Shown: positions 1 to 64,000 of the stretch, piece after piece | How positions within the stretch are numbered: position 1 is the first letter of the stretch | How the letters are laid out: every line of letters begins with the position of its first letter | NCBI GenBank assembly: GCA_034359265.1 | Contig: CP136894.1 | Span: 28,488,501 to 28,552,500, forward strand | Reading direction: 5' to 3' | Length of the DNA stretch: 64,000 nt | Source of the DNA: Canna indica | Lineage: Eukaryota; Streptophyta; Magnoliopsida; Zingiberales; Cannaceae | The notes under the pieces: generated by a model | Databases searched by the model: none | What the model saw: only the letters and a program-made list of their open reading frames with translations | Told to the model about the DNA's origin: nothing | Position numbers and translations under genes: made by a program

Positions 1-256
1 GCTGCCTATAGTCGATGCACATGCGCATCGACCCATCCTTCTTCTTCACGAAGAGAACTGGGGCACCTCAGGGTGACACACTCGGCCGGATGAACCCCAG
101 ATCTAGCATTTCCTGCTGTTGCACCTTTAGTTCCCTGAGTTCGGCCGGTTCCATCCTATACGGAGGAATAGAAATTGGTTTCACCCCATGCTGCAGGTCA
201 ATACAAAAACTGACTTCCCTTCTGGGCTGCAACCCCGACAATTCCTCATGAAACAC
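1..256 (-). pseudogene. Ty3/Gypsy reverse transcriptase, N-terminal piece
   Basis: On the minus strand this reads as the start of a plant Gypsy reverse transcriptase: an [12 protein letters not shown] segment, then [17 protein letters not shown] and GFIRPSVSP, and, at the window edge, the conserved VKKKDGSMRMCIDYR stretch. RT copies the element RNA into cDNA. The gene runs off the left edge, so the YXDD active site, RNase H and integrase are not visible. A frame change separates this piece from the gag-protease frame just upstream on the minus strand (they overlap around 181-256), so this is a relic. Identification as Ty3/Gypsy RT is firm; the clade is not resolved. Confidence 0.9.
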
Positions 257-2135
257 ATCAGGGATTCACAGACCATTGGGGTTATGTTGACATCCCTTGC
301 TTCAGCCCTTTCCTCCTCGGCCATAGATACAAAGGCCAGGAAAGATTGGCAGCCGCCCCAAAGCAACTTACGAGCCTTTAGGGCTGAGATGACCCCTATC
401 GGCTTGCTACCTCCCTCCCCTTGGAAGGTGAACTGCGGCAACCCGGGCTTATTAAACATCACTGCTTTGGCTCTGCAGTCCAACATTGCAAAGTGCTCTA
501 CTAGCCAGTTCATGCCAAGAATGACATCAAGCTCAAGAGTGGGTAGGAGTGTCAAATCCGCACTTAGCACATGGCCGCAGATGAGTACTTCACAACCTTC
601 ATAAATTGAGTTTGCTAAGATTGCATCGCCCGTAGGAGTTGATACCATCAATGGCCCGTCGAGCATAGAGGGTGCCATTGGCAACTTTACAGCAAACATG
701 GCAGACACAAATGAGTGCGTGGCACCCGGATCAAATAAAACATATGCAGCAGACGAACATACTAAAATAGTACTTGTCACCACTGATTTGGATCCCTCTG
801 CCCCATCACGGTTCATAGCATATACCCGTGCAGGTGGCCTCTCTAAATGATTGGTCTGTGGCCCCTTGTTCTGCGTCTGCCCTCTCTGAGCTACTGACCC
901 TACATACATAGGTGCTTTCCCCCTAGATTGCTCAGGCTTCTGACCAGTTCCCTCAGGATAGTCCTTCTTGAAGTGTCTGATTCGACCACACTTGAAGCAA
1001 GCGTTAGTGCGGCTAAGATAGGACCCCCAATGCCTCCGACTGCAGTTGCCACACTGCGGTGCCTCAGATCTCTGAGAACCATCTCCTGACACTGCCGGTC
1101 TCACTAACCTGGTCCTTGGGCCCCCACGGCCCCGGTTGCCATTCTGCCCCCAGCTTTGCTGCTGATCTACTGTAGTCATTGCCCCCTCAAAGTGCCAAGG
1201 CCGACTACCAGAACCCTGTGACCCAAACTTTTTCTTAGCTGGCCCGTCATTTCTCTCAAACAACACCAAGGCTTCTTTTCGCAAGGCTTCATCCACTACC
1301 CAAGCCAGAGTAGAATCCTTAGTGTAGTGGATAAGCCTGCCAATTTGTAGCCTCAATCCTGCCACGAACCTTTTGACCCTGGCGGTCTCAGACTCCACTA
1401 GGGTTGGATGGTACTTGGAGAGACGGTTGAACTCCATCTCATACTCTGATACTATCATACCTCCAGCCTAGCACAGCATCTCAAAATCACGGGCGCGCTT
1501 GTCGCGAACACTCATGGGTAGGTACTGCTCTTCCACGGCCGCCCGAAATTCCTCCCACGTGGGAGGTGGTGCGCCAGCTGCCCTACGGGCCTTCCAAGTT
1601 TGCAGCCAGGCCTTTGCCGGTCCCCTCATCTAAAGACCGACCATATGAGCAGCTGCCTCCGATGAACACCCCAACTCCATACATAGCTCGTAGCAATGCC
1701 CCAAGAATTCTGTCACTTCCACCTGATGATCTGTCCCGGTGAACTTAGGTGGCTTCAGCGTGACAAAATTTGCATAGGTTGGGGCCCCTGGGTTCTGACC
1801 ACCGGTGCTGTCATCTCTGCCACTTCTGGTACCACTGAAACTACGGGCACAGGTTGTGGCGATGGCTGCTCAGACTGCTGCTGTTGCTGCATCTACTACT
1901 GCATTTGCTGTCTCAGTTCCTGCTCCTTAAGGAGCACCTCAGTCAGCTAATTCACCTGAGCCTGCAGTAGAACAACCGCTGACTCTTGCCCCTGACCCTC
2001 AGATGGGTCTCTATTCCTGCCCCGGGCCCAGCCTCGGCCTCGACGTTCTACCGAGTTACTGCCATTGCCGCTCAAAGCAGCATTTTGAGCTTCCATTTCA
2101 CTAACATAGGAAAGAAAAGAAGTTGCCAGTGACAT
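181..2135 (-). pseudogene. Ty3/Gypsy gag and aspartic protease, degraded
   Basis: The minus-strand gag begins at an ATG at 2135. A capsid-like region (about 1460-1700) is followed by a CCHC-type zinc knuckle near 950-1010 with its last cysteine replaced (CFKCGRIRHFKKDY). The protease follows: the usual DSGATHSF motif reads FDPGATHSF, and LGMNWLVEH marks the protease C-terminus. Gag packages the element RNA and the protease cuts the polyprotein. The reading frame breaks between 1459 and 1946 and again before the RT. The changed Zn ligand, the Ser-to-Pro change beside the catalytic Asp and the frame breaks mark a dead copy. The RT piece follows directly, as expected for Gypsy order gag-PR-RT. 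Confidence 0.88.
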
Positions 2136-2298
2136 AATAAATTCTTAATACAAAGTTATTTAAACTCACTAACCGCATGGTGCGCTGAGTGTATGAGTGG
2201 TCGCCCAATCTCATAGCATAACTATACCGTAAGTCGGCACGCTAGCATATGCCTCATACGGTACCCAACACTGAGTCATAGACAAGACCTAACCTAGT

Positions 2299-2310
2299 GC
2301 TCTGATACCA
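2299..2310 (-). other. Primer binding site (tRNA-iMet type) of the Gypsy relic
   Basis: The minus strand reads TGGTATCAGAGC, the standard plant primer site complementary to the 3' end of initiator Met-tRNA. It lies a few bases from an LTR end that reads GGGGTGTGACA on the minus strand. This fixes element polarity and the LTR boundary near 2315. Confidence 0.85.
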
Positions 2311-2314
2311 ACTT

Positions 2315-3211
2315 TGTCACACCCCAACTGAGGGTAGTGTGACCGGCCAGGGCATACATACTACCCTGTAGCCTATTGTCTACACTGACATAAAGAAAAC
2401 CAGAATGTATCGATAAAGGAAATATCAACACAAATTTATTAAAAGTTTTCAAAAACCACAATTTTATATTTTTCAAAGCAAGTAAGAAAACCAACATCCG
2501 AATAACAGAACGTATCAAGTATTAAGTTTTACAAACTCTTTCCAAATAAAACTTGTCAGTGCAGAAAATAAAAACAACAACTACTAGACACTGGTCTAAG
2601 ACTCATGGACGCCGCTACGAGATATGACACCATGTCGACATACCAAGCTACTGCTCATGCTATGCAAAATAGGAATAAACTGTGAGTCCACTTGGGACTT
2701 AGTGAGTGGCTCAAATGAACCTCCACATAAGCCTCAACCATGCATATATCATATAAGGCATTAAAGAAAATTTACAAGGAGGTAAGGTTATTTCTAATGC
2801 CATTACCGACCCCACGGGTCTATTTGTACCAACTGAATATGATAACCTGCCATCTTGGCTTATCAAGCCTTCGGCATCCGACCCTTAGGCCTACTCATAG
2901 AATAATATCTTGGCTACAGCCATCCCTGCCATATCCGGTAGTATCATACTGGCCATCGGCCACCTCATCTCAAGATGTAAGCAAATAATCCCGGGCCGTC
3001 GACTAGGATGGTCCACTAGTCCTTGATCATTTTTTCTTCTGCATCATCATTTCTGGCTTCATTCTCATTGTTCTAGTTTCCCCTATCATTATCGGTTATC
3101 ACGGGGACTGGAACATCATTAGAGTCATCAACAACTATGGGTACTAGCTTCTTTGCCTTCTTAATCTTCGACTTTTTGATCTTTAAAGAATAAAACATAT
3201 CGACTTCTGAC
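2315..3211 (-). mobile_element. 5' LTR of the minus-strand Gypsy relic (partial)
   Basis: The LTR begins on the plus strand with TGTCACACCCC, next to the primer site, and runs rightward until a SIRE-like Copia LTR starts at 3212. No matching outer end (CA on the plus strand with a TSD) is visible before 3212, so the LTR is probably interrupted there. It is laid out like the solo LTR at 24764-27143: both start TGT-A-CCCC, then GTRTGACCGGC, and share a GGGACTTAGT segment. The exact right limit is uncertain. Confidence 0.65.
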
Positions 3212-4468
3212 TGTTGGCCCAAGGGTTCTCCCTAGGCCTTGATCTCTATTTTGATGATAACAAACATGTATTTAATATATTTGTGAAGTTTGAGTTCAAG
3301 TTGAGGCTATGATACACGCGCGAAGTTCGTTAGGAGAAATACAAAAATTGGAAAAAACTGCTTCGAAAACAAGTGAGTAAAAAAATTCTAGAGTTTGGAT
3401 TAGATTCTATATACTATGTCTGTAGGAATTTTATCCCAAGCTAATTTGAAATGTTATGCAAGTCAAAACTTGGTAACGGAACCCGGAGATGAAGCGCACA
3501 AGAAGACGGCTGAAAAAAAATAGTCTTAGCCCAGGTTCGGTCGACCGAACAAGGCCAAAAATTGGCAGTGGCCAATTCGGTCGACCGATCGAACGACCGG
3601 ACAAAATAAGAAATTGGCAGTAGCCAATTTGGTCGACCAGTCGGACGATCGAATGTGGCTAAAAAGAGACAGTAGCCCTGCGGTCGTTGGGCGGTAGATT
3701 AGTCGGTCGACCGACGATCGACCGAAAAGCGAGCAGACGATGTCCAACGGGCAGAAAAATTCTCGTTGGAGTGAACTGCCAAGTGAGGGGTTATAAATAC
3801 CCCTCACCAATCTTCATTAAGAGCTGCTAACAACTCTCTAAAGCTTCCTAAGTGTGATTTAAGCCTTCCAAAGTTGATTTTCTTGCGCTTGCTTCTCCGA
3901 TCGACATTTTTTCTCAAGCGCTCATCTTCCCTCGACTCCGGCTTCGATTCGACCTGAACATCTTGTGGAGTTGGAGGTGTTGAAGGCATGGAAAAGAGCT
4001 CTTAGTTGTGGTATACTCTTTAGCTATTTTCATTGTAATTTTACTTGTTATTTGAACTCATTTCTTCATTGTTAGCTTGCTAGGTGTGCTAGTGTAAACA
4101 CTTAGGGTTTGCTTTGTAGAATTGTGTTTTGCCTAGGTGAATAGGTTTGAGGCATTCTTAAAGGGTTGAGAAGGAAGACCTCGGTTGTATTCAAAGGGAA
4201 ACACATAGTCTATAAAGTGTTGATTAGAAATCCTTGGTGTGGAGCCAAGGTAGTGTAGTAGGCGGTTGGCCGAACCACTATAATTACTCATCTTTGCATT
4301 GCTTGTTTGATTGTGCTTATTGTCTAATTATTACTTGTCAAGCATCCTAATTTCGTAGCACGATCAATATTGGTTGCACTAGAAATCGAATTCGAAAGAA
4401 ATCGAATAGAAATTAAAACTCACCCAACACTATTCAACCCCCCTTCTAGTATGGGTATTTGATCAACA
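3212..4468 (+). mobile_element. 5' LTR of a SIRE-like Copia element
   Basis: The LTR starts TGTTGGCCC and ends GATCAACA, directly followed by a primer site. Its 1257 bp fit SIRE/Maximus-type LTRs. The U3 part (3535-3725) carries several copies of the palindrome TCGGTCGACCGA, and a TATAAATA box lies at 3792-3799. Similar LTR starts occur at 32283 (plus) and 30997 (minus). No partner 3' LTR is found in the window. Confidence 0.85.
3792..3799 (+). promoter_or_regulatory. TATA box of the SIRE-like LTR promoter
   Basis: TATAAATA lies about 70 bp downstream of the last of the clustered TCGGTCGACCGA dyads, in the usual place for an LTR core promoter. The solo LTR at 32283-33627 has the same arrangement. 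Confidence 0.6.
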
Positions 4469-4470
4469 TT

Positions 4471-4482
4471 TGGTATCAGAGG
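4471..4482 (+). other. Primer binding site of the plus-strand SIRE-like element
   Basis: TGGTATCAGAGG begins two bases after the LTR end at 4468 and matches the tRNA-iMet-type primer site of Copia elements. It fixes the plus orientation of the element. Confidence 0.85.
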
Positions 4483-5593
4483 AAGGTCGTAGGATTAGAC
4501 TTACCCTACAATCTAAAATGTCTAGTGAAATCCAACTAGCTCAAGGGTCCTCTACTCATACTCCACCATTGTTCGATGGAGACAACTATGCTTATTGGAA
4601 GATATGCATGAATGGCTTCCTTCAATCACTTGGCATGGATGTGTGGAGAATGATTCAAGTAGAGTATAAGCAACCAACTAAAGATATGGATGAGTGAGAT
4701 CAAGAAGAAAATAGACTCTTTAATGCAAATGCAAAGGCCGTCAATGCAGTCTATTGTGGCCTATCAATTAATGAGTTTAATAGGATTTCCACTTGTAAGT
4801 CGGCATATGAAGTTTGGAAAGTCTTAGAGACTACACAAGAAGGGACTTCACAAGTTAAGGAATCTAAGATAAATCTACTCATGCATGATTATGAAATTTC
4901 AAAATGTTACCGCATGAATCTGTTGATGCCATGTATGCTCGCTTTCAAAATATTACGAATGACTTAGCTAACCTCGGTAGAGACATAAGGGAAGAGGAGA
5001 AGGTAAGGAAACTCCTTCGTTCCTTTCCAATCATGGAAGCAAATAATACAAGCACCTTAAAGATCACCGAGCTTATTGGGTCTCTCATGACACATGAGAC
5101 CCATATGAAGCAATACAAGGAGGAAGATGCCCCCAAAAGCAAGAATATTGCTTTAAAAGCATCACACCGGGTTGAAGAATCCTCATCATCCGAGGAGGAG
5201 ACATATGATTTTGAAGAAATGACAATGTTAGCAAGGAGATTCATGAGCTTCATGAGAGGCAGCATGAGAAGGGGAAAAGGAGGCTACGCATGTTATAACT
5301 GCAACAAAGCCGGGCACTTCAAGAAAGATTGCCCACTCCTCAAGATGGCTTCAACCTCACACCCCAACAAGAAGGACAAGTACAAGAAGAAGAAGAAGAA
5401 GAAGAAGAAGAAGGTGATGATGGCCTCATGGGATGAAAGTGAGTCCTCATCAAGTGAATAAGAGACCAAGAGCGAAAAGGCAAACCTTTGCCTTATGACA
5501 AATGACAACAAGGTAAGGTTTACATTTGGGGAACCTCCCTTTACGCAAGATGAATTAGAATTGGAATATGAACAAATGCATGATGAATTCATT

Positions 5594-6026
5594 GCAATTA
5601 GTAGGGGTGAGCATCGGTTCGGTTCGTTTAAAAATTGAACCAAAAATTCGGTTAACCGAACCGAACCAAAGAATATTTTTTAACCGTTTACCGAATCGAA
5701 AAAATTTGGTTAATTCTGTTCGGTTAACCGAATTTTCGGTTCGGTTCAGTTAACCGAATTTTTTTTAAAAAAAACTATTTTTTTTTTCAAAAATATACAT
5801 GTGTAGACTCGAACCCGAGCTTCGCAACCAAACTTAATTTATTTCCTTCCTCTTTAACCATCTTAGCAACTTTTATTATCAAATCATTTCTAACTAAACT
5901 TATTATATATATAATACAATGTAAAATAAATAATATTACACAACACTAAGATTGGAACCTAGGCGAATGAAAAGCTCATCATCACACTTAACCACCAAAA
6001 CAATTACCAACATTTGATATAACTGT

Positions 6027-6096
<70 letters not shown>

Positions 6097-6254
6097 CGGT
6101 AAATTAACCGAACCATCGGTTAATTTACCGAATCGAACCGAAAACCGAAACCCAAAATTTTTTTAACCGAAAACCAAACCGAAATTAATTCGGTTCGGTC
6201 AGTTTCGGTTCGGTTTCGATGAATCGGAAAATTTTGCTCACCCCTAGAAATTAG
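5594..6254. mobile_element. hAT-type miniature element with 8-bp TSD
   Basis: The element spans 5602-6246 and has inverted ends TAGGGGTGAGCA and TGCTCACCCCTA. It is flanked by near-identical 8-bp repeats: GCAATTAG (5594-5601) and GAAATTAG (6247-6254). Eight-base TSDs and this terminus are typical of non-autonomous hAT elements. The inner arms are rich in GGTTCGGTTAACCGAA repeats on both sides and can pair as a long hairpin; the centre is an AT microsatellite. It has no credible coding capacity and interrupts the Copia gag. Confidence 0.85.
6028..6094. repeat. (AT)n microsatellite
   Basis: A nearly pure AT dinucleotide run lies in the centre of the hAT-type miniature element, in what would be the loop side of its hairpin. 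Confidence 0.95.
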
Positions 6255-6457
6255 GAAGAAATTTAAAGAGCTAAAAAATAATAACAATTCTTTAGAACAG
6301 GAAAATGATAGTGTACTACTTTCATGCAATGATTTAAGGAAAGAGGTAGATAGACTTAAGGAAGAAAAGCTTGCTTTGGATGATGCTAAGAATAACCTAG
6401 AAAATGAAAACAAAAAATTAGAAAATGAGAACAAATCTTAAGTGATCAAGTAGAGCA

Positions 6458-6544
6458 CTATCAAGTAAGGATGGTGGATATGTAACGTGACGGGAGATAT
6501 CAACTTGTTTGCAACTCTATCAAGTAAGGATGGTGGATATGTAA
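6458..6544 (+). repeat. 28-bp direct repeat at a gag-protease deletion
   Basis: A 28-bp sequence starting CTATCAAGTAAGG occurs at 6458-6485 and again, identically, at 6517-6544. The second copy is in the protease frame; the first lies exactly where the end of gag and the protease active site should be. This looks like a copy made when the missing segment was lost. Confidence 0.85.
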
Positions 6545-9190
6545 TGTTTGGAGACAATGCCAAACTTAAGATTGTTGGCATTGGAGATATAGGTATTCTT
6601 CTCTACCCATATATTAAGAATGTTTTACTAGTTGATGGGTTGAAACATAACTTGATTAGCATATCTTAATTAGCATCATTAGAAGTGCACCATCTAATGA
6701 TATAGTGTTCGTAGGAAATAGGCAAGAAAATATTTACACTTTAGTCTTGAATGTTTTGCCTAATCCTCATGTTAGATATTTAGTTGCCATTGAAAACGAT
6801 TCTTGGTTGTGGCATAGAAGGCTAGGAAATGCTAGAATGAGCCTCATCCAAGACATAACAAAAAAGGATTTAGTCAAAGGAATACCAAAAATAAAATTTG
6901 AAAAAGATAAAACTTTGTGATGCATGTCAACATGGAAAACAAGTTAAATCTTCATTTCATAGTATTAATCAAGTTACCACATCTAGAATACTTGAACTTG
7001 TGCACATGGATCTTTTTGTCCTTGTGATGTTCCTAGTCTAGGTGGTAAACTATATTGTTATGTTTTGGTTGATGAATTTTCAAGATTCACATGAGTTTTC
7101 TTCCTAACTAAGAAAAATGAAACTTTTGATTTCTTTAAAAGATTTGCTAGGAGAGTAATAAATGAAAAAAGAGTTTCAATTTTGAAAATTAGGAGTGATA
7201 ATGGTGGGGAATTTAAAAATGAATTTTTTTCTAATTTTTGTGATGTTTTAGGTATTGAGCATACATTTTCTTCACCTAGAACCCCCAACAAAATGAGATG
7301 GTTGAGAGAAAGAATAGAACGTTACTAGAAAAGGCTAGGACTATGCTTTGTGAAAATAACTTGCCAAAGTACTTTTGGGCCGAAGCCATAAATGCCTGTT
7401 GTTATGTACTTAATCGTGTTTTATTAAGACCTAAAATTAAGAAAATACCGTTTGAGCTTTGGAATGATAGAATCCCAAGTGTGGGATATTTTCCTGTTTT
7501 TGAATGTAAATGTTTTATTATAAACACTAAGGAGCATCTAGGAAAATTTGATTCTAAATTCGATGAAGGTATTTTCCTAGGTTACTCTAATAGTTCTAAG
7601 GCCTATAGAGTTTATAATCGTAGAACTATGATTGTTGAAGAATCTATGCATGTTAATTTTGATGAAACTAATGATTCTTCTAGAAATATTAAGATTGTGA
7701 ATGTAGGTGAGGAACTTGAGGAAATAGCATTTCATGACAAGGAGGTTAAAGATGAAAACAATGAGGAAACTCATCATGAAGAAACGTCATCCTAAACTCT
7801 ATCTCAAGAGGAAGAAGAAGAAGAAGAGGAAGCTCTATCGCCTCTCCCCAAAGGGTACCGATTGATAAGAGATCATCTAATGGATCAATTCATTGGAGAA
7901 CCATCTACTGGAGTGGTAACGCGCTCTAAACTTAAGAATATTTGTCAATATATAGCATTCATATCTCAAGTAGAGCCAAAAAAGATTAAGAAAGCAATAG
8001 AAGATGAATTTTGGGTAATTGCCATGCAAGGGGAACTTAATCAATTTGTTAGGAATGAAGTTTGGGACTTAGTACCTAGACCTAGCGGACAAACCGTAAT
8101 TGAGACTATATGGGTATTTAGAAACATGGTTAGATGAAGGAGGTTTAGTCACTAGAAATAAAGCTAGGTTAGTGGCCCAAGGGTATAATCAAGAAGAAGG
8201 AATATATTATAATGAAACTTATGCTCCCATAGCTATTTTAGAAGCAATTCACATGCTTTTAGCTTATGCAAGTTTTAAAGGTTTTAAGCTTTTTCAAATG
8301 GATGTCAAAAGTGCATTTTTGAATGGTTTTATTGATGAAGAAATTTATGTTGAGCACCCCCCTCGGTTTTGAAAGTTTTGAGTTTCCAAATCATGTTTTT
8401 AAACTTAAAAAGACTTTGTATAGTTTAAAACAAGCCCCTAGGGCTTAGTATGAATGGATTTCCACCTTCTTGATTGATCAAGGTTTTAGCATTGGAAAAG
8501 CCAATGTTTCTCTCTTCATTAAAAATGATAAAAGTGATATTTTGCTTGTTTAAATTTATGTGGACGATATTATATTTGGTGTTACTAATGAATTACTTTG
8601 TGAGTGGTTTGCATAATGTATGCAAGAGGAGTTGGAGATGAGCATGATGGGAGAACTCTCATTCATGCTTGGTCTCCAAATCAAGCAAACCACCAAAGAG
8701 ATTTTCATAAATCATGCCAAATACACAAGGGAGCTCATCAAAAGGTTTGGGATGAATGAAGCCAAGATATTTGCACTAGTAGGTATTGTCACTTCCTAGG
8801 GATGAGTCTTGTTTCTTGGTTTTCAAAGAAACAAAACTCGATTGCACTTTCAACTACCAAAGCGGAATACATCGCCGTGGCTAGCTGTTGTGCACAAGTC
8901 CTTTGGATGAAACAAACCCTTTTGGATTATGGACTTAAATATTCATGTATGCCCATACATTATGATAATACTAGTGCAATTAATTTAACAAAAAATCCAA
9001 TTTTACACTCTAGGACCAAGCACATTGATCTAAGGCACCACTTAGGGATAGTGTAGCTAAGGAATATATATCCGTGGAATTTGTATCCACCGATAAGCAA
9101 CTTGCGGATATATTTACAAAACCCTTAAATGAAGAAAGCTTTACAAATTTAAGAATGCAATTAGGGATTTGTGGTTTGTCAAGTGTTTAA
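6487..9190 (+). pseudogene. SIRE-like Copia pol (protease, integrase, RT, RNase H), broken
   Basis: The order is Copia-type: PR, INT, RT, RH. The protease starts after its active site (MTGDINLFATLS is present, the DSGCSRH motif is gone) and ends LKHNLISIS. A GAG pre-integrase segment (WLWHRRLGNARMS) and an integrase with VDEF, RSDNGGEF and VERKNRT motifs follow. RT spans about 7960-8790 with the catalytic YVDD near 8560. A deletion near 8795 fuses late RT to RNase H (KQNSIALSTTKAEYIA), which ends at 9190. Several stops and frame changes occur (about 6920, 7100, 8137, 8370, 8450, 8550, 8615). It would have carried out polyprotein cleavage, cDNA synthesis and integration, but cannot now. Confidence 0.9.
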
Positions 9191-9418
9191 ACTTTCAAAA
9201 TTTACATGCCTTTTGAAAAATTGCATTTCATGTAGTATCATCATACTTATGTATTACCTTGTAATGGGGCTTTGCGACTTATCGATGTTTGTCTTCTATA
9301 GGCTTACATTGATAGGAAGGACTATAGTGATAGATGATAGTCAGATTTATGGATATCTCATTTTTATTGATGAAACTTATTAATAGTACCTTAGTTCTTT
9401 CACTTTTTGATTGATGTC

Positions 9419-9430
9419 AAAAGGGGGAGA
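9419..9430 (+). other. Polypurine tract of the SIRE-like element
   Basis: AAAAGGGGGAGA follows the RNase H end by about 230 bp and matches the polypurine tract seen, in reverse, beside the LTRs at 16480 and 23112. The expected spacer and 3' LTR do not follow, so the element is truncated on this side. Confidence 0.7.
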
Positions 9431-11068
9431 AAAAGCAAGGTCACATGTGTTTTATGATGTAACTCATGTTTCTTTTAGTGCACATTTTTTTACTATAGCT
9501 ATTTTATTTAATTATTGAGCTTTGCACTTATGAAAATATTGATGTGGGTCGAACAAGAACAGAAAGCCATAGAAGTTCGCTTTGCTGAACAAGAGGCTGC
9601 TGCTCAGCAGCATATGATGCATTTCTCATCAGGTTCTTTCTCGTTCATGTTTGTGCATTTAAATCTGATTCAAGTTATCATTTATTTTTCTAGTGGGACT
9701 TGTTTTTTAAATTAACATGAAAATAGAAGTTGCATTCTATACCAGGGAGAGTGCATGGAACAAGGAGTACAGGGTGTACAGTTGCATTGTATCCTATCAG
9801 GAGATGCAGTACTTTATGTTCGGTAGGCACTATAGAAGTGTTGTTCACTATATATATGATCTTTTACATAAAATGGTTTTTTTCTTTTTTCTGTGAATAG
9901 GGGTAATGATGTGGAGCGATCAGAGTGAAATTTGTGCTTTCAAAGTCCTTATAAGTATAATATAATTGATTTACCCATATGCTGGAGTTTTTTTCGTTAT
10001 TAAAATTGCATTTCAAGTTTGAAATTAACAAGTTTGTCATTTTTTGTTTGTTGATGTGATATTTATCTTATAAAATTTTTATTACATGTTATCATATCCA
10101 AGGCAGATTCTTATGTACTTTTTAAGATGAAGGTTTGTCCCCTTCACCGAAAGGCTTTGCACCCTTCATCTCTCAAATTGGTAATTGTTGACGTTTTATG
10201 TTTTTGTTTCAACCTAACAAAGAAATAAAAGTATGAAAAAATTAGTGAAAAGATAGTGGTCACATCAATTGAGGTCAACTTACCTTGCCATCAATTTTCA
10301 AATTTTGATTCTATTGATTTTTGAGTGTAGAATTTTCTTGTTGATCCTAAATATCATGTTATGTCTGTATTTTGCAGGTTTTAGTTTGATTATATATTTG
10401 ATCGGACCATCGTGAGTATCAGCAGACACAAAAGTTTAAAAAACTCTTCATGTTAGTGCTATTTTTCAGATTAACGGGTCAACTGTTTGGAACATGTCAA
10501 ACTTGCTAAACCTTATTGTTAGAAGACAATATTGATTTATTAAAAGACAACATTGATCTATGTTTCAGTTCATTAGTTGATATTTATTAAGTTTGGGTTA
10601 ATGTTATATTTTAGTAGTTTGGAGTTATGTAATGTACTCTTTATTTAATAGAAAAATATTCTCTAAATATTGATTTATGTAATATATTCTTATATTGTTA
10701 ATAAATTACAAAATTAAAAAAATTATTTTAATAACAACAATAAGTTGAGATTAAACCTATTTTTGTATGATAATTTTGAAATGCTCTCTTTAATGACGGA
10801 TAACGATTTGAAAATGTTATATAAATATATATGATATCTATTTAATTATGCTATCGGGTAGGTCCCGGGTAGACCCAAAAAAATTCGGATAGGGTCCGGG
10901 TAACAAATTAAGGAACCAGTTAAATTCGGTTCCAATTTCGGTTCCACCATTTCGGGTACCCGAAATTGGTATCCATAACCAATTTATATATATTTAATTA
11001 TATAATTTGGATTAGGTATATTAAATAATAGGTATATTCCCCAAAAATCCAAAACCTATTAACCCAAA
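9431..11068. other. Unassigned AT-rich stretch
   Basis: This region holds no recognisable long coding region or LTR. A short reading frame at 9515-9715 contains a Glu/Gln-rich segment (EQEQKAIEVRFAEQEAAAQQ) that could be an old exon, but I do not recognise it. From about 10850 to 10990 there are GGGTACCCGA and AATTCGGTTCC motifs of the kind found in hAT-like non-autonomous elements, without clear ends. The truncation point of the SIRE-like element lies somewhere after 9430. Confidence 0.5.
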
Positions 11069-11989
11069 TGTCACGCCCCGTTCCGGGTCCACCCCTATGC
11101 CCCAAGGCGGCCCCGTTCCGACGCGCGACAGTGGGCGACTCAAAACCCACGCAGCGGGAGGAAAATCATTGATACACATCAGAAATCATAATAAAACATA
11201 TTATAAACCAGATAATTTCTTCAAAAAGACGGATGATAAGTATGTATATACGACAAAAGATAATTTAGTTAAGTATAATGTTAACCAGAGTATTTGATAA
11301 TATATATTTACGAAACTCCAAAATCATCAGTATCGAAGGATGACAAAGTAAGACAAGATACAAAAAATGTCGCCATATCAGAGCTCCAGATCTACATGAT
11401 GTTTATCAACTATCTACACCTCGTTCCATAGATCAACAGCTCACCCCTGCAAGTCTGAAGCAATAACAATAGGAGTCAGCGGATGCTGAGTAGGAGAGTC
11501 ACAATATGATCAACAACATGAATAAGATGTCAACTCAACAATAAACAACAATATGACCTATAATGCAGTCAAAGACAATATATATACAGCAAATGCTCCA
11601 CACCTACTCCTAAACAAAATCGACCAAATCATCAAGCGTATGGACCGTTGGGTAAAAACCCCGCACTCTACCACTCGTAGAGTGGCATCAACCGTCCGCT
11701 CCAACGGCGACGCGACTACCCCCACCAAGCAGGTAGCCCGACGGGCGTCGTATCCGACATCTGCACACCCGAAGTTGCCCAAAGTGACTAGTCAATATCC
11801 ATACCATCACCCATGTCTGGAGGGTACCGCAATAAAATAGTCCTGGACCGAAGTCCTCTCCGAGGCCGTAGCCTCCAGGTCGACAACTCAACTCATACGC
11901 AAATGCATTTCTGAAACGCTATTGTAACCTCTATACATAAGATAGCGTGGGATTTGATAGCATTTCGTATAATGCTATACACTACATAT
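11069..11989. mobile_element. Gypsy-type LTR fragment
   Basis: The segment begins TGTCACGCCCCGTTCCGGG, a start typical of plant Ty3/Gypsy LTRs (or the reverse of an LTR end). It holds no convincing coding region. It is interrupted at 11990 by CACTA element A. The 50 bases before that point and those after 24542 share motifs (GATAGCGT, ATGCTAT), so the LTR may continue for a short way after the CACTA element. The other end is not identified. Confidence 0.5.
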
Positions 11990-12340
11990 CACTACTAGAA
12001 TATTAGCTATCAGCCACGGGGCTCACCGACGACTGCCTGGGCCGTCAGAACCATTCACGGCTCGTATACGGCCGCCAAATGTCGTCGTTCATAAGTGATG
12101 GCGTGCACGGGGCGTGAAATGAAATAACCTAGTAGCGACGGCTTAGCAGGGGGCGAAAGAGCCATCAGTGATATAAGTAAGTAATTAGCCACGGCCAGAA
12201 GCGGTCGTCGATTATTAATTGATGGCGCGAACGCGGCGTGAAAATAAAACAAATGTCATCGACAGCTAAGAGAGGACTACGCGACCATCGCTGACACTAT
12301 TATTAGTTGTCCACGGTTTATTGACGACCGAGGGACCGTT
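11990..12340. repeat. Left terminal inverted repeat and subterminal repeats of CACTA A
   Basis: After the CACTACTAGAAT terminus come diverged repeats built on GCCACGG, GGCCGTC and GACGGC motifs in both orientations. Such subterminal repeats are the TnpA binding region in En/Spm elements. The right end (14580-14947) has the same motifs. Confidence 0.75.
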
Positions 12341-12477
12341 GATGAAAAGCCTTTTTATTTACGTTCACGCCCGATCCTTCCTCTCCCCCTCGCTCTCTTC
12401 TATCTCTGCCGCAGTCGACCGAGATTTGCCGCCGATCGTCCTCTGCACTGTCCGCCGCGACCCTTCTCGCCGTTGAG

Positions 12478-12537
12478 ATGCCACCTACTCCCTCGCCCTC
12501 ACCACTTGCTCCCTCTCCCCTCTCCGCCACCACCAAG
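12478..12537 (+). CDS. Possible first exon of CACTA A gene
   Basis: An ATG at 12478 opens a Pro/Ser-rich 20-codon stretch (MPPTPSPSPLAPSPLSATTK) that ends in AAG|GTGAGT, a good plant donor site. The upstream GC-rich leader differs sharply from the AT-rich DNA that follows. It could be the first exon of the gene whose later exons begin at about 13138, or an exon orphaned when the TNP2 part was lost. I infer this from composition and the splice site only. Confidence 0.35.
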
Positions 12538-12779
12538 GTGAGTTCCTCCCCTCTCCCCTCTCCGGGCCGACGCCGACCAATTTTGTTTTAATTTTTTTTA
12601 AAATTAGATTAATTAGTTGTTAATTAGATTTAATTAGGTTTCTTAATTATTGTTAATTAGTTTTGTTAATAATGGTTAATGCTAGATTTAATTAGTTGTG
12701 TTAATTAATTAGGGTTATTTGTTAATTAGATTTAATTAGGGTAGAATAAATATTAGGGTTAATTTTAGTTGGTTGTAAT

Positions 12780-13140
12780 TACAATTTTAAAATCGTCCAC
12801 TTTGGACTCGCGTGCGCCAGAATCGTCCACTTTGGACTTGCGGCCAAATCATCCACGGTGGACTCGCGCCGGAATCATCCATAATGGATGGACTCACGCA
12901 GACAGGAATCGTCCAGTTTGGACTCATGACCAAATCGTCCACGGTGGACTCACGGCCAAATCGTCCACGGTGGACTCTCGGCCAAATCGTCCATGGTGGA
13001 CTCGCCCCTGAATCATTCACAATGGATGGACTCGCGCGCATCGGAATCGTCCACTTTGAGCTCATGGCCAAATCATCCACAGTGGACTCACACCAGAATC
13101 GTCCACAATGGATGGACTCGCGCCGGAATCATCCCTGTGA
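12780..13140. repeat. Dyad-rich tandem array in CACTA A
   Basis: There are about a dozen units of 26-31 bp, each containing AATCGTCCA, a short centre and TGGACTC, so that each unit holds a small palindrome such as GTCCACGGTGGAC or GTCCACTTTGGAC. Unit centres vary while the arms are kept. A similar array lies in CACTA B at 45847-46130. The apparent reading frames through it (WTHDQIVHGGL-type repeats) follow from periodicity and are not taken as genes. Confidence 0.85.
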
Positions 13141-14311
13141 GCGTATGGATTTATTGTGGCAAGAGTTCTCGGTAAGTATATTTATTAAATTAATATTAAT
13201 GTTAAATATTGATTGGTGATAATAAATTTCTTCTTGGAAGCTCATTATACATGGGCGGAGGACCAGATCACTTTTGTTGAGGCTGCATGGGAGCGTGTTG
13301 CCCGCGCTCACTACAACGGGTTGCTTCAGCAGGCCCATCAGACCGTGATGAGATGGTGGGGGGCCACACAGATAGGGCAGATTCGGGGACATGCCCCTGA
13401 GTGGATTCCTGGCCCTGTGTGGGACCAACTCATTGAGCGGTGGGCCACACCTGAGTGGCAGGAGGTCTCCCGGACTGCGTCGAGAAACCGCATGTCCGGG
13501 GGGGACGGCACGGGGGCGCGCCACACTGGTGGCTCTGTTCCTTTTGTGGTTCATGAGCGTCGTATGGTATATATAATTTAATTATTTTTAATTAAATTAT
13601 ATATTATGTATAATGATACTAATGTATTTATTTTCTAATGTAAGACACGCATGGCGAAGGACGGCACTGTCCAACGCCCATCAATGATGGAGGTGTTTGA
13701 GCGCACTCACCGTCATCGACAAGGAGAGGGGGACTACGTTGATAGCATAACCTCGATCATAATGGTAAGTATTTATGTCTATTTGATTCACACAATTTTT
13801 ATTTATAGTTTATATATATTTAAAATATAAACACGTGTAGAAAACATACATGAGGACTATGATCAAGCGTGGAGGCACACTGGAGGAGTTCGACGTAGGA
13901 GCTTGGGTGGAGGCCGCAGGTGGCTGGCAGCATGGCCATATTTATGGCTTTGTAGACAGTGGCCATGCACGCACCGTGCTTGGGCCACTTGGGGCACTGA
14001 CCCCTCCGGCTGTGGGTGAGTGACCCTCGACATCCCGAGCACAGGACCAGAGTCGGATAGAGGCCTTGGAGTCAGAGCTCACGCAGCAGAGATAGGCGAT
14101 GTAGGAGCATAGGCTGGCGTTGGAGGAGCAGAGACAAACGAATGAAGAGTTGAGACAGACGATGAACATTCAGGCACTCCTCACTCAAATTGCGTCTCAC
14201 TCTGGCCTTCTACCATTGATGTCGTAGCCGTCATCCTCCTCGACCCAGTCGACGATCCCGACCCAGTCGCAGTCGACTCCACTACCTCCACCGCCTCCAC
14301 CGCAGTCGTGA
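13141..14311 (+). pseudogene. TnpA-like CACTA gene (Transposase_24 family), element A
   Basis: The exons can be read by comparison with element B. A short exon with MDLLWQEFS ends at GTAAGT near 13170. The next starts near 13239 (HYTWAEDQITFVEAAWE) and ends at the donor after ERRMV (about 13565). The next begins after AG near 13645 (MAKDGTVQRPSMMEVFERTHR) and ends at GTAAGT near 13765. The last (about 13842-14311) holds a Gln/Glu-rich coiled coil (ESELTQQR, EEQRQTNEELRQT) and a Ser/Pro-rich tail. This is the Ptta/En/Spm-type protein of CACTA elements, thought to bind the ends. Stops inside the last exon (near 14024, 14094, 14101 and 14226) and loss of the 5' exons make it a pseudogene. The exons are very close to those of element B. 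Confidence 0.75.
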
Positions 14312-14579
14312 GATTTTAATTTATTGTATTTTTGTTTATATTTTGATAGTTGTTTGTATATTGATAGTTGTTTATATACTTATGGTTGTATCTATATGAT
14401 ATTTTAATAATTGTTTGCCTCCGGTTTGAGGCTTAGGTTGCTGATATTTATGTAAAACTTGTATGTTTGGTTTTAAATACATGTGTATGATGTTTTTTGG
14501 TTGTAATCTATGATTGAAAATAGATTATAATCTATAAATATCATTGTATATAGAAATTTACAAAAATTTATTCTTTTCA

Positions 14580-14947
14580 GTTACAGGATATACCTTCAAC
14601 CAAGGCTTACCCACGGTCGACCGTCACTAAGCCGTGGCTGAAAGCTTATCGTAAATGGCTGATGGCCTAGGCAGCACCAAATAGCATAGTTGCTAATTGT
14701 ATCACTCACGGTCTGAAGCCGTGCTTGATGCGTTTGTATCAGTGACAATCGCCTACAGCCATCACTAATGTGTTGAAATCAGCGATAGTGCCCGTGGCTA
14801 TCGCTGATGTTTACTTGTGATGGCTGGGAGAGGCCATCACAACTTATTTGAGACACGCACATCAGTGACGGTGTTTTGTCATGGATAACGCTGTCCGTGA
14901 TAGTTATCACTGACGGTTCACCCACGGCTTGAGCCGTCAGTGATGAT
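14580..14947. repeat. Right subterminal repeats of CACTA A
   Basis: There are repeated GCCGTGGCT, CCACGG and GCCGTCA motifs in both orientations, ending at CAGTGATGAT where the Copia derivative is inserted. The terminal bases of the CACTA element resume at 24519 (ATGACGACAATTCTAGTAGTG). The end of element B (53400-53775) is homologous and uninterrupted. Confidence 0.8.
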
Positions 14948-16479
14948 TGTTGTACGAAATGGCACACTACAGGGGGGTGAATAGTGTGTTATCTCAATCT
15001 ATTTAACTAATTCCGGTTTTATCCGTTTCTTATATTGTTTAGACAAATTGCAATTTTATGATTAAATGTGGAAGCAAGATAAACCAATTAAGTACAAACA
15101 AAAGACATGCAAATTTATAGTGGTTTGGCCCCAATGCCTACTCCACTACCTAAGCACCCCGCTTAGGATTTCCAAACTAAGTTTACTATATTAAATTGGT
15201 TTCCTTACAAGAGGACTTTGACCAAAAGAGACTCACTCTCAATCTAAGGCACTTCTACACCCGGAAGTCTCCGCCTTCTTACCGAGAGTACTCTTCCACC
15301 TCAACCCTAAGGAATATCTCAACTAATTCTTAGTAAGCTATGTTTACACAAGTGGCTTTACACCTTCTATACTCAGGTAACCACTTAGATCCAAGACCTG
15401 ACACTAGGTCTTCTTACAAATTTAAATACACATAGTTGAGAAACAAATTAAAACAAATTTTATTACAAGAAGAGGAATAAAAACTTGTCACAAATAAAAT
15501 CCTCTGCTTTTCGAGCCTATCACCCTTGATGAACCCTTTGAAGAAGAACTCCTTGATGGCGAGGGATCAAGAGGTAGGTCTGATGAATTTTTCAATTGGA
15601 AGCTTTGAAACTTGGGGATGTTAAGGATCACTCTTTGAAAGCCCTTTTTGCATCAAAATTCATCTGGTTAGCGAAAGCAAAAGAAAGTTAGAGGAAGGTA
15701 TTTATAATCCCTAATGAAACGGTGGCTCAACGGGCGGAAAACTAGTCATTTCCGCCATTCGGTCACTTGCCGATCGATGGTCGGTCGACCGACCAATCGA
15801 CTGCCCGCGACCGTTGCGCCTTTTGTGAATAAATTGCGTTGTTCAGTCGATCGACGGGGCGACCGAATGAATCGCGGACTCATCAATCCCCATTTCGGTC
15901 GACCGATTGGTCGACCGAAGCCGTTATGCTAGAGTCGTGATTCTGCGATCCTCAATTCAATCGACCGAATCGGTTGACCGATGCAGTGAAGCCTAGGTGC
16001 ATGATCTTTGATTGCAATTCGATCGAGCGATCGGTTGACCGATGCACTTTCTGCCCAATTTTGCCTTCGGTCGATCGACCGACGCAACCTTCCGCGATTT
16101 CTTCACCAACTTCGGTCGACCTGTCGGTCGACCGAATGGCTACTGTCAGTTTTTCACATCATTCAGCCGACCGAATTGGCTACTAGCAACATTAAACACC
16201 ATTCGGTCAATCAAACCTGGGCTGGAAATTTGTGTCTTGGCTTTCTCATTTCGCGCTTTGTTTTTTGGCTTTGTTCTTCAGCGTGCTTTGACTTTAGAGG
16301 ATTCTCCATTCAGTCCAAGTCATTTCTTGTACACGCATTGGTCTATTTTGGAGATTGATTGAAAGACATGAGGCTTGACGTATCTTTCATCGATCCTGCA
16401 ATTTTCATACTACAAGTGTTTGTTAAATAGGTTTGTTACCATTAAAATAAAACATGAAGGAAGAACCCTTCAGCCAACA
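14948..16479 (-). mobile_element. 3' LTR of the gag-only element
   Basis: The LTR begins TGTTGTACG and ends GCCAACA on the plus strand; on the minus strand it starts TGTTGGCTGAAGG. It is closely similar over its whole length to 21532-23111. U3 carries a dense cluster of TCGGTCGACCGA-type dyads at 15770-16200. A TATTTATA box lies at 15699-15706 (minus). A polypurine tract abuts it at 16480. Confidence 0.9.
15699..15706 (-). promoter_or_regulatory. TATA-like box in the 3' LTR of the gag-only element
   Basis: The minus strand reads TATAAATA here, downstream (on the minus strand) of the dyad cluster. The same box is found in the other LTR at 22279-22286. Confidence 0.55.
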
Positions 16480-16493
16480 ATCTCCCCCTTTTT
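16480..16493 (-). other. Polypurine tract of the gag-only element
   Basis: On the minus strand it reads AAAAAGGGGGAGAT, immediately before the LTR start TGTTGG. A duplicate copy at 23112-23125 belongs to the truncated outer unit. Confidence 0.85.
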
Positions 16494-17021
16494 GGATAAT
16501 GACAAAACATTGACAATAAATATCATAATGAAGTAATGTATCCGTTAATTATTATGAAGCATGACTTGTTAAATGGATACATGGGAGCATCAAAGGAAAT
16601 GAAGTATTATGAAATGAAGTATTCATTTAGAGCTCCCCCTATCGACATGCATATATTTTCTAATTCTCCCCCAATCATCAATGAGGTATTCATTTAGTGC
16701 TCCCCCTATTTTTATGCATATATTTTCTAATTCTCCCCCTTTTCTCATCCATCAAAAAATATCACCCATAGCAAGCATGTATATAAAAAAAATCACTTAC
16801 ATTACTAGTCATCAACCATAGTCAACCAAATACATATAAAGTCGATTATGAAATACATGTACATGTTCATAAGATGAGTAACATTAACACATCAAAGAAG
16901 ACTATTCGTCCTCAGGTGGTGGAGGAGGTGGTCGATGCGACTGATAATATTGGCACATCTCATCCACTCTACCATACATTTCATCATCTCGACGATCGTA
17001 ATCATCTATTTGATGATCGTA

Positions 17022-18086
17022 CTAGTCAACACGTTGACCATACTTGTCTATGCACCGGCCATGGTCACCAATCATGATCCCATACTCGTCCATCTGACGG
17101 CCGTACTCGTCTAGGCGTTCTGATGTTCCTTTGTTCCATTCCACCTGACCGATGTGAAATTGAGCAAAGCGATGCTCCAGATCACTTAGACGCATAAGGG
17201 AAGTGTCGGATGATGAACTTCCACTAGCTTCGTCCTCCTCCATGCCTATGTTATGCTCAGTTTGCTCCATAGGTTCTCCTCGCATTCTTTTGCCGGGCTG
17301 ATTTTCAACGATCTTCATGCGGCTAAGAGAGGATGAATCTATGGCTCTGGGTATGGGCTCTATTTCAAATCTAGACCTATTTACCCCAGCTTCATATATG
17401 TAGTGAGAAATCACTAAGGCATATGGTAAGGCTTGTTTTTTTTAGGCATGAACTTCAGCTATATACCTAAGGATGAGATCAGGGACATCTATAGAAATGT
17501 GAGACATAGCAAAGAAAAGTACCCTAAAACTCATAGCAGTGACCTCATCATAATGACCTGCTCTCGGAAGAATATTATATGAAATGATGAGGTGCATAAT
17601 CCTAGCAGTGGTTGAAAGTTTGATGCTTTGGGTAGAGATCATTCCCTGATAATCCTCAGAATAGATGGCTGATACAACTTCATGAGGAGGAAAACCCTCA
17701 TGAAAGCGGTGTGTGGACATCTTATAAACTGGTCTTCCTACTAGAGGAAACCCAAATGCATCTTTAATGTGTAATTCGGTGATTACTATAGATTTTCCTA
17801 GAATTTCAGACCAAATAAATAATTCATCACCGTATCTTGCCTTTTCTATCACAAGATTAGAGAAAAATGCTTTTATTAGGATGGGGCATACAAGTACTTG
17901 CTTTTCTGTAAACTCTACCCATCCCATGCTAACAAGTTTGCTTCTAATGTCAAATTGTTCTAGGTCATCTAAATTGATTGGACGTGTCTGCAGGATAACT
18001 CTATCTACAAACTTAGAAGCTTGTTTCTTGCCTAAAGAGGTCAGAAGGTTATCAGGCAAGCTTGGAATTTTTGTCTTGGGTGCCAT
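17022..18086 (-). pseudogene. Second ORF of the gag-only element, plant transposon-associated domain
   Basis: Two reading frames lie end to end: 18086-17442 (214 aa, MAPKTKIPSLPDN...) and 17414-17022 (130 aa), separated by one stop or frame change near 17440. The first resembles, from memory, the domain called putative plant transposon protein (Pfam PF20167): a segment with AFFSNLVIEKARYGDELFIW followed by IDEL-like and DAFGFPLVG motifs. The second part is charged and ends in repeated heptad-like units (DEYGRQMDEYGI). The ORF lies between the spacer and the polypurine tract, the position of env-like ORFs in SIRE elements. I see no signal peptide or membrane segment, so I do not call it an envelope. 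Function is unknown. Confidence 0.55.
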
Positions 18087-18129
18087 TTTGCAAGATAATT
18101 TGGATGAGGATGAAGATGATTAGCTTTGA

Positions 18130-20039
18130 TGAAGGATGCATGCTTTTGAAGCAATGAAAAGAAGCACCCCTTTTTAAAATCGGCATTGATTCATGCAATA
18201 CCCAAAAAAATAGATTTTAGCGGTAAATCTAAAAAAAAAATAGACACACTAAAAAAATAAGAAATAAAAATAAAAGATACAATCCAAAGGGAATATACAA
18301 AGAGCCAAAAATATATATATTAAAAAGATGTTTTGACTAGATGAAAAAAAAAAATCTTAATTAACCAAAATAAATTTAAGGAAGACAAAACAAATGTTGA
18401 AAATAGTTCATGAAAGAAAGCAAGGAAAACTTGTTTTTGAAGCATATATCCCAAGGAAAATTATCATCCCAGAAAAAGAAACATGAATCACATTTTTATG
18501 GATGAATCAAGACATTGAGAGAAGAAGAGATGAAGAAACCACACAACATTGAGTATAATCTCATGAATGATAGCTAAAGATTAAACATTTTACCTTGGAG
18601 AAGAAGTAGAAAGCTTAGAAGAAAGGGAAGAGGGTTTTGGCAGTCGATCGAATGGGCAAGAAAGCCCTAGTTTTGGGCTTAAGAACTTTAGTTGAATGGT
18701 CTGGATTAAGTCTGGCGAAAAACTGTATGAACCAGATCATTTTCCGCCCGCATGTTGATCGGGCGCTCGCAAGTCGATCGACCACTCGATCTGCCATGGG
18801 TTTTTAACCCTTAAAGAAAAATTATTTTTGAGAGATGTGTGCATTTAAATTTTATGAATTTTTTTTTCATATTAACTAGACTTTATGAAGATTTCAAAAA
18901 ATCAAGAATCACTCAAAAAGGACATCTCTACAATTTTCTAAAAATCTACAAGTTCTCAATGACATTTTTGTAAATATGAGTCATTTGTCCAACGATTTCA
19001 TATTTTGTTCAAATTTTCTAGATACCAACATATGACCATTTAAGACATGTATGCTAAGTTTGAGACAAAGATAATGTAAATTTTTTTTTTATCTTAGCAT
19101 CATTTTGTTTAAGAGATAAGCATATAATAAAGTTGCTAATTACCGATTCTTAACTTATACTCATGTTTTTTCAAGTGAAGACACATGAGCACTCAATATA
19201 AGTGGATCTAAACATGTTTTCCAACTACTACCTCAATATGATAATATTTAATGTGAATTTTAACCTAGATCAAGGTATTGCCTACTCATGTAATTTCATA
19301 GATTTGACATTCAAAAATAATCATGAGTGTGGAGGCATCATGAAGTCACGAATATTCAATATTTAAAAAATATTTTACCAAACTTAAACTCATACCTCAT
19401 TCTTGGAGTCTTGCCAAACTTGCCTTTTCCTTCTTCTTTTTTTCCATAATAATATAGTCTTCCATTAACATTCACAACTTGCAAGTAGACTTCATTAGTA
19501 GATAATGAAATTTAGGCTACTAGCAAGCTAACCAAAACCAAATAGCAAAGAGAAGAATTAAGTATCATTTTCAAGGTCCACTTTGCTAAATAGTTTGAAA
19601 TCCGTTTCAAAATAAATTATCGTGAATTCGGAACAAATCGAGAGATCTCAAAATATGAACTATTTAAAAGATAAGATCTCCAACCCTTCCTCTTTGTTGA
19701 AAACCGAAAGGCCTCAATGAGTCTACGATTTGGAACCGCAAGGTCGCATGAGCCCATTACAGGCTACATAGGTCTCCGAAGATACCAGGAAATTAAAATA
19801 AAAAATTATTTCATAAAGTAAATCGAGAGCATGGAGATCAACTAGAGTTAAGCATGGTATCATAATCTTCAACTAAGGTAAAAACAATGCAAGATAGAAG
19901 ATGATACCGGAATAGTTTTGATGCCAACTGCCTAATGCATCAAGGTAGCTTGAAGTTGCAACCAAGGGAGAATTCATCATTCAAGTTCATGGTCAACTTC
20001 AACATATCACTTTCCTTCAACCATGTGTGGTAGCTCCCC
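18130..20039. other. Non-coding spacer of the gag-only element
   Basis: This AT-rich stretch has no pol motif in any frame, although Copia pol would be expected here. The part next to gag (about 19140-20039) has recognisable similarity to 27144-28340 and 24590-24763 of another gag-only copy, including a CTCCCCCTACAAGAGAAC segment, so the spacer is a shared part of the family. A TCGATCGA-rich patch lies at 18640-18795. Confidence 0.7.
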
Positions 20040-21462
20040 CTACAAGAGAACAAGAAACTTTCGGTATCCAAATGGCTTTGGGTCCTTGGGGGTGAGATGA
20101 CCTAGGAATCTAAAGTGTCTTAGCAACACTTGAATTTCTTTTAAATGCACAATCCTGAATGGCATGACCATATATACCACAACAAAAACAATTTCCATGA
20201 AACTTTTTCTTTTGAACATGAGCTTTAAAGTAGGAATGCTTGACATTTGAACTATGATGAGCATGAGCATTGTTGGGAGAAATATTCATTTTCTTATGAT
20301 CATGAGGTCTAGAGATAGAGTACTTAACATGACAAGCATGAGATGCATGAATGTTATCAAAAGTGTTATTTCTCCTTTTTGGTTTCTTAAAGGTAGAAGC
20401 TTTTGTAAATTCATTTACCTTTTTACTCAATACTAAAACCTCATTTTTTAGATCATTCATGGATTTATATAACGCACACATTTGAGATTTTAACATTAGA
20501 TTTTCCTTATTGATTTTTGAGTTTTCATTTTTAAAAATCTCATTCTCAATTTTGAAACCATTTTTCAAGTTTTCATTTTCAAGCTTTAAGTCCTTAAGCT
20601 CAAGTTTCAACATATCATGGCAAGGATCAAATGAGCTAGATCTCAACTTCTCATTTTCTAATTCTAGAGCATGCATGTGTGAACTAAGTTTAGAATTCTC
20701 ATTTTTAATCCTTTTGTTTTCCTTATCCTTTTTTAAGAGCAAGACATACATGTTTTTATACTCATCCATCAATTCATCAAAATCATGAGAGCTAGATGAG
20801 TTAATACTATCATTATTATTAACATGACTAGAAGGAGAGGAGAGCACCTCATTATTATCATTCATGAGGCAAGCTTTTGAAGTAGCTTCATGGTCATTGC
20901 AAGAGGATGTTTCATTTGAGTGGGATAATGATGTGGAGGCATTCGACCTCTTCTTTGCCTTGTTCTTCATGGTAGGACAGTTCTTCCTTACATACCCTTT
21001 CTCTTGGCACACATGGTAAATCACCTTTCTTTTCCTATTTCTTGTGCTCTTATGACTAGAGACACTATGGGCCTCAAAAACCATACTAGTATTGGGTGAA
21101 TGACAATTGTCATCACTCCCCTCATCAAATTTATTGAGCTCTTTGGTTTTTGCATAAATATAAAGCATGTTTAAAGTAGCCCAAATATCCAAGGTGGAAG
21201 TACAATACATGATTTTCTCAAACACATTATTTTCCAAAGAACAAAATATGAAATTTGTAGCAGTAGCATTTAACTCAAACATGCTAATTTGTTCTTAGGT
21301 CCATGCATTCATGACTTCCTTGGGTTCACTATATCTAATTTTTACCATGTTGAAAATACCTAAACCTCGAGTCTTTAAGAAGGTATACATCCTAGACTTC
21401 CAAAAACCAAAGTTTGACTCATCGAACCTAGGAAGAGAAAACGCTACCGACTCTTGTGCCAT
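20040..21462 (-). pseudogene. Copia gag with two zinc knuckles, gag-only element
   Basis: The minus-strand gag starts at ATG 21462 (MAQESVAFSLPRFDESNF) with a UBN2-type N-terminal region containing FWKSRMYTFLK. There is one in-frame stop near 21296 (WT*EQ). The capsid region includes FDIWATL-type motif TLDIWATLNMLY. Knuckle 1 near 21000 is degenerate (YHVCQEKGYVRKNC, two Zn ligands replaced). A long coiled coil (about 20470-20790; ENEKLRSS, LKLENENLK, SKINKENLMLKSQM) is followed by an intact knuckle 2 (CFCCGIYGHAIQDC). A frame change near 20130 leads to PKDPKPFGYRKFL, the usual gag end before protease, and then stops. No protease follows. Confidence 0.85.
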
Positions 21463-21517
21463 TTTTCGGATCGAGAGAAAGTGTAGGAGAGATGGTGAAA
21501 TCTCAATCTACAACCTT

Positions 21518-21531
21518 GCTCTGATATCAAT
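21518..21531 (-). other. Primer binding site of the gag-only element
   Basis: The minus strand reads TTGATATCAGAGC, next to the LTR end at 21532. It is the tRNA-iMet-type site with one change from TTGGTATCAGAGC. Confidence 0.8.
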
Positions 21532-23111
21532 TGTTGTAAGAAATGGCACCATAGAGGGGGGGGGGGGTGAATAGTGTGTTATCTAAATCTATTTTCCTAA
21601 TTCCGATTTTAACCGTTTCTTATATTGTTTAGGCAAATTGTAATTTTACTATTAAATGCGGAAGCAAGATAAACCAATTAAACACAAACAAAAGATTACA
21701 ATGCTAACAGACAAATTTATAGACCCCAATGCCTACTCCACTACCTAAGCACCCAAACTAAGTTTACTAGATTAAATTAGTTTCCTTACAAGAGGACTTT
21801 GACCAGAAGAGACTCACTCTAAATCTAAGGCACTTCCACACCCAGAAGTCTTCGCCTTCTTACCGAGAGTACTCTTCCACCTCAACCCTAAGGAATATCT
21901 CAACTAATTCTAGTAAGCTATGTTTACACAAGTGACTTTACACCTTCTATACTCAGGTAACCACTTAGATCCAAGACCTGACACTAGGTCTTCTTCCAAA
22001 TTTAAATACACAGAGTTGAGAAACAAATTAAAACAAATTTTATTACAAGAAGAAGAATAAAAACTTATCACAAATAAAATCCTCTTCTTTCCGAGCCTAT
22101 CACCCTTGATGAACCCTTTGAAGAAGAACTCCTTGATGGCGAGGGATCAAGAGGTAGGTCTGATGAATTTTTCACGTGGAAGCTTTGAAACTTGGGGATG
22201 TTAAGAATCACTCTTTGAAAGCCCTTTTTGCATCAAAAATCATCTGGTTAGAGAAAGCAAAAGAAAGTTAGAGGAAGGTATTTATAATCCCTAATGAAAC
22301 AGCGGCTCAACGGGCGGAAAACTAGCTATTTCCGTCATTCGGTCGATGGTCGGTCGATCGACCGATCAACCGCCCACGACCGTTGTGCTTTCTGTGAATA
22401 AATCGCGTTGTTCGGTCGACCGACGGGTCGACCGAATGAATCGTGGACTCATCAATCCCCAATTCGGTCGGCTGATTGGTCGACCGAAGCCATTATGCCA
22501 AAGTCGTGATTGTACGATCCTAAATTCGATCGGCTGATTGGTCGACCGAAGTCGTTATGCCAAAGTCGTGATTCTACGATCCTAAATTCGGTCGACTGAA
22601 TTGGTCGACCGATGCAGTGAAGCCTAGGTCCATGATCTTCGATTTCCAATATAATCGACTGGTTGGTCGACCGATGCACTTTCTACCCAATTTTGCCTTC
22701 GATAGATCGATCGACGTAGCCTTCCACGATTTCTTCACAACCTTCATTCGACCAACAGGTTGGCCGAATGTCTATTGTCATTTTCTCGCATCATTCGGTC
22801 GACCGAATTAGCTACTGCCAATATTAAACACCATTTGGTCGATCGAACCTAGGCTATAAATTTGTATCTTGGCTTTCTCGTTTCGCGCTTTGTTTTTCGG
22901 CTTCGTTCTTCGGCGTGCTTTGACTTTAGAGGATTCTCCATTCAGTCCAAGTCATTTCTTGTACACGAATTGGTCTATTTTGGAGATTGATTGAAAGACG
23001 TGAGGCTTGACGTATCTTTCATCGATCCTGCAATTTTCAGACTATAAGCGTTTGTTAAATAGGTTTGTTACCATCAAAATAAAGAATGAAGGAAGAACCC
23101 TTCAGCCAACA
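21532..23111 (-). mobile_element. Middle LTR of the three-LTR structure
   Basis: It runs TGTTGTAAG to GCCAACA on the plus strand, 1580 bp, and serves as 5' LTR for the full unit and 3' LTR for the truncated unit. It closely matches 14948-16479, with a GGGGGGGGGG run near 21556. The TCGGTCGACCGA cluster is at 22325-22850 and a TATTTATA box at 22279-22286. Confidence 0.9.
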
Positions 23112-24137
23112 ATCTCCCCCTTTTTGATGATGACAAACCATTGACAATAAATATCATAATGAAGTAATGTATCCGTTAATTATTATGAAGCATGACTTGT
23201 TAAATTGATACATGGGAGCATCAAAGGAAATGAAGTATTATGAAATGAAGTATTCATTTAGAGCTCCCCCTATCGACATGCATATATTTTCTAGTTCTCC
23301 CCCTATCATCAATGAGGTATTCATTTAGTGCTCCCCCTATCATTATGTATATATTTTATAATTCTCCCCCTTTTGTCATCCATCAAAAAATAACACCCAT
23401 AGCACGCATCTATATAAAAAAAATCACTTACATTACTAGTCATCAACCATAGTCAACCAAATACATATAAAGTCCATTATGAAATACATGTACACGTTCA
23501 TAAGATGAGTAACATCAACACATCAAAGAAGACTATTCGTCCTCAGGTGGTGGAGGAGGTGGTAGATGCGACTGATAATATTGTCACATCTCATCCACTC
23601 TACCATACATTTCATCAACTCGACGATCGTACTCATCGATTTGATGACCGTATTGGTCAACACGTTGACCATTACTCATCTATGCACCGGCCATGGTCAC
23701 CAATCATGATCCCATACTCGTCCATCTGACGGCCGTACTCGTCTAGGCATTCTGATGTTCCTTTGTTCCATTCCACCTGACCGGTGTGAAACTGAGCAAA
23801 GCGATGCTCCAGATCACTTAGACGCATAAGGGAAGTGTCGGATGATGAACTTCCACCAGCTTCATCCTCCGTCGTGCCTATGCAATGCTCAGTCTGCTCC
23901 ATAGGTTCTCCTCGAATTCTTTTACCGGGCTGATTTTCAACGATCTTCATGCTGCTGAGAGAGGATGAATCTTTGGCTCTAGGTATAGGCTCTATTTCAA
24001 ATCTAGATCTATTTACCCCAGCTTCATATATGAAGTGAGAAATCACTGAGGCAAATGGTAAGACTTATTTTTTTGAGGCATGAACTTCGGCTATATACCT
24101 AAGGATGAGATCAGGGACATCTATAGGAATGCGAGAT
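23112..24137 (-). pseudogene. Truncated second copy of the gag-only internal region
   Basis: This stretch repeats 16480-17500 almost base for base: polypurine tract, a run of CTCCCCCTAT-rich sequence, and the charged second part of the extra ORF (24046-23672, MISHFIYEAGVNRSRFEIE). The coding part keeps its open frame of 124 codons and the DEYGRQMDEYG repeat. It ends abruptly near 24131-24137 where LTR sequence begins, at a short shared GCGAGATT/GCGATT stretch. This is the outer unit of the tandem after deletion. Confidence 0.85.
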
Positions 24138-24518
24138 TTCTTCACCAACTTCGGTTGACCGACAGGTCGACCGAATGGCTACTGCCATTTTTTCACGTCA
24201 TTCGGTTGACCGAATTGGCTACTGCCAACATTAAATACCATTCGGTCGATCAAACCTGGGTTGGAAATTTGTATCTTGGCTTTCTCGTTCCGCACTTTGT
24301 TTTCCGGCTTCGTTCTTCAGCGTGGATTGACTTTAGAGGATTCTCCATTCAGTCCAAGTCATTTTTGGTACAAGCATTGGTCTGTTTTGGAGATTGATTG
24401 AAAGACGTGTGGCTTGACGTATCTTTCATCGATCTTGCAATTTACATACTTCAAGCGTTTGTTTAATAGGTTTGTTATCATCAAAATAAAGCATGAAGGT
24501 AGAACCCTTCAGCCAACA
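24131..24518 (-). mobile_element. Partial outer LTR of the three-LTR structure
   Basis: It matches the U3 part of the other two LTRs from GATTTCTTCACCAAC to the end AGCCAACA, and keeps two TCGGTCGACCGA-like dyads. It borders the TSD ATGAC and the last 21 bases of CACTA A. Confidence 0.85.
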
Positions 24519-24542
24519 ATGACGACAATTCTAGTAGTGTAT

Positions 24543-24763
24543 GATAGCGTTTATGACATGCTATTAATTATGATTATTGTTGTAGTGTTTACTCATGACT
24601 TTTCAAACTTAAACCTATGGATACCTAATATGAGTAAATCTAAACACGTTCCTCAAATATAAATCTAAACATGTTCCTCAAATATGAATTGAAAATGAGA
24701 CCTCTAAGTCAATTTGTTGACTTTGGTCAAACTTGTTCAAATGAGGTTATCAAGATTTGACCT
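24543..24763 (-). mobile_element. Spacer remnant of a second gag-only element (outer part)
   Basis: From about 24590 it shows similarity to 19160-19330 of the first gag-only element (ACTCATG, then AAATCTAAACA-type segments) and joins, across the solo LTR at 24764-27143, to 27144 onward. There is no coding region. It ends at CACTA A, and the continuation on the far side of that element was not found. Confidence 0.5.
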
Positions 24764-27143
24764 TGTTATACCCCAAACCCAGTATGACCGGCTAGGGTAT
24801 GCCACGTACCCCGAAGTCTAAACCCAAGCCAAACCACATGTAACAAAACCAAACCATGAACATTCTATTAATACTTCTAGGAAATTTAAAAAGACTTTTA
24901 AATTCCAAAACGCCAACCATCAACTCAACAATAACCAATGTTGAAAAGAAAATGGAATTAAAGTTTGCTTACAAAACGAACAACTCAAAGTAAATAAAAT
25001 GTGGAAATATAAATAAACCGAGTCGGCATGACTCAACGACTCAAAGAAAACAAAGAAAAGGACTCGGTATCCCGCTCGACTACGACATGTCACGAGACCC
25101 GCTGTCCTACCGCCACCAGCCGCGCTCCCGGTACCTCTTTGATCTAGCTCAGGTGCTGTAAAACAATAGAATGAGGGGTAAGTCTACTGGGACTTAGTAA
25201 GTAGATCAGTCCTCATATCCTTTATATCATCATCAACGTGAAGAAAACATAGCTCAAGCAGTAAACAACATCATCATAATATCATATCTATTACACTACG
25301 TATGATAATCATATATCAATATGTACAACATCGTAATCGAGAAGATGTCAACCACACCACACATGACAATCATATAGCAACAACACCACAGAAATAACGA
25401 ATAAGAAACATGATGCATCATCCACATGAATCACCTTTTGACCCGTCGGTCCCACGTAGCCACATAGGGTTGGTAGACATGTGGTCGCCGCACTACCACC
25501 CAGCTCAATGTCAGCCTGTTGGGTATGCCTTCCCCTCACTGACACTAGCTCTCCTGAGCTAGCTTGTTGTGGCATATGTTCCCCTCACATGCTCGGGACT
25601 CTGAGCTCTCTCCTTGGGGTATGATCTCTCCGCACCAGCCAAACTTTCGGAATAAGGCCAATGTTGTCTCCATGGGGAATATCTTCCCTCCACTAGCGAG
25701 GCTCTCGGGAAATGCAACATGCACATCACAACATCACACACGTAGGTACATATATATAAATGAGCATAAGAAGATGTGCACAATAGGTAACAAGAGGATG
25801 TCTAGGGCATACCTCCACCTCCTCCTCTTCCCGTCATCCACCACAATCACACGCAATTGTATAATAAGGGAAATAACACCAAAATATCATAACACCACAG
25901 TGTATACAATAAGCATAGAAGTATAGCATAGTACGTACGAAAGCATAGGATAAGAGCAAGAAAAGCATGTATAGCAAACCCTAGGAATAGGGTATGACCC
26001 CTTAACGATCCTACATAAATTTAACCCGCCCTTAAGGACCCTAGTCAAATGCCCTAGGGCCAGCCTACATCCCTCACCCGAGTGCTCTAAGTGCAAGGTA
26101 GGTTCGCCCCCCTTAGGTGTCCTTAGGGTCGGTCCTCCCGAAAGTTAAACCGGGGTCCTAGTGTCTCTAGATGTCCCAAGGTTTCCAATTGTCTAAGTGT
26201 AGGTATCTATATTGTTTCTATCCTTAGTAACAAGTCCATCATGCCCTATAGTGAATCTCCTAGGTGTGAAAAATAGATTGAACCCCTAAAAATCTCACCT
26301 TTAGGGTGGCCGGCGACCCTAGTGTTCCTAGGGTGCCCTACAAGAGGGCGACACACCCTAAACACCCTTCATCTTCTCTCTTTTCTCAAGATATCAAACC
26401 ACCAAGAACCCTCAACAACCATCAAGATTCCTCAAAGAAACCATCAAGAATTGAAGAAGAAAGGGGGCGGCACAGCAAGGTAAGGGGCGGCCAAATCCCC
26501 CAAAAATTCATCCGATAGAACCGTTGCGAACACGATAGAATTCTCAATATGAATATCCAATTCGATTCACGAAAAATCCAACGAAAAATGACAAGAACCC
26601 CATGACATAGGGGTGGCATGGCTGATGAAGAAAAGAGGAAAAAGATGGCTCATCCACTTACCTATTTTGAAGAAATCGGGAATGAAGAAGAAGCTAATGG
26701 TCTTCCTATGTTGAACGTCGACGATCTTGCGAAATTCGGCACCAGAACTCCTCCTCCTCCTATCGGCGGTGCCTCTCTCTCCTCCCCTTGAGCCTCGGGT
26801 GGTGTGTGGCAAAACCCCTGGCCACACGCCCCAGGTTCTATTTTATAGGCCCCTAATTGGTCCAAATGACCAAAATGCCCCATCTTAAGTTATCCGATTA
26901 AACTAGCCCATATCTAATCCGTTCTAACTCCGATTCGAGTTCCGATCGAACTGCTAAATTCATCTCGAGACCCTCTATCATCCTAGCATGCTAAATCACA
27001 TAAATAAAATAAATATATTTTCCTTTTTTTTTTCATCTAAAAGCTTACCCGAATTAAATTTCGCAACTCTATGCCCACGCTAACTCAGGCCGATGGTCCC
27101 CTGCTAAGGATTAAAATATTATTTTAGGATTTTAGGCATAACA
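24764..27143 (-). mobile_element. Solo Gypsy-type LTR
   Basis: It runs TGTTATACCCC to GCATAACA, 2380 bp, flanked by GACCT (24759-24763) and TACCT (27144-27148), a 5-bp TSD with one change. No internal region, primer site or pol is present, so it is a solo LTR from LTR-LTR recombination. Minus orientation is inferred from likeness to the LTR at 2315, where the primer site gives polarity. Short open frames inside are not taken as genes. Confidence 0.75.
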
Positions 27144-28339
27144 TACCTCTATATAATTTTATCCATATTCTTGTGAATTTTATTCTAAATGCATGGGAAC
27201 ATGTCATACCTATACCTAAACATGTTTATGAAGTTTGGACTTAAAATGAAGTGTGCAAGTCAATTTGTTGACTTGGGTCAAAGCTTTTCAAGTTTAAGTC
27301 CTCTAAAGTGGATTAGTTATCACTTTGCTCAATTTCTCATGAATTTTCAATTTTAAACACATGGCAATAAATCACTAACACACCATTTTCATCCAATTTT
27401 CAACTTAAAATAAAGTCTCTAATGAAGAATTTCAGCCTAGTCCGATTTTATTCAATATCAATATCATGAACTAACCCAAGTATTGAAATTTTACCTACTC
27501 ATGAAATTTCATAGATTTATCTTGAAAAATAAATCATGAGCATAAAGACATTATTAAAGCATAACTATTCAAGTATTATACTTAAGATTTTTGCAAAACC
27601 GAATTCATACCTCAATCTTGAAAGTTTTCCCAAACTTTTCATTTTTATTTCCTATTTCTTCCTACTCGCCTTTCATTAGAATATTTATAACTTGCAATCA
27701 ATCATCATTAGTAGTATAATGAAAACATGACTACTAGCAAGCTATAAAACTAAATAGTGAAGTGAGAAATCAACTAACAATTTTTAAGAATTCAACTTCA
27801 CTAAATAGTAGTGATAGTGATTCATTTCAAAATAAAGTCAAACATGAAACCGAATAAATCAAAGAGATCTCAAATTATGAAATATTTAAAAATTTAGATC
27901 TACAACCCTTCCGATTGGTTGCAAACCGAAAGGTCACATTAGCCCATTATAGGCTACGAAGGTCTCCGAGGAGATCGAAAAATCAAAAACAAAAATCATT
28001 TTTCAAAAGATTGTTATCAAGTGCGGAGAAAATAACTCAAATTAAATATGTATCATACACTCCAACCTAAATGAAACCAACCAAAATAAGGAGATGATAC
28101 AAAGTATACGTACCTAGATGCCAATTTCCATACTTATGGCATCATGATGATTTGAAGTTGCAACCTCTTGGAGATTTTTCATTTCAATCCAAGGTCAACT
28201 TCAATATTCCATTTCTCTTTACCTTGTGTGGTTGCTCCCCCTACAAGAGAACATGATACTTTTGGTACCCAAATGGCTTTTGGTCCTTGGAGGTTAGAGG
28301 GCTTAGCTACCCAAAGTGTACGTCTTAACACCACTTGAG
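27144..28339 (-). mobile_element. Spacer of the second gag-only element
   Basis: This non-coding AT-rich stretch corresponds to 19140-20040: CTCCCCCTACAAGAGAACATGA, GGTTTGCAACC-type and CATTAGCCCATTATAGGCTAC segments are shared. No protease, integrase or RT motif is present. It leads directly into the zinc-knuckle end of gag. Confidence 0.65.
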
Positions 28340-30483
28340 TTCATCTTAAATGTGCAATCATATATAGCATGCCCATAAACACCACAACAAAAATAATGAC
28401 CATGAAGTTTTTTGTTTCATTTTCTTAACATGAGGCTTAAATGTGGAATGCATAACATGAGATTTATTGTTAGCATGAGCATTCTTGAAAGAAATATTTT
28501 TCTTTTCAAACTTCCTAGAAGAATAAACATCCTCAATTTCATTTACTCTTTTACTTAAAACTACAACCTCAATTTTCAAAGTGTTAGTGTTGGCCTTTTA
28601 TGAAATTGGCTATATTTGGCAAAAGTTCTCCAAGATAATTCTTAGTCAACTAGGAGAAGTTCTGCTTATGTTGAAGACAGTTTCAACTATGTGAGGATAG
28701 TTCAACTACTCATGCAATCTATGGATTTCAAGATAAGGATGCAGCATAGAATGAGGACCTTTTGTTTCCTGCAGATATGATGACTTTTGGTCTTCATTAT
28801 TAATGATGATTCTCTTTAATATCTCTAATATTTTTAATCATCACTTATTGCTCGATTACTTTTATAAGTAGAGGAGAGGTCCTCTTAAATATTTCTGGGC
28901 GTTAATCATTTGATCTTTATGATCATGGTGCTATGGTGATTTAGTGCTGAGTGTTTGTTTGAACCCAATGACTGTTGGTTTTAAACTATAAATTTTCGTG
29001 AAAAGAATTGATTTATCAACTCCTGTGTGTGTATACTGTGTTACCAGTTATTTGACGAGTTGAGACTGCAGAGTGCAAGATGGCAATAATCTATCTTTCT
29101 TATCTTCAAGTAAAGATGGTGTTGGGCTGTTAACTCACTACAACACAAGGACTGTATGGAGGACGAAACTTTATGGCTAGGATGTCATGGAGAGGCAAGT
29201 CGATATGTACTTATAATAACAAATAGGTTTTTGTTATTTTCAATTCACTCTAGTACTAGTTGTCGGATTTCGGGTGTGAAATCCTGAAGACTTATATTGT
29301 ACTTATTAAGAGTGGGTTGAGCAACTGTCCGATGAGTGCCCCGCATATTAGGTGACATGATTTGTCACTAAACTGCGTAAATAAACCATTGTGTTTGCGT
29401 ATGATTTTTGGTTCTTACTTTGCTACTAGTAGTAGTTGCGACTTCTTGTGCAATTGCCCTCAATAGAAGTTCCCTTAGAGACCTATATTGTCACAAAGTA
29501 TCAATAGCTTCATGCAAAGTACACATTTGAGATTTCAATATGCAATTCTCATTTTTAATTTTCAAATTTTGCAATCTCAAGGTCTCAATCTCATCAATCT
29601 TTGAAGTATTTTTCAAATCATTATTTTCAAGCTTTAATTTAGCTTTCAAATCCTCATTTTCAAGCTTCAAATCCTTAATCTCAAGATTCAAGTTATCATA
29701 GCAAGAATCAAGTGAACTAGATTTCAATATCTCATTTTCTAGTTTTAATTCATGCACATGAGAAGTAAGCGTTAAATTTTCCTTCTTTATTTTTCTATTT
29801 TCTTTGTTCTTTGTCATAAGTAATGCATACATTTTTTGGCATTCCTCAACTAGTTCCTCATATGGCATATTAAATGAACTAGATGAGCTATCACTATCAT
29901 TATCAATGAAATTTTTATGATGACAAGAAGTGAAAGGATTTACCTCACTTTTAAGACCCATGAGGCAAGTGTGTGAAGTGGCTTCTTCATCATGATAGGA
30001 AGATGCTCCACTAGATTCGTTGGTTGACTTGCAAGCATTCTTCTTGTTGATCCTTTTCTTCAAATTTGGGCAATTGTTCTTCTTATGTTCCTTTTCTTGA
30101 CAAAGAAAGCACCATAGCTTTCTTCTCCAATTTTTTATACTACGTACTTTGACTAGAAGTGCTATGTGCATCAAAAACTTCATTAGTAATAGGGGGATGA
30201 CCATTGTCATCACCACCCTTAATGAAAGTAGTCAACTCTTCTATTTTTGCATAATTATATAAAACATTAAGTGTTACCCATATATCAAATGCGGAAGAAC
30301 AATGCATAGCTTTTCCAATTCGAGTATATAATTAGAGAATGAACAATACAAGTACTGCATCATTTTAGCATTTAAATCAAATGATTTGATTTCCTCTTGA
30401 GTCCAAGCATTAATATCTAAGGTTGGTTGAATGTATTCATTTTTAAGCATGCACCAAACATCAATGCCTTGAATGTATATCAA
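28340..30483 (-). pseudogene. Gag of the second gag-only element, split by a solo LTR
   Basis: The 5' part (30483-29499) includes YIQGIDVWCMLKNEY, a capsid region, zinc knuckle CFLCQEKEHKKNNC near 30080, an acidic Ser-rich stretch, and a coiled coil (KENRKIKKENLTL, LKLENEDLKAK, CILKSQMCTLHEAID). It is interrupted by a 912-bp solo LTR (28582-29493) with TSD CAAAG, and resumes at 28581 with VVLSKRVNEIEDV and a second, degraded knuckle. The first few dozen codons are missing because the LTR is joined to gag near 30485. Frame changes occur. The order matches the gag at 20040-21462. Confidence 0.82.
28577..29498 (+). mobile_element. Solo LTR (912 bp) inside gag
   Basis: The LTR spans 28582-29493, starts TGTTAGTG and ends ATTGTCA, and is flanked by perfect 5-bp repeats CAAAG (28577-28581 and 29494-29498). 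Removing it and one repeat restores alignment with the gag at 20440. A TATAAG box at 28863 on the plus strand suggests plus orientation. The family is not recognised. Confidence 0.82.
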
Positions 30484-30485
30484 AT

Positions 30486-30997
30486 ATGAGGTTTGGGGTC
30501 TAGTACAAATTTATGAAAATCAGAAATTTTATAATCTCCCGAGTCAAATATGGATAAGTTAAAGATTTCCAAAAATTCCTTACAAATAGGTCATTAACTT
30601 GCTTCTACCTAAGGAACAATTACTGGTACTTTTGGTGCCTAAAAAATGTCTAAGTCATATAGTCCTCCAAGGAGCTCCCTTGTCTTAGAAACTTTTTGGG
30701 TCATTTTTTGATTTTCCTAGTTTTCATGTTTTGGGGTCGGGTTTCGGTTTTAGGATTTCTTTGAATCATAATGAGGATTTATAACACATCCTAGACACCC
30801 TAAACCTAAACTCTATCTTCCCAACGAAATTCAAGCGTCAACGAACATCCTTGCCGATTTCTCCGATTTTACCGATCGGGGACGACTTATGCTATTCGAC
30901 TTGAAATCTAAAAATATTTCTCTATGAAAATATTAGTTTCATGTTTTTTATCATCAAAACCGAGCTTAAGCCCTAGGTTGAAAACCTTAGGCCAACA
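30486..30997 (-). mobile_element. Partial 5' LTR of the second gag-only element
   Basis: Read on the minus strand it starts TGTTGGCCTAAGG at 30997 and follows the plus-strand LTR at 32283 for about 500 bp (GGTTTTGATGATAA, CGGCAAGGATG, TTTGACTCGGGAGATTA). It then joins gag directly, so the rest of the LTR, the primer site and the gag start are deleted. To its right is coiled-coil gag of a third element, into which it was inserted. Confidence 0.8.
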
Positions 30998-31641
30998 CAA
31001 CTCTCAAATTATCATTTTCATTTTTGAAATCATTATTTCTAACTTTTGAAATTTTAATTAATAATTCATCGTTCAATTTTTAGTTCTTTGTTTCTACTTT
31101 TTAAATCCTTAATTTCAAGTTTCAATCCATCAAGAGAGTCATTATCTAAGGATTTAGGACTAGCTCTTAATTTTTCATTTTCAAGTTCTAAGGTATGCAA
31201 ATGACTAGTAAGTTTAGAATTCTCCTTTTTTATCTTTTTAATTTCCTTATTTTTCTTTAAGTGCATGGCACACATTTTTTGACACTCTTCTACTAACAAG
31301 TGCTAGCATCAGTATATCAAAGTTTTCATGATGATGAGAAGTTGAAGAATTTACCTCATCATTAAGTCCCATGAGGCATAAGTGAGAAGCAGCTTCTTCA
31401 TCATGACTAGAAGGTGCTTCATGTGAATCGGAGGTGAGTACCAAGTCCTTTTTTCTTGTTTTATTTTCCCTCAAGAGACAATTTTCTTGATGTGTCCCTT
31501 CTTTTCGCACAAGAAGCATATAACCTTTCCTTTTCGGCTTGTTGAATTGCTTCTTTGACTAGAAGCACTAAGGACATCAAAATCGAGGTTAGTACTAGAT
31601 GGATCACAATTGTCATCACCACCTTCAACAAATGTAATAAG
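30998..31641 (-). pseudogene. Gag of a third gag-only element, 3' part
   Basis: The minus strand reads from the Copia insertion at 31641: ITFVEGGDDNCDPSS, a knuckle CFLCEKKGHIKK whose last Cys is lost by a frame change, an acidic stretch (DEEAASHLCLMGLNDE), and a coiled coil (KIKKENSKLTSHLHTLELENEK). It ends where another element's LTR begins at 30997. It is the continuation of gag at 42939-43267: that part ends AKTEEL at the TSD ATAAG. Frame changes make it a pseudogene. Confidence 0.85.
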
Positions 31642-34600
31642 TGAAAGAAATAGTACCCTTGAACCAATCACATGTTGATGTGTAGGAAACTAATTTTGGT
31701 TAGTGAATAATATGAGGTAACTTTGCATCATATGCTGCATCTATATTTAGTATATATTAGATTGTGATGAACCCCATAGACCCGGGCAATTGATTCCAAG
31801 GCCATGATGAGATCAAACCAGTGAGACTTGGAATCCAAATGCCCATATTCTAAATATTCCCAGTCATAGGATCACCAATTAGGGGATTAGTGATTCCGGA
31901 TAGACGGGTGCTCTTGGAACATGCCTTATACAATAAGCGGTAGCCGATCTTACAATTACCTATGAGCCACCATGTAACGTACAAGTGCCGGTGCTCATTA
32001 GGGAATGAGTTCACTGAACGAACCTATACGAGGAACACAGAATGGAATCCTTACATGAGTGTCGATAGGATATTCCTTGGGTGATAGTAGGTGCAAGCCG
32101 CCCTTGGACCTGATGTTGTCATGGTAACCTTCTGAGTGTCGACCCGTTACTTTCGACTTATCCTTACGTGGCCTTCAATGTCATGTGCCGAATACCTCTG
32201 GGCATGGGAAAGCACTCATGGAGGTATGTGAGCAACCAATATGGAATCAATTACTCATAATAAGAGGACATAATGTCCTCTGTGTTGGCTTAAGGTTTTA
32301 TATCTTGGTCTTAATCTCGGTTTTGATGATAACAAACATGGAACTAATGTTTCATTGAGAAATACTTTCAGGTTCCAAGTCGATTAGCACACGACGTCCC
32401 AGATCGAAAAAATCAGAAAAATTAGATAAATCGGCAAGGATGCTCGTTGACGCTCGGGATTCTTCGAGAAGTTAGAGTTTAAGTTTAAGGTGTCTAGAAT
32501 ATGATGTAATCCTCTTATGATGCAAAGAATCCAAAAACCTAACCTGAACCCTAAAACATGAAAACTCGAAAACCGCCCTGAAATTCACTAAGCCTAGGGA
32601 ACTCCTTGGAGGGCTACATGATCTAGACATTTTCTTGACACAAAAAATGGCGATAATTGTTCCTTGGATAAAAACTAGATAACGAGGTATTTTTAAGGAA
32701 TTTTTGAAAGCCTTTAGCATACCCATATTTGACCCGGGAGATTAGAAAATTTTTATTTTTCGGAAATTTGTACAAGATCCCAAAAACTAGATTTTGATTT
32801 TTTAGATATTTTTATTGAATCCAAATGGGGGGTAATCCTTATATAATATTTCTTAAGAAATGTTATATAAGTAGACTTAGCAAAGATGGAACCAGAAAAT
32901 GAACAAACAAAGCAAAGAAATTTGCCCTGCCCAGGTTCGGTCGACCGACCAAAGGAGAAGGCATTCCGGTCGACCGAATGTTGCCCAAAAGTGGTAGATT
33001 GCCTTCGGTCGCTCGTCGATTGACCGACAATCGATCGAAAGGCGAAAAATGGCTAGTTTTCGTGCCGTTGAACGGTCCTTCACCCGAGCCTTCTTCATGG
33101 CTCTATAAATACCTATGCCTCAGCCTTCCTTTGACACTTTTGATCACTACTACACTTCATTGAGCCATTACTTGGAGAAATCCTAGTTTGATATCTCATT
33201 CCTTGAGTTTGCCTTCAAGCTTGATTTGATTCATCATCAAGGCATCAAGAGGAGCTAGGATTCATTGTGTTGGAGCTAAGTATTTTTGCTCCAGTACTTG
33301 TATATTTTCTTGTTTATTTCATTGGATTTGAGCTTGAGTCTGTGAAGACCTAGGTTGTTAGGTCTTGAAATTGGGTGGTTGCCTTTGTCTTTGAGGCTTA
33401 ATTCCATCGGTGTAAATTTAGTTTACTAGGATTAGTTGAGTTATCCCTTAGGTTGAGGTGGAAGAGTGCTCTCGGTATTTTGTTTTTAACTATTTTATTA
33501 TTGCTTCCACATTTAGTCAATAAATTGCAATTTGCCTAACTAGTTGAAGAAATGATTAAAACCGAATTAGGCAAAAAGATTAGTAAACATACTATTCACC
33601 CTCCCTCTAGTATGGCCATTTCACCAACACTATGTGTCCCTGCAAGTGTCGGCTAAAGAATCTTTGGCCAGAGTAGATATGAATGTTGGCAAAAGGTTTT
33701 TTGACATGTCATTATTCAGACGACGACTTAGCAGGCAGAATACTTATGAATCAGTATTAGGGTTTGGCACTTTTTTCATACCCTAGCCGTATTCAGGATA
33801 TTGTAACTAAGGGACTTAGTTCCACAAAAACTAATCACCGAAGGACGTTCGATCTCTGTAGACTGAATCTCACACTATCCGGGTAGTCATGACACGTTGC
33901 TAGACGTCAATCTTGACTTGTGAGTGGAGTCTCTCACGACCACACTAAAGGGGTTTAATGGTGGCTCATAAGATTCGAATAGAAATTATTCTATCGGATC
34001 TGACTCTCCGTTATGCACAACTAACTGCTCGCTTAGTCTGGGGCCCAATGGGTCACACACAACAGGCTAACCTCGTAACAGACCTTATGAGATAAAGTCT
34101 GAATGCGGCCCTGTATGTCTACTAGCACGAACATGTTGCAACTCGATCACAGATCTCATTTACGGACATGATAGGAAAGTTGTTTCCTATTGGAACGAAT
34201 ACGCGAGGAAGGAGCTCATCAGTAACCCTAATTTGTAGGGCATCCCTAAATTGTAGTTGATTAACTTTAATTAAGAACTACATATTTAATCAACTACTTG
34301 ATCGGGAATATATTTAATTATGAATTAAAATATACTTTGAATTTGAATCAAATATACATGGTGGGAAAATTAGTTTCTAACCATGAGCCTAATCGATTAA
34401 TTGGGAATTAAGTTATTTGGATAAATTCTAATTAATGAGAATTTGATTTATGGAGATAAATTATAAAATAATAGATATATGATTTATGAGAATAAATCGT
34501 AATTCTTTTAATTAATAAGAAATTGAATTATTTAGATAAACCTCTTGACTATTGTTTAGGGAGTTGGTTTATTTAGATAATTATCATTCATGTTTATACG

Positions 34601-35343
34601 CTCTAAGTTATGGAGATAAATTAAAGTTTATATTTTATTGGATTTAATTAATTTTGAATTATTTATGAAGCCATTAAAATATAAGTTATTTTTGGATGCA
34701 AACCCCATAATTTTGAATTCCGGGGAGAGAGTTTTTAGGGAGCCAAGTCTACCTTTGTACCCGCCCCATACTCTATAAATGGTGGTCGAACAACCCATAG
34801 GAGGGGTTGGTGAATTAGTTCTTGCTCCTCCTCTCCATTGGTAGTCGGCCAACTACTTCCTCGTTCCCGATCTTTTACGAAGCCAAATTGGTGGCGTCTT
34901 CTACTTGGATGTGTTTCCTACTTCATCCACTTGGAGTATTCCAAAAAAGGGCAGCGAAAAGTATTCTTTGATCTATCTCCTCATTCTGTTATTTTCTCAT
35001 CTCCTCTTTCTCTCGTTTTGGTGCCCGGTTCTTGGTGGAAGGGTCGGCCTAGCTCTTGAGATTTCGAGGTTTGAGAAAGCGTATTCGTTGAGCCACGACG
35101 AGTCCGGTTGTTTGCAACCCCTTTGTTGTGAGGCACCTGCTGTGGACTATCATTGGAGGATGTGCGTTTATATGTCTTGATACAGGAATAGGAGCACCCT
35201 ATCCAACCGCGCTATAAGGTATACCTTTCCCCTTCTACTCATAGATTGAATTCCTTAATTGTTGCTAAAGTAGATCGATGTTTTGGGATGTTTCAAATTT
35301 TTAAATTGCTATTTCTACTATGTTTCTTATTCCCATCCCAACA
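31642..35343 (+). mobile_element. 5' LTR of the complete Copia element, with nested solo LTR
   Basis: The LTR's own sequence is 31642-32282 and 33633-35343, about 2.35 kb, close in size and order to the 3' LTR. The nested solo LTR occupies 32283-33627. The end CATCCCAACA is followed by the primer site. Two reading frames near 34838-35180 have weak counterparts in the other LTR at 42571-42780 and are treated as chance. Confidence 0.88.
32278..33632 (+). mobile_element. SIRE-like solo LTR nested in the Copia 5' LTR
   Basis: It runs TGTTGGCTTAAGG to ACCAACA (32283-33627, 1345 bp), flanked by CTCTG (32278-32282) and CTATG (33628-33632), a TSD with one change. The 3' LTR of the host element shows the empty site near 41325 (GTCCTCTGTGTTCCTAC). 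It has TCGGTCGACCGA dyads at 32935-33055 and a TATAAATA box at 33104-33111. Confidence 0.88.
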
Positions 35344-35344
35344 G

Positions 35345-35354
35345 TGGTATCAGA
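35345..35354 (+). other. Primer binding site of the complete Copia element
   Basis: TGGTATCAGA starts one base after the LTR end and is followed by TCTACC rather than GCACC, a shortened match to the tRNA-iMet type site. Confidence 0.8.
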
Positions 35355-35355
35355 T

Positions 35356-36852
35356 CTACCTTTAGCAAAATTTTGGAATTTTTATTTCATGTTTTGGTCA
35401 CGTTTACGAACCGTTCACTCCCTAAACGTCATGTTGCCCGGTTTTGGTTTTTGGGTGTTTTTGAGTCATTTTCTTGGCTCCACGGTTCATATGAGGAATC
35501 GAGGTGAAAGCCTACTATCCATATTGATTTTGGACAGAATTTAAACTCAAAAATCCCGTGGGTTCATGGTTGAACAGCACCGAGAACCGAAAAAAATCAG
35601 CAAGTGTTGTTTGAACCATTTTGGGTGGAAACGTGATCGGATTTGCACGATTTTGGATTATATTTTTTCCTTCCTTTTTGATACATGATGTGATGCATTA
35701 AAGGATGATTATGGATGAGCCCTATGTGTATGTGACTGTGTGTAAAATGTGATTGTGATGATTGCTTGTAAATTTATGAAACTTCAGCATTGTAATTTTT
35801 AAATAGGGCATGTGTACTCGTGCCTTCCTCTTGAGAATTATGATTGTAATTCACTTCTCCCTCTCCTTAGACCTTTCCCCAAGGGTTGTTTGGGGTCTTC
35901 TTCATTTAGTTTTGTAAAATTAGAAGTTTAGGAGCAGATTTGCTACTAGCATGCTTGCTGCCCCGTTTTGGTGTGCGCGCGAAGAGGAGGTGTTCGGCGT
36001 CATGTTGATGACGACTAGAACCCTGGGAAGCCACTGATGGAACTGGCATCCTATAAGATAGTTTTGGGCAGTCCCTTGGTGAGACGAAGCTCCTTTAAAA
36101 CCCTAGGATGATGGCCTTGGTATGCCTAGTGGCTCGGGTGGAACCCTCAGAACATCCATAATCATCCTTATTTATTTTATGCTTTTATTTATTGCCTTTG
36201 ATTCAATTTTTGATAGCTTAGATAATTATAATTGAATGAAGAAACCCTCCAATAATATTGAGTCTAAATGGCTAAGATATTAAGAATATCCATCACGCCT
36301 TCCATCGTTGTGAGGAACAAGTGTGTCTATTGTCACAACGGGTTTGTTGTTCACACACAAGGCCTTTTGTGCTAATAGACACGTTGCACCTCATATGGCA
36401 CATATCCCTTTTGTGTCTCTACTACAGGCTTGAACATGACTTACCTTGTTGAGCTACACTCAAGGGTGGTTGTTTTCTCGCTAGGGCATACAAACAATGA
36501 GTTCGGCTCTACTAGGGCTCCTTGGTTTGTTGTGCACACACAAGGCCTTGGTTGTCCTAGAGGCAAAAACATATGGAACTCACATAGTGATGTGATCGGT
36601 AAAGAGTTACCCACCCATGGACTTATTAGGGTTTTTCGTGTTACATGCGAGACCTGAGTAGGAGAAGTGGGGTTCTATTTTTCCCCTAAGGAAGTCTACC
36701 AACGAGGGCTTCCAGCTTCCAAACCGGAGGGTATTATGGAACTGCAAAAATTAGTGGGAGACATGATTAATTTAAAAGAGGTCATTGATCATGCATGTAA
36801 AATGGTAGCTTATACTTGTCTTTCCTTTTGCTTATATCATATCTTCGTCATC
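35356..36852. other. Untranslated leader of the complete Copia element
   Basis: This 1.5-kb stretch between the primer site and gag has no convincing coding sequence. It contains two diverged copies of a segment with GTTGTGCACACACAAGGCCTT near 36350 and 36530, an internal duplication. It probably held the packaging signal, by position only. Confidence 0.55.
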
Positions 36853-37674
36853 ATGTCATCTACACTGTCATTTTGTAGCATTCTTGATGCTAATAAACTC
36901 ACTGGAACAAAATACATCGATTGGTTGTGAAATTTGAGGATTATTCTCACCTAGGAGAGACTTTCCTATGTTCTTGATAACCGGCCTTCGGATACCCCTT
37001 CCCAAAGGGCTACCGAGGAAGTGAGGGCCTCTTATAATAAGTGGAAAGATGACAACACTACTGTTCAATGCATTATGTTGGCCTCTATGTCTGATGTGTT
37101 GCAGCGATAATATGAAAAGATGGACGCTAGGGTCATCCTCTCTCACCTCAAAGAGTTGTATGGTGAAGAGAGCTGGACTGCTAGGTTTGAGCTATCAAAG
37201 CAACTCTTCCAGGCCATGATGACGGCAGGGACCCCTATTGAAATCCATGTCCTCAAACTAATCGATTTGATCGAGAGGTTAGAGAAATTGGGCCTGAGCA
37301 TTGATAAGGGGCTAAGTTAGGACTTAATACTCCAATCCCTCCCAGGGTCATTTTCACAGTTTATAATCAACTACCACATGAACAAGCTGGATGCCTCACT
37401 TCCCGAGCTCCTTAATATGCTGAAGACAATTGAGTCCCACCTTCCAAAGGAAAAGGACAAAGTCTTGTTAGTGGGTAGTGCCCCAAAAAAGGTGAAGGAG
37501 CACTCTGTTAAGAAGAAAGCAAAAAACATAGCTGTGAAACCTAAGAAGGAAATAAAGAAAAATGAAAAGATTGATTCTAAAGGCACCTGTTTCGATTGTG
37601 GAAAAGATGGCCACTGGAAGCGCAAATGCAAGGAGTACATTGCAGAAATAAGGCAAAAGAGGGCTTTAATTTGA
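36853..37674 (+). pseudogene. Gag of the complete Copia element
   Basis: The gag is 274 codons in one frame from ATG 36853 to TGA 37672, with four in-frame stops (36928, 36952, 37108, 37318) and no frameshift. The N-terminus has LDANKLTGTKYIDWL, the UBN2 capsid region includes ARFELSKQLFQ and LSHLKELYGEES, then a lysine-rich linker and an intact CCHC zinc knuckle (CFDCGKDGHWKRKC) near 37590-37630. Gag would build the particle. Stops at four points with a preserved frame suggest decay by base substitution (two are TAG/TGA changes at Arg/Gln/Trp-like positions). Confidence 0.88.
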
Positions 37675-37735
37675 AGCCCCCTCCGCAGGTGCGTTTGTTA
37701 TTAAAATAAATCTATCGTTACATAATTCTACTACA

Positions 37736-40655
37736 TGGGTATTGGATACCGGTTGTGGTTCTCACATTTGCAACTCATTGCAGGGGTTGAGAATAAGTAG
37801 AATACTGAACAAGGGCGACTACGACCTCTGGGTAGGCAACAACGCAGGAGTTGCAACTTTAGCCGTAGGAACCTATTTTTTATGTCTTCCTTCTCGCAAG
37901 CACATTGAATTAAATAATTGTTATTTTGTTCCAGATTTAATAAAGAATATTATTTTTGTTCCCTTGTTACTTGAAGAAGGTTATGAAATGTCTTTAAAGG
38001 GCGATTGTTGCCACATATATCATTCAGATGAGTTATATGGAACTGGATGCATTTCAAATGGTTTAATAGTCTTAGATATAACTGATAATATTTTTCATGT
38101 TGAAACTCATAAAAGAAAAAAGATATAATTTGAACCTCACCTATCTTTGGCATTTGAGACTCGATCATATTAATGAGAATCAGACCAATAAGTTGTATAA
38201 AGATGGGTTATTTGACCCATTCGATTTGATTGATGCCAACTTGTGAATCCTGTCTCATGGGAAAAATGACCCAGTCCCCCTTCACTGGTCATAGTGAGAG
38301 GGCCGCTGAGTTGTTAGAGTTGGTTCACACAGATGTGTGCGGACCGATGACAACTCAAGCCAGAGGTGGGTATTCCTTCTTTATCACGTTTACAGACTCT
38401 ACATCGAGGTTTGGATATGTCGACTTGTTGAGACATAAGTCTGTTGATTTTGAAAGGTTCAAAGAGTATATGGTTGAGGTTAAGAAACAAATAGGGAAAA
38501 ATATTAAATCTCTTCAATCAGATCGAGGTGGTGAATACTTATCCACTAAGTTCCTAAGTTATCTCAAGGACAATGGAATTGTCTCCGAATGGCCCCCTCC
38601 TGGCACACCACAGCATAATGGAGTGTCTGAAAGGAGGAATCACACATTGGTAGATATGATGTGGTCCATGCTTTGCTTTACTGATATCTCAATTTCTTTT
38701 TGGGGATATGCGCTAGAAACTGCTATCTACCTTCTTAATAAGGTTTCCACAAAATTTGTCTCTAGTACACCATATGAGATATGGAGTGGAAAGAAACCAA
38801 GTCTCAGGCATCTCAAGATTTGGGGTTATCATGCACACGTAAAAAAGTTGAAGTCATATAAACTTTATGCTAAATCAACCAAGTGCAGGTTTGTGGGATA
38901 CCCTAAAGAGAGTTTAGGGTATTACTTCTACTCAACAGCTGAACAAAAGGTGTTTGTTAGTAGGCATGTCACTTTCTTAAAAAAAGAGTTTATGGAGGAA
39001 AATGGGAGTGGAATAAATGTTGAACTTGATGAAGATTAACAACCACAAACCGAATCGCAACAATCGATGGATAGTCCACAGGTTGAACCAATCACAGAAT
39101 CACTACCTCCCAACACTCTGCGTAGATCAGGGAGATTACGTCGACAACCAAAGAGATTCTTCCTAACCATTGAAAATGACCAGGAAAATGTTGATTCGCA
39201 ATCCTATGATCAAGCAATCAAGGACGGTGATTGCAAAAACAATTGCATGAAGCAATGAAATCCTAAATGGATTCGATGTTCACCAACCAAGTTTGGACTT
39301 CGGTTGACTTACCCAAAGGAGTTACTCCTATAGGGTGTAAGTGGATCTTTAAGAGAAATATTGGTGCTAATGGCCAGGTGGAGACCTATAAGGCCAAGCT
39401 AGTATCAAAAGGTTTCACTCAAAGGCAAGGTGTTGACTATGATTAAACTTTTTCTCCTTTTGCCATGCTCAAGTCCATTAGGATAATGTTAGTCATTGCT
39501 GCATATCATGACTACGAGATCTGGCAGATGAATTTCAAGACTGCATTCCTCAATGGTGAACTTGAGGAAGAGGTCTATATGACCCAGCCAGAAGGATTCG
39601 TGTCCCCAGTAGGACCGAAGAAGGTATGCAAATTGCAAAGGTCTATTTATGGACTCAAGCAAGCCTCGAGGAGTTGGAACATCCATTTTGATGAGACAGT
39701 CAAAGAGTTTGGCTTTATCAAAAATGTAGACGAACCTTGTGTGTACAAAAAGGTTAGTAGGAGCGGCCGTTGTGTTTATTATTTTTATGTAGATGACATA
39801 CTACTCATGGGGAATGATGTTCCTAATTTGCTCCAGTCAGTGAAAGCATGGTTATCCAAAAACTTCTCCATGAAATACTTGGATGAAACATCCTATATAC
39901 CCGACATTAAGATCTATAGGGATAGGTCTTGAAGGATGCTTGGTTTGTCCCAATCTTGGTATATTGATACCGTACTAAAAAGGTTTAGCATGGAAGGCAG
40001 TAAAAGAGGTTACTTGCCTATGAGTCATGTCATCAATCTTTCCAAGAAGAAATCTCCTAAGACACCCGAGGAGAGAAAAAGGATGAGCGAGATCCCTTAT
40101 TCTTCGATAGTAGGATCCATCATGTATGCAGTGCTCTGTACTTAAGAACATTCTTAAGTACTTAAGAAGGACTAAAGATGTTCTCCTGATTTATGGTGGG
40201 TTAGATTTTAAACTGGAGGGCTACACAAATTCTAGCTTCTAATCGGACCCGGATGATAGTAAATCCATTTGTGGGTATGTATTTACTCTGAATGGTGGCG
40301 CTGGATGCTGGAAAAGTTACAAGCAAGGTATTGTGGCTGACTCAGTGATAGAAGCTGAGTACATCGCTGCAAGCGAAGCCGCCAAGGAAGGAGTGTGTAT
40401 AAAAAAGTTCATCTCTGAGATGGGTGTTGTTCCTGAGGTTGCCGGTCCAGTCCCTATTTATTGTGATAACACTGGGGTTGTTGCTCAAGCAAAGGAACCT
40501 AGATCCCACCATATATCAAAACATATCCTAAGGCGGTATCATTTGATCAGAGAGATCGTTGGACGTAGTGATATAAATGTCAAACGTGTCGACACGAAAG
40601 ACAATATAGCATATCCATTCACAAAGCCACTACCACAGCAATAGTTCGATCGCCA
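37736..40655 (+). pseudogene. Pol of the complete Copia element (PR-INT-RT-RH)
   Basis: Protease opens with WVLDTGCGSHIC. The GAG pre-integrase region (LWHLRLDHIN) is cut by stops and a frame change near 38130-38220. Integrase (38230-39039) has CESCLMGKMT, TFTDSTSRFG, QSDRGGEY and NGVSERRNHTL, so the DDE residues are all present. RT (about 39270-40140) has MNFKTAFLNGELEEEVYM, YGLKQASRSW and YVDD near 39790. A short deletion near 40140 leads to RNase H, whose first catalytic region reads YTNSSF in place of the usual YTDSDF. IEAEYIAASEAAKEG and YCDNTGV follow, ending near 40655. Stops occur near 39256, 39447, 39931, 40143 and 40242. Confidence 0.9.
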
Positions 40656-40702
40656 CTTTAGTTGTATGGGTATTAAATACCGCAATGATTGGCTACACGT
40701 AC

Positions 40703-40713
40703 AATTGGGAGAT
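40703..40713 (+). other. Polypurine tract of the complete Copia element
   Basis: AATTGGGAGAT abuts the 3' LTR start TGAAAGAAATAGT at 40714. Confidence 0.75.
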
Positions 40714-42938
40714 TGAAAGAAATAGTGCGCTTGAGCCAATCAAATGTTGATGTGTAGGGAACTATTTTTGGTAAATGAATAATATGAGACAACTTTTCAT
40801 CATATGTTGCATCTATATTTTGTATATATTAGTTTGTGATGAACCCCATGGACCTGAGCAATTGATTCCAACGTCATGATGAGATCATGCCAGTGAGACT
40901 GGGAATCCAGACGCCCCTGTTCTAAATGTTCCCGGTCGTAGGATCACCAATTAGGGGATTGGTAATTCTGGATAAATTGGTACACTTGGTACATACCTTA
41001 AATAATAAGGGGCAGCTGATCTCATAGTTATCTATGAGTTGTCATTAGGGAATGAGCTCATTGAACGGACCTACACGATGAACGCATAATGGAATCCTTA
41101 CATGAGTGTCGATAGGATGTTCCTCGGGTAATAGTAGGTGCAAGCAGCCCTTGGACCTAAGGTTGTCATTGTTACCTTGCGAGTGTCGACCCATTGCTCT
41201 CGATTTATGCTTACGTGGTCTTCAGTGTCATGTGCTCGATATCTCTAGGAATGAGAAAGCACCCATGGAGGTATGTGAGCAACCAATATGGAATCAATTA
41301 CTTTTAATAAGAGAAGATGATGTCCTCTGTGTTCCTACAAGTGTCTGCTCAAGAATATCTGACCAAAGTAGATATGAATGTCGGAAAAAGGTTTTTTAAC
41401 ATATCATTATTGACACGGCAACTTGGCAGACATAATACATATGAATCGGTATTAGGATTTGATACTTTTTCCCTACCCTAGCCGTATTCGGGACATTATA
41501 ACTGAGGGACTTAGTTGCACGGTAACTAATCAACGAAGGGTGTTCGATCCCTGTAGAATGAACCTCACACTATCCGAGTAGTCATGACACGTTCATATTC
41601 ATAAATCTTAACTTGTGAGAGGAGTCATTCTATCGTAAGATTCGAATAGAAGTCATTCTATCGGATCCGACTATGTGTTATGCACAACTCACTACTCGCT
41701 TAGTGTGTGGCCCAATGGGTCACACACAACAGGCTAACCTCGTAATAGACCTTATGAGATAAAGTCTTAATGCAGCCCTATATGTCTACTAGCATAGACA
41801 TGTTTCAACTCGATCACGGATCTAATTTATGGACATGATAGGAAAGTTGTTTCCTATTGGAATGAATGAATGCGCGAAGAAGGAGTTCCCTGGTAACCCT
41901 AAATTGTAGGGCATCCCTAAATTGTAGGGATTGTCACATGATAATATTTCATGTAGTTGATTAAATTTAATTAATAATTAAATATTTAACTAACTACTTG
42001 ACCGAGAATATATATAATTATGAATTAAATATAATTTTATTTTGAATCAAATATACATGGTGGGAAAATTAGCTTCTAACCGTGAGCCTAACCGATTATT
42101 TGAGAATTAATTTATTTGGATAAATCCTAATTAATTAGAATTTTATTTATGGAGATAAATTATAAAATTAATATATAAATGATTTATAAGGATAGTCATA
42201 ATTCTTTTAATTAATAAGAAATTAAGTTATTTAGATAAACCTCGTACCTATTGTTTAGGGAATTGGTTTATTTAGATAATTATCATTCTTGTTTATAGGC
42301 TCTTAATTTATGGAGATAAATTAAAGTTTATATTTTGTTAGATTTAATTAATTTTGAATTAATTTTGATGCCATTAAAATATAAATTATTTTTGGAGACA
42401 AGCCCCGGAATTTTGAATTGGGGGAGAGTTTTTAGGGGGCCAGGTCTACCTTTGTAGCCGCACCCCCTCCCCTCTCTATAAATGCTCCTCCTCTCCATTG
42501 GTGGTCGGCCATCTACTTCCTCCTTCTTGTTCTTTTATGAAGCCAAACTGGAGGCGTCTTCTACTGTGATGTGTCACCTACTTCATCCACTTGGAGTATT
42601 ACGAAAAAGGGCAGCGAAGTATTCTTTCATCCACTTGGAAGGGCCGGCTTAGCTCTTGAGGTTTCAAGGTTTGAGAAAGCATCTCCGTGGAGACACGACG
42701 AGTCCGATTGTTCGTTGCCCCTTTATTGTGAGGCGCCTGTTGTGGACTATCATTGGAGGACTTGTGTTTGTGCGTCTTGATACAGGAATAAGAGCACCCT
42801 ATCCAACTGCGGTATAAGGTATACCTTCCCCCTTCTACTCGTAGATTGAATTCCTTAATTGTTGCTAAAGTAGATTGCTATTTTGGGATGTTTTGAATTT
42901 TTAAATTGTTATTTCCACTGCTTATTTCCATCCCAACA
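40714..42938 (+). mobile_element. 3' LTR of the complete Copia element
   Basis: It is 2225 bp, starts TGAAAGAAATAGTGCGC and ends CATCCCAACA. It matches the 5' LTR over its length with many substitutions and small indels, and shows the empty site of the nested solo LTR near 41325. The divergence points to an old insertion. Confidence 0.9.
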
Positions 42939-43267
42939 ATAAGTTCTTCGGTTTTGGCAAAGTCATATAATATATTCAAAGTTGCCCAAATGTCAAATGT
43001 GGATGGACAATGCATAAACTTTTCAAGTATATAATTTGAAACTGAGCAATATAGGAAGTGCATTGTTTTAGTATTCGAATCAAATAATCTAACTTGCTCT
43101 TGAGTTTAATCATTAATGTCAATAGTGGGCTCAACATATTCATTTTTTAGTATGAACCATAGATCTACACTTTGTGTTTTAAGAAAGGCATGTATCATAC
43201 TCTTCCAAATATCAAAGTTGGTCTCATCAAACCTAGGTGGTGCAAACGCTAGACTCTTTAGTATCAT
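42939..43267 (-). pseudogene. Gag of the third gag-only element, N-terminal part
   Basis: The minus-strand ATG at 43267 starts MILKSLAFAPPRFDETNFD, followed by IWKSMIHAFLK, ILKNEYVEPTID, a stop, and then LYCSVSNYILEKFMHCPSTFDIWATLN and AKTEEL at the Copia insertion. It is homologous to the gag at 20040-21462 and continues at 31641 on the far side of the Copia element. This is the UBN2-type N-terminal part of gag. Confidence 0.85.
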
Positions 43268-43313
43268 TCTCGGATCCAAGCTACATGTATTAGAGATATC
43301 AAACTACAACCCA

Positions 43314-43326
43314 CTCTGATACTAAA
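43314..43326 (-). other. Primer binding site of the third gag-only element
   Basis: The minus strand reads TTTAGTATCAGAG beside an LTR end at 43327, a changed tRNA-iMet-type site. Confidence 0.65.
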
Positions 43327-43990
43327 TGTAAGTCGAATGACCTATGCTAGAGAGGGGGTGATAGTGTGTTTACTAAATCTTAAGCCTAATTTTAGTTTTA
43401 ATCAATTTTTTATTATTTTAGGCAATTCACAATTCAAAGACTAAATGAATACTGAAGTGAGTAAACAAGTCAAGTAATAAATACGCAAAGTAAGCAATAC
43501 AAATACAATAGTTTATAGTGGTTCGGCCCCACTACCTAAGTACCCCCGCTTAAGATTTCACTCACAGCCCACTAGATATAGAGCTCCTTACAATGATGAC
43601 TTAACACAGGAAAATCTTCGCTCTCACATCGAATGCACTTCTAAATCCAGATGTCTCCGCCTTCTCACCAAGAAGCACTCTCCCATCTCACTCTCTCCTT
43701 AGGACACTCTAATCCTATATTACAAGTACACCAGTGGACTTATGCCTCTACACCAAGGCAATCACCAAAGATGGCTCAATGAGGCTTACAATTGATCAAA
43801 GATGGCTCAATAATGTTAGGAGTGATCAAGAGGGGTGAAGGAAGGCAACGGACATCATTTTATATGAAGCCAGGAGTTAAGTCCTAGGTTCACCCACCCA
43901 ACGACTCAAAAAAAATCATTGGCTCTCCACTGGTCGATGGTCGGTCGACCGACGATAAACCGGTGCTCGGCCGATAACTCGATTTTTAAT
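43327..43990 (-). mobile_element. Partial SIRE-like LTR of the third gag-only element
   Basis: It starts TGTAAGTCG on the plus strand with the GGGGGTGATAGTGTG segment shared with the LTRs at 14948, 21532 and 63958. It carries a TCGGTCGACCGA dyad at about 43943. The LTR stops near 43990 without a CCAACA end, where Ale-type Copia sequence begins. Confidence 0.7.
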
Positions 43991-44248
43991 AGAGCATTAA
44001 TTATGTTTAATGAAGCTCCACTCAAATCTCAAATAGCCTGCAGAGTTTCATGGCCACATCAGCACATGTCTCCACCTCCGTTTGTTACTTAGCAATATCG
44101 GCGTTATTATTCTGATATGCTTCTGTCCTTTATTTGATTCACCTGTGCCCTTAGGTGTTATATATATGTCTTTATGTATTTGAAGGAAATATATTCTCAT
44201 TTTCATTCTCTCCTTCACCTGCATAGTCCTTTCGCTAATACCTTAACA
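43990..44248 (+). mobile_element. Probable 5' LTR of an Ale-type Copia relic
   Basis: The sequence ends CCTTAACA and is followed by TGGTATGAGAGCT at 44249, a Copia primer site. The short length before the primer site fits Ale/Retrofit-type LTRs. The left end is not defined. Confidence 0.5.
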
Positions 44249-44260
44249 TGGTATGAGAGC
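44249..44260 (+). other. Primer binding site of the Ale-type relic
   Basis: TGGTATGAGAGC lies directly after CCTTAACA, a tRNA-iMet-type primer site with one change. Confidence 0.65.
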
Positions 44261-44333
44261 TATCCTTGCTCTAATCGAGCATCTTTTATTTTTTTTCTCT
44301 CGTTTCTTTGGAGAATTGTACTCTATTCTTCTC

Positions 44334-45523
44334 ATGGCCAATACTTCATCCAGCCATAGTATTCTTAATACAAACTCTCCTAGAACATAGTTTATTTCTA
44401 TAAATCCATCAGCGCAACATTCGATTAAATTAACAAATATAAGCAACTACATTATGTGGAAAGCGCAATTCGATCTACTCCTTCTTGGGTATGATATCGT
44501 ATCTTTTATTAATGTTACTCCTCCACCTTATGATTCTGATATAGAAAGACAATCCTGGATTCGTCAAGATAGTTTAATCTGACATACTATCATGCCTCTG
44601 TTGATGCTACAATCGCTCCTCTTGTTGCAACATCTTCTACTGCAAGAGATGCATGGTTGAAGATCGAGCAACAATTTGCTAATAAATCCGAGTCCAGATA
44701 TATGGACTGTAGGATTCTCTTGCAAAACTTACTAAAGGAGACAAATCAGTCACTCAATACTTTAATGCAGTGTGTTCTATTGCTGATGAACTTGATATCA
44801 TCGATTCTCTAATTAGTGATTCGGCCTAGGTAATTAAGATTCTCAGCAGCCTCAGTTCCGATTACAATGATGTTAGTGCCGCCATTCATGCTCATGATAC
44901 TCCAATCTCCTTGGAGGAAATGTTTGACAAACTCGCTGGTCATAAAGTATTTCTATTGCATCGACAAGATTTGCCTGTTATTACTGCTCAGTATTCTTAC
45001 CAAGCGCCTATGCAAAATCTTCAACCAAGCTAGCGATCTCAATCATTCAATCCAAGTTTCAAATGACCTCCTTACAACAATCAGAATTGGAGGCATCCAA
45101 CTGCTCGTCCTTCTTACACTCCATTTGGCTGGCAATAAATTTGGCGTCCTCCATCATTCAATCGACCAAGAATCCACAGTCAACTTTGTGAAAAATTTGG
45201 TCGCACCGCAAAGGTTTGTAGATCTCATTTTGAAGGAATACCGTAAATTAATTTCACCTGTCAGCAGCAATCAACATCCTCTAGTTGGGTCCTTGATACT
45301 GAACCATCAAATCATGTTAGCTCTTCTACAAAAATCTTCAATCATTTTTAGATTGCAATTGCAAGAAAAATTTGATTATTGGGGATGACAATGGTACAAA
45401 TATTTCTCACTGTGGTATTGCAACTATTTCTTCCCATTAAAAACAATTTGTCGTGAAGAATATTTTATGTGCACCTTGCATGACTAAAAATTTGATTTCA
45501 GTTTCCCATTTTTGCAAACAGTA
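44334..45523 (+). pseudogene. Ale-type Copia gag and protease start
   Basis: The gag begins MANTSSSHSILN at 44334 and has the Ale-type N-terminus (IKLTNISNYIMWKAQFDLLLLGYD), an RQSWIRQDSLI segment, a UBN2 region in shifted frames, a degraded knuckle (CEKFGRTAKVC) and a protease start in which the usual DSGAS reads LDTEPSNHV. It ends at an ISVSHFCKQ-like motif where CACTA B starts. It is related to the gag at 54286-55175 but not identical. Multiple stops and frameshifts make it dead; no integrase or RT follows. Confidence 0.8.
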
Positions 45524-45600
45524 GTTGACGGTGATGTCGGCGCCATGATTTGGGGCCGATTACCATCGGCCCCAAAGCAAACAGTAGCCGACAGTGATGC
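45514..45600. repeat. Inverted and direct repeats at the left edge of CACTA B
   Basis: A perfect 12-bp inverted repeat (arm TTTGGGGCCGAT, 45549-45560 and 45565-45576) has a 4-bp loop (TACC). It lies between two direct copies of GCAAACAGTAG (45514-45524, 45577-45587), each followed by related YYGACRGTGATG. The first copy of GCAAACAG also finishes the Copia protease fragment. Confidence 0.8.
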
Positions 45601-45846
45601 CAGCTACTATTGATACATGATTAGGGTTTAATTAACCCTAATCAATCACTTGATTAGGGTTTAATTAACCCCTAATCAAACTATGATTAGGGTAATCACA
45701 GTTTGATTAGGGTTTAATTAAATCCTTTAATTTTTTATTGTTAATTAGGTAATTAGTTTGGTTAATATTAATTAATGGTAAATGTTGATTAGGGTTTAAT
45801 TATTTTTAGGTTAATTAATGAAATTAGATTAAAGAAATTAGTATTA

Positions 45847-46130
45847 ATGGAATCGTCCACTGAAGACTCGCGCCGGAATCATCCACTATGGCCTCGTGGC
45901 CCAATCGTCTACTTTGGACTCACGGCCAAATATATCGTCCATGGTGGACTCGCGCCGAAATCGTCCATAATGGATGGACTCGTACCAAAATCGTCCAATT
46001 TGGACTCGTGGTACGTCAAATCGTCCATGGTGGACTCACGTCGGAATTGTCCATAATGGATGGATTCGTGCCGGATTCGTCCACTTTGGACTCGCGCGGA
46101 ATCGTCCACTATGGACTCGCACCGGCATCC
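45847..46130. repeat. Dyad-rich tandem array in CACTA B
   Basis: Diverged 26-31-bp units with AATCGTCCA and TGGACTC arms (GTCCACTATGG, GTCCATGGTGGAC, GTCCACTTTGGAC) lie upstream of the transposase gene. It is the same repeat as 12780-13140 in element A, at the same relative place. Confidence 0.85.
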
Positions 46131-46571
46131 ACAAATTTAGAAAAAAATCAACACAAGTTGATATGTTTCACGTACGCAACGATGAGTCAAGTTTTAATTT
46201 TGCAAAACCTTATATCCGTTCGGGGGTTGTATGTTCGTGTATACGAAGTAAATGATCTTTTATACGACGTACAACCCTTGAATTGTCCCTAATTGGATAA
46301 TTTGGGAACATAGTTATTTTTATTGCACTTAGTTTATTTCTTTTAGTCATTATTCATTTTTAAATTTTGGCTTGTATATCCCTTGTTCTCTGATACACGC
46401 CCAGATGATATGTGTATTCGGAGAAATGTAGGGAGATGCTGCCGAAATTTAGAATGAAGTTAATGATAAAAGAAATTATAAGTCCAATATAAATAACATG
46501 AATCCCGAATGGAATAGGACCATCCCACCTGAAGACATTACCTAAAGATATTGTCAACTTTTTGAGAGAAC

Positions 46572-48489
46572 ATGTCGGGCAATCGAAGTTGGATGTACCG
46601 ACGAATTCATCGTAGAGCTATAACGGATGAATTTCGAGTAGGCGTAACTTACTTCTTAAATTTTGCCTACTCGAATCAAAAAATCATTAGTGGTGATAAA
46701 ATTCGATGTTCGTGCCGAAAATGTTCGAACATAAGATTTTTGGATCGAGAAACTGTATACAATGCATCTGTATACAAAAGGATTCACACCAACATATTTT
46801 ATATTCACACAAAAGAATTGTCACGGGGAGTCACGTCAAGTCGGGACGTCGAGCAATCCTATTGTCCAAACTCATGGTGAATCTTCTTCTACTAGTGTTT
46901 CTTTTTCCAATCCATCTAATCCTTATAGAACAATGATTCTGGATAGTTTGGGAGGATAATTCTATTTAAATTATAATATTGAGTCAGTTATTGAAACGGT
47001 AGTGCCACCAGATACTACGACAGTTGAAGTCACTGAAGAACAACTTGAGATACAGATTGAATTGCCGAATAAGGAGGCTGCAGAATTTTACGAGATGTTG
47101 AAAGCTGTCGATGAACCTTTGTATGAGAATTGTCCTAATTATACAAGATTTTCGGCAATGACACAACTCCTGAACATCAAGTACGATTGTAATATCAGCG
47201 GGGTTGCGTTTGATCGGATTGCAGGCTTTATCAGTGGTATGCTACCTCCAAATAACAAGTTTGAGCCAACCTTTTATAAGACAAAAAAGTTGATGAGAAA
47301 ATTAGAGCTTGGGTACGAAAAGATACAAGCGTACCCAAATAACTGCATTTTATATTATAAAGAAAATGCACAGTTAGAGCAATGCCTGGTATGTGAACAT
47401 CCTCGTTACAAGGAAGAAATCGGTCCGACAAAAAAATATCTCCTTTAAGGTGCTTCGGTATTTTTCACTGAAACCGAGGCTTCAAAGGTTATTCATGTCG
47501 GAAAAGACTGCCCCCTATATTAGTTGGCATGCAAGAAGTCGTGATGATACAGTAATGACGAATTCATTTGACAATAAAGCATGGAAACATTTGGATATGT
47601 GTTATCGTTCATGTTCTAGGGATACTTGTTGTCTGGTGAACAGATGTTAGCATGTGTTCAATTGCTTCCAGAGATTACTTTTAGTCAGAATGTAAGAATT
47701 TCAGGCTTTGGTCAAACACATAACTGGGTGAAAAAAAGTATCTTTTGGGAATTGCCGTATTAGAGTTCATTACTGATTCGACATAATTTGGACATCAAGC
47801 ACATTGAAAAAAATGTTTTTGATAATATTTTTAACACTGTGATGGATATTTTCGACAAAACTAAAGATAATGTGAAAACCCGACATGATGTGAAAATACT
47901 TTGTAAGAGACCTGAGTTAGTGTTGCAAGAGGTCAACGGATAACTTCATAAGCCAAACGCCCCGTATGTGTTAAATAAACAACAGATGAAAGATGTGTAT
48001 CGATGGATCAAAGAACTCAGATTACCCGATGGATATGCCTCAAACTAATCTCGATGTGTAAATGTCGATGAATGCAAAATATCGGGGATGAAGAGCCACG
48101 ATTGTCATGTATTCTTGCAGAGATTGCTTCCGGACGTGTTTCGAGATCATCTACATGATAAGATTTGGGGTATGTTGATAGAATGAAGTATGTTTTTCAA
48201 AAACATTTGTATAAATGTACTTCGAGTCGATAAGCTGGAGTAGTTTTTCCCTCCTGCATTTTTTGACTCGATGGAGCATCTACCGATACACTTGGCATAC
48301 GAGGCACGAGTTGGTGGCCCCATTCAATACCGGTGGATGTACTTATTTGAAAGATACAAGAAAAAAGTAAAGAACACCGCCGTAGTTGAAGGTTCCATAT
48401 CAGAAGCATATATAATTCAAGAAATTTCCACAATCTGCTCATTTTATTTTGAATCAACCATCAAGAAAAGACTTAATCGTCTTCCTTTT
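46572..48489 (+). pseudogene. TNP2-type CACTA transposase, N-terminal and central part
   Basis: The gene opens with a transposase-associated zinc-binding domain (MSGNRSWMYRRIHRR, then CSCRKC; PF13963 type) at 46572-46880. TNP2 core segments follow (ENCPNYTRFSAMTQLLNIKYDCN, GYEKIQAYPNNCILYYKE, then VLRYFSLKPRLQRLF in a shifted frame). After a deletion near 47645 the sequence resumes with KKSIFWELPY, IEKNVFDNIFNTVMD and KSHDCHVFLQRLLPD, then a DUF4218 region (MEHLPIHLAYEARVGGPIQYRWMYLFE, VEGSISEAYIIQE). It stops at TIKKRLNRLPF, where 5S rDNA begins at 48490. It would cut and join the element ends. Several stops and frame changes make it dead. Confidence 0.9.
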
Positions 48490-48558
48490 GTTAAGGGTGG
48501 TTGGGCGAGAGTATTACTAGGATGGGTGACCCCCTGGGAAGTCCTCGTGTTGATATCC
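48490..48558 (+). rRNA. 5S rRNA fragment, 3' half (copy 1)
   Basis: It matches plant 5S rRNA from TTAAGGGTGGTTGGGCGAG to GTGTTGATATCC, including GGATGGGTGACC. The 5' half is missing, replaced by TNP2 transposase sequence. A T-run follows. A truncated edge unit of the cluster. Confidence 0.88.
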
Positions 48559-48914
48559 TTTTTATTACTACCTAATTGAATGCACGACGAGATCATTTTT
48601 TTTATCAATCTTTCTAACCAAATGTTCAGGACGTCCCCAGAAAATTTGGCCGTCGATCGCCCATGTGGGGCCCGCCGAAACCTCTACGGGCTGCTCGATC
48701 GACCAACCAACCCGAAAAATTAAAATTTGTAAATAAATAAGAAAATAATATTTTAATTATTATTTTTTATTTAAAACAGGGGTAACTCCGTGCATGATTG
48801 TTCGGTTTTAGCTTTTCACGTGGCACTGAAAGGCGCGCGAAGAGACGAAGAAAATTACCTCGAGCTCTCCCTCGGACGCTCACCCTTATTGGTCGACGAT
48901 CAGAAGTGCATGAC
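48559..48914. other. 5S rDNA long spacer 1
   Basis: This 356-bp spacer has CTACCTAATTGAATGCACGACG, ATGTGGGGCCCGCC, an AATTAAAATTTGTAAATAAATAAG stretch and CTCACCCTTATTGG. It recurs at 49378-49742 and 50105-50470. No TATATA box lies 25-30 bases before the 5S start. Confidence 0.85.
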
Positions 48915-49033
48915 GGGTGCGATCATACCAGCACTAATGCACCGGATACCATCCGAATTTCGAAGTTAAGGGTGCTTGGGCGAGGGTAGTACTAGGATGG
49001 GTGACCCCCTGTGAAGTACTCATGTTGCACTCC
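48915..49033 (+). rRNA. 5S rRNA gene, variant (copy 2)
   Basis: This 119-bp unit runs GGGTGCGATCATACCAGC to GTTGCACTCC, followed by a T-run that would terminate RNA polymerase III. It differs from the usual plant 5S at several bases: GGATACCATCCGAATTTCG in the middle, TTAAGGG for TTAAGCG, and GTGAAGTACTCATG near the 3' end. Internal promoter regions are recognisable but altered; expression is doubtful. Confidence 0.92.
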
Positions 49034-49156
49034 TTTTTTTACTACCTAATTGAATGCACGACGAGATCATTTTTTTGTACCAATCTTTCTAAGCAAACGT
49101 TCAGGACGGACGACGTTGTCCCCATAAAATTTGGCTGTCGATCAGAAGTGCATGAC
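49034..49156. other. 5S rDNA short spacer 1
   Basis: This 123-bp spacer shares both ends with the long one (CTACCTAATTGAATGCACGACG and GATCAGAAGTGCATGACG) but lacks the central 240 bp. It recurs at 49862-49985. Confidence 0.85.
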
Positions 49157-49274
49157 GATTGTGATCATACCAGCACTAATGCACCGGATCCCATCAGAAC
49201 TCCGAAGTTAAAGGTCCTTGGGCGAGAGTAGTACTAGGATGGGTGACCCGTTGGAAGTACTCGTGTTGCACTCC
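49157..49274 (+). rRNA. 5S rRNA gene, variant (copy 3)
   Basis: This 118-bp unit runs from GATTGTGATCATACC to GTTGCACTCC and a T-run. The 5' two thirds are close to the plant consensus; TTAAAGGTCC replaces TTAAGCGTGC, and one base is lost near GACCCGTTGG. A degenerate copy. Confidence 0.9.
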
Positions 49275-49297
49275 TTTTTTTTACTACCAATATTTAA

Positions 49298-49377
49298 ACA
49301 ACTCCGTAGTTAAGGGTGGTTGGGCGAGAGTATTACTAAGATGGGTGACCCCCTGGGAAGTCCTCGTGTAGCACTCC
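49298..49377 (+). rRNA. 5S rRNA fragment, 3' two thirds (copy 4)
   Basis: It begins at AACTCCGTAGTTAAGGG, so the first 40 or so bases are absent, and ends GTGTAGCACTCC with a T-run. A TTACTACCAATATTTAAACA join separates it from copy 3 without a spacer. Shares TTAAGGGTGGTTGG and AGTATTACTA variants with copies 1 and 6. Confidence 0.88.
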
Positions 49378-49742
49378 TTTTTATTACTACCTAATTGAAT
49401 GCACGACGACATCATTTTTTTATTAATCTTTCTAACCAAACGTTCAGGACGGACAACGTCGTCCCCATAAAATTTGGCCGTTGATCGCCCATGTGGGGCC
49501 CGCCAAAACCTCTACGGGGCACTCGATCGACCAACCAACTCGAAAAATTAAAATTTGTAAATAAATAAGAAAATAATATTTCAATTATTATTTTTTGTTT
49601 AAAATGGGTGTAACTCCGTGCATGATTGTCATGTTTCAGCTTTTCACGTGGCACTGAAAGGCGCACGAAGAGACGAAGAAAATTACCCCGAGCTCTCCCT
49701 CGGATGCTCACCCTTATTGGCCGACGATCAGAAGTGCATGAC
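49378..49742. other. 5S rDNA long spacer 2
   Basis: A 365-bp spacer of the long type, closely similar to 48559-48914 throughout. Confidence 0.85.
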
Positions 49743-49861
49743 GGGTGCGATCATACCAGCACTAATGCACCGGATATCATCAGAACTCCGAAGTTAAGGG
49801 TGCTTGGGCGAGAGTAGTACTAGGATGGGTGACCCCTTGGGAAGTACTCGTGTTGCACTCC
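49743..49861 (+). rRNA. 5S rRNA gene, variant (copy 5)
   Basis: This 119-bp unit is the closest to the plant consensus: GGGTGCGATCATACCAGC, GAACTCCGAAGTTAAG, GCTTGGGCGAGAGTAGTAC, TAGGATGGGTGACC and GTGTTGCACTCC with a T-run. Differences include GATATC for GATCCC, TTAAGGG for TTAAGCG and GAAGTACTC for GAAGTCCTC. It could still fold as 5S RNA. Confidence 0.94.
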
Positions 49862-49985
49862 TTTTTTTCACTACCTAATTGAATGCACGGCGAGATCATT
49901 TATTTTTACCAATCTTTCTAACCAAACGTTCAGGACGGACGACGTTGTCCCCATAAAATTTGGCTGTCGATCAGAAGTGCATGAC
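49862..49985. other. 5S rDNA short spacer 2
   Basis: A 124-bp short-type spacer, almost identical to 49034-49156. Confidence 0.85.
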
Positions 49986-50104
49986 GGTTGCGATCATACT
50001 AGCACTAATGCACCGGATCCCATCAGAACTCCGTAGTTAATGGTGGTTGGGCGAGAGTATTACTAGGATGGGTGACCCCCTAGGAAGTCCTCGTGTTGCA
50101 CTCC
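49986..50104 (+). rRNA. 5S rRNA gene, variant (copy 6)
   Basis: This 119-bp unit runs GGTTGCGATCATACTAGC to GTTGCACTCC with a T-run. It has TTAATGGTGGTTGG in place of TTAAGCGTGCTTGG, and AGTATTACTA as in copies 1 and 4, but keeps the normal GAAGTCCTCGTGTTGC 3' end. A long spacer follows. Confidence 0.92.
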
Positions 50105-50470
50105 TTTTTTTTACTACCTAATTGAATGCACGACGAGATCATTTTTCTTATCAATCTTTCTAACCAAACGTTCAGGACGAACGACGTCGTCCCCATAAAA
50201 TTTGGCCGTCGATCGCCCATGTGGGGCCCGCCGAAACCTTTACGGGCCGCTCGATCGACCAACCAACCCAAAAAATTAAAATTTGTAAATAAATAAGAAA
50301 ATAATATTTCAATTATTTGTTTTCGTTTAAAACGGGCGTAACTCCGTGCATGATTGTTCGATTTCAGCTTTTCACGTTGCACTGAAAGGCGCGTGAAGAG
50401 ACAAAGAAAATGACCCCGAGCTCTCCCTCGGACGCTCACCCTTATTGGCCGACGATCAGAAGTGCAGGAC
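50105..50470. other. 5S rDNA long spacer 3
   Basis: A 366-bp long-type spacer leading to a truncated 5S start. It closely matches the other two long spacers. Confidence 0.85.
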
Positions 50471-50490
50471 GGGTGCGATCATCCATCCGA
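50471..50490 (+). rRNA. 5S rRNA fragment, 5' end only (copy 7)
   Basis: GGGTGCGATCAT is followed by CCATCCGA, which in copy 2 lies about 24 bases further on; so a short deletion between CAT repeats is likely, and the unit then passes into transposase sequence. This is the right edge of the 5S cluster. Confidence 0.7.
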
Positions 50491-51465
50491 GATCGTTGGA
50501 ATGACGACGGGGGGGGGGGGGGGGGGGGGGGCTCGACCATCAGATGGTTGTTTAAGTATCTTTTGTTACCCTGGTCGTGCTTTGGGTTCTAGTCCGTCTC
50601 TATTACTAAATGACGAAGAGTACCATTTGTCGTACTTGTACGTTTTACTAAACTGTCCAGTGATTGAAAAGTTCATTGAAATATTTGACATTGAGATGGT
50701 GACAAAATACTCAATTTAAAATGATGAGAAATTAGAAAGATTATGGAATCGTGAGTTCCCTAATTGGTTTCAAGCTTACAACACATAACACAGAGGCGAA
50801 TTAGATAACCAAATCTTTGAATTTGCTAGTGGACCGACACAACTTGTATAGTGTTTTAACGGTTATTTTGTTAATCGATATAAATTTCACACACTTGAAT
50901 ATTCATCTACAAAAAAGACTATGAATGTCGGGATCTATGTCAAAGGGACAACGTATGCTGAATGTGATGTTGACTTTTACGAACTATTGGAAGAAGTCAT
51001 AGAATTGCAATTTGTCGGATGTAAATCAGTTGCTCTTTTCAAATGTCATTGGTTCGATACAAGTGATAGGGGCATGAGAGTTCATCCAAAGTATAAACAG
51101 TTGGTCGAGGTCAATTACAAATAAAAATTGACTTCAAATGAGCCATTTATATTGGCATCTCAAGCTGAACAAGTAAGACTAAAGCCAGAGAAAAAATTAA
51201 CCCTATAGTTGGAGAGAATGAGCCAGCAGATGACTTCTATCAAGAAGAGGATCCTTCCGAAGTGGAACAAGTTAGTCCAATAGTCGAGGATGATGACACA
51301 AAGTTAGTTCAATTAGAAATAGAATATGTTGATGACGACGATAATGAAGTTGAGGAAGGACAGAATGATGATGAAGGAGAAGAAGAAGAATTTCAAGATT
51401 CTGATACAGAGGAACAAGAAGAAGAGTATTACACGGATGATGATAATGACGATAACCAATAATTA
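50491..51465 (+). pseudogene. TNP2-type CACTA transposase, C-terminal part
   Basis: After the G-run the transposase resumes: LSIFCYPGRALGS, LNDEEYHLSYLYVLLNCPVIEKFIEIFD (end of the DUF4218 region), then FVNRYKFHT, TMNVGIYVKG, LLEEVIELQFVG, ALFKCHWFDT and NEPFILASQAEQV, which are DUF4216 motifs (PF13952). The C-terminus (51262-51462) is an acidic tail of Asp/Glu runs, common in CACTA TNP2 proteins. Stops at about 50718, 50786, 50850 and 51122 interrupt it. With 46572-48489 it forms one gene cut by the 5S cluster. Confidence 0.88.
50509..50531. repeat. G homopolymer at the 5S-transposase junction
   Basis: A run of 23 G follows AATGACGAC. In TNP2 frame it would code a glycine run after NDD; TNP2 proteins have a short Gly-rich stretch here. 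The run probably expanded by slippage and could also be an assembly weak point. Confidence 0.85.
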
Positions 51466-51547
51466 TAAATGTGAAGTATATATTTTATTATTAAATATAT
51501 CTATTAATTTATTATATATAATCTAATTATATTAAATTTTTATAGCT

Positions 51548-53204
51548 ATGGTTCGAGATATCAGTTCCCGAGGAGGCATTTCTCGTAGGACCCCCCGACG
51601 ATTACCACCAGCCCCACTTGTACCCACTGACCCTTCACCTTCCACCACCATCCCCCCACCTCCGACCACCATCCCCCCACCTAATCCGTCCATCGTTCCC
51701 TCACCTTATCTGGCCACCATCCCCTCACCTCCAGCTACCATCCCTCCACCACCCTCCGCAGATCCAGGACTGTCATCTTCGAGACGTAGGCCACGAGGGC
51801 CTAACAGAATTCTCCCTCTGCCACTCGAGGGAGAACTACGTAGAGCAGTTAGTGTGCGCGGAAGGCGGTAAGTATATGCATCAATTATTTCTATTAATTT
51901 ATTTATAATTAAAAATATCATAATATGAATTTATATTTGGTGCAGATTTAAGCAAGAGGACGTACCCCGCACGATAGCGAGGCCGATCCGGAAGTTTATG
52001 CACGGGGCATGGCCTACATGGTCTCACGTGCCCCGTGAGCATATGGATTTATTGTGGTGAGAGTTTACGGTAAATATATTTATTAAATTAATATTAATGC
52101 TAAATATTCATCGATAATAATTTTTTTTTTTTTACAGGCTCATTATACATGGCCGGAGGACCAGACCACTTTTGTTGAGGCTGCATGGGAGCGTGATGCC
52201 CGCGCTCGCTATAACGGGCTGCTTCAACAGGCCCGTCAGACCGTGATGAGACGGCTGGGGGCCACACAGATAGGCTAGACTAGGGGACACGCTCCCGAAT
52301 GGATTCCTGGCCTTGTGTGGGACCAGCTCGTTGAGCGGTGGGACACGCCTAAGTGGCAGGAGGTCTCCCAGACTGCGTCGAGAAATAGCATGTCAGTGGG
52401 GAAGGCACTGGGGCGCGCCACACTAGTGGCTCCATCTCTTTTGCGGTTCATGCACATCACATGGTATGTATAAATTAATTGTTTTTAATTAAATTATATA
52501 TTGATGATACTAATTTATTTGTTAATTTTCTAATTTAAGAAGCGCGTGGCGGAGGACGGCACTGTCCAACGCTTGTCGATGATGGAGGTGTTTGAGCGCA
52601 CCCACCGTCGTCGACGAGGAGCGGGGGACTACGTTGATAGCAGAGTCTCGATCATAATGGTAAGTATTTATATATGTCTATTTGATTTACACAATTTTTA
52701 TTTATAGTTTATATATATTTAAAATATAAACACGTGTAGAAAACATACACGAGGAGTGTGATCAAACGTGGAGGCACACCGCAGGAGTTCGACGCAGTAG
52801 CTTGGGTGGAGGTCGTAGGTGGCTAGGAGCACGGTCGTGTTTATGGCTTTGCAGACAGTGGCCATGCACGCGCCGTGCTCGGGCCACATGGGACACTGAC
52901 CCCTTCGGATGTGGGTGAGCGGCCCTCGACATCCCGTGCGTAGGACCAGAGCTGCATAGCGGCCATGGAGTCGGAGCGCATGCAGCAGAGACAGACGATG
53001 GAGGAGCAGAGGCTGGCGATGCAAGAGCGGAGACGGACGAATGACTAGTTGAGACAGACGATCCAGAACATGCAGACACCCCTCACTCAAATTGTGTCTC
53101 ACTCTGGCCTTCTACCGATGATGTCGCAGTCGTCGTCCTCCTCGACCCAGTCGATGCTCCCGACCCAATCGCTGTCGACTCCATCGCCTCCACCACAGCC
53201 GTGA
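51548..53204 (+). pseudogene. TnpA-like CACTA gene (Transposase_24 family), element B
   Basis: The first exon (51548-51867) starts MVRDISSRGGISRRTPRR and is Pro/Ser-rich with repeated TIPPP units, ending at a donor after RGRR. Exon 2 (about 51946-52068) has FIRKFMHG-like ARPIRKFMHGAWPTWSHVP. Exon 3 (52139-52463) has HYTWPEDQTTFVEAAWERD and RGHAPEWIPGLVWDQLVERW; exon 4 (about 52539-52660) has VFERTHRRRRG; exon 5 (about 52738-53204) ends in a Gln-rich coiled coil and a Ser/Pro tail. Family is the Ptta/En/Spm type (PF03004). In-frame stops occur in exons 2, 3 and 5. It lies about 80 bp after the TNP2 gene, the normal CACTA order. Confidence 0.8.
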
Positions 53205-53389
53205 GATTTTGGTTTATTGTAAAACTTGTTTGCCTCCGGTTTGAGGCTTAGATTGATGATATTTATGTAAAACTTGTACATTTGGTTTCGAATGCGTGTG
53301 TATGATATTTTTGGTTGTAATATGTGATTGAAAATAGGTTGTAGTCTATATATCATTGTATATAGGAATTTACAAAAATTTTATTCTTT

Positions 53390-53775
53390 TCAGTTAAAGG
53401 ATATACCTTTAGCCACGACTTACCCATGGTCGACCGTCACTAAGCCGTGGCTGAAAGCTTATCGTAAATAGCTGATAGCCTGGGTAGCACCAAATATCAC
53501 GGTTGCTAATAGTATCACCGACGGCTCTGGGCCGTGGCTGATGTGTTTCTATTAGTGACAGCCACCTAGAGCCGTCACTGATGTGTTTAAATCAGCGCAG
53601 CGCCCACGGTTATTGCTGATGAAGACTTGTGATGGTCGAGAGAGGCTGTCACAACTTATCTGAGATGCGCACATCAGTGACAGCTTTTCGCTACGACTGG
53701 TGCCGTTCGTGATAGTTATCACTGATGGATCAGCCACAGCTTCAGCTGTCGGTGATTACGACAATTCTAGTAGTG
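53390..53775. repeat. Right subterminal repeats and terminus of CACTA B
   Basis: It is homologous to 14580-14947 of element A and uninterrupted: GCCGTGGCTGA, CCACGG and GCCGTCA motifs in both orientations, ending TACGACAATTCTAGTAGTG. It shows the empty site for the retroelement nested in A. The next three bases are GTT. Confidence 0.85.
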
Positions 53776-53805
53776 GTTCTTCAAAGCCACAACAATCCCT
53801 AGAAG

Positions 53806-54173
53806 CATCAATCGCCGGATTTGAGGATGTTGTAGTCTTTGATCCTTTGCTACAGAATCGGTTCAACTAGTTTGATCTCTGCTCCCCTCAAATCGCAGGT
53901 GCTTCCTATTTGTACTCAATGCTTAGGTCAATGCTTCTTCTCCTTTCTCGGATCATTTCTTAAGTATATCTTTGTCTCCTTCGATAACAGTTTCTTTCCT
54001 TCGGGATCTATAATGGCGGTGGCAGAGGGCCCTTTACTGCCATCATCTATTGGATGCTATGTCCAAGCTCAAGATCGTTGGAGCTAACCTCTCCGATGAT
54101 GAGAGCGCTGTGCTCTCAAGAGATGCCTACCCCAACCTTGATCACCAAGTCGACTTTGAGATCTTCCTTCGGG
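53806..54173 (+). pseudogene. Fimbrin-like gene fragment (two exons)
   Basis: The first piece reads AGFEDVVVFDPLLQNRFN and matches the N-terminus of plant fimbrin (general pattern FVGV-VSDPWLQ-QF), ending at a GT-type donor after CAG near 53898. The second (to 54171) reads MSKLKIVGANLSDDESAVLS, then DHQVDFEIFLR followed by GTAGG, as in the next fimbrin exon (VMAKLKA, EEI, EVDFESFLR). Fimbrin crosslinks actin; this EF-hand-like N-terminal segment lacks the actin-binding domains. A stop in the first exon and frame changes in the second mark it as a relic. It has introns, so it is a genomic fragment. It lies between CACTA B and a Copia element. Confidence 0.65.
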
Positions 54174-54285
54174 TAGGAAACTTACTATTCTTATTGTTTG
54201 GAGCATTAGCTGCTCCACCGAGCCATTTTTTTTCCGATCCTTGATCATCGTTTCTAGGGAAGCAAATGAAGCAATTGGAGGTCAA
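54174..54285. other. Junction between fimbrin fragment and Copia gag
   Basis: Intron-like sequence after the fimbrin donor passes into Copia gag with no LTR or primer site. Either the 5' end of the Copia element was deleted, or the two were joined by a rearrangement. Confidence 0.55.
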
Positions 54286-55175
54286 TGAGTGATCAATCCA
54301 ATCAATCAAAACCATATCATCACGATCAATCCTGTTGCACAGTTGCCGATCAAACTCATCGGCGCCAGCAATTATTTGAACTGGAAGACTCAGCATGAGC
54401 TTCTGCTCCTTGGGTACGATCTAACCTCTTTTGTAGATGGTTCTTCTTCTTGTCCTCCGATCGGAAGTCCAAATTGTCGACACTGGATCAGACAAGATGG
54501 CCTGATCCGACACGTGATCATGGCCTCTGTAGAGCTAGCGATCGTCACAGTGATCGCCACATCTAACACTGCCTGTGCAGCTTGGCAGAAACTGGCACTT
54601 CAATATGCCAATAAATCTCAATCGAGAATTTATGCTTTACAAGAGTCATTGTCCAAAATTACTAAAGATAGCAAATCTATCTCAGATTACATTAATGAAA
54701 TTAGAACCATTGCAAATGAATTGGCAATGGCTAATTCCCCAATCAGTGATACAACACTAGTAATTAAAATCCTTGGAGGACTAAGTTCAAAATATAATGA
54801 TATCAGTGCAGCGATCAGATCGTGTGACACTGCTATATCATTGGACGAATTATATGACAAATTGTATGGCCATGAGGCTTTCTTATTGCATAGATCAAAC
54901 AAAGTTTCAATTACTGCACAATTCTCTCAAAAACAACAGTCTAATACAAATCAAAATAAGAAGCCATTTAATCAGAAACAGTACTGGCGCAAACCATATC
55001 CTCAAAACAATGCTCGGCAGAACAATTGGAGGCCACCTGCTACCTCAAATCAATTTCCTTCAAACAACAAGGTCAGACTGCAGTGCCAGTTGTGCAACAG
55101 AATTGGTCATTCTGCGAAGACTTACAGATCCAAGTCTCACAATCATGAAGAAGCCCAGGCATACCATATCAGTTG
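54286..55175 (+). pseudogene. Ale-type Copia gag
   Basis: An ATG at 54286 opens a short frame, but the main gag frame (from about 54289) is one base off, so the start is damaged. The gag then reads openly for about 290 codons: ITINPVAQLPIKLIGASNYLNWKTQ, RHWIRQDGLIRHVIMASVE, a UBN2 region (ISDYINEIRTIANELAMAN, ILGGLSSKYNDISAAIRSCD), an Asn/Gln-rich linker and a knuckle CQLCNRIGHSAKTY with the last Cys replaced. It ends near 55175, just before protease. Gag would package RNA. It is the best-preserved gag in the window. Confidence 0.88.
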
Positions 55176-55200
55176 ACAAAACAATCAGTAAAGCAGTTGG

Positions 55201-58200
55201 GTAATGGACTCCGGGGCTTCACATCATGTCACAAGTGACAGTAAAAAACTGCAGTATGCTTCAGAGTATTCTGGTGATGAAGGAGTAACAGTAGGTGATG
55301 GTAAGACAATCAACATCACTCATATGGGTAATTCAATTGTTCACAATTCTGGAAACAATTTTTTGCTTAAAGAAGTTATTTGCGTACCTCATATTCACAG
55401 AAATTTAATTTCTGTAACTCAATTCTGTACTCACAACAATGTTTCTACTGAATTTTTTCCTACTTACTTTGTGGTGAAGGATCTTCAAATAGGTCTGATT
55501 CTTGCTCGAGGAATGAATAAATCGAATGTGTATGAGTGGACTAGTGATGTTTCTCCTACCATAAACTTCGCTTCAACACCAAATAAAGTTTCCCTTCCAA
55601 TTTGGCACCACAGACTGGGTCATCCCAATCACAGAACTCTCAAGTACCTTACTTCTACATTTCATTTACCAATTTCTAAACCTTTGAAACATCAGTGTCA
55701 TGCTTGTTCTTGTAATAAGAGTCATAGACTCCCCTTTGTTGAATCCACTTTGCACAGTAGCAAAATTTTAGAGCTATTACGTGCAGATGTATGGGGTCCT
55801 TCTCCTGTTATATCTGATGATGGCTTTAAGTTCTACCTGTTAATTGTGGATCATTTTAACAAAATATATGTGGATTTTTCCTCTCAAAGCAAAATCCGAG
55901 GTTGCAAGTGTATTTGTCAATTTCAAAACTCTTGTTGAAAAACATTTTAATACATCAATCCTAAACTTTTACACTAATGGAGGAGGAGAGTTTATTAATT
56001 TAGCTGATACCTTTCTCAAATGTGGCATTCAACACTACATCTCTCCTCCCTACACCCCTTAGAGAGTTAGTACAGTTGAGCACCGCCATCGACATATACT
56101 TGAAACTGCTACAACTCTATTGCATCATGCCTCATTGCCTCTAAAATTTTGGCACTATGCATGTGCTACTGTCACTTTCCTCATCAACAGGTTACCTACA
56201 CCTATACTAAAAGGCAATTCACCTTATCAGATGTTGTTCAAAAATTCTCCTTACTATACCTCTCTGAAAAGTTTTGGATGCCTCTGTTATCAATGGCTTA
56301 GGCCATATTCGACAAGCAAACTTGATCAAAAATATAAGCCTTGTGTTTTCCTAGGCTACTCTATCAAACATCATTGTTACCAATGTCTGGATATCTCTTC
56401 TTCCAGAATATACACATCTCGACATGTTGTATTTAATGAAATAATATTTCCTTTTAAAACCAATCAACTTCATCTTCCTCGAACAGTTTCAAATACTGAT
56501 AGCTGGTTCGAAGTCACTCCCTCCTCTGCTACAAATTCTCTACATCTACCAATTTATGAAGATATAATAGTCACTTATGGCATCGCAATACCTCCTGCTT
56601 CAACACCAGCTTCTACATCAACACCAGACACCTCCTCTTCATCACCTTCTCCACATACAAAAACTCACCATTGCTTGACATTCCAGGTCCTGATACTCAT
56701 TCAGTCTCGAGCAACAACTAGACTGAAGGAAATCCTCAGTTACCACTTCAAGTTGAGCAACCAATTCGGATGACAACCAAGTCACAAAACAATATATTCA
56801 AGCCTCGCAAACCTCTGGATTATAGTGCTTTGGTCATTTTTGTAGATACTCCAGGGAATAGTGAAGCAGGCTTTGAAAAATGATCAGTGGAGGCTAGCGA
56901 TGATAAAAGAATTTGAGGCATTAACAAAGAACAACACATGGACCTTGGTTCCTCCTCATCCTTCTCATAATATAATTGGGTGTAAGTGGATTTTCAAGGT
57001 TAAACAACAGGCAAATGGTGAGATTGAAAGGCATAAGGGTCGGTTAGTTGCCAAAGGCTTTAATCATCGACCTGGCATTGATTTTGGTCTCACTTTCAGT
57101 CCTATGGTTAAGCCTACGACCATCTGGATTTTACTTACAATTGCAACAACAAACAGATGGCCAAATTATCAGATTGATGTAAACAATGCATTCCTACATG
57201 GCACCATGGAGGATGATATTTACATGTCTCAGCCACCTGGGTTCATCAGTAAGCAACATCCTACTTATGTTTGCAAACTGCACAAAGCCATCTATGGCTT
57301 AAAACAAGCTCCTCGGGCTTGGTTCAATGAGTTCAAGAGGTTCATTTGATCTATTGGGTTCAAAGAGTCAAAATCTGATAGCTCTTTGTTCATGCCGATT
57401 ACTTCAAGTTTCAAAGTTTTTTTGCTTCTATATGTCGATGATATAATCTTGACAGGCAGTTCTGAAGAAAAAATTCAAGAAGTTTATTTGGCTTTGTCGA
57501 AAAGGTTCTCACTCAAAGATTTACAATCACTCTCTTACTTCTTAAGAATTTAAGTTCTTCAAACTCCCAATGGCTTGCCTCTCTCGCAAAAGAAGTATAT
57601 CTCGGATGTCCCGCATAAGTTCAAAATGCTTGATGCAAAAGGAGTAAAAACTCCTTTAGCATCCAAAGTTACACTTCAGCTACATGACACTACTGAACCT
57701 ACTGACTCTTCTCCAATATAGAAGTGTTGTTGGAGCCCTACAGTATTTGAGCTTTAGAATACCAGACATTTGTTTTGTCGACAATCGCCTTTCATAGTTC
57801 ATGCATTGTCCGCGAGCTTCTCACTGGAAGGCCTGCAAAAGAGTGATGTGTTACCTCAAAGCCACACAAAATCTAGGTCTGTACATTGCTCCTACTCTTC
57901 CACTATCCTTACAAATATTCTCTGATTCAGATTGGGGGGGCAATGTCGATGATCGATGCTCTACAAGAGCCAACATCACATTTCTTGGTGGAACTCCTGT
58001 CAGTTGGTCTTCAAAGAAGCAACGCACTGTTGCAAGATCATCAACAGAAGCAGAGTATCGAGCATTGGCAAACGCAACAGCAGAAATAAATTGGGTAAAG
58101 AATTTACTGGAAGAAATTACAATCTCAGTCCCTTTCACTCCCAATGTTCTGTGTGACAATCAAGGAGCAACATTTCTCTCAAATAACCCTGCCTTCAACA

Positions 58201-58415
58201 GTCGAATCAAGCATTTGCATATTGATTACCATTTCGTGAGAGAACAAGTTCGGGACAAAATTTTACAAGTCAGTTATGTTCCTTTTGAACACCAACTCGC
58301 AGATTCTCTCACGAAGGCTGTACCCACGAAGCAATTTCTCGAGCACAGATCCAAGATAGGTATCATGGATATCGCTACCTATCTTGAGGGGGCATATAAA
58401 GGATTAAAATCCTGA
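55201..58415 (+). pseudogene. Ale-type Copia pol (PR-INT-RT-RH)
   Basis: Protease has VMDSGASHHVTSD at 55204. The pre-integrase region has WHHRLGHPNHRTL. In the integrase, the catalytic SDGGGE motif reads YTNGGGEF (Asp to Asn), and NGVSERKHRH reads VSTVEHRHRHILE; a frame change at about 55910 and a stop at 56060 interrupt it. RT (56861-57730) has YQIDVNNAFLHG, YGLKQAPRAW and YVDD near 57435, with stops near 57347, 57551 and 57718. RNase H (57801-58415) is open: SDSDWGG, SSTEAEYRAL, CDNQGAT and LADSLTKAVPTKQF. Domain order is typical Copia. Dead by several stops and the integrase change. Confidence 0.9.
58386..58392 (+). other. Polypurine tract of the Ale-type Copia
   Basis: GAGGGGG overlaps the end of the RNase H frame, as is common in Ale-type elements. 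A 3' LTR is expected to follow. Confidence 0.55.
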
Positions 58416-58690
58416 TTCAGTATTAAAGACATAAAAGTTATTTAGCTCAGCTTATTTATGTCATTCTATGATCTAGCCACGTGTCCCTTTTCTGTTTTTA
58501 ATCTACGGTTGTACTCATCAACTTACCTGTATAAATTCACCACTGCAGCTATGAATAAAGCATCTTTGTTTCCTTCGTCATTTCTATCGTCTTCTTCTTA
58601 TCTTCCACCAAACATCTTTAGTTTCCTCCATATATTTTTTTGCATTAACTTAGTTTTGTAGCAGTGCTCACTTCTTGCTTGTTGAAGGTA
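58393..58690 (+). mobile_element. Probable 3' LTR of the Ale-type Copia
   Basis: The region after the polypurine tract has a TATAAAT box at 58530-58536 and a CAGCTATGAATAAAGCATC polyadenylation-like stretch, as in short Copia LTRs. Neither end is certain, and there is no 5' LTR to compare with. Confidence 0.5.
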
Positions 58691-60420
58691 GGTCATCTTG
58701 ATTGATGCTGCAAGTACAGTTTACCATTAGGCATAGTACCAGGAGTGTATTAAACAGATCTTCATTGTTCATATGAAACTAGTTAGTTGTTAGTTGTATG
58801 ATCTAAGTTATCATCATGTTTAGAAAATATTCAACTTGACTCAAACTTGGAAATTTGTCTTGCTTTTAGTCCTTCCTAATATGCTTATAGCCTATTTGTA
58901 TACTATAATCATTAACATGTTGTTATTTGCCTCAAGTTATATTTATGAACTTATTACTTATTGCTAATTTGTTCTTGCTGCCTCACCTTGTACTTGGACT
59001 AATATCCCAAATTATCAAGGTATATGTCATTTTCATTTTACCATGCAATGAGCAATGCCTATTCCATTGCCTAAATTTCTAGTTTCTTACTTTATGAACA
59101 CATGAATAGACATTACTGGAGCAAGAAATTTGTGTGCTGAGAAGCCCCTTTTACCTCTAATAATTAATTTTGGAGGTTGTATGTTGACTGGGTTTTTGAT
59201 GATTTTCGTGGTTAGTTCAAGTATGTTGATTTGCTGCTAATCTGTCCTAGTTAAATCATTTTTGATTGAGCATCCTCTGTGATAATTTCTCAAATGATAG
59301 CTTTGTGGCGGTTCTTTACTTTGTTCAGTTTCATGTTTCATCAGTTTCATATGCTTATAACTATGTTTCAATATATATATATGAAAGGAAGCTTAAAATA
59401 AAAGTAGTAGATATATACCGCCGATTCGCGCCTCCCCTCACGACTTCTCCCTCAAGTGTTTGAGCTAGAGTTAATACAGAAGATATGGTTCTCCACCTGT
59501 TTTCTATTGTTATGTACGTGGACGATTGCAATTTTTTTCGTTTCACATGGATTTAGGTTCTGCAGTTGCATACATGATTTCGAGATTATTTATTATTTTG
59601 AAAGTCGAATGATAATACATGTCTTTGTAGGTCATTTGAAATCATCCTACTTTGAAGTGGGCAGATTTTTAAAATTATCATGCTGGATTTTTTTATTTAC
59701 TTTATGATACATCTTTCCTATAGGATGATTACTCAAAAGCATCTGCTTCATATCATGTGACCTATCACCCTTATTACTGAGGATACTCCAATGAAAATTG
59801 AAAATTTAAATAGGCATCATTTCCTGAGTTTCACATCAAGCAAAAGAAGATGAGCAGGAGGAAGGCTGCAGTTGAATTACTTTTGCTGTGCCAAAGACTT
59901 GAAAGGCCTCTGACAATTGATTGAAGATTATATAGCACAAGAAGTTGTTAATGTACATAAGGTAGTTATGATGTTGTTAGTTGAGGTTAACCTTATCGAA
60001 TGCATGATTCTTTGTTGATACTTCCCTTAGCAGTATTACAATGACATGCACTTTAGGTAGTATAATGTATAAGGACTACTTAATTAAGGTAGTCTTATTG
60101 TCCATACAAGTCAACTGTTGTGAGTAGTATGTAAAAGCTATAACTCTACTACTCTTGTTTTTTATAGCAAATGTAGTGTATATTGGGGTTTGAACCACAG
60201 ATCTCTAGGAAACATCCAAAATATTGCCACCAACTATGCTACTCACATTTGGCCTATAACTCTACTCTTTGGTATAATTTATATATTTATGAGAATATCA
60301 ACCGGTGTGAGTAGTATGTAAAAGCTATAACTCTTTGGTATAATTTATATATATATATGAGAATCAATCCTTTCAATTTAGTTCACTCTTGGTGAAAATG
60401 CAGAGCATCTTTTCATAAAT
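58691..60420. other. Unassigned AT-rich stretch
   Basis: No credible gene, LTR or RNA gene was found. There are short microsatellite-like TATATA runs near 59370 and 60350 and two near-identical copies of GTGAGTAGTATGTAAAAGC at 60119 and 60307. It might include intronic host DNA, but I could not find exons. Confidence 0.5.
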
Positions 60421-60426
60421 GAGAAA

Positions 60427-60690
60427 GTTGGTATTACCGACGGATGTATTTTTGTTGGTATTACCGACGGATGTATTTTTGTTGGTATTACCGACGGATT
60501 AAGATATTCGTTGGTAATACCAACAGACAAAAATATATGTTGGTAATACTAATGAATTTATTAAAATCCATCAGTATTACCTAGCATGATTTTACCGACG
60601 GAGTTTACCGATGGATTATCCGTCGGTAACAGTATTACCGACAAATTTTGGACTATCACCGACGGATTTATCCGTTGGTGATACTCTATT
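60427..60690. repeat. TACCGACGGA-type repeats (CACTA-like subterminal block)
   Basis: At the left, a 27-bp unit (GTTGGTATTACCGACGGAT plus ATTTTT-type tail) is repeated about three times in tandem at 60430-60500. Further right, TTACCGACGGA and its reverse, TCCGTCGGTAA, appear several times. Such repeats are typical of the subterminal region of CACTA elements. No terminus is present, so it is a fragment. Confidence 0.6.
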
Positions 60691-60734
60691 TTTTTGTAAT
60701 GTCTTCTCTAGTCGGTCTTCTTACAGATTCATCA

Positions 60735-61220
60735 TCGTCTCCATCTATCTCAGTTTGGCATCAGCGCTTTGGTCATCCAAATACCAAAGTAGAAAAAAAT
60801 ATTCTTACTCAATATCATTTGCCATGTTCAAATTTTTCCTTCAGATTATGTGATTCCTATCTCTGTAGCAATAGTCACAAATTACCGTTTTCTTGGTCTA
60901 CATTATCTAGTTGCAAACCATTACAATTAACTTTCACTAATGTTTGGGGCACTGCTCCAGTTTCATCAGCTTAAGGACATCGATATTATGAAATATTTGT
61001 TGATTATTTTACGAGATACATATGGCTTTTTCCATTACATAAGAAATTTGATGTTTCTAGTGTCTTCGTTTCATTCAAAAATTTAGTTGAAAATTTCTTT
61101 AAAACTTCAATTATTTTTGTATACTCTGATGGTGGTCGTGAATTTTTGGGTATGTCCAAAATTCTTTTAAGTAATGGAACACAACATTTACTCTCTCCAC
61201 CTTACATTGCGTACAACAAT
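60735..61220 (+). pseudogene. Copia pre-integrase and integrase fragment
   Basis: It contains SISVWHQRFGHPNTKVEKN, CDSYLCSNSHKLPFS (altered HHCC zinc site), NVWGTAPVSS with a stop, VDYFTRYIWLFPLHKK and YSDGGREF, so the first two catalytic Asp are present. It stops near LSPPYIAYNN, before the Glu motif. A fragment of an Ale-type pol, separate from the one at 55201-58415. Confidence 0.8.
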
Positions 61221-61275
61221 AGTTACTAGAGTAGCATTGGCATTGGGATGGAACACAACATTTACTCTCTCCACC
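61174..61275 (+). repeat. 28-bp direct repeat at a Copia-Gypsy junction
   Basis: An identical 28-bp sequence starting ATGGAACACAACATTT occurs at 61174-61201 (inside the Copia integrase piece) and at 61248-61275 (where Gypsy sequence begins). Confidence 0.85.
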
Positions 61276-61279
61276 CGCG

Positions 61280-61862
61280 GGGTAGTTTGAGGCTAGAGAG
61301 TCCCAGTTGTTTGGACCGGACCTTGTGCAAAGTGTAGTGAAAATGTCAAGCTAATTAAGGAAAGCCTATTGGCAGCTCAGAGTCATCAGAAAATGTATGC
61401 TGATGGGAAGGCCCGGGAGGTACAGTTTATTGAGGGCGACATGGTATTCCTGAAGGTCTTACCCATGAAAGGGGTAATGGGATTTGGAAAGAAGGAAAAG
61501 TTGAGCCCCATATTTATCGGACTGCTCCCCGTCCTCAGATGGAGGGGAGCAGTGGCCTACGAGTTAGACTTCCCTCCCTGTATGGAGAGAGTGCACTTAA
61601 TGTTTCATATGTCTATGCTTAAGAGATACATCAGGGATGAGTCTCATATTTTAGAGCCCACTGGAGAGGAGGTCGATGCGGCCGTTTCGTATAAGGAGAG
61701 ACTTGTTGAGATTTTCGATCGTCAAATGAGGAAGCTAAGTTCCAAAGACGTTCCTTTGGTGAAGGTGCGATGGGAGCACCCCCCCCAAGGCTGGAGACCA
61801 CCTGGAAGGTTGAGCGCGAGATGCAAGAGAAGTACCCACACTTGTTTGGTGATTTAGTAAGT
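61280..61862 (+). pseudogene. Ty3/Gypsy integrase C-terminus
   Basis: The reading begins near FGPDLVQS, with a frame change near 61340-61369, then AAQSHQKMYADGKAREVQF, EGDMVFLKVLPMKGVMGFGKKEKLSP, ERVHLMFHMSMLKRYI, HILEPTGEEVDAAVSYKERLVEIFDRQ and VPLVKVRWEH. This is the C-terminal domain and chromodomain-like tail of plant Gypsy integrases. The end (MQEKYPHLFGDLVSP) is in a different frame after a small indel near 61785. Upstream pol is missing because the fragment is fused to Copia DNA. Confidence 0.88.
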
Positions 61863-61894
61863 CCTTAACCCACCTAAAATTCGAGAAAGAATAT

Positions 61895-63570
61895 TGTAAT
61901 ACCCATGCTTATTATTATTTGATTTTGGTGTATCAGCGAGAAACCAAGGATGCGCGCCGGAGCAAGTCGAGTGGATTGCTGGGAAGCGCAATCATAGGTA
62001 CGACTCTTGTGTATGGAAGTTGATCAAAATCATGTAGGAAATATAAATTCTTTGTTGAGTCGAGTCTGAAGATTACCTTGGGTGTGGTTTAGTCGAGTCT
62101 AAGGGTTCACTTGGAAGTACACTCAAATTCCGGCAATCTAGTAATTCAGCCTTAAGAAAGAAAATAATAAGAGGGTGATGATTAGCGGTTGCCTCCCAAG
62201 AGGGAGGAGGTGCACACAACCCAATGAGAGGGGACAGCCTAGGTGCCAAGGGATCAAGGGACATTCGTGCGCGGTCACCAGGATCTGCTCGCAAAGCATT
62301 GGCCGCACTCCGATTTAAGGTAAGTTGCTTGGGACGACACCTTGGTGGCTTGCCACCATAGGGTTGGCCCAACTTGTTAGGCTGAATTTAATCTAAAAAT
62401 TTTGGATTTTTCTTGCTTTCGGTAAACATTGGATGCGTGATTTGAAGTTTTTTTTGGAGGGTGTTCCCTCCCTTGATGTTCGGCCATGTAGGGCAGAAAA
62501 TAGGGTTTTGCGGATGAATATACTCCCTGTTAATAGCAATGATCTTGGGGTTTGTTTCAATCGGTTCCAAGTGAAGTTTTGCTTTTAATTGCTTCTGATT
62601 GTTGAATGACTTTGTTGAAATTTTCAGAATCAATTTGGAGCTGTTGTGGCCGAAAGTTTTACGAAACAATGGGGCTGCTCAGTTTTTTATTTTTATGTGA
62701 TTTAAATTCACTTTTGATCGCAATGCTTATTGGTAGAATTCTCGTGGAAGTTATGCTGAAATTTTTTGTTTTGTTCATGTGCTGTTATGGCTGAGTGTTC
62801 GTGATGCTAATGGCTGGAACAATTTTGTTTTCTTGTTTTTTATCTTGTGTTTGATTCGAGGTACTTGTGGTTGAGTTTCTCAGTGAATTGTTTGCCGAAA
62901 TATTTGGCCAATGGTGGAACTGCCATGGCCAAGTTAGTGTAGCCTTGTGGCTAAAAATTTCCAGACTGTGGGAGTAGTATTGTAATCTCGGAGTTTGGGT
63001 TTCTTATGGGCCATAAGTGGCCGAGTGTACCTCGGTGTTGTTGCCCAAATTTCACCCTCCTAGGGGCTGCCACACGACCTTGGTTGGGCAGGTTTTGAAC
63101 AGCCCGCCAAGTGCTCAGTAAAGTGCCCCCACGAGATGGGCATGCTCAAATTTACTGTTAAGAGATGAATTTGGTGAATTCCTTGAATTTGAAATCTTAG
63201 TGTGCTTAGTGTGAAGTGGTATGGTGTGTGGTCGGTGATTTGTGCCCGAGGAAGGGGCAGGATGGTGATGTATCTAGATGCACCTGAAGTATTCGATGAA
63301 ATACCGCATCCACACAAATTCCAATTAATTGTGAATAGACATGCTTGATTTACATCTTGACGGTAATGATTGTGATGCGGTTGATGGCTTTAGGCCGAAA
63401 AGCGCGTTAGGGGACTATGCTAACGCCCGACCCGGTGTGTATGACTTTTGAGTCGGGCGAATTAGGGAACTATGCTAACACCTGACCCCATATGTGGCTT
63501 TTGGGCTAGGAAGTGCGTTAGGGGACTATGGTAATGGTCGACCCACTGTGTATGGCTTTTCAGCTGTGAA
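61895..63570 (+). mobile_element. 3' LTR of the plus-strand Gypsy element
   Basis: It starts TGTAATACCCATGC about 30 bp after the pol end, preceded by AAAATTCGAGAAAGAAT, the polypurine-like stretch usual in this group. The right end is not clear; the repeated block at 63368-63560 probably lies in it, and unrelated Copia sequence starts by 63586. Confidence 0.65.
63368..63560. repeat. Imperfect tandem repeats in the Gypsy LTR
   Basis: About three units of about 60-70 bp contain TTAGGGGACTATGSTAA, GCCCGACCC-type and GTGTATGRCTTTT segments with substitutions. Repeats of this kind are common in the promoter-side of Gypsy LTRs. Confidence 0.75.
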
Positions 63571-63585
63571 GCTTGTCAGTGACCA

Positions 63586-63957
63586 ACACTAAATCATCAT
63601 AATGGTATATGAGGCAACTATTACCTTTTAAAATCATTTCATAACCTTGTTCAAGCAACAAAGGAACAAAAATAATATTATTTATTAATGCTATAACAAA
63701 ATAACAATTATTAAGGTCAATAGTCTTGCGAGAAGGCAGAACTAAACAATAGGTTCATATGGCTAAGGTTGCAACTCTTTGCGTCATTGCCTACCCACAG
63801 GTGGTAGTCACCTTTGTCCAACATTCAACTTCTTCTTAGCCCCTGTAACACTTTGCATATATGAGAACCACAACCGGTATTCAATACCCACAAAGTAGAG
63901 TTAGTTAATGATAAGTTAATTTGAATAACGTTCGCACCTGAAGAAGCGACTTCGTAA
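63586..63957 (-). pseudogene. Copia protease fragment (minus strand)
   Basis: On the minus strand it reads LWVLNTGCGSHIC, LDKGDYHLWVGND and, after stops, a NIIFVPL-like stretch, matching the protease at 37680-38030 of the complete Copia element. The catalytic DTG is changed to NTG. It is cut on one side by an LTR at 63958 and joins Gypsy LTR DNA on the other. A relic of the same family as 31642-42938, in opposite orientation. Confidence 0.8.
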
Positions 63958-64000
63958 TGTAAGTTGAATATCTACACTAGATAGGGGTGAATAGTGTGCT
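63958..64000 (-). mobile_element. SIRE-like LTR, running off the right edge
   Basis: The plus strand reads TGTAAGTTGAATATC, then AGATAGGGGTGAATAGTGTG, matching the LTR start at 43327 and, for the last part, 14948 and 21532. It is probably the 3' end of a minus-strand LTR. Confidence 0.65.

Follow-up and report, generated by a model that had tools for sequence, protein, structure and literature searches.

The 64,000-nucleotide stretch of Canna indica DNA analysed here (the window; C5:28488501-28552500 of an assembly of 752,891,900 bases in nine contigs, and free of N throughout) contains 2,012 bases of tandem 5S rDNA, positions 48486-50497, inside the TNP2 transposase gene of a CACTA element. 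The insert comprises four complete and three partial 5S genes and has retained their spacers. As a 5S orphon it is a known kind of event, and very probably it was joined into a resident, decaying CACTA copy at a double-strand break by end joining. The features on which this reading rests are collected in Table 1.

Table 1. Features of the 5S-bearing CACTA copy and its insert (positions in the window).
Feature	Position	Strand	Evidence or remark
Left part of 5'-truncated CACTA element	45538..48485	+	Family homology reaches 45537-45538 at most
Transposase-associated domain (PF13963)	46584..46763	+	E 6e-12
Deletion point, ~525 bases of family missing (~176 residues of TNP2 core, by one relative)	47626..47629	.	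tblastn and family comparison
DUF4218 (PF13960), end of TNP2 transposase	48247..48483	+	E 1e-27
Inserted 5S rDNA, 2,012 bases	48486..50497	+	22/22 empty sites in readable copies; left junction unique
Partial 5S gene, B type, from 5S position 51; long spacer after	48490..48560	+	
Complete 5S gene, A type; then short spacer	48915..49033	+	Rfam 92.3 bits
Complete 5S gene, cut short by following copy	49157..49274	+	Rfam 95.8 bits
Partial 5S gene, 3' part, B type; then long spacer	49300..49377	+	Rfam 39.1 bits, match 49279-49374
Complete 5S gene, A type; then short spacer	49743..49861	+	Rfam 103.7 bits
Complete 5S gene, B type; then long spacer	49986..50104	+	Rfam 89.2 bits
Partial 5S gene: first 12 bases, plus 8 bases matching 5S positions 35-42 (weak)	~50471..50490	+	Reading and exact 8-base match
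Right-junction pattern of insert	across 50497/50498		ATCATCCATCCGAGATCGTTGGAATGACGACGG
Right part of same CACTA element, ending TAGTG at 53771-53775	50498..53775	+	Comparison with family copies
Run of 23 G inside NDDGG codons of right CACTA flank	50509..50531	+	Most family copies: five G, GGGGGAGCT
DUF4216 (PF13952)	~50999..51115	+	E 3e-7; 31.4 bits vs cut-off 30.6

The 5S units of the insert

5S genes were called with the Rfam model 5S_rRNA (RF00001) at its gathering score of 38 bits. The four complete genes all exceed this score (89-104 bits, E values of 9e-18 to 1e-21). Together with the three partial genes they confirm the seven complete or partial units that a preliminary description, made from the sequence alone, had counted in this region. 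The partial gene at the left end obtained 37.7 bits against the cut-off of 38 (E 2.7e-5) in a match spanning 48445-48558, of which 48490-48558 is the 5S portion, and the seventh unit was recognised by reading together with its eight-base match. Elsewhere in the window, outside 48490-50490, nothing reached the gathering score for 5S. Viral contigs scanned with 21 bases taken from upstream of the 5S gene showed no match.

Units with a short spacer (243 bases) and units with a long spacer (484 bases) alternate along the insert, and a cut-and-join separates the third copy from the fourth. The genes are of two types, A and B, each set apart by common substitutions; the gene at 49157 seems to be a mosaic that passes from B to A, its 5' part appearing B-like and its 3' part A-like by eye. 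Pairwise differences among the four complete genes range from 6.7 to 12.6%. When six of the copies were scored for promoter elements with motifs taken from the available part of PMC7215508, box C matched at 13 of 13 positions and box A at 9-11 of 12. Judged from their sequences, the insert units are probably silent pseudogenes.

The CACTA copy and its empty relatives

The preliminary description had placed the 5S DNA between the DUF4218 and DUF4216 parts of one TNP2 gene, and this placement is upheld by the Pfam domains on the two sides, by tblastn, which aligned a single gene split at the insertion point, and by the 22 empty copies described below. Matches to PF03004 (TNPA-like) scored 19.5 and 16.3, below the cut-off of 28.7. 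When the TNP2 reading was compared with proteins, the best match showed 48% identity, and the highest identity among the best 120 of 2,083 matches was 60%. The peptide RLNR(V/M)PRNDDGG is read through the insertion point in three of the 120 relatives listed (P0007, P0037 and P0068), and a 5S-coded motif was absent from 136 proteins, consisting of these best 120 of 2,083 TNP2 matches and 16 matches to a copia gag, with at most 52% identity to it. A Ty1-copia element with several long open frames is located just right of the CACTA 3' end (54289-58415); its gag was identified by Pfam, its other parts by eye.

The 5S-bearing copy is damaged elsewhere too. Most of its TNP2 core is deleted, and besides this deletion of ~525 bases the transposase gene carries in-frame stops and small indels. 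The 5' terminus is missing as well, ~690 bases of the family being gone with the CACTA end included, and upstream in the window the family 5' end is matched at a single place, 11990, which is part of another copy. A search for CACTA termini within the window alone gave no convincing pair, and the 3' end at 53775 was recognised after comparison with family copies. That copy (11990-14947) also belongs to the family and has an internal deletion; it has the 5' terminus CACTACTAGAAT and no clear TAGTG at its 3' end. The same terminal motif, CACTACTAGAAT, is also found on the minus strand at 24528-24539, outside any assigned element.

A Gly/Asp stretch had been noted beyond the 5S DNA. Its NDDGG codons are indeed present; the supposed Gly stretch consists of 23 consecutive G, in place of the GGGGGAGCT usual in family copies. 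The run starts 11 bases right of the right insert edge and is due either to slippage or to a sequencing fault.

The family has a length of ~7.5-7.7 kb. Two copies of which both ends were read measure 7,492 and 7,692 bases by coordinates, start with CACTA and end with TAGTG, and are flanked by 3-base target-site duplications (ATG/ATG for copy A and CGT/CGT for copy B). The left-flank query, for which the best 40 of 7,497 candidates were scored, gave matches of 91-92% identity over its first 1,177 bases, the window itself apart; for the right-flank query the best 40 of 5,998 candidates were scored. According to the left and right flank matches scored, copies of the family are present on all nine contigs. 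For copies on C2 (71.19 Mb), C3 (21.11 Mb) and C9 (52.36 Mb), matched by coordinates, the right-flank match lies 24-45 bases from the left-flank match.

Twenty-nine other family loci were fetched, among which the insertion site was readable in 22, lacking in six and truncated in one. The site was empty in all 22 readable copies, and none of the 29 loci contained a match to 5S or to the long spacer. The empty site most frequently reads CTTCC-AC-GGAACGACGACGGGGG, AC being replaced in variants by TC or AT, for example, and the window has at this position CTTCC, then 2,012 bases, then GGAATGACGACGGGG. Thus, the target lost ~2 bases (one, if the copy had TC) and no target-site duplication was made, in agreement with the preliminary description, which had seen no duplication at the 5S edges. 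Its break of the gene by 5S DNA likewise stands, and from the 22 empty copies we correct the exact limits to 48485/48486 and 50497/50498. The outermost bases of the insert, four on the left and seven on the right, may be filler. At up to three mismatches the left-junction pattern occurs at one place in the genome, and a control pattern at none. The 5S-bearing copy differs from the family consensus by 5.7%, the mean for the 29 others being 3.3%; these 29 are the best matches to the window, so no age order is drawn from this small contrast.

The insert and the other 5S loci of the genome

On contig C8, 21 of the 23 blind samples taken between 27.2 and 48.5 Mb (loci L052-L060 and L065-L078) consisted to 97.8-99.8% of 5S unit; the exceptions, at 41.5 and 43.5 Mb, were not 5S. 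None of nine samples just outside this interval (26.0-26.8 and 48.9-52.0 Mb) contained 5S. By this sampling the C8 array extends over ~20 Mb and, by extrapolation, holds ~40,000 units of ~485 bases, with changes of orientation. It is possibly centromeric and may represent a 5S-derived centromeric satellite. The available parts of the papers concerned give two large 5S clusters of ~3.5 and 4 Mb for banana (PMC8423783) and more than 20,000 5S copies for pike (PMC5437419). The large centromeric 5S arrays of banana and switchgrass, which in the same part of PMC8423783 are of megabase scale and lie in the body of the chromosome, resemble the C8 array and not the insert.

A second 5S locus of ~24 kb is located at C6:40311080-40335024 (L083 and L084); its edges were read, and its interior is known from pattern matches. 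At its low edge, position 381 of the 5S unit adjoins a CACTA copy of this family that lacks its 5' end; the copy is joined at family position 355, a different point from that of the C5 insertion. At the other edge no family 5' end was found within the 2.3 kb read. Two independent 5S-CACTA junctions are present, one on C5 at the DUF4218/DUF4216 site with ~2 bases lost, and one on C6 at family position 355. Family pieces were found in one of 11 non-5S samples (~400 of 10,800 bases, very roughly 4%), and for this reason the C6 coincidence is not strong evidence and may be due to chance. A third minor 5S locus, at C8:23.60 Mb, showed no family match in the 2.3 kb past its high edge, and the stretch fetched toward its low edge was still 5S.

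When the genome was searched with the insert 5S and the best 8 of 5,820 candidates were scored, all matches outside the window were on C8. The 484-base insert unit shares 87-93% identity with units from seven stretches of C8. At up to three mismatches, a motif from the 5S long spacer is present at 2,590 places in the genome; among the 100 places listed, three are in the insert, six on C6 and 91 on C8. Compared with the C8 consensus, the four complete insert genes show 8-12 differences in 118-119 positions and the three long spacers 28-35 in 355-364. The short-spacer parts show 14-15 in 121-122, in an alignment that is poorer because they run into the deletion joint. Gene and long spacer of the insert are altered about equally. 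Among 35 C8 units the pairwise difference is 5.6% in the gene and 4.7% overall, and since such equal change is also seen in these units, it is no sign that decay followed the insertion; the insert units may already have been decaying beforehand.

The insert units lie ~3-5% from their common ancestor. In two trees, built from 74 and 57 sampled rows (71 and 54 others, respectively), the three long insert units formed one clade with 100/99 support, and a branch of the second tree, supported by 99/96, had the insert on one side together with four C8 units (from 42.5 Mb) and three from C6. The insert and the C6 units may thus come from a shared older donor. At the 15 columns where the insert units agree against the C8 consensus, the insert base was found in none of the 35 C8 units at ten columns, in 1-2 of 35 at four, and in 15 of 35 at one. 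One of these columns is position 24, where the insert has T, the usual angiosperm base; across eight C8 stretches this position is C 52 times, A 43 times and T twice. The source of the insert may have been an older state of the array, or another locus.

The short-spacer pattern occurs at five places in the genome, two in the insert and three on C8. The C8 places were considered as donors and rejected: by reading, the short unit at C8:30619387 (one mismatch) has neighbours that are C8-type variants, which points to an independent deletion, and the two places with three mismatches look like ordinary long-spacer ends. Within C8:30614500-30624400 (L050) the short-spacer unit lies at the repeat GTCGATCAGAAG, as in the insert, and seems to have arisen independently.

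Origin of the insert

We infer from these sequence comparisons that the insert arose by break repair. About 2 kb of 5S rDNA would have entered, as DNA, a double-strand break in the resident CACTA copy, and end joining would have sealed the break with a loss of ~2 target bases and without target-site duplication. The donor was DNA and not 5S RNA because spacers are present, which excludes retroposition of 5S RNA. End joining fits because ~2 bases are lost, nothing is duplicated, and short unmatched tracts are present at both ends. Comparison with the empty site of the 22 other copies points to end joining, rather than transposition, as the cause of the lesion.

The donor was perhaps an extrachromosomal 5S circle, or else a linear fragment of an array. 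A circle is suggested because the ends of the insert, at 5S position 51 on the left and at position 12, perhaps 42, on the right, are about a whole number of repeats apart. We estimate that roughly one random cut in six would give ends as near to a whole unit, and regard the near-whole-unit ends as weak evidence and the circle as a guess. The 16-base right tail (50484-50499, which includes two flank bases) matches 5S no better than did 258 of 2,000 shuffles. In the available part of PMC3225859, 5S circles are described in plants and their integration is proposed as a source of orphons. Like the 5S orphons of that account, the insert lies away from the main array and contains more than one 5S unit, spacers included; unlike them, it can be placed with almost single-base precision, in one CACTA gene with empty relatives.

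It might be asked whether the junctions are real. Tens of thousands of genomic 5S units, by extrapolation, are available for mis-joining into a CACTA copy, and the 23-base G run is only 11 bases from the right edge. The window has no N, however, and the flanks together make up exactly one family site less ~2 bases. Moreover, insert bases found in 0 of 35 C8 units at 10 of 15 columns show that this is not simply a mis-placed piece of the C8 array, and we hold an assembly artefact to be very unlikely. The exact continuity of the flanks bears equally on a reversed order of events, in which CACTA inserted into a 5S array that was later lost, or two CACTA copies recombined around a 5S block. A 5S array does adjoin a truncated family copy on C6, but here the flanks continue one gene with ~2 bases lost, which for two separate copies would be a coincidence, and the window outside 48490-50490 has no remnant that reaches the 5S gathering score; such an order is improbable. 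A Cassandra-type retroelement array, or another retroelement with a 5S promoter, would account for tandem 5S units ~240-480 bases apart, and Cassandra tandem arrays can imitate 5S arrays according to the available part of PMC7215508. In the accessible portions of PMC7215508 and PMC10853983, Cassandra TRIM retrotransposons contain 5S-like sequence, for which, as in the insert, a tandem arrangement is possible, and have this 5S inside LTRs with a tRNA-Met primer site adjoining the LTR. The insert has no such site: TGGTATCAGAGC is absent from 48486-50497 at up to two mismatches, the nearest match being more than 4 kb off. In addition, the long spacers match C8 5S units over nearly their whole length, which leaves a retroelement origin with a negligible chance.

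The preliminary description suggested that a mobile carrier could result; on this reading the 5S DNA was captured by the CACTA element as cargo, and 5S loci were seeded when the element moved. CACTA elements are reported to hold 5S-like sequence (PMC5688495, in the part available, citing Wicker 2003), and the C6 5S locus adjoins a truncated copy of the same family and has its units on the insert's side of the 99/96 branch. Against this, 5S was found in 0 of the 22 readable other copies, so that a multi-copy 5S carrier failed among the copies read, and the left junction is unique genome-wide at up to three mismatches. Furthermore, the family sequence is joined to 5S at a different point on C6 (position 355), and the 100/99 clade of the insert units does not include those of C6. 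Lacking the 5' terminus and ~525 bases of the core, the 5S-bearing copy is therefore no mobile carrier. With no other copy among those read and with break repair, as we see it and of whatever age, at one locus alone, the carrier idea fails on the terms that the preliminary description itself had set, and capture is highly implausible. The search for further 5S-bearing CACTA copies that it had proposed gave a divided answer: none of 22 copies has 5S in the same place, and a 5S-family junction does exist elsewhere in the family, on C6. A wider possibility, which we judge unlikely, is that encounters between 5S DNA and this CACTA family exceed chance. Circles of 5S released from the very large C8 array might then regularly enter breaks in family copies, such as those left by failed excision, and some of these insertions might grow into minor 5S loci. 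Repair of a break by end joining remains our preferred reading; the event appears confined to a single locus and is most likely an accident of DNA repair in a dead element.

In the available parts of the literature searched, outside which most subscription journals lie, we found no CACTA transposase gene with an insert of several 5S units. Among the closest likenesses are 5S fragments within nested transposable elements of Triticeae. In the accessible parts of PMC6178165 and PMC5688495, 5S rDNA lies beside CACTA or En-Spm fragments, as it does here, in clone Aesp34 of Aegilops speltoides and in the wheat 5BS region. Aesp34 has a short 5S piece of 201 nt with 47 nt of En/Spm, as given in the part of PMC6178165 available, whereas the insert has 2,012 bases; in the wheat region, again from the part available, transposable elements lie mostly within 5S rDNA, whereas here 5S DNA lies within a transposable element.

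For Canna indica, the greater significance may lie not with the insert but with the C8 array of ~20 Mb, which offers a large donor pool. The insert provides a nearly base-exact case of 5S genes leaving their array. It is relevant, too, to the older view, set out in PMC6178165, of 5S loci being moved by En/Spm elements, and offers a counter-example to CACTA-driven 5S mobility: 5S DNA found inside a transposon need not have been carried by the transposon.
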